Shown here piece after piece: positions 1-64,000 of a DNA stretch of 64,000 bases. Below the pieces are notes generated by a model that did not search any database, was not told the DNA's origin, and saw nothing but the letters and a program-made list of their open reading frames with translations. Position 1 is the stretch's first letter; the number at the start of each line of letters is the position of its first letter. Origin of the DNA: Rickettsia endosymbiont of Cardiosporidium cionae (GTDB lineage: Bacteria; Pseudomonadota; Alphaproteobacteria; Rickettsiales; Rickettsiaceae); contig NZ_JADAQY010000002.1 of the NCBI RefSeq assembly GCF_015476335.1, forward strand, positions 29,716 to 93,715, read 5' to 3'. The translations under genes and the position numbers were made by a program.

Positions 1-541
1 ATTATTTAGCAATTTTTGTTGTTTATAAACACTCTCACATATTTAATTGCTCCATAAAGACTAGGTCTATTAAAGGGCAAAATGCTACGATCCAACCTAT
101 CACTAATCACAGTATTTTGATAAATAAAATTAACAAATAATGCACATTCTAGTGATATATGATATCGATTCGTGGTATATATGTCGCAGATGTTTATAAT
201 TGTAAATTCAAATTAAGTAAATTCTCCAAAATTTGATATTTTTTTAAATTCTTGATCAAATTTTTGCCAAGTTAGATGCAATATTGAGCATTGCATATGT
301 TTTGAGTCTAAAAAATAAGGCTCTAAGACATAATTTTATCAATAACAATACTACGTATTGGTTTAATTAAATATTTTATTAAACCCTGAATATTGTTTTG
401 TATCATAATAGCATCATATCTACGAAAATAGATTATATTACAAATTTGGGATTAATTTTTCTATCATGATATTTATGAATAATAGTTATAATCAAGGCAT
501 TAGTTTTCTAACTACTTTCATTATGTTCATTATGTATTAAA
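1..541. other. Gene-free stretch at window start
   Basis: No reading frame with recognisable protein content was found on either strand. The sequence is AT-rich with frequent stops in all frames. It may hold the promoter of the small secreted protein gene that follows, or the decayed end of a gene lying outside the window, but I see no motif supporting either. Confidence 0.5.
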
Positions 542-556
542 GTGCGGGTATTAATT

Positions 557-898
557 ATGGAGAAATTTTTAAAAACGATTCAGGTATCGATAATGTTCAT
601 ATTGATCTATACAACAGCGCAAGCTAATCTAGGAGATAATATTGAAAAATCTGGAGAAATAAAGTTAAAAAATCGTATCGTTTTTGAAGAAATCATTAAT
701 GAGTATAAAGCCTATCTTACTACTTTACCCTTAGAAGTTATAGAAGAAATTATAGAATATCGTCAGAATATTGCAAATATCAATAAACAGAAAATAGAAC
801 TTTTCAGACAATTATCACAAGAGGCTCAAATACATCTGCAAAGAGAGCAAGAATTTAAAAAACAGCTTCCAATAAATTCACAAGATTTGTTGGGTTAA
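557..898 (+). CDS. Hypothetical secreted protein, about 113 aa
   Basis: I do not recognise the family. From the ATG at 557 the protein begins with Met-Glu-Lys followed by a hydrophobic stretch (about residues 6-20) ending in TTAQA, which looks like a Sec signal peptide with an AxA-type cleavage site. The mature part, about 90 residues, is charged, rich in Glu, Lys, Gln and Ile, and probably helical or coiled-coil in its second half. A GTG at 542 in frame would add five residues, but the ATG gives the better signal peptide. It lies alone upstream of tRNA-Leu. A small periplasmic helical protein is the most that can be said; it is probably real because of the signal peptide and continuous coding. 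Confidence 0.55.
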   Translation: MEKFLKTIQVSIMFILIYTTAQANLGDNIEKSGEIKLKNRIVFEEIINEYKAYLTTLPLEVIEEIIEYRQNIANINKQKIELFRQLSQEAQIHLQREQEFKKQLPINSQDLLG

Positions 899-965
899 TT
901 ATTTTAGATTAATTGTTTATAGTTTCTTTGCATGAGTGATTGATTAGAAGTAATTTGGAATATCA

Positions 966-993
966 TTGATAATGTTGATGTATTCTGTATAAT
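966..993 (+). promoter_or_regulatory. Sigma-70-type promoter for tRNA-Leu
   Basis: TTGATA (966-971) is separated by 16 bases from a perfect TATAAT (988-993). The expected start near base 1000 lies about 35 bases before the tRNA 5' end, as for a short leader removed by RNase P. No other candidate promoter lies between the upstream gene and the tRNA. Confidence 0.6.
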
Positions 994-1034
994 GGCTAAG
1001 TCAAATTAATCTTAGTTCTATCTAAAGATCTAAG

Positions 1035-1122
1035 GCGGCCGTGGCGAAATTTGGTAGACGCACAGCATTGAGGGTGCTGTTTTAGTGATAAAGTGGAAGT
1101 TCGAGTCTTCTCGGCCGCACCA
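1035..1122 (+). tRNA. tRNA-Leu (anticodon GAG)
   Basis: The 88-nt sequence folds as a class II tRNA. The 7-bp acceptor pairs GCGGCCG (1035-1041) with CGGCCGC (1112-1118), followed by discriminator A and an encoded CCA. The anticodon stem CAGCA/TGCTG encloses loop TTGAGGG, giving anticodon GAG (1070-1072) for CUC/CUU leucine codons. A long variable arm precedes the T loop TTCGAGT. It lies 66 bases before mgtE and could be cotranscribed with it. Confidence 0.95.
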
Positions 1123-1188
1123 AATGAGACTTTATATGCTCAATCAATAAAATGATTTTTTATCAATTCATTATTTCAGAGCCATGAC

Positions 1189-2559
1189 ATGACAAATTTG
1201 GATGATAATTCATTAGAAAAATACTATAGAGAATTAGATAATCACCTGTATTATATTACTGAGTTAGTTAAAGAACAAAAATTAGAAGCAGCCGCTGTAG
1301 AGTTAGGTGATTTGCACTATGCTGATATAGCTGATTTTATAGATAATCTTAGTAAAAAGTTGCTTAAAGATATTTTACCCATAATTAGTGATAATTTGCA
1401 TCCTGAAACTTTAGTATGTATTAATAATACTAAAAAACAAGAAGTAGTCGAAATATTGGGTATAAGAAAATCAGCATACTTAATCGATAATCTGGATATA
1501 GAAGATGCAATCGAAGTAATAGAAAATTTAGAACCAGAAATAAAGCAAGAAGTACTGGAGAATCTGGAGTATGAACAACAACAAAAAATTCTTGAAGGAT
1601 TCAATTATCCAGAAAATACTGTAGGAAGAATTTTAGAAAAAGATTTTATAGTATTTAAAGAAAATTGGAATGTAGGCTATGCAATTGATTCTTTAAGAAG
1701 AGTCGGGGTATCAAAGGATTTTTACGCAGCAATAATAATAAATAATAAATATGAGCCCGTAGGAAATATTTTAGTTAGTAGTTTATTAAGAACTCCCCGC
1801 AATACTCAGTTATCTGAATTGATGAATTCTAAATTCAAAAAAGTTGATGCATATACTGAGATAAATGATCTAGTGTTTATTTTTAAACAATATGCGTTAA
1901 CAATAGTTCCAGTAGTAACTAAAACAGGAAAGTTATTAGGTACTGTTTCTATAGATAATATGGTGTATATAATACAAGAACAGACCGAAAATGAATTTAT
2001 GCATCTTGGAGGAGTACATGATATTGATATATTTGCTAATCTATATCTTTCAATACAGCAAAGATTTCCGTGGTTATTCGTGAATCTTGTCAGCGCGTTT
2101 GTGACATCTATGATAATTAATCAATTCACATCTTCTATTTCTAAACTTGTTATTCTCGCAACTATAATGCCGATAGTAGCATCTATGGGGGGTAATGTAG
2201 GATCACAAACTATGACACTACACGTAAGAGCACTGAGTAACAGAGAGATCACTAATGTTAATGTTACTAAAAATATATTGAAAGAAATTTTTATATGTTT
2301 AGTAAATGGCATAATGCTCGCTATAATAGGGGGTATTATTACATATATTTTATTTAGTAACATCAAATTAAGTATAATTTTTTGTGCAGCTGTTATAATA
2401 AATTTTATTTTTGCTGGATTATTTGGATCATGTATCCCAATCATACTGGATAACATGTCTATAGACCCTGCTACCGCTTCTGGAGTTTTAATAACAGCAT
2501 TGACAGATGCTTTTGGATTCCTTAGTTTTTTGGGTCTTGCTTATTTATTTTTGGTTTAG
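1189..2559 (+). CDS. mgtE: Magnesium transporter MgtE
   Basis: The 456-residue protein is an inner-membrane Mg2+ channel of the MgtE family, close to the family's usual 450 residues. An N-terminal helical regulatory domain (about 1-140) is followed by a CBS-domain pair (about 145-270) that senses cytosolic Mg2+, and five membrane helices (about 295-456). The signature MGGNVGSQTMTLHVRAL near residue 332 and a C-terminal helix with a conserved Asp in TDAFGFLSFLGLA mark the pore region. The ATG at 1189 was chosen; another ATG at 1184 is out of frame. It follows tRNA-Leu and precedes recJ by 49 bases on the same strand. Intact and ordinary. Confidence 0.93.
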   Translation: MTNLDDNSLEKYYRELDNHLYYITELVKEQKLEAAAVELGDLHYADIADFIDNLSKKLLKDILPIISDNLHPETLVCINNTKKQEVVEILGIRKSAYLIDNLDIEDAIEVIENLEPEIKQEVLENLEYEQQQKILEGFNYPENTVGRILEKDFIVFKENWNVGYAIDSLRRVGVSKDFYAAIIINNKYEPVGNILVSSLLRTPRNTQLSELMNSKFKKVDAYTEINDLVFIFKQYALTIVPVVTKTGKLLGTVSIDNMVYIIQEQTENEFMHLGGVHDIDIFANLYLSIQQRFPWLFVNLVSAFVTSMIINQFTSSISKLVILATIMPIVASMGGNVGSQTMTLHVRALSNREITNVNVTKNILKEIFICLVNGIMLAIIGGIITYILFSNIKLSIIFCAAVIINFIFAGLFGSCIPIILDNMSIDPATASGVLITALTDAFGFLSFLGLAYLFLV

Positions 2560-2608
2560 TAGTTGAGTATGTAGTATTTCTTGGATAATGATTAATTAAT
2601 AAAAATTA

Positions 2609-4387
2609 ATGCAACAGAGTAATGATGAAATTAACGCAAAAAAATCACTATTAGGTAAATATTGGTATAAAAAAAAAATAAATCGTGATTTGATTAGTGA
2701 TTTATCTAGTGAATTAGGTGTGAGTCATTTTATCGCAACGATACTTTCTGGTCGAGTGAATTCAATAGAGCAAGGCAAGAGTTTTTTGGATCCCAAAATT
2801 AAAAATTTATTACCTGATCCATTTCATCTAGTTGATATGGATACAGCTGTTGATAGGGTGGTATTAGCAATAAAAAGAAAAGAAAAATTATGTATCTTTG
2901 CAGATTATGATGTAGATGGAGCAACATCTGCAGCTTTACTAAAAAATGTTCTTAGTGAATTGGGAGTGGTATCTGAAATTTATGTACCCGACCGTATTAC
3001 TGAAGGATACGGACCTAATCAGAGTACCGTGCATAAAATTAAATATCAAATATTAGCTGATTTAATGATTGCTGTTGATTGTGGTACGGTAGCCTTTGAA
3101 GCGATTAACTATGCAGTGGAAATCGATTTGGATGTAATAGTAATAGATCATCATATTGCTTCAGAAGGTCTACCCCCTGCATTAGCAATAGTAAACCCTA
3201 ATAGACCAGATTGTACTACTGAATACAGACATCTTGCAGCAGTCGGTGTAACATTTTTATTTGTGGTTGCACTTATATCAAGATTAAAAGAAGAAGATTT
3301 TTTTATTAAACATTCTTTAGATATTCCTGATCTAATCAATCAGCTGGATATAGTAGCACTTGGTACTGTGTGTGATGTAGTAAAACTTACTGATATTAAT
3401 AGAGCTTTTGTTTGTCAAGGACTAAAAATAGCAAAGAAATTTTTGAATATTGGTTATAAAGCACTATACGATGTTTCAAAAATTAATGATGTAATTAGTG
3501 TGTATCATTTAGGATTTATTTTAGGCCCTAGAATCAATGCTGGTGGTAGGGTTGGAGAATCAAATTTGGGTGCAACTCTGCTTTCTACATCTTCAGAACA
3601 TCAAGCAAAATCCATTGCGCGTAAATTGGATCAGTATAATAAACAACGGAAAGAAATAGAAGATGTAATTTTAAAGGAAGCAATAGAAATTGCTGAAACG
3701 CAAAGTGATACTCCAGTAATTTTTGCTGTAGGTTATTCTTGGCACCAAGGTGTAATAGGTATAATTGCTAGTAAATTAAAAGACATATACAATAAACCTG
3801 TGATTATTATATCGATGGATCATGATATAGGTAAAGCTTCTTGTAGATCTGTTATTGGGTTGGATTTAGGTGCAAAAATAATGTTAGCAAAATCACAAAA
3901 TTTAGTAATAAATGGAGGAGGGCACAAAATGGCCGCAGGGTTTACTGTCAAGAAAGAAAATTTGCTCTTATTACATAATTTTTTTATTGATTGCTGTAAA
4001 AGAGATTTGGATTCCAATGCAAATCGTTTAGATAGTTTTTATGATACAGAGCTATCTACCAATGCTGTTCATATGCAATTAATAACAGAAATTAATAAGC
4101 TTGAGCCTTATGGAACAGGTAATCCTGCTCCTATATTTAAATTTAAAAATCTAAATATAGTAAAATCTAGTATAATAGGTAAATATCATTTGTATTTGCT
4201 GTTAAAATCAAATGAAGATTACACAAAATTACATGTCATAGGATTTAATATGATTAATACTCCTATAGCTTCAATAGTATTTTGTGAGAAAAAAGTTAAT
4301 ATATCTATATTAGGTAAATTAAAGCTAAATAAATATAACGAAAAGAAATCAATCCAGGTAGAACTACAAGATGTAATATTAGAATAA
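2609..4387 (+). CDS. recJ: Single-stranded-DNA exonuclease RecJ
   Basis: RecJ degrades single-stranded DNA 5'->3' in RecF-type recombination and mismatch repair. All phosphoesterase motifs are visible: ADYDVDGATSA (about residue 99), the DHH triad in VIDHH (about 177), GPRINAGGRVGE in the middle, and the DHHA1 motif GGGHKMAAGF near 436. An OB-fold C-terminal domain follows, including the ELEPYGTGNPAP-type linker (here KLEPYGTGNPAP). Its 592 residues match the family. It follows mgtE closely and may share its transcript. Intact, with no missing catalytic residue seen. Confidence 0.95.
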   Translation: MQQSNDEINAKKSLLGKYWYKKKINRDLISDLSSELGVSHFIATILSGRVNSIEQGKSFLDPKIKNLLPDPFHLVDMDTAVDRVVLAIKRKEKLCIFADYDVDGATSAALLKNVLSELGVVSEIYVPDRITEGYGPNQSTVHKIKYQILADLMIAVDCGTVAFEAINYAVEIDLDVIVIDHHIASEGLPPALAIVNPNRPDCTTEYRHLAAVGVTFLFVVALISRLKEEDFFIKHSLDIPDLINQLDIVALGTVCDVVKLTDINRAFVCQGLKIAKKFLNIGYKALYDVSKINDVISVYHLGFILGPRINAGGRVGESNLGATLLSTSSEHQAKSIARKLDQYNKQRKEIEDVILKEAIEIAETQSDTPVIFAVGYSWHQGVIGIIASKLKDIYNKPVIIISMDHDIGKASCRSVIGLDLGAKIMLAKSQNLVINGGGHKMAAGFTVKKENLLLLHNFFIDCCKRDLDSNANRLDSFYDTELSTNAVHMQLITEINKLEPYGTGNPAPIFKFKNLNIVKSSIIGKYHLYLLLKSNEDYTKLHVIGFNMINTPIASIVFCEKKVNISILGKLKLNKYNEKKSIQVELQDVILE

Positions 4388-4494
4388 AATTTTAATAAAT
4401 CAGAGTATAGCTATTTGTATATTGTTTTATCATAGTTTAATGGATTAGTTTTCAGGCAGCTTTTTTTACAAGATTTTTATCTTTATATTCAATA

Positions 4495-5940
4495 TCATGA
4501 AGGATTTTTATGTGTTGGTCTCATTTTTTCTTTTAACTTTTCTTCCTGTTTCATTCTTTCATTTCTTAAAGAGTTCAGATGGTCTTCTGATTTGGTTTCA
4601 ATTACAGGCTCTGTCTTTAGAGGCTCTGTTTTTGTGGAGACTGTTTTTACAGAGACTGTCTTTTTTACATGGGTCAGATAGTGAAGCACAATAATAGATA
4701 ATGTCGTCACTGCTATTGCTGCAACTGGTTTTACAAATCCATAAAAATGAGGTTCCTTAATTATCGTAAAAAGCCCTAGTCCCATGGATATTAATATTAT
4801 TGCTTTTTTTGTTCTGAAACCAAGAATAGTTAGTAATATCACTGGGGATGATACCACTAGGTAAAGCTTGGCAATATATATTATTATCATGAATAAATTG
4901 TTTGAAATAAAAGATAGGATCAATGCTGTCAACACTAAGAATATAGAAAAGAATCTTGCAATAAAGAGTTGTGTTTTAGGATTTTTACAACTGCATAAAT
5001 CATTAGCGAATGTTATAGCAGATGTATTGATATGAGAAGTATATGTTGATATCATTATAACAGATAATACTAATCCCGTTGAAACTATAGTAATATGTGA
5101 GTATTTCTTAACTATTTCAGCTATTAATAAATTAGGATCTAATTTCGGGTTAATGATAAATAAAGATATCGGAATAATCGATATTATTATTTCAATACAG
5201 ATCAATATTATAGCAGAAATTATCATGACCTTTTTTAACTTTGTTAGGTCACTTTCTATCAATGTTCTATGCATAACTACAGGATTGACAAGGGTTTTTA
5301 AAAACAACACTAAATTCAAGTGCATTATATTTTGTACAGGATCATCTATGTTAAATATTTTTTTAAAATTAAATTGCTCAGACTCACCCAGTTGTAATAA
5401 TTTTTCACTAGAAATATCTGCAGAATAAATAATTATCAAAGATATTAAAATCATTGATAGGCAAAAAACAAATAATGCTACAATATCTCTATATATAATT
5501 ATTTTTATACCCCATAAGCTAGAACATATTATAACTAATAATATACTAACTGCCGTGTATATTTTAACATCGGTATTGGTAATGAGTGTAAATATATTAA
5601 AAAAAGCTTTGAATTGTATAGTGATCATACAAATACCACTCATAATAATTGTTAAAGATACTATACGCCTTACCCACTTACCGTAAATTTTACCTATAGC
5701 TTCAGCTATAGATATACTACCTGAAAAGCTTTGTAATCTTGGAATAATCACAAATCCTAATACTAGGATTGCAATATATGAACTAAATTTGGTAAAGAAA
5801 ATATACAAATTTCCTTTATAAATATTGTTTATCGTTACTATAATGCTACTGCCACTAATGTAACTAACAACGATCGTTGCTACTAACGCTAACGTAGAGA
5901 ATTTTTGATTACCAAGTGCAAAAGATTTAAAGCAATTCAT
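4495..5940 (-). CDS. Sodium:solute symporter (SSS family), lacking first helix
   Basis: The protein, about 481 aa with roughly a dozen membrane segments, is a paralogue of the two tandem symporters at 36.7-39.7 kb. It shares the block FKSFALGNQKFST followed by VATIVVSYISGSS, and the segment SISIAEAIGKIYG. It starts directly at this block, so the first transmembrane helix present in the paralogues (about 35 residues) is absent; an in-frame TAA lies a few codons upstream of the ATG, so no longer start exists. The C-terminus ends in a hydrophilic Thr/Lys/Glu tail with imperfect repeats (KTVSVKTVSTKTEPLKTEP). Substrate unknown; proline, pantothenate or other small solutes are possible for this family. 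It may be functional, since the LeuT-fold core is kept, or an early pseudogene. Confidence 0.8.
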   Translation of the reverse strand: MNCFKSFALGNQKFSTLALVATIVVSYISGSSIIVTINNIYKGNLYIFFTKFSSYIAILVLGFVIIPRLQSFSGSISIAEAIGKIYGKWVRRIVSLTIIMSGICMITIQFKAFFNIFTLITNTDVKIYTAVSILLVIICSSLWGIKIIIYRDIVALFVFCLSMILISLIIIYSADISSEKLLQLGESEQFNFKKIFNIDDPVQNIMHLNLVLFLKTLVNPVVMHRTLIESDLTKLKKVMIISAIILICIEIIISIIPISLFIINPKLDPNLLIAEIVKKYSHITIVSTGLVLSVIMISTYTSHINTSAITFANDLCSCKNPKTQLFIARFFSIFLVLTALILSFISNNLFMIIIYIAKLYLVVSSPVILLTILGFRTKKAIILISMGLGLFTIIKEPHFYGFVKPVAAIAVTTLSIIVLHYLTHVKKTVSVKTVSTKTEPLKTEPVIETKSEDHLNSLRNERMKQEEKLKEKMRPTHKNPS

Positions 5941-6345
5941 TCTGAAAATATTTTTAGTTTATTTTTTTAATATACTTATCAATAATATTACCGATATCTA
6001 GTGAATCCCTGTAGGATCCAACTTGACATTACATTTTAATATTTCTGTAGATGATAACTAGTAGGTGAGAATGCTAACATTATTTTTGTTATTATGCAAT
6101 TAAATTACTATTAACTGATAATAATACTAGATTATACTGGTAGTCTAGATTACTGATTCGTATGAATAAACCAGATGTTTATAATTTCTGATATAACAAC
6201 AATATGTATTGTCAGGGTGTAAGTTGATTTGTTGCACTGAATAATGTACAATTTTCAGTCTGTTATTGGCTGTATTAAAAAATTATAAATTGAATGATTT
6301 ATAATAATAGGCAATAATAGATTGCTTTAGTTTCCATGATTAGTG
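5941..6345. other. Gene-free stretch between symporter and recG
   Basis: About 400 bases between divergent genes (symporter leftwards, recG rightwards), so promoters for both probably lie here. A TTGACA at 6023-6028 has no convincing -10 hexamer at normal spacing. No tRNA, hairpin or coding potential was recognised. Confidence 0.5.
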
Positions 6346-8454
6346 ATGGTAAGTAAGGAAGTGTTCAGTTGCGGCAGTTATAATATATTTTTTACTGAAA
6401 TATCAGATGTAATTAATGTTAAAAAATCTACTTTGGACTCATTATCTAGGTTAAAGATTTTGTGTTTGAGAGATTTGCTATTTCATAGGCCTATAGCTTA
6501 TGATATATGTTATCATCAATCATCTAATAAGTTGAGTGATCTACCGCAAAATGCTTTAGTATACATTAATGTAGTTATCAAGGATATTACTAAAGTTAAG
6601 AATAATAACAAGCTTGTAACTACAATATACACGTATAATGAATCAGGATTGATTAAATTATTGTTTTTTAATCCAATACCTAAATTTATTCATGCTCAAT
6701 TAGCTATCAATAAACAATATAGGATTTTAGGTAAATTACAGATAGTTTCTAGTAATGTTTTTAGCATTGTGCATCCCAATTTTGTACTTACAGAACAACA
6801 AATAAGCGATATATTTCCTACTTATCCATTAACATACGGAATAACAAATTATCAACTATACTCGTATGTGATGATTACATTAGAATTTTTGAATAAATTA
6901 TTAAAATCTGTTACTTCCACTAGTTCAGAGATAATTTATACTAAAGAATTATACTCTTTGATAAGGAAGATACATTTTATCGATATAACTCACGCAAATA
7001 AAAACCAAATAGATTTAGAAATAGAACATACTATGAATAGGTTGGCATATATGGAGTTATTTGCGAATCAATGTGCTGTAAATTTGTTGAATAGCAAGTT
7101 TCAATCTTCATATGTATATCGCAAAATATCTAGAGCATCAAATTTACAAAAAAATATATTAGAAAATCTTGGTTTTACTTTAACATCAAGCCAAGCAAAT
7201 GCCATTAAAGAAATTGAATCTGAACAATTTTCTGCTAAGCAAATGTTAAGGTTGCTACAGGGAGATGTAGGATCAGGCAAAACTCTAGTAGCATTATTGA
7301 CTATGATAAATGTTATTGCATCTGGGATGCAGGCAGCTCTAATGGTGCCAACCGATTTATTAAGTAGGCAACATTACAAATTTTTTCAACATGCTTTTAG
7401 TTTTACATCAGTAAGAATAGTTATTCTTACTGGTTCTATTGGAGTAAAAGAATCACAAAATATAAAAACTAAGCTAAAAAATGGTTTAGTAGATATAGTT
7501 ATTGGCACACACTCATTATTTCAATATGATATAGAATTTAACAATTTAGGATATGTAGTGATAGACGAACAACATAGATTCGGAGTAGCACAACGCCTGG
7601 CATTAATTGATAAAGCTGATAATCCTGATGTATTAATTATGACAGCCACACCAATACCAAGAAGCCTTGCGCTAACAATGTTCGGTAATATTCAGGTTTC
7701 TAAATTATTGTCAAAACCCCAATCTAATACATCCGTAATTACAATATTAAAGTCTATTACTCAACTTAGTAGTGTAGTTAAATCACTTGAAAGCAAAATT
7801 ATTGCAGGAGAAAAAATTTATTGGGTTTGTCCCCTAGTAGAAAAATCATCCTCTAATAATCAAGATTATCTTACGGATATCAATACGCGATACTTGTTAT
7901 TAAACCAATATTATCCAAATATTGTAGCAATGTTACACGGATCAATGAAACAACCTCTTAGAGAATCTATTATGCAGGATTTTATTGATGGTAAGTATCA
8001 ATTATTACTGGCTACTACTGTTATAGAGGTCGGGTTAGATATACCCAATAGCACATTAATTGTAATAGAAAATGCAGAAATGTTTGGGCTAGCACAATTA
8101 CATCAGCTGCGTGGTAGAGTAGGTAGGGAAAATAAACAATCCTATGCGATATTATTGTATAATCCTAATAGATTGTCTAAAATTGCATATCAAAGATTAA
8201 AAATAATGAAGGAGAGTACAGATGGGTTTTACATTGCTGAAAAAGATATGTTGTTGCGTGGTTCAGGTGAGATACTCGGTACTAAACAAAGTGGGGAAAT
8301 AAAATTTATATTTGCGGATTTGCAAAGGGATGTTGAGTTATTATTAAATGCCAACAAAGCAGCTGCAGATATACAGAATATAGATTCTGAATTTATTAAT
8401 TTTCAAATAAAATTATTTAATAAGTGCAGCCAAGATTATACTAAGAGTTTATAG
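6346..8454 (+). CDS. recG: ATP-dependent DNA helicase RecG
   Basis: RecG remodels stalled replication forks and Holliday junctions. An N-terminal wedge/OB domain (about 1-250) is followed by the two RecA-like lobes. Walker A is GDVGSGKT near residue 305, the DExH-type motif is IDEQHRFG near 405, motif III is TATPIPRSLALTM near 432, and motif VI is QLRGRVGRE near 587. Its 702 residues match the family. GTG at 6343 immediately precedes ATG at 6346; the ATG is preferred. The nearest plus-strand gene is far away, so it is probably monocistronic. Confidence 0.95.
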   Translation: MVSKEVFSCGSYNIFFTEISDVINVKKSTLDSLSRLKILCLRDLLFHRPIAYDICYHQSSNKLSDLPQNALVYINVVIKDITKVKNNNKLVTTIYTYNESGLIKLLFFNPIPKFIHAQLAINKQYRILGKLQIVSSNVFSIVHPNFVLTEQQISDIFPTYPLTYGITNYQLYSYVMITLEFLNKLLKSVTSTSSEIIYTKELYSLIRKIHFIDITHANKNQIDLEIEHTMNRLAYMELFANQCAVNLLNSKFQSSYVYRKISRASNLQKNILENLGFTLTSSQANAIKEIESEQFSAKQMLRLLQGDVGSGKTLVALLTMINVIASGMQAALMVPTDLLSRQHYKFFQHAFSFTSVRIVILTGSIGVKESQNIKTKLKNGLVDIVIGTHSLFQYDIEFNNLGYVVIDEQHRFGVAQRLALIDKADNPDVLIMTATPIPRSLALTMFGNIQVSKLLSKPQSNTSVITILKSITQLSSVVKSLESKIIAGEKIYWVCPLVEKSSSNNQDYLTDINTRYLLLNQYYPNIVAMLHGSMKQPLRESIMQDFIDGKYQLLLATTVIEVGLDIPNSTLIVIENAEMFGLAQLHQLRGRVGRENKQSYAILLYNPNRLSKIAYQRLKIMKESTDGFYIAEKDMLLRGSGEILGTKQSGEIKFIFADLQRDVELLLNANKAAADIQNIDSEFINFQIKLFNKCSQDYTKSL

Positions 8455-8551
8455 ATAAAATAAAAGGTCAGCTTATATACAGCAAGTTATCCTGCCTATC
8501 TATGATAGTAATTTTTCTCACAGTTATATAACACTCATACAAAAACCTTCA

Positions 8552-9577
8552 CTATATATTATTTTTGATTTTTTGTAGCAAAGATGTAATCTTTTTACCT
8601 ACTACTGGCATAGCATATTCTGTACATAATTTTTGATATGCTAATTTCGAATATTCTTGTGATAATTCTTGGTTATTAATTAGAATTTCAAGATTTTTTG
8701 CTAAACTTGCTCCAGATTTAGGCTTTGCTACTAATCCATTCTTTCTATCTTCTATAATATTGGTAGGTCCGTATGAATTTGTTACAACAACAGGTACTGA
8801 GCACATAACTGCTTCCAATACTACGATACCAAAACTTTCGTAAATTGAAGGTAAACAAAATATATCAATTTGTTGAAAAAATTCCTTTTTATCTACATAT
8901 CCTAAAAATACTACAGAATTATCTATTTTTAGCATCTTGGATAATTTTTGTAGAAATTGTTTATTTTTTCCACTTCCTCCTATTAATAGCTTAATTTTAT
9001 AACCTCTATTGATCAGTATAGAGATGCTTTGTAGAAGATATTCAAATCCCTTTGTTTTAGTTAATGCTCCTAATCCTCCTATAGTTAACTGTTTGTGATA
9101 ATTGCGTGCAACATAATTTTCAGTAACATTTATCATATTAGCTACAATATGAATATTATTATTGGCAAAACCACAAGTGACAAAATATTTTAGCATGTGT
9201 TCACTGGGCACTATCAGTTGGTCAGATTTTTGTAATAAAGCTCTATTTTTATAGCTGTGTGCTACACCTATGACTACTGCATTTTTTATCTTATGAGTAA
9301 AGATTTTTATAAATTTTGCTGCTCTAGCAGAATGTATCAAGATTATAGATGGTTTATATTTCTTAATCAGAAAGTTTAAATATATTTTAGATAAAATACA
9401 GTTAGAAGAAAAATTTGGTAGCTTGATAGACTGAATGTCACTATTAATTTTAGCAAATGAACTAGTAATATTGATTACACGGTAGCCAGAGTATTGTTCA
9501 ATAGACTTACTAAAGTCTAAGAAAGCTACTCCGCTACCATCAATATTACGAGATAACATCACATTGAATATAATCAT
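8552..9577 (-). CDS. Glycosyltransferase family 4 (GT-B fold)
   Basis: It transfers a sugar from an activated donor, probably for envelope polysaccharide or LPS; the acceptor is unknown. The C-terminal half shows the GT4 pattern: GGLGALTKTKGFEYLL, a GGSGKN loop, PSIYESFGIVVLE containing the EX7E motif, and PVVVTNSYG. The N-terminal half (MIIFNVMLSRNIDGSG) resembles the usual first strand with a glycine-containing loop, so the start at 9577 is chosen; a GTG at 9661 would add 28 residues. It lies 150 bases downstream of flgD on the same strand, so it may be transcribed with fliK and flgD. A role in glycosylating flagellar parts is possible but has no direct support. Confidence 0.82.
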   Translation of the reverse strand: MIIFNVMLSRNIDGSGVAFLDFSKSIEQYSGYRVINITSSFAKINSDIQSIKLPNFSSNCILSKIYLNFLIKKYKPSIILIHSARAAKFIKIFTHKIKNAVVIGVAHSYKNRALLQKSDQLIVPSEHMLKYFVTCGFANNNIHIVANMINVTENYVARNYHKQLTIGGLGALTKTKGFEYLLQSISILINRGYKIKLLIGGSGKNKQFLQKLSKMLKIDNSVVFLGYVDKKEFFQQIDIFCLPSIYESFGIVVLEAVMCSVPVVVTNSYGPTNIIEDRKNGLVAKPKSGASLAKNLEILINNQELSQEYSKLAYQKLCTEYAMPVVGKKITSLLQKIKNNI

Positions 9578-9725
9578 AACTCCATTCTTTAACGGAAACA
9601 AGTACACACACTTTGGCATAGCACTAAAAATTCTACAATACCCAAATAGCAATGCAACCACTACGGCACATGTGTGTAAGCGAATTGTACTACAAAGATA
9701 CCCGATGATTCAAGAAATTTTTACT

Positions 9726-10457
9726 TCAGTTTATTTCACTCAAGGTTGCAACATGTTTTCTATCTATTATCTTACCATTTTCCAGTTTTAATTTTGTAAC
9801 TAATCCATTATCTAAAATAAGTTCTACTACCTTAGACTTTGCTTCAGTATTAGTAGCTATTATCTTTTTTGTAACATTATCATTATCTACAATCTTCGAT
9901 TGTACTTCTATATAATATCTACCTTTTGGCACTAGATTGCCTGCATTATCTTGCCCTGGCCATCTAAAAATATTTTCTCTAGTACCATTAGAAGGCGATT
10001 GAGTTGAATATACTAGACACTCATTCATATCGAATATCTTTATATTTGACAATATTCTAGAATCACCAGTCAATATATTATCATTGATATCTAAATTATA
10101 AGCAAATTCCACAGGAGTATTACCATCAAAATCTTCTTCTTTAGCTGGATAATTTACCATTTTTCCCAAATAATTGAACCCAGCTGCACTTTCTATAGAA
10201 TTTGACATTTCAGACATTTGTTGACTTTGTAACTCCATTGCCTGTGTTTCTAGGAATAATTTGTTATTTTCTAACATATCCTTTGACAAATTCTGGTTTT
10301 CATTGAAAGGATCAGCATTCTGCAAATTTGCTACCATTAATTCCATAACAGTTTTTTGTATTTCTGCATATGATCCAAAATTGGAATTTTGATTTTGTCT
10401 ACTATTTGGTGATTGGTTACTAATTCTTCCAAAATCACTGGTTATTGAATTCCACAT
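9726..10457 (-). CDS. flgD: Flagellar hook capping protein FlgD
   Basis: FlgD forms the cap under which hook subunits assemble. The 243-residue protein has the N-terminal FlgD motif (about residues 30-75: EIQKTVMELMVANLQNADPF, corresponding to the canonical QLKNQDPL region, then a Gln-rich helix). The C-terminal FlgD Ig/tudor-like domain includes FRWPGQDNAGNLVPKGRYYIEV near residue 165-185. It lies 27 bases downstream of fliK on the minus strand, the usual pairing of hook-length control and hook cap. Length is typical (about 220-250). Confidence 0.9.
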   Translation of the reverse strand: MWNSITSDFGRISNQSPNSRQNQNSNFGSYAEIQKTVMELMVANLQNADPFNENQNLSKDMLENNKLFLETQAMELQSQQMSEMSNSIESAAGFNYLGKMVNYPAKEEDFDGNTPVEFAYNLDINDNILTGDSRILSNIKIFDMNECLVYSTQSPSNGTRENIFRWPGQDNAGNLVPKGRYYIEVQSKIVDNDNVTKKIIATNTEAKSKVVELILDNGLVTKLKLENGKIIDRKHVATLSEIN

Positions 10458-10484
10458 AGTACTACATATAATTTAATTAAGTTC

Positions 10485-11909
10485 TTATACTAAGATATCC
10501 AAGTGAATGGTACCATATACATAATCTTTATCGTAATTGCTAATGGGTATCTCATTGTTTTTATTTTTATTTATAGAAGAACTTGTAGCATTTATACCAT
10601 ATTTTTTTGAATTTTGGTTATTATATCCGGTATCGTTATTGCTACCTAGATTGTCCTTTAAATTCAAATTTAGTGATGTTTCATAAATTTCTTTTTTATC
10701 TTGATTTAAAGCATCTGATAAAATGTTGATTGATTGTTTTAAATATTTTAATGTAGATGGTTCTTCAACTGTAATATTGATATTCTTAGTAAAATACGTA
10801 TTATTTAGCATTGCTAGATCCATTTCTACATCAATCTTACCTAATTCTTGAGTGATGATATGTATAATAATTTTAGATTTAGCTACATTATAATTAGAAT
10901 TTATTATTGGTGTTTCTGTACAATATTTGCCGATACAGTCTAGTATATTTTTAAATTTAGAATCCATATTTTGGTAATTAATTGAATATGGAGTGGTGTC
11001 TAGATTATTTGTGTAGTGATTTTTTATGTTCTTAGTATACTTAGCAAGTAATTCTGTATTATTCAAATAATTTTTGATATCGTATATCTTGCTAAATTCT
11101 TGATAATTAGAATAGTTTAATTGTATTATTTGTTGTTGTTTTATTGATGTACCAAGATTATACGTTGTAGTTGAGTTTTTGAATTCAATTTCATTACAAA
11201 ACTGTGTTTTATGATCTAAAATGTCAGCATTGGGCTTGATCAATTTAGTTAAATTAGTTTCATTATTATTATGAGTTATCATGTTAGATAGAGAGGGGCT
11301 TTGCTTAGAATTCTCTAACAAATTTATATTTATACATCTATTATTGATTTTTTTATCATTAGTTTCTATATTCCAAAAATCACCTTCTGCGTAAGATTGT
11401 ATACTGATAATATCAGATTTTGCTTCATCAAGGTCTAATTCATTTTCTGTAAAGCTCAAGGCATTTTTTTTGTAAAAATCTAGTATAATATCTTCTAATT
11501 CTACCTTTGTGTTCACTGTTTTATTAAGTAACAAAAATTGTGAATTTTCATCTATTTCCAGAAATTTATTGCTATGATGTACATCACTGTCGTTCAGTTC
11601 TATTGGTGTGTTTTCGTGCTTTTTAGAATCAGATAATAATTCTGTTAACTCTTCAGTTTGTTGTTCAAAATATATCTTTCCATTCTGTGGAATTCCGATT
11701 GCCAAAATAATTAGTGGATCTTCATCTTTTTTAGAAGATTGCTTTGAATATTGTTTATTATTTAATGAAGATGTGGTTGTAGAATCATTTTGTATCTTTT
11801 CTAAAGATGGTAATTGATTCAGGATATCATTAAAGTTACACTCAGTATCACAATGCATACTGGATGCTTTAGTGGAAAAATTATGTAGTAATTTATCGAT
11901 AATATGCAT
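10485..11909 (-). CDS. fliK: Probable flagellar hook-length control protein FliK
   Basis: The 474-residue protein is low-complexity and Asn/Ser/Lys-rich over its first 330 residues. It ends in a region resembling the FliK C-terminal (Flg_hook) domain, about residues 335-420: the strand IIIHIITQELGKIDVEMDLA, then NINITVEEPSTLKYLKQSINILSDAL. This fits the pattern of a beta-strand carrying LG.(V/I).V followed by a helix. Identification rests on that pattern and on flgD lying 27 bases downstream. FliK sets hook length as a secreted ruler and switches export specificity; the disordered N-terminal half suits the ruler. Sequence divergence is high, so the call is likely but not certain. Confidence 0.7.
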   Translation of the reverse strand: MHIIDKLLHNFSTKASSMHCDTECNFNDILNQLPSLEKIQNDSTTTSSLNNKQYSKQSSKKDEDPLIILAIGIPQNGKIYFEQQTEELTELLSDSKKHENTPIELNDSDVHHSNKFLEIDENSQFLLLNKTVNTKVELEDIILDFYKKNALSFTENELDLDEAKSDIISIQSYAEGDFWNIETNDKKINNRCININLLENSKQSPSLSNMITHNNNETNLTKLIKPNADILDHKTQFCNEIEFKNSTTTYNLGTSIKQQQIIQLNYSNYQEFSKIYDIKNYLNNTELLAKYTKNIKNHYTNNLDTTPYSINYQNMDSKFKNILDCIGKYCTETPIINSNYNVAKSKIIIHIITQELGKIDVEMDLAMLNNTYFTKNINITVEEPSTLKYLKQSINILSDALNQDKKEIYETSLNLNLKDNLGSNNDTGYNNQNSKKYGINATSSSINKNKNNEIPISNYDKDYVYGTIHLDILV

Positions 11910-13065
11910 TCTTCGTAATGATAAAATAATTAACTTTACTTACAAACTAAACTAGCATAATTTGTGCCAAATCCTTTTTATTTTAATTGTAAATTATCTA
12001 GTTATCATTCAAATTTGGAGCTGATGGAGCTGATGGAGCTGATGGAGCTGATGGAGCTGATGGAGCTGATGGAGCTGATGGAGCTGATGGAGCTGATGGA
12101 GCTGATGGAGCTGATGCATCAAAATTAAAGTTAGAATTAAATATTCTAATATTTAATTGATCTAACTGTTTTTAGTTATAATATTTAGTAAATTCTATAT
12201 GTATTCTGTATGCAGAAATTGATAATTATAAGTTAAGCTAAAGAAGATGAATTTGTAATAATATGTAAATCTGTGTATGCTAGAGATACAAATACTGCAA
12301 TAAACATAAAAAATTGTTAGATTGTGAATTGAAAAAATAAGAGAGCTATCAATCTCTGCTAACTAGAAGATGTATAATGCTTTTTAAAGGTGAGTATTTG
12401 TTGAAGATGTTATAAAATCTACACTTTAGTACAGAAAAAACTCATCATGAATATTTAGGTGTTTTATTTGTTCTAAGAGAATAATATCAAGTAATTTGCT
12501 TGGAATGACAAGAAAGACAAAAAGTAAAAGGAATAAATTTGGCATAAACATATCTAACTAATTAATGAATAATAGTTAGAGTAGTTGGAGTAATTATGTA
12601 TTAAGACAAATAATTCTAGGAATAATATTAATAAACTATTTTTAAGTTGAACAAAATATATATATGACCTAATTAGTAACTGTTAAGAAGTAGTAGATAC
12701 CTATATAGGACTTGCTGTATAAAATCAGATTACTTAGTGCATTAGTTTAGTTTTAGTTTTTTTATGTTATTCTATCAATAACATTGTAGTAACCATCATT
12801 ATACTAACAAGATATATAATTATACATTCATATAATTGATATAATTGAAAATTTCACATCTTAAATGAGTAGCATTTTTTGTTATTAGATGCCATTCAAT
12901 AATATTGATTTTAAGTTTTACTTAAAGATAATTGGTATATTTGTTTATTATTGAAAAATTTAAAATTAATGATTAGTATAGTGCAGGTAAATGCTATTTG
13001 AAAATCCTATACCGTAAGATTGTGAGATTTTTAATGAAAATTATTCAATATAATTGCTAAGGATT
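11910..13065. other. 1.1-kb gene-free gap with minisatellite
   Basis: The region lies between fliK (leftward) and kdsB (rightward), so it should hold both promoters. Apart from the 99-bp minisatellite at 12017-12115 it is AT-rich and stop-dense in all frames, with no recognisable protein or RNA. It is the longest gene-free interval of the window and may be decayed coding sequence. Confidence 0.6.
12017..12115. repeat. Minisatellite, 11 perfect copies of GGAGCTGAT
   Basis: Eleven identical head-to-tail 9-bp units with no mismatch fill these 99 bases. The unit is far richer in G+C than its surroundings. Two plus-strand frames are open through it (Gly-Ala-Asp and Met-Glu-Leu repeats) and one minus-strand frame reads His-Gln-Leu repeats from an ATG at 12119 to a TGA at 12009. 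The Gly-Ala-Asp frame is closed by a TAG at 11999 and has no start codon, and none of the frames continues into a recognisable protein. The lack of divergence between copies points to recent expansion. Confidence 0.97.
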
Positions 13066-13794
13066 ATGTATTCAGATGTCGCTGTGATAGTACCAGCTAG
13101 GTTAAATTCTAAGAGATTACCACGCAAATTGCTGGCTAAAATAGGAGAAATGACATTAATTGAACATGTTATGTATAATCTTCAAAAATTACAATTGGAA
13201 CATCTTTATTTGGCAACAGATTCTGAAGAAATAGTAAATATAGCTAAAAAAGCAAATATTCAGTACATAGTAACAGAAAATTGTATTTCTGGAACTGATA
13301 GGGTCTATAAGGCACTTGAAAGGATAAAAAATAAAGATAAAATTAAATATGTAGTTAATATCCAGGGGGATATGCCATTTATAAGCGCTAATATAGTGGA
13401 TTATCTTATTTGTCAACTTTTAGAAAGTAACTGTGACATATTGACATTGGCAACTCGTGTTGGTCACGATATTGCTACCTCGGTTAATAACGTAAAATTG
13501 GTGAAAGACTGTAATGATAATGTTCTTTATTTTTCAAGGTACCCTATACCTTATGGAGCAAAAGAATTTTTACATCATATAGGTATATATGGATTTAGAG
13601 TGAAATGTTTAAAAAAATTTGTATTATTTACGCCTAGCAAGTATGAAAAATACGAGCAGCTAGAACAATTGAGGGCATTAGAAAATGGTATGAGTATAAA
13701 AGTTTGTTGTATAAAAGATTCGGTTTTGGCTATAGATATTTTTGATGATTTAGTCAAAGCAAGAAAGATATGGGATACATTGAATCAATCATAG
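13066..13794 (+). CDS. kdsB: 3-deoxy-manno-octulosonate cytidylyltransferase KdsB
   Basis: KdsB activates Kdo as CMP-Kdo, the donor for the inner core of lipopolysaccharide, in the cytoplasm. The N-terminal nucleotide-binding signature IVPARLNSKRLPRKLL (about residues 7-22) and the metal/nucleotide motif NIQGDMPF (about 100) identify it. Its 242 residues match the family. The ATG at 13066 is chosen over a TTG at 13054 because Met-Tyr-Ser-Asp-Val leads directly into the first strand. Its presence suggests that the organism makes, or recently made, a Kdo-containing LPS. Confidence 0.92.
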   Translation: MYSDVAVIVPARLNSKRLPRKLLAKIGEMTLIEHVMYNLQKLQLEHLYLATDSEEIVNIAKKANIQYIVTENCISGTDRVYKALERIKNKDKIKYVVNIQGDMPFISANIVDYLICQLLESNCDILTLATRVGHDIATSVNNVKLVKDCNDNVLYFSRYPIPYGAKEFLHHIGIYGFRVKCLKKFVLFTPSKYEKYEQLEQLRALENGMSIKVCCIKDSVLAIDIFDDLVKARKIWDTLNQS

Positions 13795-14012
13795 GTTTGT
13801 TATACAATGAGTATAAGAAGTATAAAAAAAATTGATGTTTATTGTATTAATAATGTCTAAATTGTTGAAATTAAACATTATTTTTGATTTAAACATAGCA
13901 TATAAACAATAATGTTGTTGCTTATCAAAAAATTAATCCTACAATGTGTTAGTTGAGTTTTGTTCTATATTGTATCTATTTAAAATCAATCTTTGTTTAT
14001 AATTCATAGGTA

Positions 14013-15131
14013 ATGTATTTGCTCTGTGCTGTAATCCAAAATTTATTCATATGTTTAGTATATGTACTGGGTTTGTTTGATGCTTTTGCTATGGAAAGCA
14101 GAATTAAGGATATTGCATCTGTTGAAGGAGTAAGAGATAATTTGCTTGTTGGTCATGGGTTGGTAGTTGGGTTAAATGGTACTGGAGATAATCTCAAAAA
14201 TGCAGTATTTACAGAAAAAGGACTCTCTGATTTCTTGGATCGCCTTGGGGTGAATGTTCAAGGTTCAAATATCAATACAAAAAATATAGCCGCCGTTATA
14301 GTAACTGCAAATTTACCACCATTTGCAACTCAGGGTAATAAAATAGATATTAAAGTTAGCGCTCTTGGGGATGCAAAAAGTCTTAAGGGAGGAGTTTTGT
14401 TAGCCACCACATTGCTAGGGGCTGATGGAAAAGTCTATGCAGTAGCTCAAGGTACGGTTTCTATTTCAGATTTTGTTAGCATCTCTCCAGAAATAAAAAC
14501 TAGAAATCGTGCTATAGAAACTAATGGTTATATTCAGGCTGGCGCTATTGTTGAAAATGAAATAAATTTTCAGTTTAATGATATGAAAAATATTAGATTA
14601 TCTTTACATTCTCCAGATTTTAGTACTTCTTATAAAATTGCTAATGCCATTAATAACAACATTAAAGGCAATATAGCTATGGCTACTGATTCAGCTACAG
14701 TTAAGATAACTGTACCAGAGTATCGTTACCAAAATTTGGTTGACTTAATATCAGAAATAGAATCTATATCTGTAGTACCTGATTATAAAGCAAAAATTGT
14801 GATAAATGAATCTACTGGTACCATTGTTATAGGCGATAAGGTACATATCAGACCAGTAGCAATAGCGCAAGGTAATTTGATAGTGAATGTTATCCAAAAT
14901 CAATATTATGACTCTTTACCTTTTACTACTTCTCAAGAAGATTTAGAAAATATCAATAATTTAGTGGATCAAAGGAGAGGGAGCAAAATGCATAATCTAG
15001 AAGGAGGAGCAAAGCTTAGTGATTTGGTTACAGGATTAAATAAGTTAGGCGTCTGGCCAAGAGATATTATAAATATATTACATAATATTAAACTCGTGGG
15101 AGCGTTAGATGCTGTAATAGAGGTGAGATGA
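14013..15131 (+). CDS. flgI: Flagellar P-ring protein FlgI
   Basis: FlgI builds the periplasmic P ring around the rod. A hydrophobic N-terminal segment (about residues 5-28, ending before MESRIKDIASVEG) is a Sec signal peptide, as normal for FlgI. The conserved start of the mature protein, RIKDIASVEGVRDNLLVGHG, is followed by LVVGLNGTGD, SALGDAKSLKGGVLLATTL, and a C-terminal region with the typical end ALDAVIEVR. At 372 aa it has the expected length. A FlgJ-like rod protein lies 120 bases downstream. Confidence 0.96.
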   Translation: MYLLCAVIQNLFICLVYVLGLFDAFAMESRIKDIASVEGVRDNLLVGHGLVVGLNGTGDNLKNAVFTEKGLSDFLDRLGVNVQGSNINTKNIAAVIVTANLPPFATQGNKIDIKVSALGDAKSLKGGVLLATTLLGADGKVYAVAQGTVSISDFVSISPEIKTRNRAIETNGYIQAGAIVENEINFQFNDMKNIRLSLHSPDFSTSYKIANAINNNIKGNIAMATDSATVKITVPEYRYQNLVDLISEIESISVVPDYKAKIVINESTGTIVIGDKVHIRPVAIAQGNLIVNVIQNQYYDSLPFTTSQEDLENINNLVDQRRGSKMHNLEGGAKLSDLVTGLNKLGVWPRDIINILHNIKLVGALDAVIEVR

Positions 15132-15251
15132 ATTTGTTATTTATAGGATAATTTGTTATTGTATAATCTTTGTTGCTTTATAAAGAGATTTGATATTCTT
15201 ATTTTAGAATAAAATAGTATTTTATAAATTTTATATTTATTTGGGTAGTAT

Positions 15252-15584
15252 ATGTATATATCTGGAATATATGATGCAGTGCAAATTGATAATGGTAATA
15301 ATGCTTTACATATGATAAAGCCCTCTGGAGTGAGCTTTAAAAAGCTTTTGAATGAAACATCTAGCACATGTGCTCAGAGTCAGTGTAATCACTTGAGTGA
15401 TATAGATAATTTTAATAGATATCTTACACGTATATTGTGGAAAAATATGTTGGAAACCTCAGGTGTAAATTTTTCTGATCAGATAATAGTGAACGCGATG
15501 ATTATAGATAGCATTACTTCGGTAGTAGCTGAAAAATGTGATATAGAGTATGTAGAATCATCTCCCAATTCTATACATCACTAA
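15252..15584 (+). CDS. Small FlgJ-like rod-binding protein (probable)
   Basis: The 110-residue protein is too divergent for certain assignment. Its position directly after flgI, its length and the central segment FNRYLTRILWKNMLETSG resemble the N-terminal rod-binding domain of FlgJ, which in alphaproteobacteria often occurs alone, without the muramidase domain, next to flgI. No signal peptide is visible, as expected for a type III export substrate. If correct it caps or chaperones the growing rod in the periplasm, and cell-wall hydrolysis must come from another enzyme. A hairpin follows the stop codon. Confidence 0.5.
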   Translation: MYISGIYDAVQIDNGNNALHMIKPSGVSFKKLLNETSSTCAQSQCNHLSDIDNFNRYLTRILWKNMLETSGVNFSDQIIVNAMIIDSITSVVAEKCDIEYVESSPNSIHH

Positions 15585-15633
15585 CATTTCTTATATTAGT
15601 GATATTCTTAAGTGGTGATTATTTTTCTAAAGT

Positions 15634-15660
15634 ATTAATTGTTTCAAAAAAACAATTAAT
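15634..15660 (+). terminator. Hairpin after flgI-flgJ-like genes
   Basis: An 11-bp perfect inverted repeat, ATTAATTGTTT (15634-15644) and AAACAATTAAT (15650-15660), with a 5-base loop, lies 50 bases after the FlgJ-like stop and 120 bases before virB8. Only two T residues follow, so it is a candidate terminator or boundary element between the flagellar and T4SS operons. AT-only stems of this size also occur by chance in such DNA. Confidence 0.4.
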
Positions 15661-15716
15661 TTCTAAAATTGACTCGCAATAGATATAACAAAATTTATTT
15701 CTATTCCTTTATGTCA

Positions 15717-15722
15717 TATAAT
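15717..15722 (+). promoter_or_regulatory. Possible -10 element for the virB operon
   Basis: A perfect TATAAT lies about 60 bases before the virB8 ATG. The -35 region at normal spacing is weak (TTTATT at 15694-15699). It is the best candidate for the promoter of the T4SS operon in this interval, but weakly supported in AT-rich DNA. Confidence 0.3.
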
Positions 15723-15781
15723 AATCATTAATGAATCATTAAGCTATTAAATGTTCTGCTATCTTGTATTAGTAAAATAAG

Positions 15782-16489
15782 ATGAATTTGTTTGCTTTCC
15801 TTAAATCCAGAATTGGTGATAAAAATAGTAACAGTAATATTAGTAATACTGGTTTAGATCAGAGTAAAGATTGTTATACAAGACAGTATGAATATATGTT
15901 GATTCAACGTAATTGGCTTGTGTTATTGGTGTTTATATTATTACTTACTACCGCTATTGGTACAGTAGCAGTTATATACATGAATCATTTTAGAAAATTT
16001 GAGCCATTCGTAGTGCAAATAGATAATACTACAGGTAACCTCAGTATAGTGAATCCATTAGAATCGTCTTTACTTTCAGGTAACGATGCATTATCTCAAT
16101 ATTTTATCAAAAAATATATTATAGCAAGAGAAACTTATAACCCCGTGGATTTTACAACTCTTGCTAGACACACAATTAGACTGTTCTCTACAACAGATGT
16201 ATATAGACAATATTGGGGGTATATTCAAAATGAAGATAACGATTTAGCGCTTAAATACAATACACAAAATACTACGTATTTAACAATAAAATCATGGTCT
16301 AAAATTAAAGATGATAGGTATATTGTCAGATTTTCTATACATGAAACTACAGGATCTATGATGGTTTTTAATAAAATTGTAGTAGTAGAATTCACATACA
16401 CTGCAGTTGAGCTTACAGAACAAGATAAAGATATTAATCCAGTAGGGTTTGTTGTGACATCTTATAGAGTTGATGATGATTATAGTTAG
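15782..16489 (+). CDS. virB8: Type IV secretion protein VirB8
   Basis: VirB8 is a bitopic inner-membrane assembly factor of the P-type T4SS. The protein has a cytoplasmic N-terminus of about 45 residues, one transmembrane helix (about 46-68, WLVLLVFILLLTTAIGTVAV) and a periplasmic NTF2-like domain. Family features include YFIKKYIIARETYNP near 115 and a terminal VVTSYRVDDD (family pattern GF.V.sYR.d). At 235 aa it is normal in length. It opens the operon virB8-virB9-virB10-virB11-virD4 and overlaps the start of virB9 by 17 bases, suggesting coupled translation. Confidence 0.93.
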   Translation: MNLFAFLKSRIGDKNSNSNISNTGLDQSKDCYTRQYEYMLIQRNWLVLLVFILLLTTAIGTVAVIYMNHFRKFEPFVVQIDNTTGNLSIVNPLESSLLSGNDALSQYFIKKYIIARETYNPVDFTTLARHTIRLFSTTDVYRQYWGYIQNEDNDLALKYNTQNTTYLTIKSWSKIKDDRYIVRFSIHETTGSMMVFNKIVVVEFTYTAVELTEQDKDINPVGFVVTSYRVDDDYS

Positions 16490-16943
16490 AACCGTAATAT
16501 TAATTTTGATTCTTAATCTTAGAATTATAACATGTTTGAGTTATCAAGCGGTATCCGTTACAAAAAATACAGATATTACAGTCGATTACAGAATTAAAAA
16601 ATATATATATAATCAAGATGAAGTCTATCTTATAGTTCTTCATAGCGGATTTCAATCTTATATTGAATTTGAAAAAAATGAATTTGTTAAAACTCTTACT
16701 TTAGGTGATACTTATTCTTGGAAAATTACTCCACTGGATAATAAGTTATTTATTAAGGCCTTAGAAAAATACATAAAGACAAATATGATTGTTATTACTA
16801 ATAAAAGGACTTATCAGTTTGATCTTGTGTCAAAAGAATTGGTTGAAGGCAGAGAACAAGATTTAGTTTATGTAATAAGATTCTCTTATCATGAAAAGAA
16901 GAAAAAATCCTATATTAATAATTCTAAATCGATAGAAAAATAA
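16473..16943 (+). CDS. virB9: Short VirB9 homologue lacking the C-terminal domain
   Basis: The approximately 156-residue protein has a signal-peptide-like N-terminus (MMIIVRTVILILILNLRIIT) and then a good match to the N-terminal domain of VirB9: DYRIKKYIYNQDEVYLIV, GFQSYIEFE, TLGDTYSWKITPLDNKLFIK, TNMIVITNKRTYQFDL, and VIRFSYHEKKKK. Full VirB9 proteins are about 260-290 residues and end in a beta-sandwich that binds VirB7 and VirB10 at the outer membrane; that domain is absent. virB10 starts 3 bases after the stop, so there is no room for a frameshifted remainder. Truncated second copies of VirB9 are known in the Rickettsiales rvh system; a full-length copy should exist elsewhere. ATG codons at 16473 and 16476 are both possible starts. 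Confidence 0.85.
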   Translation: MMIIVRTVILILILNLRIITCLSYQAVSVTKNTDITVDYRIKKYIYNQDEVYLIVLHSGFQSYIEFEKNEFVKTLTLGDTYSWKITPLDNKLFIKALEKYIKTNMIVITNKRTYQFDLVSKELVEGREQDLVYVIRFSYHEKKKKSYINNSKSIEK

Positions 16944-16946
16944 AAT

Positions 16947-18518
16947 ATGGAGAATAAGCCAAACAACAATAATGACGAAATTGCTAATACACATAATGTG
17001 GCCCATATTGAAGAAGAATTATCAAAAGTATCTAGTTTCAATAAAAAAAATTTTACGTTATTAGTATTTATATCATTATTTGCGGTTACTTATATATATT
17101 ATTTTTTTATTAGAGATGATGATACAGAAGATGGCAATGAAAAATTTCAACTACCTAAAATCACAGTGAAAGCTAATGATGGTCATAGAGGATACATCCC
17201 TGAAATTCCACAATTGCCTGTATTACAGGATAGTAATGATATGACGTTGGTAAATAATTCAGATTTTATGAATAAGACAGCATCTGATGATCAAATTCAA
17301 TCTGAAGATAATAATACAAATAATCTGGAATCAGACATAAAAGTAGCAAATTTTGAACCAAGTAAAGATATACAAGCTCTTCAAGAAAAACAAGATATTG
17401 TTGATGATAGTTTAAATGAAAAAAAGATTGATAATCCTCCTGTAGTATGGAAATCAACTAATACTCCTCCTAATTTCTTTCCAGCTACTGAGAATCTAGA
17501 TGCAGAAAAAATTACTAGAAGACGAGAACAAAAAAGGACTTCTCCTATTACTCTAATTAGTGGTGCTTTACCCCAAAAATCTCTTCAAGAACAAGAAGTT
17601 AGTAATAACTTTCAGAAGAGAGGTAACTTAAATTTAGTAATGGCTAAAGGTAAATTGATTGAAGCAGTAGTAGAAAGTGCTATAAATACTGATTTTGGAG
17701 GTGAAATTAAAGCCGTAATAAGCAGGGATATATACTCAGAAATAGGCAAAAATATATTAATTCCTAAAGGATCTAAGCTATTTGGGCAATATACCACTAA
17801 TGTGGATGAATTATATGGAAGAGTTGCAGTCGTATGGAGTAGGATAGACTTAACAAATGGTTATAGTATCAATTTTGATGGTACTAATATAGATAATTTA
17901 GGATTAAAGGGAACTCAGGGTAACATAGATTTAAAAATAAAAGAAAGATTAACAAATGCTGTTCTACTCTCTACTTTTGACATTGGAGTTGCATCAATTC
18001 TAGATAAAATCATTAAACCTATACAAAATACAAATGTATCTACCAAATTACAAACTAATGTTGCCAATATTAGAGTAATTACTAACAATATAGTATTAGA
18101 TAGCAACCTTAATGATAATGAAAAAATAAATAAAATTTGCAATGATGCTCTAGGAGCATTTGGTACTAATAATGTAAGTTCAAGTGCATATTCTACTATC
18201 AGTAGTAAATGCTCTACGCTGAGAAATGATACTACAGCTAATAGCTCAGGTAAATTAACTTCATTGATTTCAACTGTTAACACATCCTTGGATAGTTTGT
18301 TAAAGGTTAATAATACTAATACTACAGAAACTCAAGTACAAAAATCTTCTAAAAAGGCATTTAAAGAATTAACTAATACCGCAAGAGAGTTAATATTCAA
18401 TGAACCAACTTGGAAAACTACAGTTAGTATTCACCAAGGTACTATGATAAAAGTCTATGTTAATAAAGATTATTTGTTTCCATCTGATATAATTATTCAA
18501 TCTAAATTAATGCCATGA
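16947..18518 (+). CDS. virB10: Type IV secretion protein VirB10
   Basis: VirB10 spans the envelope and gates the T4SS outer-membrane pore. Order: cytoplasmic N-terminus, transmembrane helix (about 35-55, FTLLVFISLFAVTYIYYFFI), an acidic Asn/Asp-rich periplasmic linker (about 60-220), and the TrbI-type C-terminal domain (about 230-523). That domain carries GKLIEAVVESAINTD, GSKLFGQY, and a final TTVSIHQGTMIKVYVNKDYLFP. Between about residues 350 and 465 an insert rich in Asn, Ser and Thr sits where the paired antenna helices lie in other VirB10 proteins. It starts 3 bases after virB9 and overlaps virB11 by four bases (ATGA). Confidence 0.93.
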   Translation: MENKPNNNNDEIANTHNVAHIEEELSKVSSFNKKNFTLLVFISLFAVTYIYYFFIRDDDTEDGNEKFQLPKITVKANDGHRGYIPEIPQLPVLQDSNDMTLVNNSDFMNKTASDDQIQSEDNNTNNLESDIKVANFEPSKDIQALQEKQDIVDDSLNEKKIDNPPVVWKSTNTPPNFFPATENLDAEKITRRREQKRTSPITLISGALPQKSLQEQEVSNNFQKRGNLNLVMAKGKLIEAVVESAINTDFGGEIKAVISRDIYSEIGKNILIPKGSKLFGQYTTNVDELYGRVAVVWSRIDLTNGYSINFDGTNIDNLGLKGTQGNIDLKIKERLTNAVLLSTFDIGVASILDKIIKPIQNTNVSTKLQTNVANIRVITNNIVLDSNLNDNEKINKICNDALGAFGTNNVSSSAYSTISSKCSTLRNDTTANSSGKLTSLISTVNTSLDSLLKVNNTNTTETQVQKSSKKAFKELTNTARELIFNEPTWKTTVSIHQGTMIKVYVNKDYLFPSDIIIQSKLMP

Positions 18519-19486
18519 GCTTAAAAGCTTTAGAAACTTATTTATTACCATTTCATAAAATTTTTTCTGAAGAAGGAGTAAACGAAATCATGATCAATAA
18601 GCCTTGCGAAGTTTGGATTGAAAAATATGGTAATCAAAGATTAGAACATATTTCTGATTTGGATTTAGAACATTTGTTAGGTTTAGGTAGACTGATAGCT
18701 CAATCAACTGAACAAATGATTTCTCAACAAAAGCCCTTATTATCTGCTACATTACCTAATGGATATAGAATACAAATAGTTTTTCCACCTACTTGCGAAC
18801 CAGGTGTCGTAGCATTATCAATAAGAAAAAGTGGCAGTTTAAATGTATGCTTAGATACATATGCAAATACAGGAGCATTTGATCATGTAAGCACCGAGCC
18901 TAGTAGTGATAAAAATCGTGAAATTTTAGATAATTATCTAAAAGAACATAATATTTTGATGTTTTTAAAACATGCAGTGCTCACTAAAAAAAATATATTG
19001 ATTAGTGGAGGTACTTCTACTGGTAAAACTACTTTTGGTAATGCTATGCTTTCTGCTATCCCAAGTGATGAAAGATTGATTACTATAGAAGATACTAGAG
19101 AAATAATACTAAATAACCATCCTAATAAACTGCATCTCTTAGTCTCTAAAGGAGAACAGGGATTGGCACAAGTTATTACACAGGATTTAATAGAAGCATG
19201 CCTAAGATTAAGACCAGATAGAATTATAGTAGGAGAATTAAGGGGAGCAGAGGCATTTAGTTTTTTAAGAGCAGTCAATACTGGCCACCCAGGTTCAATT
19301 GCTACATTGCATGCAGATACACCAATTATGGCAATAGAGCAATTAAAGTTGATGATTATACAAGCAGGATTAGGAATCCCTGTTGATGAGATTAAAAACT
19401 ATATCAACTCAGTAATAGATATAATTGTACAGCTTAAAAGAGGAAAAGCTGGTAAAAGATATGTATCTGAAATATTATTTCAGTGA
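18515..19486 (+). CDS. virB11: Type IV secretion ATPase VirB11
   Basis: VirB11 is the hexameric traffic ATPase at the cytoplasmic base of the T4SS. The N-terminal domain (about 1-130) precedes Walker A GGTSTGKT at residues 165-172, the Asp box ITIEDTREI, Walker B region RPDRIIVGELRG, and the His box TGHPGSIATLHAD. Its 323 residues are typical. The ATG overlaps the virB10 stop by four bases, so translation is probably coupled. All catalytic motifs are intact. Confidence 0.96.
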   Translation: MSLKALETYLLPFHKIFSEEGVNEIMINKPCEVWIEKYGNQRLEHISDLDLEHLLGLGRLIAQSTEQMISQQKPLLSATLPNGYRIQIVFPPTCEPGVVALSIRKSGSLNVCLDTYANTGAFDHVSTEPSSDKNREILDNYLKEHNILMFLKHAVLTKKNILISGGTSTGKTTFGNAMLSAIPSDERLITIEDTREIILNNHPNKLHLLVSKGEQGLAQVITQDLIEACLRLRPDRIIVGELRGAEAFSFLRAVNTGHPGSIATLHADTPIMAIEQLKLMIIQAGLGIPVDEIKNYINSVIDIIVQLKRGKAGKRYVSEILFQ

Positions 19487-19526
19487 TTTAACTTTATATA
19501 TATAATGTAATATATTTTGTAACACT

Positions 19527-21224
19527 ATGTTTGATGGATTTATATCTATAATATTTCATATTATCATTATAATTTTTTGTTTGTTTTTCAATGCCAATAT
19601 TATCATTTTAACGGTACAATCCTATGATTTTCTCGGATTAGAATGGAATGTGTTAAAACTTAGTTATAGTTGGATATATTGGCTGTTTATCAATTGGGGT
19701 AATATCGATTTAAATTTTTTAGATTATATCAAAATTAAGTTGTCTTTGGCTATATTCTTACCACTAATATTAGAAATACTAATATATATAAAAAAGTTTG
19801 ATTTTATTATAAACTTAGAATATTTAAAACCGCAGGAGGATGTATATGGATCTGCAAAATGGGCTAATTCATCAGATATTAAACAGGCATCCTTAAGATG
19901 TGAAAAAGGAGTTTTACTTGGTAGAGATAGTAAAGGATATTTTGTCGCAGGTGGATATCAACATTCTTTATTATTTGCTCCTACTGGTTCTGGTAAAGGT
20001 GTAGGTTTTGTAATACCTAATTTATTATTTTGGGAAGATTCTGTCATAGTGCATGATATAAAATTAGAGAATTATGAATTAACTAGTGGATGGAGAAAAA
20101 AAATGGGGCAAGAAATATTTGTTTGGGAACCTTCTAACCCTGATGGTATAACACATTGTTATAATCCGTTAGATTGGATTAGTAAAAAACCTGGACAAAT
20201 GGTAGATGATGTTCAAAAAATTGCAAATTTAATTATGCCAGAAAAAGAATTCTGGACTAACGAAGCAAGAAGCTTATTTCTAGGAGTAGTGTTATATCTA
20301 TTATCTGATGATACTAAAGAAAAATCCTTTGGAGAAGTGGTAAGAACTATGAGAAGTGATGATGTTGCATATACTTTGACGGTAGCACTTGATACGTTAG
20401 GGGAGGTAATTCACCCTGTAGGTTATATGAATATAGCAGCCTTTTTACAAAAAGCAGAGAAAGAAAGATCTGGAGTAATATCTACAATGAATTCCTCATT
20501 AGAATTATGGGCTAATCCGTTGATTGATAAAGCTACAGCAAGCTCAGATTTTAATCTGCAAGAAATGAAGTCTAAAAAAATTACAGTGTATGTAGGATTA
20601 ACTCCTGATAATATTAATAGATTACAGAAGCTAATGCAGGTATTTTATCAACAAGCTGCAGAATTTTTAACACGTAAAATACCTAATAAAACAACAGAAC
20701 CTTATGGGGTAATGTTTATGATGGATGAGTTTCCTACTCTGGGGAAAATGGATCAATTTAAAACGGGCATAGCTTATTTTAGAGGATATAATGTAAGGTT
20801 ATTTTTAATAGTACAAGATACACAACAATTAAAAGGGATATACGAAGAATCAGGTATGAATTCATTTTTATCTAATACCACTTATCGTATCACATTTGCA
20901 GCTAATAACTATGAAACTGCTACATTAATATCTCAATTATGTGGCAATAAAACAGTAGAGCAAGAGTCATATAATAGATCTACATTTATTGATATAAATT
21001 TTGCTAACAAAACAAAAAATATTTCTAAAGTACAAAGAGCTTTACTTTTGCCACAGGAAGTGATTCAATTACCGAAAGATGAGCAGATTCTGCTTATAGA
21101 ATCATCTCCTCCTATTAAATCAAAAAAAATCTTGTATTATCAGGATAAAAATTTTACAAAAAAATTGCTACCTAAGACTTTCGTACCAAACCAGATTTTA
21201 GAAAACAATATGATTATTGAGTAA
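19527..21224 (+). CDS. virD4: Type IV secretion coupling protein VirD4
   Basis: VirD4 recruits substrates to the T4SS. Two or three hydrophobic segments in the first 95 residues anchor it. The soluble domain begins with YGSAKWANSSDI (usual VirD4 pattern G.A.wa...e), then Walker A APTGSGKG at 151-158, NLLFWEDSVIVHDIKLE, and Walker B MFMMDEFPTLGKMD near 396. The 565-residue length fits the family. It lies 40 bases after virB11; a Ppx/GppA gene follows 31 bases downstream. Confidence 0.96.
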   Translation: MFDGFISIIFHIIIIIFCLFFNANIIILTVQSYDFLGLEWNVLKLSYSWIYWLFINWGNIDLNFLDYIKIKLSLAIFLPLILEILIYIKKFDFIINLEYLKPQEDVYGSAKWANSSDIKQASLRCEKGVLLGRDSKGYFVAGGYQHSLLFAPTGSGKGVGFVIPNLLFWEDSVIVHDIKLENYELTSGWRKKMGQEIFVWEPSNPDGITHCYNPLDWISKKPGQMVDDVQKIANLIMPEKEFWTNEARSLFLGVVLYLLSDDTKEKSFGEVVRTMRSDDVAYTLTVALDTLGEVIHPVGYMNIAAFLQKAEKERSGVISTMNSSLELWANPLIDKATASSDFNLQEMKSKKITVYVGLTPDNINRLQKLMQVFYQQAAEFLTRKIPNKTTEPYGVMFMMDEFPTLGKMDQFKTGIAYFRGYNVRLFLIVQDTQQLKGIYEESGMNSFLSNTTYRITFAANNYETATLISQLCGNKTVEQESYNRSTFIDINFANKTKNISKVQRALLLPQEVIQLPKDEQILLIESSPPIKSKKILYYQDKNFTKKLLPKTFVPNQILENNMIIE

Positions 21225-21255
21225 TATTTTATTAATATGTTGTATACATAGTGAG

Positions 21256-22665
21256 ATGCGATCAGGGATTATAGAGATAGGTTCCAATGCGATTAGGTTT
21301 AGTTGTTTTAATGATAATACAGTAGGGGCTTATGAGATCTTAACTAAAACATTTATGGTAGATATTAGGAACTTATTAGCAAATCAGCAGTTTGTTTATT
21401 CTGATAAATATTTTGAGTATATTGTATATATATTATACAATTTAAGAATTATGAAAATAAAATGCATCGCTACTGCTGCTCTTAGAGGTCATGAATCATC
21501 TCAATCTTTTATACATTATATAAAAAATAAATTTAATTTAGTAATAGAAGTAATCTCCGGAGAACAAGAGGGGTATCTTAGTGCTAAAGGATTATTAAAC
21601 AATATTTGTTATTCTAGTGGGATGGCAGTAGATTTTGGAGGAGGGAGCTTAGAACTCATAGAAATTATAAATAATCAAGTCAATAAAGTTGTATCACTGG
21701 AATTGGGAAGTAAAATAAAAAAATGTCCGTATGAATTTTTGTCTGTATTAAAAATCAAGCAAATTATTGCCAATAACATACAGTGCTCTGGTGTAATAGA
21801 GAATATATTTTTTATCGGGGGCAGCCTAAGATTTATAGGAAAGTTATTTGTCAGAATGACTAATTACCCAATAAAAAATGTACATCATATTGAAATACCA
21901 GCAGACAGGCTTATGCTTTTCATAGATCAAATTAAGCTAAGTAATCTCTTTTCTAAAGAGCAAAATTTGAATCAAAATGCATGTATGCTAGTAAAGGCAC
22001 TAATAGATTTATTTGTTCCTAAAATGATAATAGTTTCAAGCTATGGGTTGAAGGAAGGGTTAAGGCTTGAATTGATGGAAAGTAAAGAAAAAGCTAAAAA
22101 TCCTATACAAGAGCAATTATTGGGATATCAAGTATCTGAAAATGCAGTGGATTTTGATAAATATCATCAAGTTATAGCTGACGTGTTACCGGAAATATCA
22201 GGTTTAGATATAAAAAATATAGTGACATATGCTATTATTGTTTTATCAAAATACAGACATATAAATGTTAATTTTGTTCCTAATATGCTAGTAGATTATA
22301 TATTACAGACATCTATATCATTTACGCATAAGATCAGGGTAATATTATCTCTTATTATGTTCTATGCACATAATTTTTCTCCTAGCTATCATTTAAAACA
22401 AATTGCAAAGACAGTTATTAATCGTCAAGAGTTTAGCACATCTATCATTATAGGCAATATGTTGTATATTTCTAAGGAAATAGATGGTTACCAGTTTACT
22501 TCTCCTTCTTTTGGAGTAAGTATCAACAATCACCATATTAATATAATTGCTCGCACTGATTTGCCTAGTATACCTAGTATTTTATTTAATGCTATTTCTA
22601 ATAATCTTAAATATATAGAAAATGCACGAAAGAAAATCTTGTTTGATGGTATATACCACGATTGA
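21256..22665 (+). CDS. ppx: Ppx/GppA family phosphatase
   Basis: This family hydrolyses inorganic polyphosphate or the gamma-phosphate of pppGpp and belongs to the actin-like ATPase fold. Visible motifs are GIIEIGSNAIRF at the N-terminus (phosphate-1), ATAALRG, SGEQEGYLSAKG, and the phosphate-2 loop DFGGGSLELIEI near residue 133. The C-terminal part is divergent, so Ppx versus GppA cannot be decided. The ATG at 21256 leads straight into the first motif; a TTG at 21217 would add 13 residues and overlap virD4. It follows virD4 by 31 bases, so it is probably transcribed with the T4SS operon, possibly without functional linkage. Confidence 0.88.
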   Translation: MRSGIIEIGSNAIRFSCFNDNTVGAYEILTKTFMVDIRNLLANQQFVYSDKYFEYIVYILYNLRIMKIKCIATAALRGHESSQSFIHYIKNKFNLVIEVISGEQEGYLSAKGLLNNICYSSGMAVDFGGGSLELIEIINNQVNKVVSLELGSKIKKCPYEFLSVLKIKQIIANNIQCSGVIENIFFIGGSLRFIGKLFVRMTNYPIKNVHHIEIPADRLMLFIDQIKLSNLFSKEQNLNQNACMLVKALIDLFVPKMIIVSSYGLKEGLRLELMESKEKAKNPIQEQLLGYQVSENAVDFDKYHQVIADVLPEISGLDIKNIVTYAIIVLSKYRHINVNFVPNMLVDYILQTSISFTHKIRVILSLIMFYAHNFSPSYHLKQIAKTVINRQEFSTSIIIGNMLYISKEIDGYQFTSPSFGVSINNHHINIIARTDLPSIPSILFNAISNNLKYIENARKKILFDGIYHD

Positions 22666-22749
22666 TGAGAATAGTAATAATCTCCGAGTTGATATCCATA
22701 TTGATTTGGTGTATTAATGTTATTAGTGTAGGGATGTAAGCTGCCTTTT

Positions 22750-22788
22750 CTATTTAACTAGTTAAATAGTGGGTAATATTGCTATAAT
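22750..22788 (+). promoter_or_regulatory. Extended -10 promoter with overlapping 20-bp palindrome (sppA)
   Basis: TGCTATAAT (22780-22788) matches the extended -10 consensus. A perfect 20-bp palindrome, CTATTTAACTAGTTAAATAG (22750-22769), covers the expected -35 position. The predicted start is near 22795, about 40 bases before the chosen sppA start. The layout is what an operator for a dimeric repressor, or an activator site, would look like; the regulator is unknown. Confidence 0.4.
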
Positions 22789-22835
22789 ATTGTTTACATA
22801 AAATAGAAATTTTGTTTATTGATATAGATATACAT

Positions 22836-23792
22836 ATGGGAATCATTGACGATCAAAATCTTAGTAAGAGTGATAATTTACCAAACTCTAAGTCATTAGT
22901 AAGCAGTAAAAGTCAAAGTAAAATTGAACAATTTTTATCTTCTCCTTTGACGTTTTTTGGGATAAGAAAAACTAAATCTAAAATAGCTGTATTAAGATTA
23001 GAAGGTGTAATAGGCAAGATAGGTAATTTAAGATCTGGTATGAAATTTTCAGATTTGAATAAACTAATTGAGTCTATGTTCAAAATTAAGAATTTAGAAA
23101 TAGTTATTCTGATTATCAATTCTCCAGGAGGGTCGCCAGTACAATCAGAGCTAATAGCAAGACGTCTTATTAATTTGGGTAAAGAATATTCAGTACCCAT
23201 ATACAGCTTTATAGAGGATATAGCAGCTTCAGGTGGCTATTGGCTGGCATGCGCAGGAGAAAAGATATTCGCTGCTCAAAATTCTGTGATAGGTAGTATA
23301 GGAGTAATTAGTACTGGCTTTGGCTTTCATGGTGCCATTTCAAAATTAGGGATAGAGAGAAGGGTTTTTTCTGAAGGTAAAAGCAAATCTGTATTAGACC
23401 CTTTTTCACCTCTCAAAGAAACTGACATTAAAATAGTGAAAAATTTACAGCAAACTATTCATCAGAATTTTATAGAATATATTAAACAACGAAGAAGTAC
23501 AAGATTAACTCAGAATGATGATGTATTATTTAATGGTGAATTTTGGTCTAGTGATGTCGCCAGTAACTTTGGATTAATTGATGGATTAGATGATATTTAT
23601 TCATTTATTAACAGAAATTATGATATGAAGAATGTTGATATTCAATATATAGAAAGTAAACGATCATGGTTTAAAAAAAAATTAGGAATCAACAGTAATG
23701 CGACAATACAAGAGAATTGTGATGAATTGATAAATAATGCTTTTGATACAGTAATAGAAAGAATTATTTTTGATAAGTATAACCTATATTAA
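22836..23792 (+). CDS. sppA: Signal peptide peptidase SppA (S49 family)
   Basis: The 318-residue protein is a short-form S49 peptidase that degrades cleaved signal peptides. Motifs: SPGGSPVQSELIARRL, the catalytic Ser in IEDIAASGGYWLACAG (near residue 132), GVIS with FHGAISKLGIERRVFSEG, and the catalytic Lys in GKSKSVLDPFSPL (near 184). No obvious membrane helix is seen at the N-terminus, where the first 45 residues are polar, so membrane association is unclear. The ATG at 22836 is preferred to a TTG at 22812. A promoter with a palindrome lies just upstream. Confidence 0.9.
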   Translation: MGIIDDQNLSKSDNLPNSKSLVSSKSQSKIEQFLSSPLTFFGIRKTKSKIAVLRLEGVIGKIGNLRSGMKFSDLNKLIESMFKIKNLEIVILIINSPGGSPVQSELIARRLINLGKEYSVPIYSFIEDIAASGGYWLACAGEKIFAAQNSVIGSIGVISTGFGFHGAISKLGIERRVFSEGKSKSVLDPFSPLKETDIKIVKNLQQTIHQNFIEYIKQRRSTRLTQNDDVLFNGEFWSSDVASNFGLIDGLDDIYSFINRNYDMKNVDIQYIESKRSWFKKKLGINSNATIQENCDELINNAFDTVIERIIFDKYNLY

Positions 23793-23899
23793 TCTATAGA
23801 TTTTATCTACAACTTAATTTCATATGAGTGATAGTATATTACTGTGTTGTTGTAACTTCGAATCAAATTTCTGTTATGGCAATAAATGAGGCTTTTAGC

Positions 23900-24304
23900 T
23901 CATTGATCTTTTCTCTCTGCAGAGTACTTTGGGTTATAAGAGTTCATAAATTTTACCAATTCTTCGTATCCTCCTATGAATTTATGATTTATAAATACAA
24001 AAGGTACTGTTGTTTGCGCAGTAAGTTTTACTAGATCTAACTGTAATTGTTGATTAAAACTAATATCTTTATTGGAATAATGTATTTTGTGTTTATCTAA
24101 AAGATTTTGTGCAAGAGTACAATATTTACAACCTATTTTAGTATATAATTGCACAGACAAATCTTTTGCCATAGAAGGGTTTTCTAAAATTGTATTTTCC
24201 TTAACAGAATCATTTACATAAGCATTAGGATCCAAAAATTTATACACTCCTATTAGAATCAGTACTAATACAAAACATACAACACAAATCTTAAAACATT
24301 TCAT
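23900..24304 (-). CDS. Membrane-anchored glutaredoxin-like protein
   Basis: The 134-residue protein has an N-terminal membrane helix (about residues 5-22) and then a glutaredoxin domain (about 50-125). Active site CKYC lies at 59-62 in YTKIGCKYC, the cis-Pro motif is TTVPFVFINHK, and GGYEEL follows. The anchor suggests that the redox domain faces the periplasm, unlike normal cytosolic GrxC, though the extra residues could instead be a signal peptide. It is isolated, convergent with sppA and upstream of no obvious partner. Confidence 0.82.
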   Translation of the reverse strand: MKCFKICVVCFVLVLILIGVYKFLDPNAYVNDSVKENTILENPSMAKDLSVQLYTKIGCKYCTLAQNLLDKHKIHYSNKDISFNQQLQLDLVKLTAQTTVPFVFINHKFIGGYEELVKFMNSYNPKYSAERKDQ

Positions 24305-24510
24305 ATGCTAACGTGATATAATATACAATAATTAATTAGATATCCAAAAAAAACCAGTGCATCTCAATAATACTAATAATGATATATTAGTAAATATTAA
24401 AAGAGAAACTTTAATATTTTATATAGGTGCATGATATGGATTTTTTGTTATAATTCATCTAAATACAGTGGCTTTTTTATCAGCTAGTTATTACATATTT
24501 TAGTTTGTAA

Positions 24511-25743
24511 CTAACCTTTAATACAGATAATTTGTTTTAGTTTATATAGTATTTCTACTAGATCACTTTGTGCTTCCATAACTTTATTAATATCTTTGTA
24601 AGCATTAGGAGTTTCATCTATCAGGCCTTCATCTAATTTACATTCTACCCCTTGGATAGCTGTAATATGTTCATCGAGTGAAATAAGCTTCTTTGCTTCT
24701 GTTCTTGACATAATTCTTCCAGCTCCGTGAGAACAACTGCAAAAACTTTCTTGATTGCCAAGACCACGTACGATAAAAGATTCTGCCCCCATGCTGCCAG
24801 GGATAATACCCATATCCCCCTTTCCCGCTCGCACGGCTCCTTTCCTAGTAACAAAAACATTATTACCATAATGTATTTCACGTGTTACATAATTATGGTG
24901 ACAATTTATAACTGCAAGATCTGTAGTGAATTTTTTACTTATAGTCTGCCTTAATACTTCGATAATATTTGACATCATAATTTCACGGTTAACATGAGCA
25001 AATTTTTGTGCCCATTCTACAGCAAAGATGTAATTATTAAAATTTTTAGTATTTTCTGAAAAATATGCTAGATCTTTATCAGGTAAACTGCCTATATAAT
25101 CTTTAGCATCCTTTTTAGCGAGCTCAATAAAATATCTACCTATAGCGTTACCAACACCTCTGGAACCTGAATGTAGCATAATCCAAATTTGAGAATTTTC
25201 ATCAAGGCATATTTCTATAAAGTGATTCCCACCACCTAAAGTACCAAGATGGTTTATATTATTAGTTTTGGATATCTTAGGAGCTACTTCAACAATTAAT
25301 TTGAATTCATATTCTAATTCTTGCCAAGCATTTTCTACATTTTTGGGTATATTTTTCCAAGCTCCTTCATCAATATTATTTAGTGTATGTTTATATACAC
25401 TACGGCCATGTGGTACTGCTGCTTCGATAGCTGTACGTATAAGAAACAAATTATCTGGTAAATCTGATGCATTTAATGATGTTTTAATTGCCATCATACC
25501 ACAACCAATATCTACACCCACAGCAGCAGGGATAATAGCATTAATCGTGGGTATGACACTACCAATAGTTGAACCCTTTCCAACGTGGACATCTGGCATT
25601 ACTGCTAACCACTTGTAAATAAAAGGCATCTTAGCGGTATTAATCAATTGTACTTTAGCTTTATCATCTACAAACACGCCTTTTGTCCACATTTTAATAG
25701 GAGATGCTCCATCTTCATCCAGTGTAATATATCGCTTTTGCAT
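24511..25743 (-). CDS. rtcB: RNA-splicing ligase RtcB
   Basis: RtcB joins RNA 2',3'-cyclic phosphate or 3'-phosphate ends to 5'-OH ends using GTP and Mn2+. The full set of motifs is present: PDVHVGKGSTIGSVIP, GVDIGCGM with the Mn-binding Cys, GTLGGGNHFIE, LHSGSRGVGN, CHHNYVTRE, and RKGAVRAGKGDMGIIPGSMG followed by CSHGAGR containing the guanylylated His. Its 410 residues agree with the long bacterial form. No archease or RtcA gene is nearby. It could repair tRNAs or rRNA cut by toxins. The coding frame is intact. Confidence 0.95.
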   Translation of the reverse strand: MQKRYITLDEDGASPIKMWTKGVFVDDKAKVQLINTAKMPFIYKWLAVMPDVHVGKGSTIGSVIPTINAIIPAAVGVDIGCGMMAIKTSLNASDLPDNLFLIRTAIEAAVPHGRSVYKHTLNNIDEGAWKNIPKNVENAWQELEYEFKLIVEVAPKISKTNNINHLGTLGGGNHFIEICLDENSQIWIMLHSGSRGVGNAIGRYFIELAKKDAKDYIGSLPDKDLAYFSENTKNFNNYIFAVEWAQKFAHVNREIMMSNIIEVLRQTISKKFTTDLAVINCHHNYVTREIHYGNNVFVTRKGAVRAGKGDMGIIPGSMGAESFIVRGLGNQESFCSCSHGAGRIMSRTEAKKLISLDEHITAIQGVECKLDEGLIDETPNAYKDINKVMEAQSDLVEILYKLKQIICIKG

Positions 25744-25842
25744 AAAATATCATTATTCAGTTAGTTATATATAAATAGCTTATCTATGGCAAATTTTTTA
25801 AATATAAGAAGTTTTAATAATATTCAAATAAAAATATCTTGC

Positions 25843-26373
25843 TTAATCATGCTGGGATTTAAGAAATGCTAATATATTTGCAATATCTTGTTTTTTTTTG
25901 AATCCTATAAACACCATTTTGGTACCAGGTAGATACTTACTAGGTTTTTGTAGAAAATAAAACAAGGATTCTTCATCCCATACACCTCCTAATTCTATCA
26001 TAGATTTAGAATATGAAAAACCCTTAGCTGTTGCTTTGTTACGACCTACTACATTCCATAAATTTGGCCCTATCTTATTAGCTCCATCTTTTTGCAAACT
26101 ATGGCAAGCGATACATTTTCTGCTAAGAGATTTACCATGTTCAACACTTGCGTGTGCGATTAATTCTTGAATGTTAAAATCCTCACGGGTATCTTCTACT
26201 TTGGAACTTTCTGTACTTATGTTATCGACATCATTGACTACTATTCTATAGCCCCTATCTGAGATGGATAAATTTGGTTTATATATTAAATTTACTATAA
26301 ACCCTACTAGTGCTGCTATCAAACTTGATAATAGAATTGAAGCAATAATCTTATTAATTTCTAACCCAGACAT
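25843..26373 (-). CDS. cycM: Membrane-anchored cytochrome c (CycM-like)
   Basis: A small c-type cytochrome that probably carries electrons between the bc1 complex and the terminal oxidase. An uncleaved N-terminal helix (about residues 8-30) anchors it to the inner membrane. The class I cytochrome domain has the haem motif CIACH at 87-91, KIGPNLWNVVGR, SYSKSMIELGGVWDEESLFYFLQKP (family pattern), and PGTKMVFIGFKK with the Met ligand. At 176 aa it matches alphaproteobacterial CycM proteins. It is next to rtcB but 99 bases away, so not clearly an operon. Confidence 0.92.
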   Translation of the reverse strand: MSGLEINKIIASILLSSLIAALVGFIVNLIYKPNLSISDRGYRIVVNDVDNISTESSKVEDTREDFNIQELIAHASVEHGKSLSRKCIACHSLQKDGANKIGPNLWNVVGRNKATAKGFSYSKSMIELGGVWDEESLFYFLQKPSKYLPGTKMVFIGFKKKQDIANILAFLKSQHD

Positions 26374-26599
26374 ATAATGTCAATTGATTTTCATATCTTA
26401 ATTAATATTGATTTTTTAATCGCACTGGCAATATACAACTAATACCTAAATTATAAAGGATATTTTCTGCAACGATAACAAAAAAAGTTATATAGTGCAA
26501 ATTAATAGGATTAATTTTTATGTAAATTACAATTTGGCATAATTTATGCTCAATATTCATTTGCATTATATTTTAAAAATACAAATACAATTAACTATT

Positions 26600-29245
26600 A
26601 TGACATCAGCAACAGATGTAGCAGTTAACTCGCTAGCACCTAATAATAAACATCTTACTATACTTAGTCGTGAGTTGCATGCATCAAAGCAGGTAGGGTT
26701 TAAAGAACTAATCCCACATTTTGTTACTGATCCAGGAGGTGGTGCAGCAGTAACAGTGAAGCAAGATCTTCATAAGCAAGGACCATTAGTTGATTCAAAT
26801 AATAAAATGCATATGGGAATAAATGGAGAAGGGCTTTTTGTAGTTTCTGATGAAGGGGGTAAAGTATCTTATACTAGAAATGGGAGTTTTGATAAAAATC
26901 TTAAGGGAGAGTTGCATAATACAGATGGATATAAGTTGTTAGGAGTAAAGTCAAATGAAAATGGTAACGGAGTTGTAAATGTACAAGATGTAAATAACCT
27001 TGAACCAATAGATCTCTCTGGGGTTGGTTTTAGTTCTCCAGAAAAAACAAAGAGTATTGCTGTATCTGAACTGCAACTTAATTCTCAGTCCGGCATATTG
27101 CAAGCATCTGATATTAGAATGCATTTAAAGAATCACCCTCAAGATGAATTCATTATATCTTATTCTGAAAATCCTAATATAAATATTGGTGATCAAATAA
27201 TATTAAAAACAGATTCAGGGCCAGAGATAGTATTAGAATATGGAGGTGTTGCAAATTCATATTCAGTATCAGAGCGGTTTAAGGTATTAGATGTTAGTGA
27301 TATCAATTCTCCATTTGATAGTAAATATTTAGACAAAACGCTAAAGATTACGTTAGTTGGTGGTACCAGCCAGAGTTATGAGTTTATAGTAGGAAATTTA
27401 AATAGTGTGGAAGATAATAGATTTAATAGTATTAAAACTCTAGCAGATAAGATTAATGCTGTACATGATTTGACAGCAGTTATAAGAAATAACATTTTAT
27501 ATATAGCTGCGGAGGACCCTAATCTTGAAGTAAAATTTCAAGGAGATATAAAGAATGATTTAGGATTATCTGATATACCAGCTTCTACTAATAGGTTTAA
27601 TTCTTTTAAATCTTTAGAAAAATTAGTTGATAAATTACCTGATAGCTCAACTGGAACAAAATTGAATGCAGGTAATCTTATAATATCTCCGAATTCTGCA
27701 GAAATGTCGTTGTCTCTCTTAGGCAATAGTATAGAAAATAATAAAATATTTTCTGCTAGGATAGGAAATGGAACAGATTTAGGAAGAGCCACGGTAAGAA
27801 TAGATACCAATACTCATGGTTTGCAAATAGGAGATGTTGTTAATATTTCTGGTATGAATATTAACAATATACCAGATGGTAAATATTTTGTTACTAATGT
27901 AGATCCAATGGGTTTTGAAATATCTGTTATTAGTAATGATCCTAAAGCACTTGGAGGAACTACTACAGCTACAGGATTCCCTATAACTACTCAAAATTTG
28001 TCTAATCTTAATGCTGTATGGAACCGGGTCCAGTCTGACCGTGGATTATTAGAACCAGATTTTTCAATTTCAGAAATTGATACTGACATTACTGATGCTA
28101 CTAATCAAGTTATGAAGATTCATAAAATAGGGCACGGACTTACAGATGGTGACATAATTTATCTTAAGGATTTTGGTGTTAGAAAGATTGCTGAATCTGG
28201 AGCCTCATCTCCTACAACACACGATGTTTCAATACCAGATGCTTACTATAAAATCACACGAATTGATAATGATAATTTTTCTATATCATATAGTACAGAA
28301 ATCATTAATAGCTCAGTAATCAATTCAGGTGATTTCTCATATAAGAAAATAGGTAATACCACTGCTGGTATAGAAAATATTACACTATCATCTAGTGTAG
28401 TGGCAACTGTTATAACAAGAGATAAAGATGAAATACTAAGATATTTTGGTATAGAAGGTAATAATATGGTGACAGCTGCTTATGATGTTACCGATCCTAA
28501 TTCTAATTTATCATCTAATAAATTTCCTCAATCTAGTATTTTAAGTTCAAATGTTACATTATTTGATAGTTTAGGAAATGAATTTCAGTTGAATTTTAAA
28601 TTTGCAAAACTTGCTACTAATAGGTGGGCTGTTGAAATTTTTGATGTTCGTGAAAAAGGTGATCTGCAGTATTTGGATTCAGGTATATTGAACTTTAACA
28701 GTGATGGAAAATTAGATTTATCATCTGTAAAAAAATTTAATTCCCCTATTAGCATTAATCATCATAACGGTGATAGTAATATACAAGAAGTTGGTATTGA
28801 TTTTTTATCGAAATCACAAATACAACAAGTAAATTTAGGGGATGAAAAATTTTTAGGTAATGTACAATTAAAAGCTGGAGGAAGGAAGTATGGTAACATT
28901 GATGATATTATAATAAGTGAGGGTACATTATATGGTATGTTTGATAATGGAGATACTAGGATGTTATTTGATATACCAATCGCAACTTTTGATGATATAA
29001 ATGCGCTAAATACTGTGGAAGGCAATAGTTATACGCGAACTCCAGATGCTGGTAAGATCAAAATAAGATTCAAGGGGAATAATATAGGTACAATTAAGAG
29101 TGGGAAATTAGAACAATCTAATGTTGATACAAATAAGTTTATAATAGAATTACAGAAAGGGTCTATTTGGCAGCAGATTGCTCTAAGGGTATTATCTGAA
29201 CTCATGAAAAATGACAAATCTCTACCACAAATATTATTTGGTTAA
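26600..29245 (+). CDS. flgE: Flagellar hook protein FlgE, unusually long
   Basis: The N-terminus (NSLAPNNKHLTILSRELHASKQVGFKE) fits the axial-protein pattern, followed by MGINGEGLFVVSDEGGKVSYTRNGSFD, the conserved hook/rod D1 strand. The C-terminus contains GTIKSGKLEQSNVD, the FlgE/FlgG signature. At about 881 residues it is twice a typical FlgE (about 400). The extra length is in the middle and includes two related segments, about residues 399-443 (HGLQIGDVVNISG, IPDGKYFVTNV) and 505-565 (HGLTDGDIIYLKDFG, IPDAYYKITRIDNDNFSIS). A further domain, about 630-720, has the usual hook fold (TLFDSLGNEFQLNFKF). The ATG at 26600 is chosen; an ATG at 26546 would add 18 residues. Strictly speaking a long FlgE, not FlgG or FlgF. 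Confidence 0.88.
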   Translation: MTSATDVAVNSLAPNNKHLTILSRELHASKQVGFKELIPHFVTDPGGGAAVTVKQDLHKQGPLVDSNNKMHMGINGEGLFVVSDEGGKVSYTRNGSFDKNLKGELHNTDGYKLLGVKSNENGNGVVNVQDVNNLEPIDLSGVGFSSPEKTKSIAVSELQLNSQSGILQASDIRMHLKNHPQDEFIISYSENPNINIGDQIILKTDSGPEIVLEYGGVANSYSVSERFKVLDVSDINSPFDSKYLDKTLKITLVGGTSQSYEFIVGNLNSVEDNRFNSIKTLADKINAVHDLTAVIRNNILYIAAEDPNLEVKFQGDIKNDLGLSDIPASTNRFNSFKSLEKLVDKLPDSSTGTKLNAGNLIISPNSAEMSLSLLGNSIENNKIFSARIGNGTDLGRATVRIDTNTHGLQIGDVVNISGMNINNIPDGKYFVTNVDPMGFEISVISNDPKALGGTTTATGFPITTQNLSNLNAVWNRVQSDRGLLEPDFSISEIDTDITDATNQVMKIHKIGHGLTDGDIIYLKDFGVRKIAESGASSPTTHDVSIPDAYYKITRIDNDNFSISYSTEIINSSVINSGDFSYKKIGNTTAGIENITLSSSVVATVITRDKDEILRYFGIEGNNMVTAAYDVTDPNSNLSSNKFPQSSILSSNVTLFDSLGNEFQLNFKFAKLATNRWAVEIFDVREKGDLQYLDSGILNFNSDGKLDLSSVKKFNSPISINHHNGDSNIQEVGIDFLSKSQIQQVNLGDEKFLGNVQLKAGGRKYGNIDDIIISEGTLYGMFDNGDTRMLFDIPIATFDDINALNTVEGNSYTRTPDAGKIKIRFKGNNIGTIKSGKLEQSNVDTNKFIIELQKGSIWQQIALRVLSELMKNDKSLPQILFG

Positions 29246-29451
29246 TTACAACTAATATTATATAATATACTATTGATGTTAGTATAAATAGGTTAATATT
29301 TACTCTAAATAAATTGAATATAGTGATAATTGATAGTATTTAGGCTATTTTAGTTAAATTAAACTAATAACACAATCTACACTGGATATTGCAATGTCTA
29401 TATCGTATAATATATGTAGATATAATTAGTAACCGTTTGTCTTTTATCTGG

Positions 29452-29787
29452 ATGTCGCAGCAAGAATTTTTATCGTTTTTTCACAAGCTTCTACATTACA
29501 TTAATGATAGGCTAGACGAGCATGCTATATCTGATAATATAGAAGCAGATGTTAGTAATGAAGTATTAACCATTACGATAGATGATTGTAAAACATTTGT
29601 TATTAATAAGCAGTGTTCTTTGAAAGAAATATGGGTATCATCTCCGTTTACTGGTCCTTATCATTTTAAACTTGATACCGATAGTAATTTGTGGAAGGAT
29701 AGTAGCAACAACGAGTTATTCTCTTTGATCACCCATGAAATTGGGGTAACATTCAATTACAGGGAGTTTTTGTCGATGATTGAATAG
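29452..29787 (+). CDS. cyaY: Frataxin homologue CyaY
   Basis: CyaY binds iron and regulates cysteine desulfurase in iron-sulfur cluster assembly. The 111-residue protein has an acidic N-terminal helix (EFLSFFHKLLHYINDRLDE), the beta-sheet segment NEVLTITIDDCKTFVINKQ, and the frataxin core KEIWVSSPFTGPYHFKL with LWKDS. The ATG at 29452 (MSQQEF) is chosen; an upstream ATG at 29389 would add 21 residues unlike the family. No other Fe-S genes are adjacent. Confidence 0.9.
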   Translation: MSQQEFLSFFHKLLHYINDRLDEHAISDNIEADVSNEVLTITIDDCKTFVINKQCSLKEIWVSSPFTGPYHFKLDTDSNLWKDSSNNELFSLITHEIGVTFNYREFLSMIE

Positions 29788-29921
29788 TTTGATATAACAA
29801 TTTGTGCTATTACCAGCACGTGATATTCATAATGGTACAAAGCTAGCATAGCATACACGCTACAATACAACGATGAATCTCTAATATTGTCAGTAGTTAT
29901 GTTCTATGCTGTTACCACTTT

Positions 29922-30341
29922 TTATGACATCACTCTAGTGAGTTCTATAATCTTTTTTCTACTATTAGAGCTTTTGATTTCACTAAATGCTTGTACTAAG
30001 CTAATTATCTCTCTTTCAGATACACAATTCCTATGAGTTTCACCATTATATTGACTTGGTTCTTCTGCAACGAAAAGATTAGACATTGCTGTTGACTCTT
30101 CTCCAGATGTATCAAAAAAATAGCTTACAGGCACTTGTAAAAACCTAGCTAAAATATGTAACTTTCCACTGGAAATACGATTTACAGCTTTTTCATATTT
30201 CTGTATTTGCTGAATACTAACATCGAGCGCTTTACCTATCTCATGCTGACTCAGACCTAACATTATTCTACGCATTCTAAGACGCTTGCTGACTAATCTA
30301 TCTATGATTCCAGCACGCCCTTTAGTTTCTGTTTGAGACAT
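29922..30341 (-). CDS. XRE-family DNA-binding regulator
   Basis: The 139-residue protein has an N-terminal helix-turn-helix of Cro/C1 type (about residues 13-70: VSKRLRMRRIMLGLSQHEIG, then IQQIQKYEKAVNRISSGKLH). Its C-terminal tail contains SYFFDTSGEE and a Ser/Arg/Lys-rich end. This architecture is common in alphaproteobacteria, including Rickettsiales, where such proteins are often single-copy transcription regulators. It lies 78 bases after lnt on the same strand and tail-to-tail with cyaY. Target genes are unknown; a small GC-rich palindrome ACCGCCGGT at about 30384-30392, just upstream of its start, could be an autoregulatory site but is short. Confidence 0.88.
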   Translation of the reverse strand: MSQTETKGRAGIIDRLVSKRLRMRRIMLGLSQHEIGKALDVSIQQIQKYEKAVNRISSGKLHILARFLQVPVSYFFDTSGEESTAMSNLFVAEEPSQYNGETHRNCVSEREIISLVQAFSEIKSSNSRKKIIELTRVMS

Positions 30342-30419
30342 ATCTACTACTTACCTAATAACTTATATTTACCTAAATACTTAAACCGCCGGTGATGATA
30401 CTATGAGTATGTTTAGTTA

Positions 30420-31949
30420 TCAAGTATTTTTGGTTGCTAGTGGCGACTTTTTATATATTATTGTAGCAATAATACACTGTAATATTGCTACTGTAGATAT
30501 TAATGTTAACAAGGTGTAAGTACCATATTTAACGAATAACGTTTTTTGGGTACACGGATACGGAATGTTGCTATCTATTATCCCTAATTGATTCAGTTTT
30601 AATTGTTTAATGTTACGTCCATAAGGATCTATTACTGCGGATATACCATTACTTGTAGCTCTGAGCATAGGCAACCCGTTTTCTATAGATCTTACTCTGT
30701 TTATTAAATAATGCTGAAAAGGTTCAGAAGAATTTCCATACCATGAATCATTTGTTATATTTATCAGTAAGTTACTATTTTGGTTGGTATAATGAAGATT
30801 ACGTATATCGGCAGAAAATATTGATTCATAGCATATTATGGGTATAATCTGCAAATTTAGATTTGGTATATATACAGTTTTTGCTGTACCGGCTGAGTAA
30901 TCTGAAAAGCCATGAGTTATTTTTTTTATAGGCAATATATGTTTATATGGAATATATTCACCAAATGGTACTAAATGACTTTTATGATAGTCAAATATTA
31001 ATTTCCCTTTATTATCGATAGCAATCATAGAAATAAAGTGATTTTTTTCTTTACTGTATGATGTTTCACTACCCAAACTGATACTACCAGTGATTAGTAG
31101 TTGATTGTATTTAGTGAAAACACTCATTAATCTAGTATAAATATTCTCATGCCAGTATGGTAATATCAATGCCGATTCAGGCCATATAATTAAGTCTGGC
31201 ATTCCGGTTATTTTTGATAGTTCAATATATTTATTGAGTTCTGATAGAAAATGCTGGAAATCCCATTTTTGGGTTTGTGGTGTGGAAATTTGTACTATTC
31301 TGGTTTTAATTTTTGTAAAGTCTGTAGCATTATTTTTAAGCCTCATTGATCCGTAAATTATACTCAAACCTATTATTATTAAGGACATTATAGCTTGTAT
31401 TTTAATTTTTTTTATATCTTTAATTATCAATATATGCCAGTTACTTACTACATATATTGTTATAAAGCTTAATCCTAAAATACCGAAAACACTACTGGAT
31501 TGTAATAATATATCTGAAAATCCTAAACTATACCCGATACAAGCCCAAGGAAAGCCGCTGAATATCCAAGATATTATCCACTCTGTGCTAACCCATATGA
31601 TAGAAAAAGCTAAATGATAGAGACTAGACTTTCTAAATAACCAACTTACCATTCCAATCAACCCTGTAAATGTAGACATAAAGATTGGTATTCCGAATAA
31701 TGCAAATGGGATAACCCACCAAAACTTCTCGATATATATGCTTACTGCAATTGATAACCAATAAAAAGATACTAAAAAAAAACCAAATCCAAAAAAGTAA
31801 CTATTTACAAAAGCATTAGAAGATTTATTGCTATTCATTATCTGGTAAGATAATACAGAAGTTGTAAATAATCCTAATGTAAAATAGGTAGGAGCAAATG
31901 ATAGAGCGCATAACATACCATATAGAATATTCTTAACTTTTATGTTCAT
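30420..31949 (-). CDS. lnt: Apolipoprotein N-acyltransferase Lnt
   Basis: Lnt adds the third acyl chain to lipoproteins in the inner membrane. Six or so membrane helices occupy about residues 1-205, followed by the nitrilase-like periplasmic domain. The catalytic triad is visible: Glu in IIWPESALILPYW, Lys in YHKSHLVPFGEYIP, and Cys in IPIICYESIFSADIR. A final membrane helix closes the protein at about 480-500. At 509 aa it is of normal length. It gives a use for the lipoproteins predicted here, such as the LptM-like peptide at 39.7 kb. Confidence 0.95.
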   Translation of the reverse strand: MNIKVKNILYGMLCALSFAPTYFTLGLFTTSVLSYQIMNSNKSSNAFVNSYFFGFGFFLVSFYWLSIAVSIYIEKFWWVIPFALFGIPIFMSTFTGLIGMVSWLFRKSSLYHLAFSIIWVSTEWIISWIFSGFPWACIGYSLGFSDILLQSSSVFGILGLSFITIYVVSNWHILIIKDIKKIKIQAIMSLIIIGLSIIYGSMRLKNNATDFTKIKTRIVQISTPQTQKWDFQHFLSELNKYIELSKITGMPDLIIWPESALILPYWHENIYTRLMSVFTKYNQLLITGSISLGSETSYSKEKNHFISMIAIDNKGKLIFDYHKSHLVPFGEYIPYKHILPIKKITHGFSDYSAGTAKTVYIPNLNLQIIPIICYESIFSADIRNLHYTNQNSNLLINITNDSWYGNSSEPFQHYLINRVRSIENGLPMLRATSNGISAVIDPYGRNIKQLKLNQLGIIDSNIPYPCTQKTLFVKYGTYTLLTLISTVAILQCIIATIIYKKSPLATKNT

Positions 31950-32073
31950 TTTTAAAAATAATTATCAATTAATTTTTTATGCTGATTTTAATTAAAGTTG
32001 TTGCTTTCAGTCTTAAACAATATGATATATTATTTGAGTGATATACAATAAACAACTTAATTTTGATCATAAT

Positions 32074-32868
32074 ATGAGAAATCAAGAACATCTCTTAATG
32101 CAAGGGAAAAAAGGCTTGGTTACGGGTATTGCAAATAATATGTCAATATCTTGGGCCATAGCAGAATTATTAAAAGAACATGGTGCAGAAATTGCTTTAA
32201 CATATCAAACAGAGTCTCTTAAATCTAGAGTTCACCCTTTAGCTACGAAGTTAAATAGTGAAATATTAGAAAAATGTGATATTACAGATAGCAACTCTAT
32301 TGATAATTTATTTAATATCATCAAATCTCAGTGGGGAAGATTAGATTTTATAGTACATTCTATTGCTTTCTCTGATAGAAATGAATTAAGGGGAAGATAT
32401 ATAGATACTAGTTTAGAAAATTTTCTGAATTCTATGCATATATCATGTTATTCTTTAACTGAAATTGCTAGAAAAGCTGAATCTTTGATGGAAAAAAATG
32501 GAGCAATATTAACTTTATCATATTATGGAGCAGAAAAAGTGATCCCTGGTTATAATGTAATGGGGTTAGCAAAAGCTGCATTAGAAACAAGCGTAAAATA
32601 TTTATCTCATGATATGGGTGCAAATAATATAAGAATCAATGCCATTTCTGCTGGGCCTATTAGAACATTAGCTTCAAGTGGAATAGGAGATTTTAAAGCA
32701 ATGCTTAAAATACATGAAAATACTGCACCGTTAAAAAGAAATATTACACAACAGGAAGTAGCAAAATCAGCTTTATATTTGTTGAGTGATTTATCCAGTG
32801 GAGTTACAGGAGAAATCCATTATGTAGATTCTGGATACAATGTCATGGGTACTGGTATTAATCATTAG
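32074..32868 (+). CDS. fabI: Enoyl-ACP reductase FabI (NADH)
   Basis: FabI performs the last reduction of fatty-acid elongation. Signature features: the N-terminal dinucleotide loop GKKGLVTGIANNMSISWAIA, the LDFIVHSIAF segment, and the catalytic YxxxxxxK in YNVMGLAKAA; TGEIHYVDSGYNVMG closes the protein. About 264 residues, normal. The ATG at 32074 is preferred to a GTG at 32038 because Met-Arg-Asn-Gln gives a short N-terminus like that of rickettsial FabI. Other fab genes (fabG, acpP, fabF) are near 59 kb. Confidence 0.94.
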   Translation: MRNQEHLLMQGKKGLVTGIANNMSISWAIAELLKEHGAEIALTYQTESLKSRVHPLATKLNSEILEKCDITDSNSIDNLFNIIKSQWGRLDFIVHSIAFSDRNELRGRYIDTSLENFLNSMHISCYSLTEIARKAESLMEKNGAILTLSYYGAEKVIPGYNVMGLAKAALETSVKYLSHDMGANNIRINAISAGPIRTLASSGIGDFKAMLKIHENTAPLKRNITQQEVAKSALYLLSDLSSGVTGEIHYVDSGYNVMGTGINH

Positions 32869-32909
32869 AGTGATAAGATGCTTGAGGTTTAGTTTATACT
32901 TATATTTAT

Positions 32910-32986
32910 TGGTAGCGAGGGAGGGGATCGAACCCACGACATACGGATTATGATTCCGTTGCTCTAACCGACTGAGCTACCTCGCC
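32910..32986 (-). tRNA. tRNA-Met (anticodon CAT, elongator type)
   Basis: A 77-nt cloverleaf on the minus strand: acceptor GGCGAGG/CCTCGCT, D arm TAGCTCAGTCGGTTAGAGC, anticodon stem ACGGA/TCCGT with loop ATCATAA giving anticodon CAT, T arm with TTCGATC, and an encoded CCA. The first pair is G-T rather than the unpaired first base and GGG/CCC anticodon stem of an initiator tRNA, so elongator is preferred. A lysidine-modified isoleucine tRNA cannot be excluded from sequence alone. Confidence 0.92.
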
Positions 32987-33027
32987 AAAAAATCCAAATC
33001 TCTTCACGCAATACTAAGTCTTACTTA

Positions 33028-33564
33028 TCAAAGTGATTGATTATTATTACGTATATTTTCTAGTATCTTTGTGTTAATCGTTGTAATATCAAGATGTTCT
33101 TTTATGTAGCATTTAGTAGCAGAAAGCACCTTTTGATTCAATTCATTACAAATATTTTCTATTTTTAAATTCTTATTCAATATCATCGATTGTTCGGCAG
33201 ATTTTCTTTTATTTTCTATTGTTGAATTTAATCGTATATTCTTATTTGTAACAAATTGATCCGCACTATATTGTGCGTTATCAATTATTCCTTTTTTGCG
33301 TGAAGCAAATCTCTGTATTTCAGTATTTATATCTTCATATAGAAGCTTAGCATTATTTTTTACTAATTCTGCTTCTGAAAATTGCTGTTTTATAGATAAA
33401 ATTTTCTGATCTAATCTTTGTATTATTACTTTTCGTACTGAAATATATAAATATAAAACTAGAATTATAAAAGCTACAGCAATCCACAAATTTTCATTAT
33501 TGAGCTTGTCAAACAAATCAGTTATCATAATATTATCAGTTAGTTTATTGTTACTTTTTTGCAA
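33028..33564 (-). CDS. atpF: ATP synthase Fo subunit b
   Basis: Subunit b is the peripheral stalk of F-type ATP synthase. The 178-residue protein has an N-terminal transmembrane helix (about 21-42, LWIAVAFIILVLYLYISV) followed by a long charged helix (about 45-165). It is the last of the a-c-b'-b set and overlaps b' by about 25 bases. Alphaproteobacteria keep two different b subunits, which explains the neighbouring paralogue. Confidence 0.88.
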   Translation of the reverse strand: MQKSNNKLTDNIMITDLFDKLNNENLWIAVAFIILVLYLYISVRKVIIQRLDQKILSIKQQFSEAELVKNNAKLLYEDINTEIQRFASRKKGIIDNAQYSADQFVTNKNIRLNSTIENKRKSAEQSMILNKNLKIENICNELNQKVLSATKCYIKEHLDITTINTKILENIRNNNQSL

Positions 33565-34034
33565 ATATCATATAGTTTTTTATCATCTATCCTTTGGGTA
33601 GTGATTTTTTGTAAAATTAACATTGATAAATTAAAACACATATTCAACTCATGATTAGCAAATTCTGATTGAAAATCACTAATTACATTATCCAGATTTT
33701 TTTTATATTCAATTATTTCTTGTACCAATTTTTGATGTTTATCCTTTTTTATTTCTTCTAACTGAAGCACAGAGTTTTTATATATTAACTGTGCTTCATC
33801 GTGTGCTGCATCTACTGAGCATTTATGTTGATTTTGTAGTAGCAATATTCTGTCATTATAGAATTTTGTCAATTCAAAATGTTTGAGCAAGCTATCCTTT
33901 CTTTTCTGTAAAATTTGTAAAAACCTTGGAATAATAAATTTAGATACTACGGCATACAGTAATGTAAACAGAATTAATAACCAAAAAATTTGAGAAATAA
34001 AATTACTGGAATCGAGCTGTGGCATATTTATCAA
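33540..34034 (-). CDS. atpF': ATP synthase Fo subunit b'
   Basis: The 164-residue second peripheral-stalk subunit has an N-terminal membrane helix (about residues 10-33: FISQIFWLLILFTLLYAVVS) followed by the typical KFIIPRFLQILQKRKDSL and a long amphipathic helix. It sits between subunit c and subunit b, overlapping the latter, which is the alphaproteobacterial order. The motif FIIPR(F/I) at the membrane exit is characteristic of b'. Confidence 0.9.
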   Translation of the reverse strand: MINMPQLDSSNFISQIFWLLILFTLLYAVVSKFIIPRFLQILQKRKDSLLKHFELTKFYNDRILLLQNQHKCSVDAAHDEAQLIYKNSVLQLEEIKKDKHQKLVQEIIEYKKNLDNVISDFQSEFANHELNMCFNLSMLILQKITTQRIDDKKLYDICKKVTIN

Positions 34035-34071
34035 TATCCGATTATAACAAATAATTATTTAATAAATGATT

Positions 34072-34290
34072 CTAGGTAAATAACAATAACATTACTATGA
34101 TAAATGAGAACAGACCCATTGCTTCTGATAGCCCTGCTCCTATCAGTGCCATTTTTTGTAATTGATCTGCCGCAGAAGGGTTACGGGCTGTACTTTCAAG
34201 CAATGCACTAAAAATATCTGCTATTGCTCGTGCCGCTGCTGCCATACCAAATACCATAAAACCTATCGCGATAAATTTAAAACCTTCCAT
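34072..34290 (-). CDS. atpE: ATP synthase Fo subunit c
   Basis: The 72-residue proteolipid forms the proton-driven rotor ring. Two helices flank a polar loop (residues about 35-44, [13 protein letters not shown]). The proton-binding Glu lies in [13 protein letters not shown] in helix 2. It lies 38 bases upstream of b' in the operon and about 140 bases downstream of subunit a, a gap that often gives extra expression for this multicopy subunit. Confidence 0.95.
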
Positions 34291-34429
34291 ATTGACCTAC
34301 CATATTTGTATAATTTTTTGTATGCCATTAAATCATCTTACTTAAATAGATGTACACGGTAGATTATAATACTAATTTGCTAACAGATTCAATATTATAA
34401 TTTCAATAATAATATAATATAATTCAAAT

Positions 34430-35164
34430 TTAATGTGTATCAATAATGTGACCCAAATATACACATGATAGTATGCTAAATATATATGCTTGTAATATGG
34501 ATATAAATATCTCAAATCCTATCAATATAGAAGTTAAAAATATTGGTAAAGGCTTCAAATATAAAGATACTGCCACTACAGATAAAGCTAGTATTTTTAG
34601 TATTATATGGCCTGCTATCATATTAATGGTAAGACGTAAACATAGAATAATGGGTTTAGATAAAAATGAGAATAATTCTATAATGACCATTATTGGGATC
34701 ATCCAACGTGGAATATTTTTAGGTACAAATATAAAAATAAAATTTAATTTATTGGTTATAATAGAGTATATAGTGATTATCACAAAAAATATTGTTGACA
34801 TCATAAAAGTTATAGATATATGGCTGGTAACTGTGAAGCTGTAGGGTAACATTCCAAAAAGATTGCAACCCAATACGAAGATAAATAAAGTGAATATTAA
34901 AGGAAAAAATTTTTCACCTTTAGTGCTTGTATTCTGTTCAATCATAGAATTTATTGCATCTATTATCAGTTCAGCACTTGCTTGTACTCTAGAAGGTATC
35001 AATTTTATATTTTTGAAAGCAAAATAATAATATAGCACTATCATTGTACAAATCAGTGTCATCGATAATGACGAGTTAGTGATACTAATATCAAAGCCTA
35101 ATAAATCTATAGCAAATATTTTGACAATTTTGAACTGATCTAAGGGATTGAAATTCATAACCAC
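34430..35164 (-). CDS. atpB: ATP synthase Fo subunit a
   Basis: Subunit a forms the proton half-channels. The 244-residue protein has five to six membrane helices. The essential Arg lies in the penultimate helix in LCLRLTINMIAGHIILKIL, and the final helix has FEIFISILQAYIFSILSCVYL, with the usual Gln. The N-terminus NPLDQFKIVKIF fits the family. It is first of the a-c-b'-b run; no atpI was recognised upstream. Confidence 0.95.
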   Translation of the reverse strand: MVMNFNPLDQFKIVKIFAIDLLGFDISITNSSLSMTLICTMIVLYYYFAFKNIKLIPSRVQASAELIIDAINSMIEQNTSTKGEKFFPLIFTLFIFVLGCNLFGMLPYSFTVTSHISITFMMSTIFFVIITIYSIITNKLNFIFIFVPKNIPRWMIPIMVIIELFSFLSKPIILCLRLTINMIAGHIILKILALSVVAVSLYLKPLPIFLTSILIGFEIFISILQAYIFSILSCVYLGHIIDTH

Positions 35165-35482
35165 TTACTTATTATAGTTTTAAAGTGTTTTGCAAAATCA
35201 AATTACAAAATCTACAATATTGTGTGGTATATCTATATCCAGATGCTTTATATCTAGAAGTCAATCTAACGCTGTCATATAGGGAAAAGGTTAAGTTATA
35301 TAATAAAACCAATTGCGTAATACCCATACCAAATTCAATTTTTCTACTATAAGTCTGACTTATATAAAGCTTGAGGCTGCTGAAAATTTTTGATCCAGAT
35401 TCATACAGAATGCAATAGAACAAACTAATATAACCTTAAGAGCATAACAACACCACACAGCAAAACTCCGCTCCCGATCATT
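35165..35482. other. Unassigned interval upstream of atpB with one short frame
   Basis: About 320 bases between atpB and the DsbA-like gene. The only sizeable frame is on the minus strand at 35172-35423 (83 codons from a TTG). Its content, alternating hydrophobic and aromatic residues ending with SGYRYTTQY, slightly resembles a fragment of an outer-membrane beta-barrel. It has no good start and no recognisable full domain, so it may be a remnant or chance. AtpI, often at this position, is not recognisable. Confidence 0.25.
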
Positions 35483-36292
35483 TTAACTGTTTTTGTTCAG
35501 TTTTTCATCAATTATTTTATTCCATTCTCTTATATTATGTGGGAAATCATATTGTTCTCCATTAATGATTAACACAGGTACTACGCCAAAATCAGAAAAT
35601 TTAGATAATAAATGTGTCTTTTTAATTAAAGGAGAATCTGAATTTTGATTAGCAATAATACAATTTTTGAATTGTTCTTTAGGCACCAGACCTATCTGCG
35701 CTATGTTATATAGAATTTCTTTATAATTCTTACTAAATGCCCATTGGAATTGTCTATTAAATATTACATTCATAAATCTTAGATAACTTTCTGTATCACC
35801 TATGCATCTAGCAAGTACAGAAGCATAGAATTCTTGTGAGTTAGATACAAACTCTCGAGGAATATATAAAATTTTATTTGTGTTGATATATTGTTCTTTA
35901 ATTTTTGGATAAATATTTTTGTAATAATATGCGCATCCATAACATACAGGTGATAAATATACTATTACTACTATTTTTGAGTTAATGTCGCCGAACATCA
36001 TATCATGCTCATCAACCATCATAGCTTTTCTGTGCGCTATTTCTGCTGAAGGAACAATATTTTCATTAATACCATTATTTGCTAATTTATTATTGCCTGG
36101 TATTACCGTAGATTGGATCAAGTTATTGTTTTTAGTTTGTTTTGTAATATTATTACTCTCATTGGTTTGTAAATTATTATCTTTAGTAAAATTATTGCCT
36201 TGATATATGAAAATTATTAATAGCAACATTAACAGTAATGTTAGAATGGTTTTATATTGATATCTAACGAGTATTAAGATATTTTTGATCAT
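35483..36292 (-). CDS. Membrane-anchored DsbA-like thiol:disulfide oxidoreductase
   Basis: The 269-residue protein has an N-terminal membrane helix (about 14-31), a polar Asn/Lys-rich linker (to about 80) and a DsbA-type thioredoxin domain. The active site CYGC lies at 117-120 in YLSPVCYGCAYYY, and the cis-Pro region is GVVPVLIINGEQYD near the end. Such proteins oxidise cysteines of secreted or surface proteins in the periplasm. DsbA-type proteins of similar layout occur in Rickettsiales. It is transcribed in the same direction as, and upstream of, the atp operon but is separated by 318 bases. Confidence 0.85.
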   Translation of the reverse strand: MIKNILILVRYQYKTILTLLLMLLLIIFIYQGNNFTKDNNLQTNESNNITKQTKNNNLIQSTVIPGNNKLANNGINENIVPSAEIAHRKAMMVDEHDMMFGDINSKIVVIVYLSPVCYGCAYYYKNIYPKIKEQYINTNKILYIPREFVSNSQEFYASVLARCIGDTESYLRFMNVIFNRQFQWAFSKNYKEILYNIAQIGLVPKEQFKNCIIANQNSDSPLIKKTHLLSKFSDFGVVPVLIINGEQYDFPHNIREWNKIIDEKLNKNS

Positions 36293-36672
36293 CTTTGTGA
36301 ATATTTAACTTTATATGAAAACTAGATGAAAATGAGAATCATGATTAATTTCATACTCAATCATGATGATTATATAAAAAATATTCTTAATAGTATATTT
36401 TTAGCTAAGATTAATAAGAAAATAAATTTACTAAAGAATATAAAATCATCATTTTTCTACTAAAGATTGATCTGTGTTATTTTTCTAGTTCTCAATAGTT
36501 AATTAGTTAACTGTAATTAATGGTTATATAACAATTGTTTTTTTATCTATATCACTCAATAGTAAATTCTCTATTAATACCGGTATATTATATTTGCTTA
36601 TAGGTGAATAATTAATTAAAATGGCAAGCCTGCAGGATGTTATTAATAAGTCACTTAATTTACTATAGAGCA
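36293..36672. other. Divergent promoter region with a 15-codon upstream frame
   Basis: About 350 bases between the DsbA-like gene and the symporter pair. It contains two copies of the AATCATGAT motif (about 36341-36349 and 36358-36366) and a short frame, 36621-36668, ATG to TAG, encoding 15 residues starting Met-Ala-Ser-Leu-Gln. The short frame ends four bases before the symporter ATG at 36673 and could act as a leader, but the same interval also holds an in-frame ATG at 36637 for the symporter. No recognised RNA. Confidence 0.4.
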
Positions 36673-38199
36673 ATGGAAATAATAGAATATGTAATGAATA
36701 TCACTAAGTTAGAAAAGTTAGCTGTGTTAGCAATATTTATTGCGATAATTTATGTTGCATTTAGAGTGTTCCCACAAGTCAAAACTTTCAAATTTTTTGC
36801 CCTGGGTGATAGGAATGTTTCTATCATTATGCTAGTTGGTAGTATAATAGCTAGCCATATTAGTGGGAGTGAGTTTTTTCTTTCATTAAGATCTGTATAT
36901 GAGTCCGGTTTTGGCTATTTTATCCCAAGTCTAGGGGCTTATATCGGTTTAATTATACTGGCAATTTTTGTAATACCTAAAATGCACATATTTTTAGGAG
37001 ATTTGTCTATAGCTGAAACTATGGGTAGAATTTATGGAAGCACTGTAAGATATATAGTATCATCTACTAGTATTTTAAGTTATATAATAGTGATAGTTTT
37101 ACAATTCAATATATTGGTAACAATAGTTCAGTATTTTTTTGGTACTTCTGCAGTTTTGGCTACGATATGTATATCACTTATATTAATTTTATACTCATCT
37201 TTCGGAGGTATAAAATCCGTAATATATACAGATTTTATACAGGTATTGACATTTATCATTGCAATTATTATTACTTTGTTTGTAATGGCTAAATTAGCTC
37301 TGGATAATTATGAAAATTTTTCTGTATTACAGGAGCATAAAATATTTAGGTTGCGAGAAATTTTTGATGCTACAGGATCTTTTGAAGATATATCTCATCT
37401 TTTTTTATTCATAATGTTTAGAAATATATTGCTGCCAACTAATATTCATAGAATATTGGTTTCAGATGATTTAAAAAAATCTAGGCAAATTTTTTTAATT
37501 GCTGCATTTATATTGATCATTATTGCTATCATAATTGCTCTTATATCAGTATTATTATTTGTTGGCTCTACTGGGTTAGATGGTGATGATATGCTAAATT
37601 TTATATTGCACAAATTATCAGATTCAGGAGTTACTAGTATTTTGTTATTAGGATTAGTATTAGTTTCTATGTCGGGTGCAGATTCTTATATCAATACTGC
37701 AGCTGTTACTTTTGTCAATGATATTTGTAAAAATGTTAATTCTAAATATCATCTTTTGTTAGCTAGGATTGCCTCTTTTTTGATCGGTATTATTTCTCTA
37801 ATACTCAGTCTTTATATGGAAGAAGCAATGTCTGTTATGCTGTTGTTCAAAACACTTTATGTGGGTATGGTGGTTCCTATATTAATTTGCACTATATTTG
37901 GATTTAGAACACATAAAAATCTTATATTAGCTAGTATGTATATGGGAGCGCTGGCTATAACTGCGTTTCCGTGGTTGATATTAATGAGAGGTTCATCATT
38001 ATTATATGCAATAGAACAAGTTTCCCCGATTGGCGATGCAGTAGGGGCAATGATGACAACATTTATTTTAATTTGGTTTCACTATTTTTTTGATTTAGAG
38101 GGAGGATTTATGACTTATAAAAGGCCTACTATTGATTCTCATAAAATACTACGATTAGAAGATAAAACTCAGAAAATCAATTCGTTACGGCAAAATTAA
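36673..38199 (+). CDS. Sodium:solute symporter (SSS family), copy A
   Basis: The approximately 508-aa, 12-13-helix protein of the SSS (solute:sodium symporter) family takes up a small solute with Na+. Family features are the first helix followed by KTFKFFALGDRN, the Na+-site region VGSIIASHISGSEFF, LSIAETMGRIYG, YSSFGGIKSVIYTDFIQ, and SGADSYINTAAVTFVNDI (family pattern). Substrate unknown. It is first of a tandem pair and similar to the minus-strand symporter at 4.5-5.9 kb. The ATG at 36673 is chosen; an ATG at 36637 would add 12 residues. Confidence 0.87.
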   Translation: MEIIEYVMNITKLEKLAVLAIFIAIIYVAFRVFPQVKTFKFFALGDRNVSIIMLVGSIIASHISGSEFFLSLRSVYESGFGYFIPSLGAYIGLIILAIFVIPKMHIFLGDLSIAETMGRIYGSTVRYIVSSTSILSYIIVIVLQFNILVTIVQYFFGTSAVLATICISLILILYSSFGGIKSVIYTDFIQVLTFIIAIIITLFVMAKLALDNYENFSVLQEHKIFRLREIFDATGSFEDISHLFLFIMFRNILLPTNIHRILVSDDLKKSRQIFLIAAFILIIIAIIIALISVLLFVGSTGLDGDDMLNFILHKLSDSGVTSILLLGLVLVSMSGADSYINTAAVTFVNDICKNVNSKYHLLLARIASFLIGIISLILSLYMEEAMSVMLLFKTLYVGMVVPILICTIFGFRTHKNLILASMYMGALAITAFPWLILMRGSSLLYAIEQVSPIGDAVGAMMTTFILIWFHYFFDLEGGFMTYKRPTIDSHKILRLEDKTQKINSLRQN

Positions 38200-38262
38200 T
38201 ATTCATTACAACATGGAGTAATAGATTTATCCCTATGTTTATTGAGTGCAGTATCGAGTAGT

Positions 38263-39663
38263 ATGAAGTTTGAGTTAGGTATAGCAGATTTATTGGTTAT
38301 TTCTGTATTTGTTATTGCTATGTTTTATGTAGTATTAACAGTTATTTTTCGGGTAAAATCTTTTAAAGAATTTGCTTTAGGTAGTAGGGTATTTTCAACA
38401 CCTGTACTAGTTGCTACTATAGTAGCAACTTATTTGAGTGGTAGTGGATTTTTTATTGAGTTATCTTGCATTTATGAATATGGGATTGCTTATTTTATAA
38501 GTGATATTGCGATTGTTATTTCATTCATAATATTTGGCATTTTTTTTGTACCTAGAATGCAAATAGTTTTAGGGAGTATATCTATTGCAGAAGCTATTTC
38601 TAAGATATATGGCAATAATGTTAGATATCTTATATCAGTATCTAGTATATTAAGTTCTATAGGTTCTATAGCTGCGCAATTCAGTGTTTTTAGTAAAATA
38701 TTTGAATATTTTACTGGTATTGATCCTAAGATATCTATAATATTCTCAGCAATATTAATTATAGTATATTCTGCATTTGGAGGTATAAGATCTGTAATAT
38801 ACACAGATGTATTACAATTTATTGCATTTTCTATCACTATTATGATTATTAGTGCGTTATCATTTCAATATATTTGTAGTAGTACAACTGCTTTAGACAC
38901 AATTAAAATGTCTAATAAGTTTAACTTGTTATCATTGCTAGATATGTGTAATGCATCATTTTGGGAAATGGTAAATTTATCACTGTTTTTTGGTGTAAAG
39001 GGTTTATCTTCTAATACCATAATACATAGGATAATAGTAGCTGGAGATTTATCTAAAATGCGCAAAGTGATTCTTTATTCATCGGTAGTACTGATTATAT
39101 TTTCAGTATTAATTGTTATTATTCCTGTATCGATATTTTCTATTGAGCAGGATTTAAATCCGGATAATATTATTTCTACCATTATAGGGCAGTATTCATT
39201 TTTTTTGGGGATATCTGGGATATTGATCACAGGGATTGTTGCATTATCTATTTCTACTGCAGATTCTCATATAAATAGTGCAGCTGTAACTTTTGCTAAT
39301 GATCTTTTGCCATCTTCATGTTTTAGGTATAAATTATTAGCCGCTAAATTATTTTCATTGATTCTAGGATCAATTGGAGTGGTAATAGCTTTATATGAAA
39401 ATAATTTATTGAAGATCATCTTGTTAACAAAGGGTTTTTATTTGGTAATAGCAGTGCCAGTGATTATAATCACAGTGTTAGGTTTCAGGACTCATAAAAA
39501 TATAGTACTATTAGGCATGGGATTAGGATTATCTACAATGATTTTATTTAAGCATGTAATACAAGTTACGTTTGATCCTTCAGTGATATCGTTTTTTATC
39601 ACTATAAGTTTTATCTTAGTGATAGGCTACTTATTTAAATTTAAAGTTTATATTAGAAAGTAA
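38263..39663 (+). CDS. Sodium:solute symporter (SSS family), copy B
   Basis: The protein, about 466 aa, aligns along its length with the preceding gene: first helix, KSFKEFALGSRVF, VATIVATYLSGSGFF, SISIAEAISKIYG, YSAFGGIRSVIYTDVLQF, STADSHINSAAVTFANDL, and FGFRTHKN-type (here LGFRTHKN). The pair probably arose by duplication; the shared residues around the Na+ site are kept in both, so both are likely active, perhaps with different solutes. The ATG at 38263 is chosen; a TTG at 38242 would add seven residues. A 40-codon lipoprotein gene follows 12 bases downstream. Confidence 0.87.
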   Translation: MKFELGIADLLVISVFVIAMFYVVLTVIFRVKSFKEFALGSRVFSTPVLVATIVATYLSGSGFFIELSCIYEYGIAYFISDIAIVISFIIFGIFFVPRMQIVLGSISIAEAISKIYGNNVRYLISVSSILSSIGSIAAQFSVFSKIFEYFTGIDPKISIIFSAILIIVYSAFGGIRSVIYTDVLQFIAFSITIMIISALSFQYICSSTTALDTIKMSNKFNLLSLLDMCNASFWEMVNLSLFFGVKGLSSNTIIHRIIVAGDLSKMRKVILYSSVVLIIFSVLIVIIPVSIFSIEQDLNPDNIISTIIGQYSFFLGISGILITGIVALSISTADSHINSAAVTFANDLLPSSCFRYKLLAAKLFSLILGSIGVVIALYENNLLKIILLTKGFYLVIAVPVIIITVLGFRTHKNIVLLGMGLGLSTMILFKHVIQVTFDPSVISFFITISFILVIGYLFKFKVYIRK

Positions 39664-39675
39664 AAAGTGACATTG

Positions 39676-39798
39676 ATGAGATATGTAATGATAGTAGCTC
39701 TGGTAGCTCTGGTAGCTTGTGGAATAAAAAAACCATTGGTTTATGCAAAGCAACAGAATATGTTTATATCTAATTATATTAATCTATTAATAATATGA
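39676..39798 (+). CDS. lptM: LptM-like small lipoprotein (40 aa)
   Basis: The frame runs from an ATG at 39676 to TGA at 39798. It encodes a signal peptide MRYVMIVALVALVAC with a good lipobox (LVAC) and then CGIKKPLVYAKQQN. This matches the LptM (YifL) pattern of a lipid-modified Cys followed by Gly and K-x-PL; LptM helps LptD mature its disulfides for LPS export in the outer membrane. The TGA overlaps the lipB ATG by four bases (ATGA), which supports a real, coupled gene. The hydrophobic core is encoded by a 9-base near repeat (GTAGCTCTG twice, then GTAGCTTGT). Because it is only 40 codons it is easily missed; the family call is likely but the tail is very short. Confidence 0.7.
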   Translation: MRYVMIVALVALVACGIKKPLVYAKQQNMFISNYINLLII

Positions 39799-40436
39799 TA
39801 GATTGGGTGCATTTTCAATCTCCACAGAAATATCAGGAGATTATTTTGTTAATGGAACAATATGTAGAAAAAATTATTAGCAAAAATTGTAATGATTCAA
39901 TATATTTGCTCGAACATGAAGATATTTATACTATAGGTAGAGGTAGCAATAATAAAGAAGAAGAAATTGTTAATAATAGCAATACAGCAGTGATTAAAAC
40001 CAACCGTGGCGGTAAGGTAACATACCATGGCCCTGGGCAAAGAATCATATATACGATAATTAACTTAGATAATGAATATTATAAAAGAGATCTTAAATAC
40101 TATCTATATATGATAGAGAAGTGGATGATTAATACTCTGTATAATTACGATGTTATATCCTATAGATTAGAAAATCATATAGGTATTTGGACTAAATATA
40201 AAAATCGTCATTCTAAACTAGCATTTATAGGGCTTAGAGTAAGAAAATGGGTAGTATATCACGGAATTGCAGTGAATATTAATACAGATTTAACAAAATT
40301 TGACCAAATTATTCCATGTGGTATGAAAAATCTTTCTATTACCTCACTACAAGAGTTAAATATTTCTACTACAACAACAAAATTCGATAGAATATTAAAG
40401 GCAGAATTTTATAAACTGTTTAACTTTTATCAGTAA
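39795..40436 (+). CDS. lipB: Octanoyltransferase LipB
   Basis: LipB moves octanoate from acyl carrier protein to lipoyl domains in lipoate synthesis. The 213-residue protein shows YTIGRGSN, the signature NRGGKVTYHGPGQRIIY, KLAFIGLRVRKWVVYHGIAVNI containing the catalytic Lys region, and IIPCGMKNLSITS with the catalytic Cys. It starts within the stop of the LptM-like gene and converges on engB with a 17-base overlap. Normal length. Confidence 0.93.
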   Translation: MIDWVHFQSPQKYQEIILLMEQYVEKIISKNCNDSIYLLEHEDIYTIGRGSNNKEEEIVNNSNTAVIKTNRGGKVTYHGPGQRIIYTIINLDNEYYKRDLKYYLYMIEKWMINTLYNYDVISYRLENHIGIWTKYKNRHSKLAFIGLRVRKWVVYHGIAVNINTDLTKFDQIIPCGMKNLSITSLQELNISTTTTKFDRILKAEFYKLFNFYQ

Positions 40437-41046
40437 TTCTTAATTTTATATCATTCTTGATTAGGATCATATTGTTTCTCAGCATATTTAAAGCAATTGG
40501 ATCTTTATAGCTCAAAGATATTAGTGTTGGGTTAATATTGAATGTAGATAGTAAATCTAATTTAGTATTATGTATTAATGATTTAGTGTCACTGATCGCA
40601 TCCGATTTTGTGAATATAATCTGAAAATTAATTGACATAGTAATTAACAAAGATAACATGAGTTTATCTGGATCTTTTACCCCCCTTCTTGCATCTATTA
40701 GTAGATTAACAAAAATAGATTCTTTATTATAGTCTAAATAACTATATATAGTATCTTTCCAAGAATTTTTTAATTTATTAGGGGTCTTAGCATAGCCATA
40801 TCCTGGTGGATCTACTAACAAAAATTGTTCATTAATCAGGAAAAAATTTATAGCTTTGGTACATCCAGGAGTAGATGATACTCTCGCTATTGATTTTCTA
40901 TAGCATAAATTATTGATCAGGGTAGACTTGCCAACATTAGATTTCCCTATAAACACTATCTGTGGTAGAGTTAATTGGTATGATTGGCTACCGCTATATA
41001 TAGAGAATATGAACTCTACTTTGTTAAAAATAGTATTCTTTCCCAT
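40420..41046 (-). CDS. engB: Ribosome-biogenesis GTPase EngB (YsxC/YihA)
   Basis: EngB is a small TrmE-Era-EngA-type GTPase needed for 50S subunit assembly. G1 is GKSNVGKSTLIN (near residue 32), G2 SSTPGCTKAIN, G3 DPPGYGYAKT, and G4 FTKSDAI. Length 208 aa is usual. It lies 8 bases downstream of yidC on the same strand, forming a yidC-engB pair; its 3' end overlaps the end of lipB. Confidence 0.94.
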   Translation of the reverse strand: MGKNTIFNKVEFIFSIYSGSQSYQLTLPQIVFIGKSNVGKSTLINNLCYRKSIARVSSTPGCTKAINFFLINEQFLLVDPPGYGYAKTPNKLKNSWKDTIYSYLDYNKESIFVNLLIDARRGVKDPDKLMLSLLITMSINFQIIFTKSDAISDTKSLIHNTKLDLLSTFNINPTLISLSYKDPIALNMLRNNMILIKNDIKLRITDKS

Positions 41047-41054
41047 ATTATTGT

Positions 41055-42761
41055 TTATGTTTGTAGTTTTGTACTAATATGATTGATATATAGTTGTTGA
41101 AGTATAGATAATATGTTATTCCAAGACCAGTAAATTAGTAATCCTGCTGGAAAGTTTGCAAACATAAAAAGAAATATCAAAGGCATAAATTTCATGAGCA
41201 TTGCTTGTATAGGGTCAGCTGGTTCAGGATTTAAACGTTGTTGTATCAACATGGTCAGCGCCATTATTATTGGCCATGCACCTATGTGTAAAAAATCAGG
41301 AGTATTAAACGATAGCATTCCGAATAGATTAAATATATTACTAGGGTCTGAAGCAGATAAATCTCTTATCCATAGAAAAAATGGGGCATGCCTCATTTCA
41401 ATAGTTACACACAACACTTTGTATATAGAGAAAAATACAGGTATTTGTATTATAATAGGTAAGCAACCAGCAACTGGGTTTACCTTTTCTTTTTTATATA
41501 ACAGCATGACTTCTTGGTTTATCTTTGTTTTATCATTCTGATATATTTCTTTTATTCTTTCTATTTCAGGTTGTAGAGATTTCATTTTTTGTACAGATCT
41601 ATGAGACTTATTAGATAAAGTGAACATCATTAACTTAATAAGTATTGTAACAATCATTATGCTAATGCCAAAATTCCCTACATATGTATAAAAATAATTC
41701 ATTGCATAAAATATAGGTTTTGTTAATACGTAGAACCAACCAAAATCTATTGCTCTGTCGAATAGCTTAATATCGTGTATTTTTTCATAATGATCTAATA
41801 AATCTACCTTTTTTGCTCCTAAAAATACTCTGTGTGTTACGGAGAGAGTATTATTATCATCTATTGATTGATTATATGAAATAAAATCTGCTTGGTATCT
41901 TTCTTGATTTGATGAATTACTATACTGATAATTTGTGTTATAAGTTAATGATTTATCTGGCACAAAAGAAGTAAGCCAGTATTTGTCTGTGATTCCTATC
42001 CAATCTACTTTGGTTTGATCAAAGGTTATTTTTTGCTTTTCCTTCACGTCGCTATATTTATATTCTTCCAATTTATTGTTGATATTGCCTATAAAACCTT
42101 GATGTATATTACTCATATTATATGGTTGAGATTCATCTACATAATTACGATTTATTAGACCATATAATTTAGTAGATATTGTCTTGCCTGAATTATTAGT
42201 AATTGATTGACGTATAGTAAATAAGTAGTGTTGGTCAAGAGATATTTCTATTTTAAATAAAATATTTTTTGAATTTACCCAAGTGAGTGTTACTGAGTCA
42301 TTAGCTTTTAATGTTTGTTTATCTGATTTCCAAATACTGTTATTATTTGGCGTATCTATGTTAGTATCATTGCTTATCCAACCACATTCTATAAAGTAAC
42401 GGTGGGTATTTTTATAAGATAACAGTTCTACAAATTCACTATCGTTATCGAGTGTTTTTTGATAATTTTTTAATATTAGATTATCGAATCTTATGCCTTT
42501 TAGGTCAATTGATCCAAGCAATGTATCTGAATCAATAATGACCTTTTCTAATGTTTTATCTTTCTTTGTTAACTTATTTGTAGAACTGTATTCTTCTTTA
42601 TATGAATTTTTGTTATTTTTTTGGTCATTTTCAGTATTTCTCTTATTAGCAATATTTTGATTGCTATCTGTAGATAATTTTTTGTAAAAATAATTCCAAC
42701 CGAATATAATTAAAAGTGAAATCACTAAAGATACGATTAAATTCAAAAAACTATGATTCAT
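41055..42761 (-). CDS. yidC: Membrane protein insertase YidC
   Basis: YidC inserts and folds inner-membrane proteins, including the Fo subunit c encoded at 34 kb. The 568-residue Gram-negative form has a first membrane helix (about 8-25), a Ser/Lys-rich linker, the periplasmic P1 beta-domain (about 70-330) and five C-terminal helices (about 345-560). Signatures are NFGISIMIVTILIKLMMFTL, KEKVNPVAGCLPIIIQIPVFFSIYKVL, and FANFPAGLLIYWSWNNILSILQQ. It follows an alpha/beta hydrolase gene by about 160 bases and precedes engB by 8. Confidence 0.95.
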   Translation of the reverse strand: MNHSFLNLIVSLVISLLIIFGWNYFYKKLSTDSNQNIANKRNTENDQKNNKNSYKEEYSSTNKLTKKDKTLEKVIIDSDTLLGSIDLKGIRFDNLILKNYQKTLDNDSEFVELLSYKNTHRYFIECGWISNDTNIDTPNNNSIWKSDKQTLKANDSVTLTWVNSKNILFKIEISLDQHYLFTIRQSITNNSGKTISTKLYGLINRNYVDESQPYNMSNIHQGFIGNINNKLEEYKYSDVKEKQKITFDQTKVDWIGITDKYWLTSFVPDKSLTYNTNYQYSNSSNQERYQADFISYNQSIDDNNTLSVTHRVFLGAKKVDLLDHYEKIHDIKLFDRAIDFGWFYVLTKPIFYAMNYFYTYVGNFGISIMIVTILIKLMMFTLSNKSHRSVQKMKSLQPEIERIKEIYQNDKTKINQEVMLLYKKEKVNPVAGCLPIIIQIPVFFSIYKVLCVTIEMRHAPFFLWIRDLSASDPSNIFNLFGMLSFNTPDFLHIGAWPIIMALTMLIQQRLNPEPADPIQAMLMKFMPLIFLFMFANFPAGLLIYWSWNNILSILQQLYINHISTKLQT

Positions 42762-42923
42762 TACTAATTAATATTTTATATTGGATTATATTTATCAAAA
42801 CAGTATTGATGATTGTATGCCAGCGGATGCTACTTCTAATCGCTAATTTTAATCCAACAAATCTATCAGATACTATTGATAATATCAATATGATTATCTA
42901 CTTCGTATAATTGTAAATACCGA

Positions 42924-43715
42924 TTAAGGAATATTATTGGAATTACTCGCTATACATCTAATAGATTCTCCTATGGTAGTAAGATCTTGAATTCTCGATA
43001 GGCTATGAGAACCGTTTTTTATTAATTTTAAAGTTATATCCTTAGATAAAATTTTATTCATCAATCTAGTAGATACGTCATAAGGTACTGACATGTCATT
43101 CATACCGTGTATTAATATAATTGGTATAGTAATGTTAATAACATCCTGTTTAAGTAGCAGGTGTTTTCTACCATCTAATATTAAATCGTAACTTATAGGA
43201 TATGCATCATTACAATCTACAGATCTTGAGGGTACGTAGTATAAATTATTTTGTACCATTTCTTTTTGTTGTCCTGTGGAAAGATAATCCCAAATTAACT
43301 CTTCAGTAAAATCTACTGCTGCAGCTAGCCCTATCACTCCTATAATTTTAGTGAATGGGTGGTACATAGCTGCTAATAAAGAGATCCACCCACCCATGCT
43401 TGACCCAACTAGTATTGTTTTTTTATTATTAGTTAATTTATTAATTATTAATTGTAATCCTTCATACCAAGAAGTAATATGTTCAGTTATAAATTCTCCC
43501 GAAGAATTACCATGCCCAAAATTATCAAATTTAATAAAATTATAATTATTTCTATAACAAAATTCTTCTAAATAAGCTGCTTTAGCACCCTCCATATTAG
43601 ACATCAGCCCGTGTGAAAATATCACGTATGTAGCTTCATGATCTAGATTGCAGATATTTATCTTATACGAGATATATCTCTCTGTATTATCTGTATATAT
43701 TTTTTTTGTTAACAT
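42924..43715 (-). CDS. Alpha/beta hydrolase
   Basis: The 263-residue protein has the hydrolase fold: oxyanion region IFSHGLMSNMEG, nucleophile elbow GSSMGGWISLLAAM (Ser), acid in HGMNDMSVPYD (Asp) and His in KNGSHSLSR. Architecture resembles the serine-aminopeptidase/lysophospholipase-like (abhydrolase/DUF-type) family seen in alphaproteobacteria including Rickettsia. The substrate cannot be named. Located upstream of yidC on the same strand; no obvious operon partner. Confidence 0.85.
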   Translation of the reverse strand: MLTKKIYTDNTERYISYKINICNLDHEATYVIFSHGLMSNMEGAKAAYLEEFCYRNNYNFIKFDNFGHGNSSGEFITEHITSWYEGLQLIINKLTNNKKTILVGSSMGGWISLLAAMYHPFTKIIGVIGLAAAVDFTEELIWDYLSTGQQKEMVQNNLYYVPSRSVDCNDAYPISYDLILDGRKHLLLKQDVINITIPIILIHGMNDMSVPYDVSTRLMNKILSKDITLKLIKNGSHSLSRIQDLTTIGESIRCIASNSNNIP

Positions 43716-43825
43716 GATTGCCTATCTGTTATTTTGCAATTTTTATGAATTAAGATATTGATACAGTAGTATTTCTGATATTTTTCAATTGAAACAGTAC
43801 ACAGATAAAAACCCCATAAGGTTCA

Positions 43826-43918
43826 TGGCGGAGAGAAAGGGATTCGAACCCTTGATAGAATATGACTTCTATACTCCCTTAGCAGGGGAGCGCCTTAAGC
43901 CAACTCGGCCACCTCTCC
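43826..43918 (-). tRNA. tRNA-Ser (anticodon GCT)
   Basis: A 93-nt class II tRNA on the minus strand. Acceptor GGAGAGG pairs with CTCTCC-containing 3' end, anticodon stem CTCCC/GGGAG encloses CTGCTAA giving anticodon GCT for AGC/AGU, a long variable arm follows (TATAGAAG...), the T loop carries TTCGAAT, and the CCA is encoded. A plus-strand reading frame over it is an artefact. Confidence 0.95.
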
Positions 43919-44304
43919 TTATTTTGATTCCATCACCGAGTCTAGTGTTACAAGTTTCACATATTGACTAAGCAATGAGTATATGTATTAATAATCGCTT
44001 AAAAATTCATACTAGATATAATTCTAAGATCAAGAAATAGCTATACAACTCTCCTAATCCACACCGGGATCATAACGCATTGTGTGATAAACTGTCAAAT
44101 AGTATTTATATTATAAAATTTACTATTTGATATTTGTTTGATATACAGATTTATTTCATTTGTTGATGCTTAAATGTCACTATATGATATTTGAGATCTT
44201 GCATTTATTACTATATGCATATAAATGTATACTATTTTAATATAGTATTTAATACTCTATGGCCTAGATAGGTATATGAGAATAGTTATAAAAAAATTTT
44301 GATT
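43919..44304. other. Gene-free stretch upstream of fliL
   Basis: About 385 bases, very AT-rich with stops in all frames. It should contain the promoter of tRNA-Ser (leftwards) and of the fliL-fliM-motE cluster (rightwards). No clear sigma-70, sigma-28 or sigma-54 box was found and no other RNA recognised. Confidence 0.4.
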
Positions 44305-44868
44305 ATGTCAGAAAATGAAGAATCGCAGCCTATGGTATTAGATGGTAGTGTGAAGGGTACAGAATTCAGCGGTGATAATAATGATACTAAAAATGCTAAA
44401 ACAGTTAAAAATAGTATAATATACCGTGTTAAAGGTTTTATTTTTAATAGTAGTGTAATTGTTGTTTTATCTGCGCTCTCCATCATAGTGGGTGCGTTTA
44501 TTGTATATTATAGTTTTTTCTATAATTCTCATAAAACTCTTACACCTAATAATAGTTCGAATAATTATGTTGAACTCGGGCCTATGCTAGTGGAGTTACA
44601 TAGCACTAGTAGTAGCAGTAGCAAAAAGTATCTTAGACTAGGTATTTTTTTAAAATTAGCTCTTGCATCTGATGTTAAGGTAGTAAAAACTATGTTTCCT
44701 GTTATTAAAGATAATATTTTGGTATTTTTAACTTCTCTTAATTCACTCGAATTTCATAGTACAGCTGGATTGCTGTTAATTAAAGAAGAGTTGTTAAAGA
44801 GGGTGAGTAAAATTGTTGCTCCAGTTGTTGTGCAAGAAATATTGTTAAAAGAGATAGTAACTAATTGA
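44305..44868 (+). CDS. fliL: Flagellar basal-body protein FliL
   Basis: FliL surrounds the stator and supports motor torque. A cytoplasmic tail (1-45) precedes a membrane helix (about 50-72, SSVIVVLSALSIIVGAFIVY); the periplasmic domain shows SSKKYLRLGIFLKLA, PVIKDNILVFLTSLNSLEF (FliL core pattern), and a C-terminal IVAPVVVQEILLKEIVTN matching the FliL end. The ATG at 44305 is chosen over a TTG at 44299. It is first in fliL-fliM-DUF6468-motE. Confidence 0.88.
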   Translation: MSENEESQPMVLDGSVKGTEFSGDNNDTKNAKTVKNSIIYRVKGFIFNSSVIVVLSALSIIVGAFIVYYSFFYNSHKTLTPNNSSNNYVELGPMLVELHSTSSSSSKKYLRLGIFLKLALASDVKVVKTMFPVIKDNILVFLTSLNSLEFHSTAGLLLIKEELLKRVSKIVAPVVVQEILLKEIVTN

Positions 44869-44928
44869 AAATTAATAAAATCAATGATTAATATTTTTAA
44901 TTTAATGCATTAGCTAAGAATAAGTATT

Positions 44929-45873
44929 ATGGAAGAAAAACATTTCGGTGATGCTAGTGATAGTACAGTGAAAGAGGTAAGTGGCATAAGATTGATGTTG
45001 GATAAATTTGTACAGCATTATGACAGATTGCCTATGTTGGAGGTGGCATTTGAAAAGTTTATACAACAATTATCAAATAGTTTAAGAAATTTAATATCTG
45101 AGGTAGTAGAAGTAAAAGTTAATGAATTGAGCTCTACAAGATTTATGCAGTATTTTCAGAATTATGATGCTCATTATACCTTAGCTGTATTTAAAGCCGT
45201 TGAATGGAACAATTCTTATGGATTGCTAGTATTGGATTATCTTACTGTAGTATCGTTTGTAGATCTGCTATTAGGAGGAAAAAAGAGTTATAATAAAACT
45301 AAGATTAATATAAAAAATTCTAAGAAAAAATTAACCTCAATTGAGCGGTGTGTTGCACGTCAATTATCTGAAGTTTTTCTGGTTGCTCTTGGTCAATCTT
45401 TTGACCAAATTGTACCTACTAGCTTTATTTTCGAAAAATTAGAGGATAATCCAATTTTTTTAAATATTGCTAGATCAGATGATGCCACTATGGTTATAGA
45501 GTTGAAGATTACAATTTATGAGAAATCTTTACCATTTGCAGTTATGATTCCTTATAAAACAATAGAGCCTGTAAAACCACAGATGCAAGAAGTGTTTTTA
45601 GGTGAAAAATACGGAACATTGCAGGAATGGAGCGGTGTATTGCGTAAACTGGTTTCAGATGTTGAAATAAATTTGGATACAGTGATTAGTAGTGAATTTA
45701 GATTATCGGATATAATGCAAATCCAGGTTGGAGATACCTTAGTGACAAGCCATCATAAAGACCGTGATATGGTTATGTATTCTGATGATACTGGGTTATT
45801 GCTTGGAAAAATAGGAAAAATTGGTAATAAAATGGGTTTTAAGGTAAAAAATGCAGTGCAGGTAAGTTCTTAA
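44929..45873 (+). CDS. fliM: Flagellar motor switch protein FliM
   Basis: FliM is a C-ring component that sets rotation direction. The 314-residue protein has a middle CheC-like domain (about 55-215, including FDQIVPTSFIFEKLEDNP) and the C-terminal FliN-like domain (about 240-310: DVEINLDTVISSEFRLSDIM, VGDTLVTSH, and VMMY-type strands). The N-terminal EIDxLL box that binds CheY-P is not visible, only weak acidic residues, which would fit a motor without normal CheY control. fliN is not in the window. Confidence 0.85.
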   Translation: MEEKHFGDASDSTVKEVSGIRLMLDKFVQHYDRLPMLEVAFEKFIQQLSNSLRNLISEVVEVKVNELSSTRFMQYFQNYDAHYTLAVFKAVEWNNSYGLLVLDYLTVVSFVDLLLGGKKSYNKTKINIKNSKKKLTSIERCVARQLSEVFLVALGQSFDQIVPTSFIFEKLEDNPIFLNIARSDDATMVIELKITIYEKSLPFAVMIPYKTIEPVKPQMQEVFLGEKYGTLQEWSGVLRKLVSDVEINLDTVISSEFRLSDIMQIQVGDTLVTSHHKDRDMVMYSDDTGLLLGKIGKIGNKMGFKVKNAVQVSS

Positions 45874-46003
45874 TATGATGACTTAAATATAAGTGTAATG
45901 TATATTGCAGATGTATTAGGTAAAAATTTTTGTTCTTTTAAGAGGCATTAAATTTTTAGTGATTTGCTAAATTCAATTGTTAAATTAAAATTAAGTAGTA
46001 AGA

Positions 46004-46621
46004 ATGTTATTTCTAGATTTATTAATACTAATAGCTGTAACTACTTGTATAGCTTATAGTATTTTATTAGTAAAGCGCATTAATGAATTTCATAATAGCA
46101 AGGTAGAAATCACAAAAATGATGAAGTTGTTGGATGCTACCATTTCTAGAGCAGAGGACAATGTAGAAAATGCTCAAGAAATAAGTTCAGCAGCGTGTGA
46201 TAAGTTGAAGTCATTGATCAGTAGCGCTATAAAAATAGAGAATAATTTAGTAAGTTCTGTTAAAGTAAGTAAGAAAATACTGGCATCAGATAAGATAGAT
46301 AATCAAGAAGATATTTTAAAACATACTACCCATGCTATAATTAATGATCCTCAAGTTAAAACTCAAATAGATGTTGATGAAGCTGTTGAGTTTGACCAAT
46401 CTGTAGATACAAATAATTTAGTAGAAAGTGATAATAGTAATAAAAAAAATGAAGCAGTTCATTCTAAAGATACAAATAAAAATCTATTGAATAAAAATAC
46501 AAGAAATTTAAAAGATGTTTTACAAGAAATAATTGTAGCAAATAAAGATAGCAATAATGACGAGGCGCAGCAGATGAATTTTTATGATTTTTTAAAAAAT
46601 GTAACTAGTGTTAAAAAGTGA
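46004..46621 (+). CDS. DUF6468-like flagellar-cluster protein
   Basis: The 205-residue protein has one N-terminal membrane helix (about 3-24), then a cytoplasmic or periplasmic coiled coil (about 28-85, RINEFHNSKVEITKMMKLLD, ISRAEDNVENAQEI) and a disordered Asn/Asp/Lys-rich tail. The arrangement (membrane helix, D-A-T-I-S-R-A-E-style helix) and its position between fliM and motE match the DUF6468 proteins of alphaproteobacterial flagellar clusters, whose function is not established. Its stop overlaps the next start (GTGA). Confidence 0.6.
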   Translation: MLFLDLLILIAVTTCIAYSILLVKRINEFHNSKVEITKMMKLLDATISRAEDNVENAQEISSAACDKLKSLISSAIKIENNLVSSVKVSKKILASDKIDNQEDILKHTTHAIINDPQVKTQIDVDEAVEFDQSVDTNNLVESDNSNKKNEAVHSKDTNKNLLNKNTRNLKDVLQEIIVANKDSNNDEAQQMNFYDFLKNVTSVKK

Positions 46622-47373
46622 AAGTTTTATCATTTATGACATTTTTATTAGCGCTAATTGCTATACTGACATTCAAGGTTGGTGCCTTATGTAGTAAGGT
46701 TGCTATATGGTCATATTTCTCTAAAGATCATACTACAGAATCGATTTTGTTAGAAAATGCCTATGCTAAGGTGGATGATCAGCAATTGTCTACTACACAA
46801 GGTTCAAACCATGATGAAGTCCGGAGTGATAATGGAACCATTAATAGTTCCAATATTTCAAGAGTGGATACTACGCAGGGTAACAAAAATACCAATTCAC
46901 CTGAAGATGCATCAATAAATAGTGTGTTTGATCGTTATGGATCACTGGGTGATATGAGTGATAGTGAACTGGAAATTCTAAAATCTTTATCTAATAGAAG
47001 GCAAGTATTAGAAAAAAATAGTCAAAAATTATCTGTACAGCAGTCATTCCTTAATGCTACAGTAGAGAAAATAAATAAAAAATTTTCAGAAATGCAAGAG
47101 TTGGTTGATCAACTCAGATCTCTAGTAGAGAAAGATAATAAACAAAATAGTGAAAATATTATTAGGTTGACTAAGGTATATGAAACTATGAAACCTAAGG
47201 AGGCAGCTCAGATATTTAATACTATGGAAATAGATGATTTAGTAAAAATAGTTTCTTACATGAAAGAAGTGAAAATAGCTCCTATACTTGCTAGTATGGA
47301 TAGAGCTAAAGCAAAAGAATTATCAATGATAATGATTCACAATAAATCTATAAAGAAATTATTAACTAATTAA
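46618..47373 (+). CDS. motE: MotE-family stator protein
   Basis: MotE is a chaperone-like protein proposed to help the MotC/MotB stator in alphaproteobacteria. The 251-residue protein has an N-terminal hydrophobic segment (about 3-24, likely signal or anchor), a low-complexity Ser/Asn region (50-105), a coiled coil (about 120-180, LSNRRQVLEKNSQKLSV...), and a C-terminal MgtE-N-like domain: VYETMKPKEAAQIFNTMEID, then MDRAKAKELSMIMI. It starts with GTG overlapping the preceding stop. The C-terminal domain is why such proteins are sometimes misnamed as Mg transporters. Confidence 0.75.
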   Translation: MKVLSFMTFLLALIAILTFKVGALCSKVAIWSYFSKDHTTESILLENAYAKVDDQQLSTTQGSNHDEVRSDNGTINSSNISRVDTTQGNKNTNSPEDASINSVFDRYGSLGDMSDSELEILKSLSNRRQVLEKNSQKLSVQQSFLNATVEKINKKFSEMQELVDQLRSLVEKDNKQNSENIIRLTKVYETMKPKEAAQIFNTMEIDDLVKIVSYMKEVKIAPILASMDRAKAKELSMIMIHNKSIKKLLTN

Positions 47374-47438
47374 ATAATTAATGAAATATTATTAGTTTCT
47401 ACTAAATTATTAATAACACTTCTTTTGTTGCATATTGT

Positions 47439-47467
47439 TTGACATATCTAGGATTTTTATATAGGAT
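47439..47467 (+). promoter_or_regulatory. Near-consensus sigma-70 promoter
   Basis: A perfect TTGACA (47439-47444) is followed after 17 bases by TAGGAT (47462-47467; four of six consensus bases). The start is expected near 47474, about 240 bases before the rpmG ATG. This is one of the best -35 matches in the window. Confidence 0.45.
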
Positions 47468-47473
47468 GGTGGT

Positions 47474-47660
47474 GCGTGGCTTCGCAAATCAAGAGCGGTG
47501 TTAGGTAGTTCATTTTACCTGTTTTATTAGCTTTAGGTTTTGTGTTTAAATTTTATTTAGACTGGCTGTAGTTGATAGCTAAGGGTTAGTGAATTTTTAG
47601 TTGTTTTTATTATCATTTTATTTATTTTGTTAGTTTAGATTGAGAATATTTAGTTCTGTG
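47474..47660 (+). ncRNA. Candidate untranslated RNA or long rpmG leader
   Basis: The stretch begins just after the promoter with a GC-rich segment, including a TGCG/CGCA mini-stem and the hairpin AGGTA/TACCT (47513-47530), and has no open frame. The lack of any gene and the base composition suggest a structured RNA. It does not resemble 4.5S RNA, RNase P RNA or tmRNA by motif. The 3' end is a guess; it could equally be the 5' leader of rpmG-rpsP. Confidence 0.25.
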
Positions 47661-47715
47661 TTCTCGATTGAGTGAAAATTTGTAAGTAAAAATAAAGTTC
47701 TATATAGTTATAGTA

Positions 47716-47892
47716 ATGTCATCTAAGAAAAAAAATAAAACTTTCCTTGTGAAATTGGTGAGTACATCCGATACAGGTTATTTTTTAGTAAGAAAACGTA
47801 ATCCTAAAACTTTAACTGAAAAATTATCATTTAGGAAATATGATCCAAAAATTCGTAAACATGTGGAGTTTAAGGAAGTAAAAATTAAATAA
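47716..47892 (+). CDS. rpmG: 50S ribosomal protein L33
   Basis: A 58-residue protein ([19 protein letters not shown]...) with the L33 pattern: [22 protein letters not shown], then [19 protein letters not shown] and a final KIK. This is the zinc-independent (C-minus) form, lacking the two CxxC pairs. It is 26 bases upstream of rpsP, and the pair can be transcribed together from the promoter near 47450. Confidence 0.95.
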
Positions 47893-47918
47893 TCAATTAT
47901 AAATAATATAAATTAGTT

Positions 47919-48227
47919 ATGGCCGTTAAGATTCGTTTAGCAAGATTTGGAAGAAAAAAATGTCCTCATTATAGGTTGGTTTCCGCCGATGTTAGGTCTC
48001 CCCGTGATGGTGATATTATAGAAAGATTGGGTTATTATAACCCTTTATTAAAAAAGGATAATTTGCATCGTTTTTCATGTAAAGAAGATCGTGTCCAGTA
48101 CTGGTTGAATCAGGGAGCCACTCCTACAGATCGTGTCCTATATTTAATAAAGGACTGTGAAAATATAATAATTTCTGATAAAATACGAAGTAGGTTGTTT
48201 AGTAAAAAGGAGAAAAAGAAAACTTGA
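47919..48227 (+). CDS. rpsP: 30S ribosomal protein S16
   Basis: The 102-residue protein begins [19 protein letters not shown], followed by [16 protein letters not shown], which is the S16 signature, and ends in a Lys-rich tail. It is 26 bases after rpmG. In many alphaproteobacteria rimM and trmD follow rpsP; here a TatB-like gene follows instead. Confidence 0.96.
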
Positions 48228-48276
48228 GTCTCGGTGTGTATCTGCAGTTAGTTTTTGGTTAATATAAAGTTGTTGT

Positions 48277-48588
48277 GTGTCTTTTGTTGAATTGTTAATA
48301 GTAATATTAGTAGCGATTTTAGTTATAAAGCCCAGGGATCTGGTGTGTATAGTAAAAAAGGTAAAAGTCTTACTTAAGATGGTCAACGATTTCAAGGCTA
48401 CTGTTCTTAAGAGTTTAGGAAATTTCGGTATGGATGAAATCAATGATACAGAAAAGATGAGTGAAATTGATGAAATTAATGATCTGTTAGCGAAGATTGT
48501 TGATATCCAAAAAAAGGAGTATACTGGTGATTATTCATTAGAATCTTTGAGGGAATATTATCTATACCTTACCAAAAAAAAAATGTGA
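48277..48588 (+). CDS. tatB: TatB-like twin-arginine translocase protein
   Basis: The 103-residue protein has the TatA/B layout: a short N-terminal membrane helix (MSFVELLIVILVAILVI), the hinge region KPRDL in place of the usual GPxxL, and an amphipathic helix (VCIVKKVKVLLKMVNDFKAT), then a charged tail. The N-terminal Phe-x-Glu-Leu resembles TatB (F.E.L) rather than TatA. The start is GTG at 48277. The tail lacks the Pro-rich end of many TatB proteins. tatA and tatC are not seen in the window. Confidence 0.6.
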   Translation: MSFVELLIVILVAILVIKPRDLVCIVKKVKVLLKMVNDFKATVLKSLGNFGMDEINDTEKMSEIDEINDLLAKIVDIQKKEYTGDYSLESLREYYLYLTKKKM

Positions 48589-48694
48589 AGTTGGTTGATA
48601 GAGTTAATACTTTGGCGATAGAGTTGTCGGATATGATATTATGTTATATTCTATTATTTCTTACGTAAATTTTTGAATTGTACATTTTAAGTTT

Positions 48695-49255
48695 ATGAAT
48701 ATTTTAAAAATTTCTAATTTAAATAATAAGCTTCTAATTGCTAGCCCTTCAATACATCAAGGTAAGTTATTTCACAAATCTTTGATCTATATCACTCATC
48801 ATGGAGATGATGGAGCTTTTGGATTAATTATTAATCAGCCACTGAATCAGTTGCTTAATCAGATTGAGGATCATTTAATAATATCAGAACTAAAGCTTGA
48901 GGTCTATTTAGGGGGGCCTATCTCTACTGAAAAAAAATTTTTTCTACATTCTAACGAATATAATAAAAATCTACTATTTGATAAGTCTGATAATTATCTT
49001 AATGTAAGTACTAATTCTCAGATATTACAAGATATATCTAGTGGCACTGGACCAAAAAATACCATGATTATGGTAGGTTATTCTAGTTGGCAACCTGGTC
49101 AATTAGAATTTGAAATCGAAAACGGTTTATGGTTATTATCTGAGGTAGACGTAGATTTAGTATTTTTAACTAATAACCAGGATAAATGGGAAATAGCACT
49201 AAATTCACTGTTAGGTGATGCTAAGTGTTATATACCAAATATTGGTTCTTGCTGA
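48695..49255 (+). CDS. YqgE/AlgH family protein (DUF179)
   Basis: The 186-residue protein matches the DUF179 pattern: LLIASPSIHQGKLFHKSLIYI, HHGDDGAFGLIINQPL, YLGGPISTEKKFFLH, MVGYSSWQPGQLEFEIENGLWL. Role unknown; in gammaproteobacteria it lies next to Holliday-junction resolvase YqgF, but not here. It converges with hda. Cytoplasmic with no signal peptide. Confidence 0.93.
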   Translation: MNILKISNLNNKLLIASPSIHQGKLFHKSLIYITHHGDDGAFGLIINQPLNQLLNQIEDHLIISELKLEVYLGGPISTEKKFFLHSNEYNKNLLFDKSDNYLNVSTNSQILQDISSGTGPKNTMIMVGYSSWQPGQLEFEIENGLWLLSEVDVDLVFLTNNQDKWEIALNSLLGDAKCYIPNIGSC

Positions 49256-49275
49256 AGAAAGCTTTGTACTTTCAA

Positions 49276-49950
49276 TTAAAATGTTCGATCAAGAGCAATT
49301 ATCTCCTTAATAAGTGGTATTGTAATCTTTCTTTTATATTGAAGAGAATATTCATTGACATTTTTAACAAAATTAATGATCTTAAAATATTCTCTAGATA
49401 GTATATTAACTATATATGCTATTACCTCTTTTTCTATATTTATAGAATATTTAGAAAAATTTTTAACTAATAGATTTTTGATAAATGTTTCATCAGGCAT
49501 CAATATTTTTACCTTGTATGTTGCACCGATTCTAGAGTTTAGATCTGGCAATTTAGTGTTAGGAATATTTGTAAAGAAAATTAATAAATATTTCTTGTGT
49601 TCATTAATTATATTGAAATAACGTAATAATAGTTCTTCATCCCAATTGATATTGTCAAAGTCATCTATTATAAATCCCTGAAGTTGTTTTATCCAAGAGA
49701 TATTTAGTTTTTTTTTATAATTAATAAACTCTGCCTTTAGCAGATTTTGCCAGATTTTACCTAGATAAGTTTTACCAGAACTTTTAGGTCCTTGTATTAT
49801 TAATGTATTTCTGAAGGGCTCTGTTCCCCATATTTTTGTATAATTTGTAATCAGATTATATGAATTCAGATTGCTTGAAGAAATTATAAAATCTTCTGTA
49901 TTATACGTGTTATCTGGTGATAAGCTCAAGATATTTTGTGATAATATCAT
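49276..49950 (-). CDS. hda: DnaA-like regulator Hda (HdaA)
   Basis: The 224-residue AAA+ protein resembles the DnaA ATPase domain without its N- and C-terminal parts. Walker A is GPKSSGKTYLG (near residue 54), Walker B is IIDDFDNINWDEELL, sensor 1 is IFFTNIPN with the PDLNSRI arginine-finger region. In alphaproteobacteria HdaA stimulates DnaA-ATP hydrolysis with the beta clamp to stop re-initiation. A clamp-binding motif at the N-terminus (MILSQNILSL) is possible but weak. Normal length. Confidence 0.8.
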   Translation of the reverse strand: MILSQNILSLSPDNTYNTEDFIISSSNLNSYNLITNYTKIWGTEPFRNTLIIQGPKSSGKTYLGKIWQNLLKAEFINYKKKLNISWIKQLQGFIIDDFDNINWDEELLLRYFNIINEHKKYLLIFFTNIPNTKLPDLNSRIGATYKVKILMPDETFIKNLLVKNFSKYSINIEKEVIAYIVNILSREYFKIINFVKNVNEYSLQYKRKITIPLIKEIIALDRTF

Positions 49951-50102
49951 ATATCTAATTGTAAATAATTATATTTTATATAACATTTTAGGTTGCACAG
50001 GTTGTATATTAGTCAAAATATACTCAGCAACTACTAATTTATTAATAAGTGATCAAGTAAAAATATCTCTCCAGTTATATTTAAATGTTAGTGACAGATT
50101 AA

Positions 50103-51131
50103 CTATCTTATTAATTCTTCTGCGATCTGTAAAGAGTTTAACGCAGCTCCTTTTCTTAAATTATCAGTAGATATCCACAAAGATATTGCATTTCTGGTAG
50201 AATTGTCTTTCCTAATCCTTGATACAAAAACTGCATCTTGCTGTACTGCGTTAATAGGTGAGATATACTGCAATTTATCATTAATACCATTTACTGAGAT
50301 ACCATCTGATTCTTTTAAAATCTCTTCTATTTCTTGTACAGTGATATCATGATTAAACTCTATGTTAGCAGAAATTGAGTGAGAAACAAATACTGGCACT
50401 CTAACACATGTAACATTTGCACTAATGTGATTACCAATAATTTTGATTAATTCATTTTCTATCTTATACTCTTCTTCTGTGTAACCATCTTCTCTTATAT
50501 TACCTATGTGAGGAAATAAATTAAAAGCAATTTGTTCAGGGAAAATATCATTTTTTTTGATATCCCTAAAGCTATATTTATCGCGTGTTTGATAATATAA
50601 TTCATCCATTGCTGCTTTTCCAGCACCAGAGACTGACTGATATGTAGATATTACTATTCTTTTTATTTTCACAGCATTATCCAAAGGTTTTAACGCCGTT
50701 ACAATAGGTATTACACAGCAATTAGGATTCGATATTATAAAGGCTTTTTTATTTTTTAAATGTTTTATATTAGCAATATTAGCTTCAGGTACTATTAACT
50801 CAACATTTTCATCCAGACGGTAGTGAGATGATTTATCTATGACTATACAGTTTTTATCAATCGCTTTAGGTATATATTGTTTTGCAAGATTATCATTAGT
50901 ACATGAAAATAATATGTCAATCTCGTTAAATGTTGCATCTTCTAAAGATAAAATTGGTATTTTGTGTTCTTTATAACTTAGTGTTTTCCCTAATGATTGC
51001 TTGGATGCATATAAATATATGTTGTTAACAGGAAAATTTCTTTCCTCGATGAATTTTAATAATTCTTGTCCTACATTACCTGTAGCCCCTGCTATTGCAA
51101 TATTGTATTTTTTATGAGTTTTTTGGATCAT
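50103..51131 (-). CDS. asd: Aspartate-semialdehyde dehydrogenase
   Basis: Asd makes aspartate semialdehyde for lysine/diaminopimelate and threonine synthesis. The 342-residue protein shows the NADP-binding motif [15 protein letters not shown] at the N-terminus, the catalytic Cys in [17 protein letters not shown] (near residue 130), [17 protein letters not shown], and the Glu/His region [17 protein letters not shown]. Intact. Its presence argues for retained diaminopimelate, thus peptidoglycan, synthesis. Confidence 0.95.
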
Positions 51132-51213
51132 TTATCACTAATTTTTAGTATTATTATTGTTTACTCGATATATAATTTAAATTATATAATGAAATGAATC
51201 ATTAATCACTAGT

Positions 51214-51585
51214 CTAGTTACCTATTAGTGCTCCTAATTTTTTGCCTCCGATCACGTGGGTGTGAAAATGTGTTATTGTTTGCCCTGCGCTTGTGCCTTT
51301 GTTAGTTAATACTCTATACTCAGTTGCTCCACATTTGTTGGCTAATATTTGTATCATTTTATAATAGTGAGAAATGAGTTCTGGAGTTGCATTTTTCACA
51401 AAATCTTCAAAATCTATGTAAGTGTCTTTGGGTAGAACTAAAAAATGTATTGGTGCTACGGGATATAAATCTTGAATTGCTATTAACTCTTGATCTTCAT
51501 ATAATTTATTGGATTTTATTTGTCCATGTATAATTTTATAAAAAATATTTTCTTTGTTATATAAATTATTGTTTTTTACTGACAT
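51214..51585 (-). CDS. HIT family (HinT-like) hydrolase
   Basis: The 123-residue protein is a nucleotidyl hydrolase of the histidine triad superfamily, probably acting on purine phosphoramidates. N-terminal FYKIIHGQIKSNKLYED, then AIQDLYPVAPIHFLVLPK, and the triad HFHTHVIGGKKLG (HxHxH). Length matches HinT. It is 82 bases upstream of asd on the same strand, so cotranscription is possible. Confidence 0.93.
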   Translation of the reverse strand: MSVKNNNLYNKENIFYKIIHGQIKSNKLYEDQELIAIQDLYPVAPIHFLVLPKDTYIDFEDFVKNATPELISHYYKMIQILANKCGATEYRVLTNKGTSAGQTITHFHTHVIGGKKLGALIGN

Positions 51586-51833
51586 TTTTAAATTTCATCT
51601 ATAAAGATTTTGCTAACATGTACATGTTATCCAGAGTACTGGATAATTAACTCTAATATTATTGACTTTGGATAAAAATTCAATTAAAAAAGCTGTGTAA
51701 AGTATTTTCTATCTTGCAATAAAGCTTAGTATATGGTTTGATCTGTGTATTCGGTTGTTCTATTTAAGATATTAGTTAGATACTTATAATTGGAATGCGG
51801 TAATACAATATTAGAAATTAATTTAGTTGAAGT

Positions 51834-52409
51834 ATGTGTGATTCATTTTCAAATCAGGGTAAGCTAGATATAAAAGGAACTACTATACTCTGTCTAAAAA
51901 AAAATGATGAGGTTGTCATTGCAGCAGATGGACAAGTATCGTTAGGTAATACTGTTATGAAGTCTAGTGCTAAAAAATTAAGAACGCTTGTTGGTAGTAA
52001 AGTTGTAGCAGGTTTTGCTGGCTCCACCGCAGATGCTTTAACTTTATTTGAGCGTTTAGAAGAAAAATTGGAAAAATATTCAAATAAATTGCTTAGAAGC
52101 GCAGTAGAACTGGCAAAGGATTGGAGAACAAATAAATATCTTAGAAATCTTGAAGCAATGTTGATCGTTGCTGATCAAGATAATATTTTAATAATAACAG
52201 GTAGAGGAGATGTAATAGAGCCTGAAGGGTATATTGCAGCAATAGGATCAGGCGGTTTGTTTGCGTTATCTGCGGCTAAGGCTCTTGTTTCAATTGAAAC
52301 AAACATGTCCGCTGAAGAAATAGCTATCAAATCTATGAATATAGCTGCAGAAATTTGTGTGTTTTCAAATAATAACATTATTGTCAAAAAAGTATCCACA
52401 GTTAAGTAA
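51834..52409 (+). CDS. hslV: ATP-dependent protease subunit HslV
   Basis: HslV is the proteasome-like peptidase partner of HslU. The mature N-terminal Thr lies after a 15-residue propeptide in [12 protein letters not shown], as in other alphaproteobacterial HslV proteins. GDGQVS appears here as [20 protein letters not shown], and [17 protein letters not shown] is conserved. At 191 aa it is normal. hslU follows; together they form a heat-shock protease. An inverted repeat AATTGAC/GTCAATT at 52417-52436 lies between the two genes. Confidence 0.96.
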
Positions 52410-52416
52410 TTTATTA

Positions 52417-52436
52417 AATTGACAATATAGTCAATT
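52417..52436 (+). promoter_or_regulatory. Inverted repeat between hslV and hslU
   Basis: AATTGAC (52417-52423) and GTCAATT (52430-52436) form a 7-bp stem with a 6-base loop. It lies just after the hslV stop. It could be an mRNA processing or attenuating hairpin, but 7-bp AT-rich stems are common here. Confidence 0.25.
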
Positions 52437-52516
52437 CAAAGTTGATATTAGTGGTATTATGTTTTATTTTTAATATACTAGGATTATTAAAGATTTATTA
52501 TAAAAATATTTTGGTT

Positions 52517-53881
52517 ATGAATACAAAAGATATACAAGCTGTTAGTCAAAAATCAGATAGAAAATTAGACATGATGGGTTTGAGTCCAAAAGAGATCTCT
52601 AAAGAATTAGATAGATTTATTGTTGGTCAAGACCAAGCAAAAAAAGTTGTTGCTATAGCTTTACGAAATAGGTATAGACGCATTAATGTACCAGAACCAT
52701 TGCGTAGTGAAATAATGCCCAAAAATATCTTAATGATAGGCAGTACTGGTGTAGGAAAGACGGAGATTGCAAGGAGATTAGCAAAAATGGCAAGTGCTCC
52801 ATTTATTAAGGTTGAGGCTACAAAATTTACAGAAGTAGGATATGTAGGTAGAGATGTTGAATCTATAGTTAGAGACCTTTTAGAAATTGCTATCAATTAT
52901 CAGAAATCTACCGCAAAATCTGCTATAGCTTCTAAAGCAAAAGTAAAGGCTATAGAAAGAATCGTAGATGCCCTGGTAGGTAAAACAGCATCTCCTGATA
53001 CTAGAGCGCAATTTCGTAAAAATGTACTTAGTGATCAATTAGATAATACAGAAATAGAAATTGATGTAATAGATAACCCTGCAGCTCCTGGAGGTGTAGA
53101 AATACCTGGTATACCTGGAGCAGCAATGGGAGTTTTTAATATTAGTGAAATGCTAGGCAAAGCCTTCGGAGGTAATAAGGTTAAACAGCGTAAACTCACC
53201 GTTAAAGAAGCTAAAAGGATCATTACATTAGAAGAATCAGATAAAATGATTGATCAAGATAAAATAATTCAACAGGCTATATCTTCTGTTGAAAATGATG
53301 GCATTGTATTTCTAGATGAAATAGATAAAATTACTTCTAAATCTGATTCAAGAGGGGCAGAAGTTAGTAGAGAAGGAGTACAAAGGGATTTGTTACCTCT
53401 GATAGAAGGTACCAGCGTTGCTACTAAATATGGGACTGTAAACACAGACCATATTCTTTTCATTGCTTCAGGTGCTTTTCACCTTACCAAACCTTCAGAT
53501 CTATTACCGGAGTTACAAGGAAGATTACCTATCAGAGTTGAGATGAATCCCCTGACTAAAGGAGATCTGGTAAGGATTTTGTTGGAGCCTGAATCTAGTT
53601 TAATAAAACAATATACAGCATTGATTGCAACAGAAAATTATAAAATAAAATTTACAGAGGCTGCAATATCTGAAATAGCTGGCTATGCAGAAAAATTTAA
53701 TATGGAAATAGAAAATATAGGAGCTCGTAGATTGCATACCATCCTTGAAAAGTTACTCGAGGATATAAGTTATGATGTGACATCTTATAAAAAAAAAAAT
53801 ATCAGTATCGATGATAATTTTGTTAAAGATAAATTGATAGGGTTTGTTAAAAACATAGATCTAGCAAAATTTATACTTTGA
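52517..53881 (+). CDS. hslU: ATP-dependent protease ATPase subunit HslU
   Basis: HslU is the AAA+ unfoldase of the HslVU protease. Order: N-domain, [21 protein letters not shown], Walker [16 protein letters not shown] (near residue 75), I-domain, Walker [12 protein letters not shown], and the C-terminal [19 protein letters not shown]. It ends [12 protein letters not shown] with the hydrophobic C-terminus that docks into HslV. The ATG at 52517 (MNTKDIQAV) is preferred; an upstream frame from 52442 would add 25 residues. About 454 aa. Convergent overlap of 11 bases with the PAP2 gene. Confidence 0.95.
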
Positions 53882-54590
53882 TTTTACTATTGGTTTTATT
53901 GAATATTGAAAATAACATTTTGAATATTTTTTTCCCAATCAGTGTAATGAAGTAATTAGATTGGTTAACACTGTAGTTGTTTATTAGGATTATAATATAG
54001 GTTATAAGTACACTATAAATAATATCGCTTGGGTAGTGCATAGCAAGAGAAATTCTTGATATTGATACTATCAATATTATAGTGATAAATAGATATTTTA
54101 CTGTTTTGTTGCTATATTGCCATAAATAATAACTAATGAGTATTACAGAACCTGTATGTGCACTAGGAAATGAGTGAAAGCATGATGACATTTTTAGTTG
54201 TTCTATAGTGATGAATTCAAAATTATTGAGCGAGCAAAATGGCCTCGGCATATTGCTACTAATTTTTAGTATAGTAAATAATATAATAAAAATTCCGTAA
54301 CATAATGTAATTTTAATTACTACTAAGTATCTCGGTAAAAAATATTCTTCTATTTTTAGATACTTTATCTTTGTGTTTTTAAAGTTGAATGTTTTAACCT
54401 TATAATTGATAGCAATACATAGGTATACACAATAAATCAAATAAATTACCGCTAGGGATTTAGTGTCAAAACTATGTGCAACAATATATAAAAATTTATC
54501 TATAAAACTTATGTTGGTTAATTGGTTGATCCATATAAATAGCCATTTATTTATACCTAGCATATCATAAAATATTGCTTTATATGTCAT
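53871..54590 (-). CDS. PAP2-family membrane phosphatase
   Basis: The 239-residue protein has about six membrane helices and the PAP2 phosphatase motifs: KISSNMPRP (KxxxxxxRP), the PSAH motif in [11 protein letters not shown] and [12 protein letters not shown] (SRxxxxxHxxxD). Probable substrates are undecaprenyl diphosphate or phosphatidic acid or lipid A phosphate; which one cannot be decided. Convergent with hslU. Confidence 0.88.
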
Positions 54591-54670
54591 GTAATTTTAT
54601 ACTTAAGTTTTTGTATAGGAATCAATTAAATTATATACTATTTTAAGTAGCATGAATGAGTAACTAACAC

Positions 54671-55417
54671 ATGTTAAAGATCAAAATCTTAGGATGCGGA
54701 GCTTCTCTTGGTGTACCCATTATAGGATGCAATTGTACAGTATGTAAGTCTAGTTCAGACTATAATAAAAGAACCAGATCTGCAATATATATTTATACGG
54801 AAAACACCAAGGTGTTAGTGGATTTTGGTTGTGATATCAAGCAGCAGCTAATTAGAGAACGTATATCGCAATTGGATGCAGCAATTCTAACCCACTACCA
54901 TGCAGATCACGTTGCTGGGATAGATGATATCAGAATATTTTCCTGCATAAATAATTCAGCATTAGCTATCTACACTGATTATAGCACAACTGAGATACTT
55001 AAAAAAAGACATGATTATCTATTTAAAAATAATCAATTAAAGATACATTCATGCAATTTCTATGAAAGATTTAATATAAAAAATCTAGAGATTCAGTTTT
55101 TTGCTCAACATCATGGAAAAATTAACAGTATTGGAATCAAAATTAATGACTTTGTATATTCTTGCGATGTGGAATCTTTTCCTGAAGAATCAGAAAAATA
55201 TTTATATAACATTAATTATTGGGTACTGGATTGTATAGGATATGAACATAATCATTCACACGCAGGATTGGATAAGATACTCGATTGGAATAAAAAATAT
55301 ACACCAAATAATATCTTGCTAACTGGTATGCATCACACAATTGACTATCATAAAATACAAGATGTGCTACCAAACAATATTCAGCCATTATATGATGGAT
55401 TTGAAATCAATCTATAG
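54671..55417 (+). CDS. MBL-fold metal-dependent hydrolase (PhnP-like)
   Basis: The 248-residue protein has the metallo-beta-lactamase fold: KILGCGASLGVPIIGCNC, ILTHYHADHVAGIDDI (HxHxDH), an internal Cys cluster CNCTVCKSSSDYNKRTRSA resembling the Zn site of PhnP/lipoate-type members, and C-terminal GMHHTIDYHKIQ. Related rickettsial proteins are annotated as MBL fold or phosphoribosyl 1,2-cyclic phosphate phosphodiesterase. Exact substrate unknown. Confidence 0.9.
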   Translation: MLKIKILGCGASLGVPIIGCNCTVCKSSSDYNKRTRSAIYIYTENTKVLVDFGCDIKQQLIRERISQLDAAILTHYHADHVAGIDDIRIFSCINNSALAIYTDYSTTEILKKRHDYLFKNNQLKIHSCNFYERFNIKNLEIQFFAQHHGKINSIGIKINDFVYSCDVESFPEESEKYLYNINYWVLDCIGYEHNHSHAGLDKILDWNKKYTPNNILLTGMHHTIDYHKIQDVLPNNIQPLYDGFEINL

Positions 55418-55601
55418 ATTTTTGTTATCCATATCTAATATCTGATTACAAATTACTTGTATTTTTATTACACATAGAGCAAATTTTTAATAAACTACTT
55501 AATTACAAATTGATCATGATTATCGTTATTGGTATGCTCTGCGTCGCGAAGATGTTGATGATCCATGTGGTAATTATTAAAGTTTAGATTTTTTGTTTGT
55601 T

Positions 55602-56180
55602 ATGTGTATTTTTGTAAGACTAAAGCTTGCTATTGAATTTGCATTCATGCTGTGTTTTATATTGGCTGTTGCAGGGCAGTATAGCGCCTGCACTGTAGTT
55701 GCAGCAGTGCGTGGTGGAGTAAAAACTACTCAAAATGTACCCTGTAATAAGAATACCGTAAAGGGTGTAAATACATCTAGTTTAATCAAGCAATATCTGG
55801 AATTTCTTTCTTTAAGACATAAAACCCTGAGTGAAAATATAGCTAATTTAAACACTCCAAATTACAAAGCGAAAGATGTATCTATGGCCGATAATACTGG
55901 GAATCTAGTGAAAGCAGCACCTAAAAGATATGTATTTTGTTTATCTACAACTTCTGCCAAGCATATAGGGTCAAAGAATATGGGGCCAAATGGTATCAAT
56001 GGTATCCATTATAAGATAAATAAAATAAAAAATTCCTACGAGACTAAGCCAAATGGTAATAATGTATCCATGAATCAGCAGATGAGTGAGATATCACAAA
56101 ATCAACAAAGCTATAATGTTGCTATTAGAGCCTACTCTGCATTAAATAATTTGTTTCTATCAGTATTAGGAGGTAAGTAA
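55602..56180 (+). CDS. flgB: Flagellar proximal rod protein FlgB with N-terminal extension
   Basis: The core from about residue 64 (SSLIKQYLEFLSLRHKTLSE, NIANLNTPNYKAKDVSM) is the FlgB N-terminal axial motif and the end (YNVAIRAYSALNNLFLSVLGG) fits the C-terminal helix. Unlike typical FlgB proteins of about 130 residues, this one has about 60 extra N-terminal residues: a basic start (MCIFVRLKLA), a hydrophobic segment (about residues 9-28) and a VAGQYSAC end, resembling a signal peptide or lipobox. No ATG lies between it and the core; only a GTG at 55707. flgC follows directly. Start at the ATG 55602 rather than TTG 55593. Confidence 0.8.
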   Translation: MCIFVRLKLAIEFAFMLCFILAVAGQYSACTVVAAVRGGVKTTQNVPCNKNTVKGVNTSSLIKQYLEFLSLRHKTLSENIANLNTPNYKAKDVSMADNTGNLVKAAPKRYVFCLSTTSAKHIGSKNMGPNGINGIHYKINKIKNSYETKPNGNNVSMNQQMSEISQNQQSYNVAIRAYSALNNLFLSVLGGK

Positions 56181-56666
56181 ATGAAGTTTTATAAGAAATT
56201 TGTTTTTTTTGTTGTTATGACATTAACCAGCATCCCCTATGTTACTTTTGCAAAACAAGATTATCTAAAGCATGCAATAGAGTTGGCTGTGTACGGAAAT
56301 ATTGTTCAGCTTACGAGAATTAAAATTGCTACAGAAAATTTAGTAAATAGTGACTCTACATCTGGTGGATTGAATAAAAATCCTTATTCTAGAAGAAGAT
56401 TATTGGTATTTAATCAATATAATAAAAAAAAGAGTTTCAATATTCCTAAAATTAAAAACATTGCTTTTGACAAGTCACCATTTATTTTAAAATTCGATCC
56501 GAGTCATCCAGAAGCGAACGCTAACGGATATGTTGCATATCCGAATGTTATACTGCAAATTGAGAAAGCTGATATAAGTGAAGCTCAGAAAAGTTATGAG
56601 GCGAATTTATTTGTCATGGAAATTTCAAATTCTTTGATTAGTAAAACCATTGAGTTGATAAGATGA
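56181..56666 (+). CDS. flgC: Flagellar rod protein FlgC with apparent signal peptide
   Basis: The core KHAIELAVYGNIVQLTRIKIATENLVNSDST (about residues 30-60) and the conserved SHPEANANGYVAYPNV near 110-125 identify FlgC; NPYSRRRLLVF also fits. The first 28 residues (MKFYKKFVFFVVMTLTSIPY, then VTFAKQ) look like a complete Sec signal peptide with VTFA cleavage, which ordinary FlgC proteins lack. It starts right after the flgB stop, and no alternative start lies between the signal and the core. At 161 aa it is slightly longer than the usual 135-140, the difference being this extension. Confidence 0.85.
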   Translation: MKFYKKFVFFVVMTLTSIPYVTFAKQDYLKHAIELAVYGNIVQLTRIKIATENLVNSDSTSGGLNKNPYSRRRLLVFNQYNKKKSFNIPKIKNIAFDKSPFILKFDPSHPEANANGYVAYPNVILQIEKADISEAQKSYEANLFVMEISNSLISKTIELIR

Positions 56667-56741
56667 TGGTATCACTTAGATTAATATTCTTCAATTCTTA
56701 CTTATAATAAAATCTAATTTTAACAAAATATTTCGATTATT

Positions 56742-57167
56742 ATGGACATTCAGTTGATACCAAGTAGCTGTAATTATTTTCAGAACGTAAATAATATGTA
56801 TAGCACTTATTTTCAAAATCTTAATAATTTATGTCATGTTTATTCACACGACCCAGTTAAATTCCATAACATGGTTAATGCAGAATTTAATAAAATAAAT
56901 AATTCAAAAATTCCTACTTCTACTGTTACATCGTCTTTACATTGTACTCATGATATTGCTAGCAATAATGACCATAACATACTTGGTGATTTAAAGCGCA
57001 TATTACAGTCACAAGAGCAGGCTGCCGCTAGCTTAAGTAATGAAAATACTTCAGTTATCGATGTTATGACAACAGCAAATGAGGCAACCCATACTCTTAA
57101 AACTGTGGTGGAAATAAAAAATAAGTTAGTGGATTCTCTAGATAAAGTCATGAATATGTCAATATAA
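56742..57167 (+). CDS. fliE: Flagellar hook-basal body complex protein FliE
   Basis: FliE joins the MS ring to the rod. The C-terminal half (about 85-141) matches the family: NENTSVIDVMTTANEATHTL, KTVVEIKNKLVDSLDKVMNMSI (family ends with RNKL..AY..I..M.V). The N-terminal half is Asn-rich and unique. The 141-residue protein has no signal peptide. It is third in flgB-flgC-fliE. Confidence 0.85.
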   Translation: MDIQLIPSSCNYFQNVNNMYSTYFQNLNNLCHVYSHDPVKFHNMVNAEFNKINNSKIPTSTVTSSLHCTHDIASNNDHNILGDLKRILQSQEQAAASLSNENTSVIDVMTTANEATHTLKTVVEIKNKLVDSLDKVMNMSI

Positions 57168-57497
57168 GCTGTTATTACTAATTTTTTTTCTAGTATTGTA
57201 GATGGTTATCTTGAGTTAGATTATTTTTATGTAGATTGACTTTTAAATTAATTCAGCTAATATCCTTATTGATTGTTATTAGTAAGTTTCTTGAATATAT
57301 TGAAGTAACTCCTAATATTTAATGTTAGGAGTTGATTAATTAATATCTGGTTGTAATGTTGCTTATTAATTTATTACTAGTATTTTATATGGATTTATAC
57401 TGTCATATAAAATGAGTGGTAGCTATTGTGTGTTTTGGTAATTATATAATTTTTTTTAGTTTTATATGACGTTCTTAGGTTAAAAAGATAAAATATT
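57168..57497. other. Gene-free stretch between fliE and recA
   Basis: About 330 bases. A 9-bp inverted repeat with 9-base loop lies at 57307-57333 and the recA promoter should lie in the 3' part, where a TATAAT occurs at 57445-57450 without a good -35 at normal spacing. No SOS-type LexA box was recognised. Confidence 0.5.
57307..57333 (+). terminator. Hairpin downstream of fliE
   Basis: AACTCCTAA (57307-57315) and TTAGGAGTT (57325-57333) form a 9-bp stem containing three G-C pairs with a 9-base loop, about 140 bases after fliE. No U-tract follows, so it could be a terminator or a boundary element; without expression data this is only a candidate. Confidence 0.35.
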
Positions 57498-58553
57498 ATG
57501 GACAAACAGAAAGCGTTAGAAGTGGCATTACATCAGATTGAAAAAAATCATGGTAAGGGTTCTATAATGAAACTTGGAGAGCATAGAAAAACGAATATCG
57601 ATTCTATTTCTACTGGCTCTTTAGGGCTGGATATAGCATTGGAGGTAGGAGGTTTTCCTAAAGGAAGAATAATTGAAATATTTGGTCCTGAAAGTTCCGG
57701 AAAAACTACATTAGCATTGCACGCTATAGCAGAGTGCCAAAAAGCAGGAGGTAGTTGCGCGTTTATTGATGCTGAACATGCTCTCGATGCTTTGTACGCT
57801 AAAAATCTTGGAATTAAAATTGACGAATTAATACTATCTCAACCTGATACCGGAGAACAAGCGTTAGAAATTGTAGATACCTTAGTAAGGTCTAGTGCAG
57901 TGGATTTGATAATAGTAGATAGTGTAGCTGCGTTGGTTCCTAAGGCAGAAATAGAAGGCGAAATGGGTGATGCACATATGGGTTTGCAGGCTAGACTTAT
58001 GAGTCAAGCTCTGAGAAAATTGACTTCATCTATATCTAAAACTCAGTCTATCATAATTTTTATTAATCAAATAAGGATGAAAATAGGCGTTGTGTTTGGT
58101 ACGCCTGAAACTACTACGGGAGGCAATGCACTTAAATTTTATGCTTCTGTTAGAATTGATATTAGAAGAATTGGTACCATTAAAGATAAGGATGAGATTG
58201 TAGGTAATCAAACAAGGGTAAAAATTGTTAAAAATAAAGTAGCGCCTCCGTTTAAGGTAGTAGACTTTGATATATTATATGGACATGGTATCTCGAAAGA
58301 GGGGGAACTTATAGATTTTGCCGTTAAACTTGAATTGATTGAGAAGTCAGGTTCTTGGTTTTCTTATCAAGGCAATAAAATAGCCCAAGGGAAAGAAAAT
58401 GTAAAACGATATTTACTAGAACATCAAGATTTATATAGCGAAATTGAAAGAAAAGTCAGGGGAAAATTTTGTCAAAATAATCAAGAATTTTTATTACAAA
58501 ATGTTTCGAATAATAAATCTGAAAATGGTTTAAACAACGAATCTGTACTATAG
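57498..58553 (+). CDS. recA: Recombinase RecA
   Basis: RecA catalyses strand exchange. Signatures: [19 protein letters not shown], Walker [14 protein letters not shown] (near residue 63), [44 protein letters not shown]. The 351-residue protein is normal in length with an acidic/Asn-rich tail. ATG at 57498; monocistronic. Confidence 0.98.
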
Positions 58554-58601
58554 ATAACACTCTATTAGCATACTAAATAATTTATTTTAATATTCTGGTA
58601 T

Positions 58602-59327
58602 ATGATAAAATTAGATAATTATAATATTCTAGTTACAGGAGCTTCTGGAACTATAGGTGCTGCTATTAGCAGATTAATGTATGAATTGGGTGCATCTGTG
58701 TATATCACGGGTACCAATATTGAAAAATTAGAGAAACTTTGCAGTGAGTTAGGTGATCGTTGTTATATTAAACCGTGTGACTTGAAAAATGAAAAAGCCT
58801 GTTGTGAATTAGTTAATTCAATAGATCATATTGACGTTATTGTTTGTAATGCGGGTATCACACGTGATAAATTATCTATTCAGATGAAAAATGATGATTT
58901 TACTGAAGTAATAGAAGTAAACTTAAAGGCCAATTTCATATTGAATAGAGAAGCAATAAAAAAAATGTTGAAAAATAGATTTGGTCGTATTATTAATATT
59001 AGTTCTGTGGTTGCTATTTCTGGTAATATAGGCCAGGCTAATTATGCTGCATCTAAAGCTGGTTTAATTGGTATGTCAAAATCTTTTGCTGCAGAAGTTG
59101 CGAATAAGTCTATTACCGTTAATACGATTGCACCAGGGTTTATAAAATCAGACATGACAGATATTTTAAGCATGAGTCAAAAAGAACAAATTTTCCAAAA
59201 AATACCGCAAAAAAGATTCGGAGAAGCACAGGATGTTGCTAATCTTGTAGCATTTTTAGCTAGTCCGTTATCTTCTTATATAACAGGTCAAACATTTCAT
59301 GTCAATGGAGGTATGTTAATGGTTTAG
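58602..59327 (+). CDS. fabG: 3-oxoacyl-ACP reductase FabG
   Basis: FabG is the NADPH-dependent ketoreductase of type II fatty-acid synthesis. The 241-residue short-chain dehydrogenase has ILVTGASGTIGAAISRL, NAGITRD, and the catalytic tetrad in INISSVVAISGNIGQANYAASKAGLIG (Ser, Tyr, Lys). The C-terminal TFHVNGGMLMV is the family end. It opens a fabG-acpP-fabF set. Confidence 0.95.
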   Translation: MIKLDNYNILVTGASGTIGAAISRLMYELGASVYITGTNIEKLEKLCSELGDRCYIKPCDLKNEKACCELVNSIDHIDVIVCNAGITRDKLSIQMKNDDFTEVIEVNLKANFILNREAIKKMLKNRFGRIINISSVVAISGNIGQANYAASKAGLIGMSKSFAAEVANKSITVNTIAPGFIKSDMTDILSMSQKEQIFQKIPQKRFGEAQDVANLVAFLASPLSSYITGQTFHVNGGMLMV

Positions 59328-59348
59328 TGTGTTGGATAATAAAAAATA

Positions 59349-59378
59349 TTGATAGATGTTATCCATAAAGGTTATATT
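59349..59378 (+). promoter_or_regulatory. Possible promoter for acpP
   Basis: TTGATA (59349-59354) and TATATT (59373-59378) are separated by 18 bases, in the fabG-acpP interval, giving a start near 59386, about 60 bases before the acpP ATG. An internal promoter for acpP is common in other bacteria. Moderate in AT-rich DNA. Confidence 0.35.
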
Positions 59379-59446
59379 TCATATTATAAGTTGAAATTTT
59401 ATTAATTTTGGATAATATTATAGTTAATCTTAACGAGGTTTTGTTT

Positions 59447-59701
59447 ATGAAAGAAGGTATTGAACAGAAAGTAATTCAAATGATAATAGATACTCTTAAA
59501 TTAAAAGAAGAAAAAGTTGAAGTAACTTTGGAGTCAAAATTAAAATCTGATTTAGGAGCAGATAGTTTAGATACAGTAGAATTAATGATGGCTTTTGAAG
59601 AGGCTTTTGGGTGTAATATTAGTGAAGAAGAGTCTGAGGGTATTGTGACTGTAGAAGATTTGATCAATTACATAAAAAGTAAAACTGGCAATGATTTATA
59701 A
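59447..59701 (+). CDS. acpP: Acyl carrier protein
   Basis: ACP carries growing acyl chains on phosphopantetheine. The 84-residue acidic protein has the attachment motif GADSLDTVELMMAFEE (Ser) and the usual helices. A TTG at 59408 would add 13 residues, but the ATG at 59447 (MKEGIEQKVIQM) matches the family. It is between fabG and fabF. Confidence 0.96.
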   Translation: MKEGIEQKVIQMIIDTLKLKEEKVEVTLESKLKSDLGADSLDTVELMMAFEEAFGCNISEEESEGIVTVEDLINYIKSKTGNDL

Positions 59702-59848
59702 TTTTTAATAGTAAATTAAGGGTGTTATGAATTAAAATATATCACTCGATATTTTATTTTAGAATGTATCAGTTAATTGAGTAACATAGTGTATTTCGAT
59801 AAATGAATAGTGATAAGTAAATATCTGTGTAGTTAATTTGAAAATTAT

Positions 59849-61081
59849 ATGATAAGAAGAGTTGTAGTAACTGGATTAGGCTTAGTTAATTCTTTAGGAA
59901 TTAATGTAGGGGATACTTGGGTAAATATTTTAAATTCTGTCAGTGGAGTAAAAAAAATAAATTATTTTGATACATCTAAAATATCCTGTAAAATAGCCGC
60001 CTATATAGATGGTCTGGATATAGAAAAATTTGTTGCGCCAAGAGATTTACATAAAATGGATAAATTTATCCATTATGGTATTGTTGCTGCTACAGAAGCT
60101 ATTGCTGATAGTGGCTGGGCACCTGATAATGAGCATGATCAAAATAGCACTGGAGTTATTATTGGTTCTGGTATTGGTGGTCTTGGCGCTATAGAAAATA
60201 CTTCAGTTAGTTTTCATTCTAGTGATAAATCTAAGATTAGCCCTTATTTTATACCATCAGCTTTGATTAATTTGCTACCAGGGCATGTCGCTATTAAATA
60301 TGGATTTTCAGGTCCTAACACTTCAGTTGTTACTGCTTGTTCTACAGGTGCTCACGCTATAGGTGATGCTGGTAGAATAATTAAATATGGAGATGCAGAT
60401 GTTATGATAGCAGGTGGAGCTGAAGCGCCTATTACACCAGTAGGTGTTGCTGGTTTTGCTGCTGCAAGATCATTAGCTATAAATTATAATGATAATCCTA
60501 AGGCTGCTTCTAGGCCTTGGGATAAAGATCGTTGTGGTTTTGTCATGGGAGAAGGAGCAGCAATATTAGTACTAGAAGAGTATTCACATGCATTAAAACG
60601 TGGTGCCAATATTTATGCAGAATTGTTGGGATATGGCCTCACTGGTGATGCTTATCATATAACTGCACCTAGTGGCAAAGGTGCTTATCGTGCTATGAAT
60701 AATGCACTGAATGATGCAGGATTAAATCCTAATTCAGTTGATTATATCAATGCTCATGGTACTTCTACTAAGTTAGGGGATGAAGTGGAACTGAATATGG
60801 TGCAAAAGTTGTTTGAGGATAATAAAAATATTTCTATGTCATCTACTAAATCTGCTACCGGGCATTTATTAGGCGCCGCAGGAAGCGCTGAAGCGATATT
60901 CTCTGTATTGTCACTACGTGACCAAGTTATGCCTCCTACTCTAAATTTAGATAATCCTATAGATTCTGCCAAGATTAATTTGGTACCATTTGAAGCTCAA
61001 GAATCAAAACTGAATTATGTATTATCAAATTCATTTGGGTTTGGTGGTACCAATGTTAGTTTAATTTTTGGCAAAATTTAA
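59849..61081 (+). CDS. fabF: 3-oxoacyl-ACP synthase II FabF
   Basis: FabF condenses acyl-ACP with malonyl-ACP. The 410-residue thiolase-fold enzyme has VTGLGLVNSLG, the active Cys in VVTACSTGAHAIGDA (near residue 164), the His in YINAHGTSTKLGD, and KSATGHLLGAAGSAEAIFS. Intact and normal length. der follows 66 bases later. Confidence 0.96.
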   Translation: MIRRVVVTGLGLVNSLGINVGDTWVNILNSVSGVKKINYFDTSKISCKIAAYIDGLDIEKFVAPRDLHKMDKFIHYGIVAATEAIADSGWAPDNEHDQNSTGVIIGSGIGGLGAIENTSVSFHSSDKSKISPYFIPSALINLLPGHVAIKYGFSGPNTSVVTACSTGAHAIGDAGRIIKYGDADVMIAGGAEAPITPVGVAGFAAARSLAINYNDNPKAASRPWDKDRCGFVMGEGAAILVLEEYSHALKRGANIYAELLGYGLTGDAYHITAPSGKGAYRAMNNALNDAGLNPNSVDYINAHGTSTKLGDEVELNMVQKLFEDNKNISMSSTKSATGHLLGAAGSAEAIFSVLSLRDQVMPPTLNLDNPIDSAKINLVPFEAQESKLNYVLSNSFGFGGTNVSLIFGKI

Positions 61082-61146
61082 TTTTGTTCATTATACTATA
61101 TCATTAAGACGTATTTATTGATTTTATTATTTGTCTGAAGCTGTAT

Positions 61147-62523
61147 ATGCAGAAACTTATATCTCTGGTAGGGAAGCCCAATACTGGTAAATCCACATTA
61201 TTTAACCGTTTTTCTTTATCATCTAGGGCCCTAACACATAATACTGTTAGTACTACTAGAGATAGGAAATATTCAGATGCATGTCTGAAAGATATTAATT
61301 TTAGGATAGTCGATACACCAGGCATCGTTAGTAACCAACCTAATGAATCATTACAATTAAAAATGTTAGAACAGACCAAGCTAGCTATCATTGAATCTGA
61401 TTTGGTATTTTTAGTAGTTGATCAAAATCCTATAACTATTGTAGACCACTACATATCAAATTTTATTAGACAATGTCATAAAAGTTGTTTGTTAATAGTT
61501 AATAAATCAGAGGCAAATTTTTACCACGAACTAGACTATTACAAGTTAGGAGGAAAAGAAATGGTAGCAATATCAGCAAAACACGGAGTCGGTATTATAG
61601 ATATATATCAATTCTTATTAGAAGAGTGGAAAGATTTTTTACAGAGTAAAACATTAGTTAATACTACTATAACAAAAAATATAAATATACCGATTGATAC
61701 TGCAAGTGATAATATAATATCTTTAGCGGTTGCTGGCAGACCTAATGTAGGCAAGTCTACATTCATTAATTCTATATTGAAACAAGATAGGGTGATAACT
61801 GGTGAAGAAATGGGTACTACTAGAGAATCAATCGATATATATCACCAACATAATGGTTATAAACTTAAAATTATTGATACAGCAGGATTAAAAAAAAGAT
61901 CATCTATTCGTTTAAATACATTAGAGCAGTATTCTTATCAAGATAGTATTAAATCAATAAATTTATCCAATATCATAATACTCATGCTAGATAGCAAAGT
62001 GGGTATAGAATCTCAAGATTGTAAAATAGCCAATTACGCTGCTTCGCAAGGGCGTGGGATAGTGTTTTTAATCAATAAAATTGATTTAATATCAGATAAA
62101 ATTAATTATCAAAAGTTATTTCATAATTTATTGAGCGATAAATTACCTCAAATGAAAAACTATTATGTGACTTTTATATCCGCTAAAAAATCACAAAATA
62201 TCCATGAAGTATTTAATACTGTAATTAAGGCATATGAGAATTGGAATATGCGTATTTCAACAGGCAAAATTAATAATTGGATAGCTAAATTATTAAAAAA
62301 ACATCCTTTACCTATAAATAAAAAAATAGGAAGAAGAGTGAAAATTAAATATTTGACTCAAAATAAAACGCGACCTCCAAGTTTTAAAATATTCACAAAT
62401 GATCCGGAGAATATTACAGAATGTTATAAAAAATATTTAGTTAGTGAATTAATAAAAGATTTTAAATTATATTCAACCCCTATCAGGTTAGAGTTTATAA
62501 AAACTAATAATCCATACGTATAA
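61147..62523 (+). CDS. der: Ribosome-biogenesis GTPase Der (EngA)
   Basis: Der is a double GTPase needed for 50S assembly. The 458-residue protein has GTPase domain 1 (G1 GKPNTGKSTLFN at 8-15, G3 DTPGIV, G4 NKSE), domain 2 (G1 GRPNVGKSTFINS near 198, G3 DTAGLKKRS, G4 NKIDLI) and a KH-like C-terminal domain. It is slightly divergent in the first G4 (Ser-Glu instead of x-Asp), a variation known in the family. It ends the fabG-acpP-fabF-der run. Confidence 0.95.
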   Translation: MQKLISLVGKPNTGKSTLFNRFSLSSRALTHNTVSTTRDRKYSDACLKDINFRIVDTPGIVSNQPNESLQLKMLEQTKLAIIESDLVFLVVDQNPITIVDHYISNFIRQCHKSCLLIVNKSEANFYHELDYYKLGGKEMVAISAKHGVGIIDIYQFLLEEWKDFLQSKTLVNTTITKNINIPIDTASDNIISLAVAGRPNVGKSTFINSILKQDRVITGEEMGTTRESIDIYHQHNGYKLKIIDTAGLKKRSSIRLNTLEQYSYQDSIKSINLSNIIILMLDSKVGIESQDCKIANYAASQGRGIVFLINKIDLISDKINYQKLFHNLLSDKLPQMKNYYVTFISAKKSQNIHEVFNTVIKAYENWNMRISTGKINNWIAKLLKKHPLPINKKIGRRVKIKYLTQNKTRPPSFKIFTNDPENITECYKKYLVSELIKDFKLYSTPIRLEFIKTNNPYV

Positions 62524-62906
62524 GTTATTACATCTGATTAACAAAATAAGTTTTCAATTCTATCTATCTTAGATTAATTGGGGTGATGTATCATTTTCTT
62601 ATAAACATGATAATTTCAGGCTTAAAGAATAATAAAGATTCTATCTTTGATTAAGAATATATAACTTAGATGTGCTAAAGTGTAGAATCATTATGTTTAT
62701 TTAGAAAGAATTACTGTAAGAAATATAGGTAAATGATCTAATCTTAGTATGTTCAAAAATATTATATAAATTGTGTTCTAAAGCTGTAGTAGAATTCTTA
62801 TAAACTAGAATATATCTAAATCTGATCAATAATTGTTAAAAAGTAGTAGATCTTGAGATATTACTTAATTGCGTAAGAACAGTTAGTATACATAGTTGGA
62901 TTGTTT
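62524..62906. other. Gene-free stretch after der
   Basis: About 380 bases, AT-rich with stops in all frames; convergent ends of der and the truncated M42 gene. It may include the decayed remainder of the M42 peptidase gene, but no further match to that family was recognised in any frame. Confidence 0.4.
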
Positions 62907-63164
62907 TTAAATAAGTAAGCTTTTTTTGGAGTGCGTAGGAATTTTACCTATTAAATTACCCATTCCATCAATTTCGTACTGAATTTTATGCTCTGTCCGG
63001 TATTTAGATAATATTTCTCTTACATCGCCTTCAAAACCACTAACACCATAGGCATCACAAAGCTTTTTTAAATTTTCTAAGCTGGTATCAGTATAAGCTG
63101 AATTACAAGCAATTAAAATTAAATAAAAGTAAATTAATATCATTCTTAAAGAAGAATTTTTCAT
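62907..63164 (-). pseudogene. Truncated M42-type aminopeptidase lipoprotein
   Basis: From an ATG at 63164 the frame reads a signal peptide with lipobox (IYFYLILIAC, about residue 10-19), then LENLKKLCDAYGVSGFEGDV, REILSKYR and YEIDGMGNLIGKI, which is the N-terminal start of M42 (cellulase/aminopeptidase) metallopeptidases. After 85 residues the frame stops, whereas family members have about 350, and metal-binding residues are all missing. So the gene is cut off and cannot work as a peptidase. A short functional lipoprotein seems unlikely. An upstream frame continues to 63266 without function. Confidence 0.6.
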
Positions 63165-63186
63165 ACCATCACTCCACATTAACCAT

Positions 63187-63993
63187 TTATAATTTATCTT
63201 TATTACTCCACACATTAAATTCACAGATTTCTTCAAATCCAAACCTTTTATATATACCCAAACCATCTTCAGATGCTTGTAATACTATTTCTTTTAAACC
63301 GTTATCTAGAGCAAACTTTAATGCCGTATAAAACATAGCAGAACCATAGCCTTTATTTTGCATTTCTGGATGAGTAGATATATCATAAATTCCAGCAACA
63401 TCAGTTATAAAAACACCAGCTGTTGATATAGGCCTATCATTTACATAACCAATGAAAAGTCTTAAATTCTTCCTTGATTGATCAGGTATTATAGATGAAA
63501 TTTTTTTATAGAAGCTTTTCACATGCTCACAAGTAGGTTCAAAAATAGAAGCGGCACGTTACCAAAATCTGTAAAATGTTTATCACTGCTACATTCTTTA
63601 ATAGTTAGTATCTCAGGTATTGGATAATGCTTTAGGTTATATTGATCTAAATCACAATACAGCCTATATTAAGTTCATCATGTACGAAACCTGCTTCTTG
63701 CATATTGCTTTCTAAATCTTTATTCTGTGCTGAAAATGGTCCAATCCACCATGCCACTGGCAATTTTTTCTGTAAATAATATTGCATTACATCATTTGCA
63801 ACTGTTTTTGTGATGAGTCACCATAGGCTGTATTAAAGGTGTCTGTCGCCATACCAGAATCCACTACTAAAGTTTGTTCTATATTTTTTATGCTCATAGT
63901 AGATATTTTTGATGGAATATATTGTAGCTTTTGATGCATATTGAGTTCCATATTCTTAATTATTGTATCTTTGTTAATTTCAGTACAATTCAT
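63187..63993 (-). pseudogene. GNAT-family N-acetyltransferase, broken by frameshifts
   Basis: Pieces of one acetyltransferase can be read in order on the minus strand: from the ATG at 63993 (MNCTEINKDT...); then a shifted frame near 63650-63810 encoding VMQYYLQKKLPVAWWIGPFS and LESNMQEAGFV; a third frame (DLDQYNLKHYPIPEI, about 63560-63655); and the C-terminal acetyl-CoA-binding part (63187-63522), GVFITDVAGIYDISTHPEMQ, NKGYGSAMFYTALKFALDNG and LYK-like IYKRFGFEE. At least three frame changes (near 63815, 63660 and 63550) separate them, so the gene is a pseudogene unless sequencing errors are involved. The last piece alone contains the GNAT motif A (Q/R-x-x-G-x-G/A). Confidence 0.75.
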
Positions 63994-64000
63994 AAATTTT

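Follow-up and report, generated by a model that had tools for sequence, protein, structure and literature searches.

Assembly of the bacterial flagellum is taught as a strictly inside-out process, with the central channel as the path of all axial proteins. In Salmonella the rod is built in the order FliE, FlgB, FlgC, FlgF and FlgG on FliPQR inside the MS ring (PMC12403130), and FlgB, FlgC and FlgF are type III-exported (PMC9307174, PMC12403130). Phenylalanine 45 (F45) of Salmonella FlgB is needed for type III secretion, docking on FlhB, and F49 of FlgC serves assembly (PMC9307174). Rod and hook subunits in general carry a hydrophobic N-terminal gate-opening signal of early substrates, which is very short and uncleaved (PMC8983047). 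Targeting peptides of the Sec kind are found on other flagellar proteins: FlgI, FlgH and FlgA (P and L rings) are Sec-exported and FliP has a cleaved signal peptide, so that the periplasm or membrane is the side from which they join the flagellum. All of them serve as ring, chaperone or gate components, and none is a Sec-routed axial (rod) protein (PMC12403130).

The operon described here, flgB-flgC-fliE, lies in a 64,000-nucleotide stretch of DNA (the window, Table 1) from a Rickettsiales genome of 1.05 Mb that is 95% complete. Genomes, Rickettsiales families and genera are coded G, f and g, the window genome being G000 of family f1. Its rod proteins have cores homologous to those of Salmonella, FliE again forms the first layer, a type III exporter is present in both, and flgB-flgC adjoin fliE; here, however, the canonical start is preceded by a fused signal peptide of the Sec type, and across the genomes compared the FlgB docking phenylalanine is mostly lost. 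The peptides resemble the gate-opening signal in being hydrophobic, N-terminal and carried by rod or hook subunits, but they are organised as signal peptides and are limited to FlgB, FlgC, FlgF and FlgJ. On the sequence evidence set out below, FlgB, FlgC and FlgF, together with FlgJ in sister lineages, are probably Sec precursors that are cut by signal peptidase I (SPase I) and built into the proximal rod from the periplasmic side. The first-pass annotation, which reported the feature for FlgB and FlgC, had offered Sec export, membrane anchoring or regulated assembly as its meaning; the evidence favours the first of these, and the feature is shared with FlgF and, in some families, with FlgJ.

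Table 1. Features of the flgB-flgC-fliE operon and of two flagellar genes used for comparison (positions within the window).
Feature	Position	Strand	Remarks
flgB gene	55602-56180	+	first of operon flgB-flgC-fliE
FlgB signal-peptide-like N-terminus MCIFVRLKLAIEFAFMLCFILAVA, 24 aa	55602..55673	+	
FlgB linker of about 30 aa, then rod core	55674..56177	+	TIGR01396, 6.9e-19
Shine-Dalgarno sequence AGGAGG	56168-56173	+	7 nt before the flgC ATG (56181) that opens the signal peptide
flgC gene	56181-56666	+	second of operon flgB-flgC-fliE
FlgC signal peptide MKFYKKFVFFVVMTLTSIPYVTFA, 24 aa	56181..56252	+	predicted SPase I site between VTFA and KQ
Mature FlgC (rod protein)	56253..56663	+	TIGR01395, 9.1e-29; PDB FlgC chain 7bin_V, 3.2e-13
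fliE gene	56742-57167	+	third of operon; FliE coding part 56742..57164, without signal peptide; PF02049, 7.3e-9
FlgI (P ring)	14013..15131	+	normal Sec signal peptide MYLLCAVIQNLFICLVYVLGLFDAFA; identified by eye; missed by the crude rule
FlgE-like hook protein, 899 aa	26546..29245	+	canonical-type start MTSATDVAVNS, without signal peptide (control)

The reading frames and coordinates first given for FlgB and FlgC held. Residues 58-179 of FlgB match their family model with 68.4 bits (cut-off 59.05), and residues 32-161 of FlgC match theirs with 100.5 bits, 1.6 bits below the curated cut-off; FlgC also matches the PDB chain. FlgB starts with MCIFVRLKLAIEFAFMLCFILAVA followed by GQYSA, and FlgC with MKFYKKFVFFVVMTLTSIPYVTFA followed by KQDYLKH. 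A crude rule for Sec/SPase I features finds in the FlgC extension a positive n-region, an uncharged hydrophobic core and small residues at -3 and -1. In a type III-exported rod protein no signal peptide is expected, and the start methionine should lie a few residues ahead of the core; this organisation was not what we found. The rule flagged 11 of the 48 ORFs in the window, including several membrane proteins, and FlgI belongs to a known Sec-exported class. Because the rule itself is unspecific, it is the comparative evidence that carries the signal-peptide claim.

Another reading is that the extension is an untranslated artefact of gene-start assignment and that the real proteins begin at the core. 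It had been stated that no alternative start lies between the FlgC extension and the core; there is indeed none between methionine 13 and the core, but an in-frame ATG for this methionine (56217), which lacks a Shine-Dalgarno sequence, lies inside the extension. In FlgB an in-frame GTG occurs at 55707, which makes its start less certain than that of FlgC, and an in-frame TTG lies upstream of the start, at 55593. These internal codons, and a canonical MDNS start that follows the extension in FlgF of f10 genus g23, are the points in favour of an artefact. Against it, the long FlgC start has a Shine-Dalgarno sequence ahead of it; sites combining such a sequence with an ATG as in flgC number 3 in the window, where 0.21 are expected. 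The same sequence precedes 10 of 35 FlgC precursor starts, compared with 19 of 451 control positions, and none was found before the FlgB and FlgF precursor starts. We inspected the start codons of FlgC one by one: at the canonical place most of the 35 proteins have no start codon, with a signal-like extension there instead, and most FlgF extensions likewise lack a following start codon at that place. The possibility raised earlier, that FlgC of other Rickettsiales starts internally at the core, thus failed. The extension is moreover under purifying selection (see below), and we consider an artefact very unlikely. We gave no weight to a long open frame by itself, since stop-to-stop lengths mislead.

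The distribution of the extensions was then read across the order. We searched 262 Rickettsiales genomes and read the FlgC N-terminus in 57 of them, with one doubtful FlgC-like protein (G089) omitted; relatives were missed by a single-protein scan of genome contigs and found by an alignment-based one. An extension with an n-region, a hydrophobic core and an AxA-type site is present in 35 of the 57 (f1 10/10, f10 17/17, f17 3/3, f7 1/1, f27 2/2, f22 2/5), of which the rule-based check flags 32, and G169, G038 and G076 were assigned by eye. It is absent from the other 22 genomes; FlgC of f4, f5, f6, f9, f12, f16, f18, f19, f23, f24 and f29 starts normally, a few residues before the profile. Those alphaproteobacterial FlgC outside Rickettsiaceae and f22 that were readable in the contig scan also have normal starts and no extension. 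A FlgB signal, in some cases assigned by eye only, is present in 25 genomes (f1 6/10, f27 2/2, f17 1/2, and f10 16/17, the remaining one being cut by a contig end). For FlgF the signal is clear in 12 genomes (f1 10/10, f27 2/4) and ambiguous in four f10 genomes of genus g23. FlgF of the window genome, on a separate contig, begins MHKKYFCVFWLVVTLFCCDLKIVLSNNNSFYIG, a weaker signal in which charged residues precede the site; the neighbouring FlgG starts MDMLLSIAS and has no extension. The rod cap FlgJ has a signal-peptide-like N-terminus in 7 genomes, namely all four of f27 (L344, L346, L329, L330) and G126, G132 and G165 of f10 (L328, L342, L355). The signal-like extensions first noticed on FlgB and FlgC of the window exceed a chance resemblance, since on FlgC they recur in every f1 genome and in several sister families. 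No signal peptide was seen on FlgG in about 38 genomes, on FlgE in about 19, or on any FliE examined, which agrees with the earlier remark that the FliE of this operon has no such extension.

The extensions have almost no common sequence, only a common organisation, and little beyond the motif and hydrophobicity is conserved. Examples are, for FlgC, MKRYFLLILVFMAALSGAMQSFA followed by DNLKQ, MRKLYHLILLILFPNILFA followed by ADPLL and MKALIIFILLTLSNGIAFA followed by GDDLS, and, for FlgF, MKEFGKIFLYLLFYLGNAHA followed by NNASYISLS and MRFMKIAAIVSFASVIPATGAFA followed by DNSLYVLA. Where canonical FlgF starts MDNSxYIxLS, the predicted mature protein begins NNSTYITLS or DNSLYVLA. We scored placement as a small residue at both -1 and -3, 2-6 residues before the profile. 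Of 35 FlgC proteins, 28 have a cleavage motif placed at the canonical start, compared with 13.2 expected from shuffled extensions, and so do 10 of 12 FlgF proteins, compared with 4.3 expected. In close species pairs the extensions evolve faster than the cores, with mostly conservative changes; pooled synonymous differences in them exceed non-synonymous ones both for FlgC (odds 2.6, p = 3e-4) and for FlgB (odds 5.1, p = 2e-8). Residues of the rod core are under strong purifying selection (dN/dS about 0.03-0.1).

These results bear on whether the extensions might be uncleaved transmembrane signal-anchors that keep rod subunits tethered to the inner membrane before they are assembled. In favour of an anchor, a number of extensions (those of FlgF in G198, G224 and G060) combine length with strong hydrophobicity, and in f1 FlgB 17-30 residues separate the site from the core. 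However, small residues at -3 and -1 of the canonical start are far commoner than in shuffles, and an uncleaved hydrophobic helix of 20-25 aa on the D0 N-terminus would be expected, from general knowledge of solved rods, to sit in or near the rod channel. Because a cleavage motif coincides with the canonical N-terminus, and conservation extends to little besides this motif and hydrophobicity, membrane anchoring, the second of the meanings first offered, is disfavoured and appears improbable.

The extensions could also be strengthened hydrophobic N-terminal type III signals, as for Salmonella FlgD, with export still by the type III route. The exporter is indeed intact: FlhA (7.3e-237), FliP (1.8e-78) and FlhB (2.8e-95) are all present in G000, and the three are intact in nearly all genomes compared, with G098 and G114 decayed. 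The FlgD-type signal, however, consists of a few small non-polar residues within the first ten and has neither n/h/c organisation nor a cleavage motif. Moreover, FliE, FlgG and FlgE are equally type III substrates and never have the extension, and where the peptide is present FlgB is mostly without the FlhB docking residue. In the window the FlgB rod core retains the motif SENIANLNTPNYKAKDV, and the region of the gate-recognition phenylalanine (Salmonella F45) reads NYKAKDVSMADNTGN, with no phenylalanine. Among the genomes compared the equivalent phenylalanine is missing from 22 of 25 signal-bearing FlgB (G126, G031 and G070 keep it), whereas 26 of about 29 FlgB lacking a signal have it, counts that follow by-eye reclassification of G120, G145 and G174 as signal-bearing and the addition of three sequences missed by the pattern; the script count before reclassification had phenylalanine in 3 of 22 and 23 of 29, respectively (p = 3.5e-6). 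The contrast repeats within f1 and within f17. It is confounded by ancestry, with only three independent pairs, about two of them in the expected direction (not significant), and the equivalent phenylalanine is also absent from the signal-less FlgE of f10; for these reasons we treat the loss as supporting and not decisive. Continued type III export of the extended proteins thus seems unlikely.

In a tree of FlhA, the signal-bearing FlgC of f1, f7, f17, f10 and f27 share one side of a branch (94/84), and the peptide of f22 FlgC has a second origin. That the FlgC peptides, those of f22 included, go back to one origin was rejected on this tree (AU p 2.4e-5), assuming that FlhA and FlgC share their history. 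The fewest changes required are 2 for FlgC, 4 for FlgB, 2 for FlgF and 2 for FlgJ. Loss of FlgJ from signal-bearing lineages was considered because PF10135 finds it in 0 of 10 f1 genomes and 0 of 4 of f10 g23; an alignment-based model found FlgJ in g23, G017 and G248, and we do not claim a loss since at least part of the absence reflects low sensitivity. A 110-aa ORF directly after flgI (15252-15584), where FlgJ is often found, resembled FlgJ by eye and was rejected as a candidate, scoring only 2.3 bits with the FlgJ model.

Predicted cleavable export signals on the proteins that initiate the rod point to the general Sec route for the proximal rod, in place of the flagellum's own exporter, and a scheme can be proposed. 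FlgB, FlgC and FlgF, and FlgJ in sister lineages, would be made as precursors with classical cleavable signal peptides and carried by SecYEG across the inner membrane. SPase I would then cut where the start methionine ordinarily sits, so that the periplasm would contain rod subunits of normal length. FliE would leave by the flagellar type III exporter and seat on FliPQR; onto this FliE, periplasmic FlgB, FlgC and FlgF might next be added from the outer side, inside the open top of the MS-ring collar, and the distal rod protein FlgG, the hook and the filament would still pass through the type III channel. The shift to Sec may have begun with FlgC, followed by FlgB and FlgF and, in places, FlgJ. 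We lean, on balance, towards extending this scheme to the whole bacterial group, with a Sec-delivered periplasmic proximal rod on a type III-exported FliE, an exporter that serves only FliE, FlgG, hook and filament, and peptides gained repeatedly and separately on FlgC, FlgB, FlgF and FlgJ.

If this is true, Sec delivery of the first rod layers would separate the export role of the channel from its role in assembly, and would show that a pool of subunits in the periplasm suffices for building the proximal rod. The group would offer natural material for telling residues that serve export only, such as F45 of FlgB, from those that serve assembly, and the question bears on the persistence of the flagellum in aquatic relatives of Rickettsia. 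In the open-access literature searched, rod proteins with Sec signals were nowhere described; most subscription papers lie outside that search, and novelty is unproven.

The peptides might instead mark a decayed or re-used machine, whose rod proteins are secreted as periplasmic or surface proteins and no longer build a motile flagellum. Flagellin was undetected by PF00669 in G000, G215, G218, G236, G239 and G184 despite hook, rod and exporter genes, the first five of which speak for this reading, as do the flagellar pseudogenes of G098 and G114. However, genomes of f10, f17 and f22 with clear flagellin and exporter genes have the feature just as well, and the rod core is under the strong purifying selection described above. 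Some Rickettsiaceae of ciliates, in addition, swim by flagella (PMC3914857). Decay or re-use therefore has a low probability in our view, and Sec delivery of the proximal rod is the reading we retain.

Several observations stand beside these results. Flagellins of other f1 genomes mostly score very weakly, so that in the genomes where it went undetected flagellin may be divergent or lost. In G098 and G114 (L090 and L091; f10), FlgC, FlhA, FliP and FlgF are broken by stops or fragmentary, the picture of a lineage losing its flagellum. A metagenome-assembled genome titled Rickettsia typhi (CAMCRO010000014.1, L188) has flagellar rod genes and is probably misnamed. In the window, a 54-aa ORF (11964-12128) contains a short in-frame tandem repeat, LMELMELME and onwards, probably a microsatellite. 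A few hundred bases after flgI and the ORF that follows it, a type IV secretion run (15782-21224) encodes proteins that by eye are VirB8-, VirB9-, VirB10-, VirB11- and VirD4-like.
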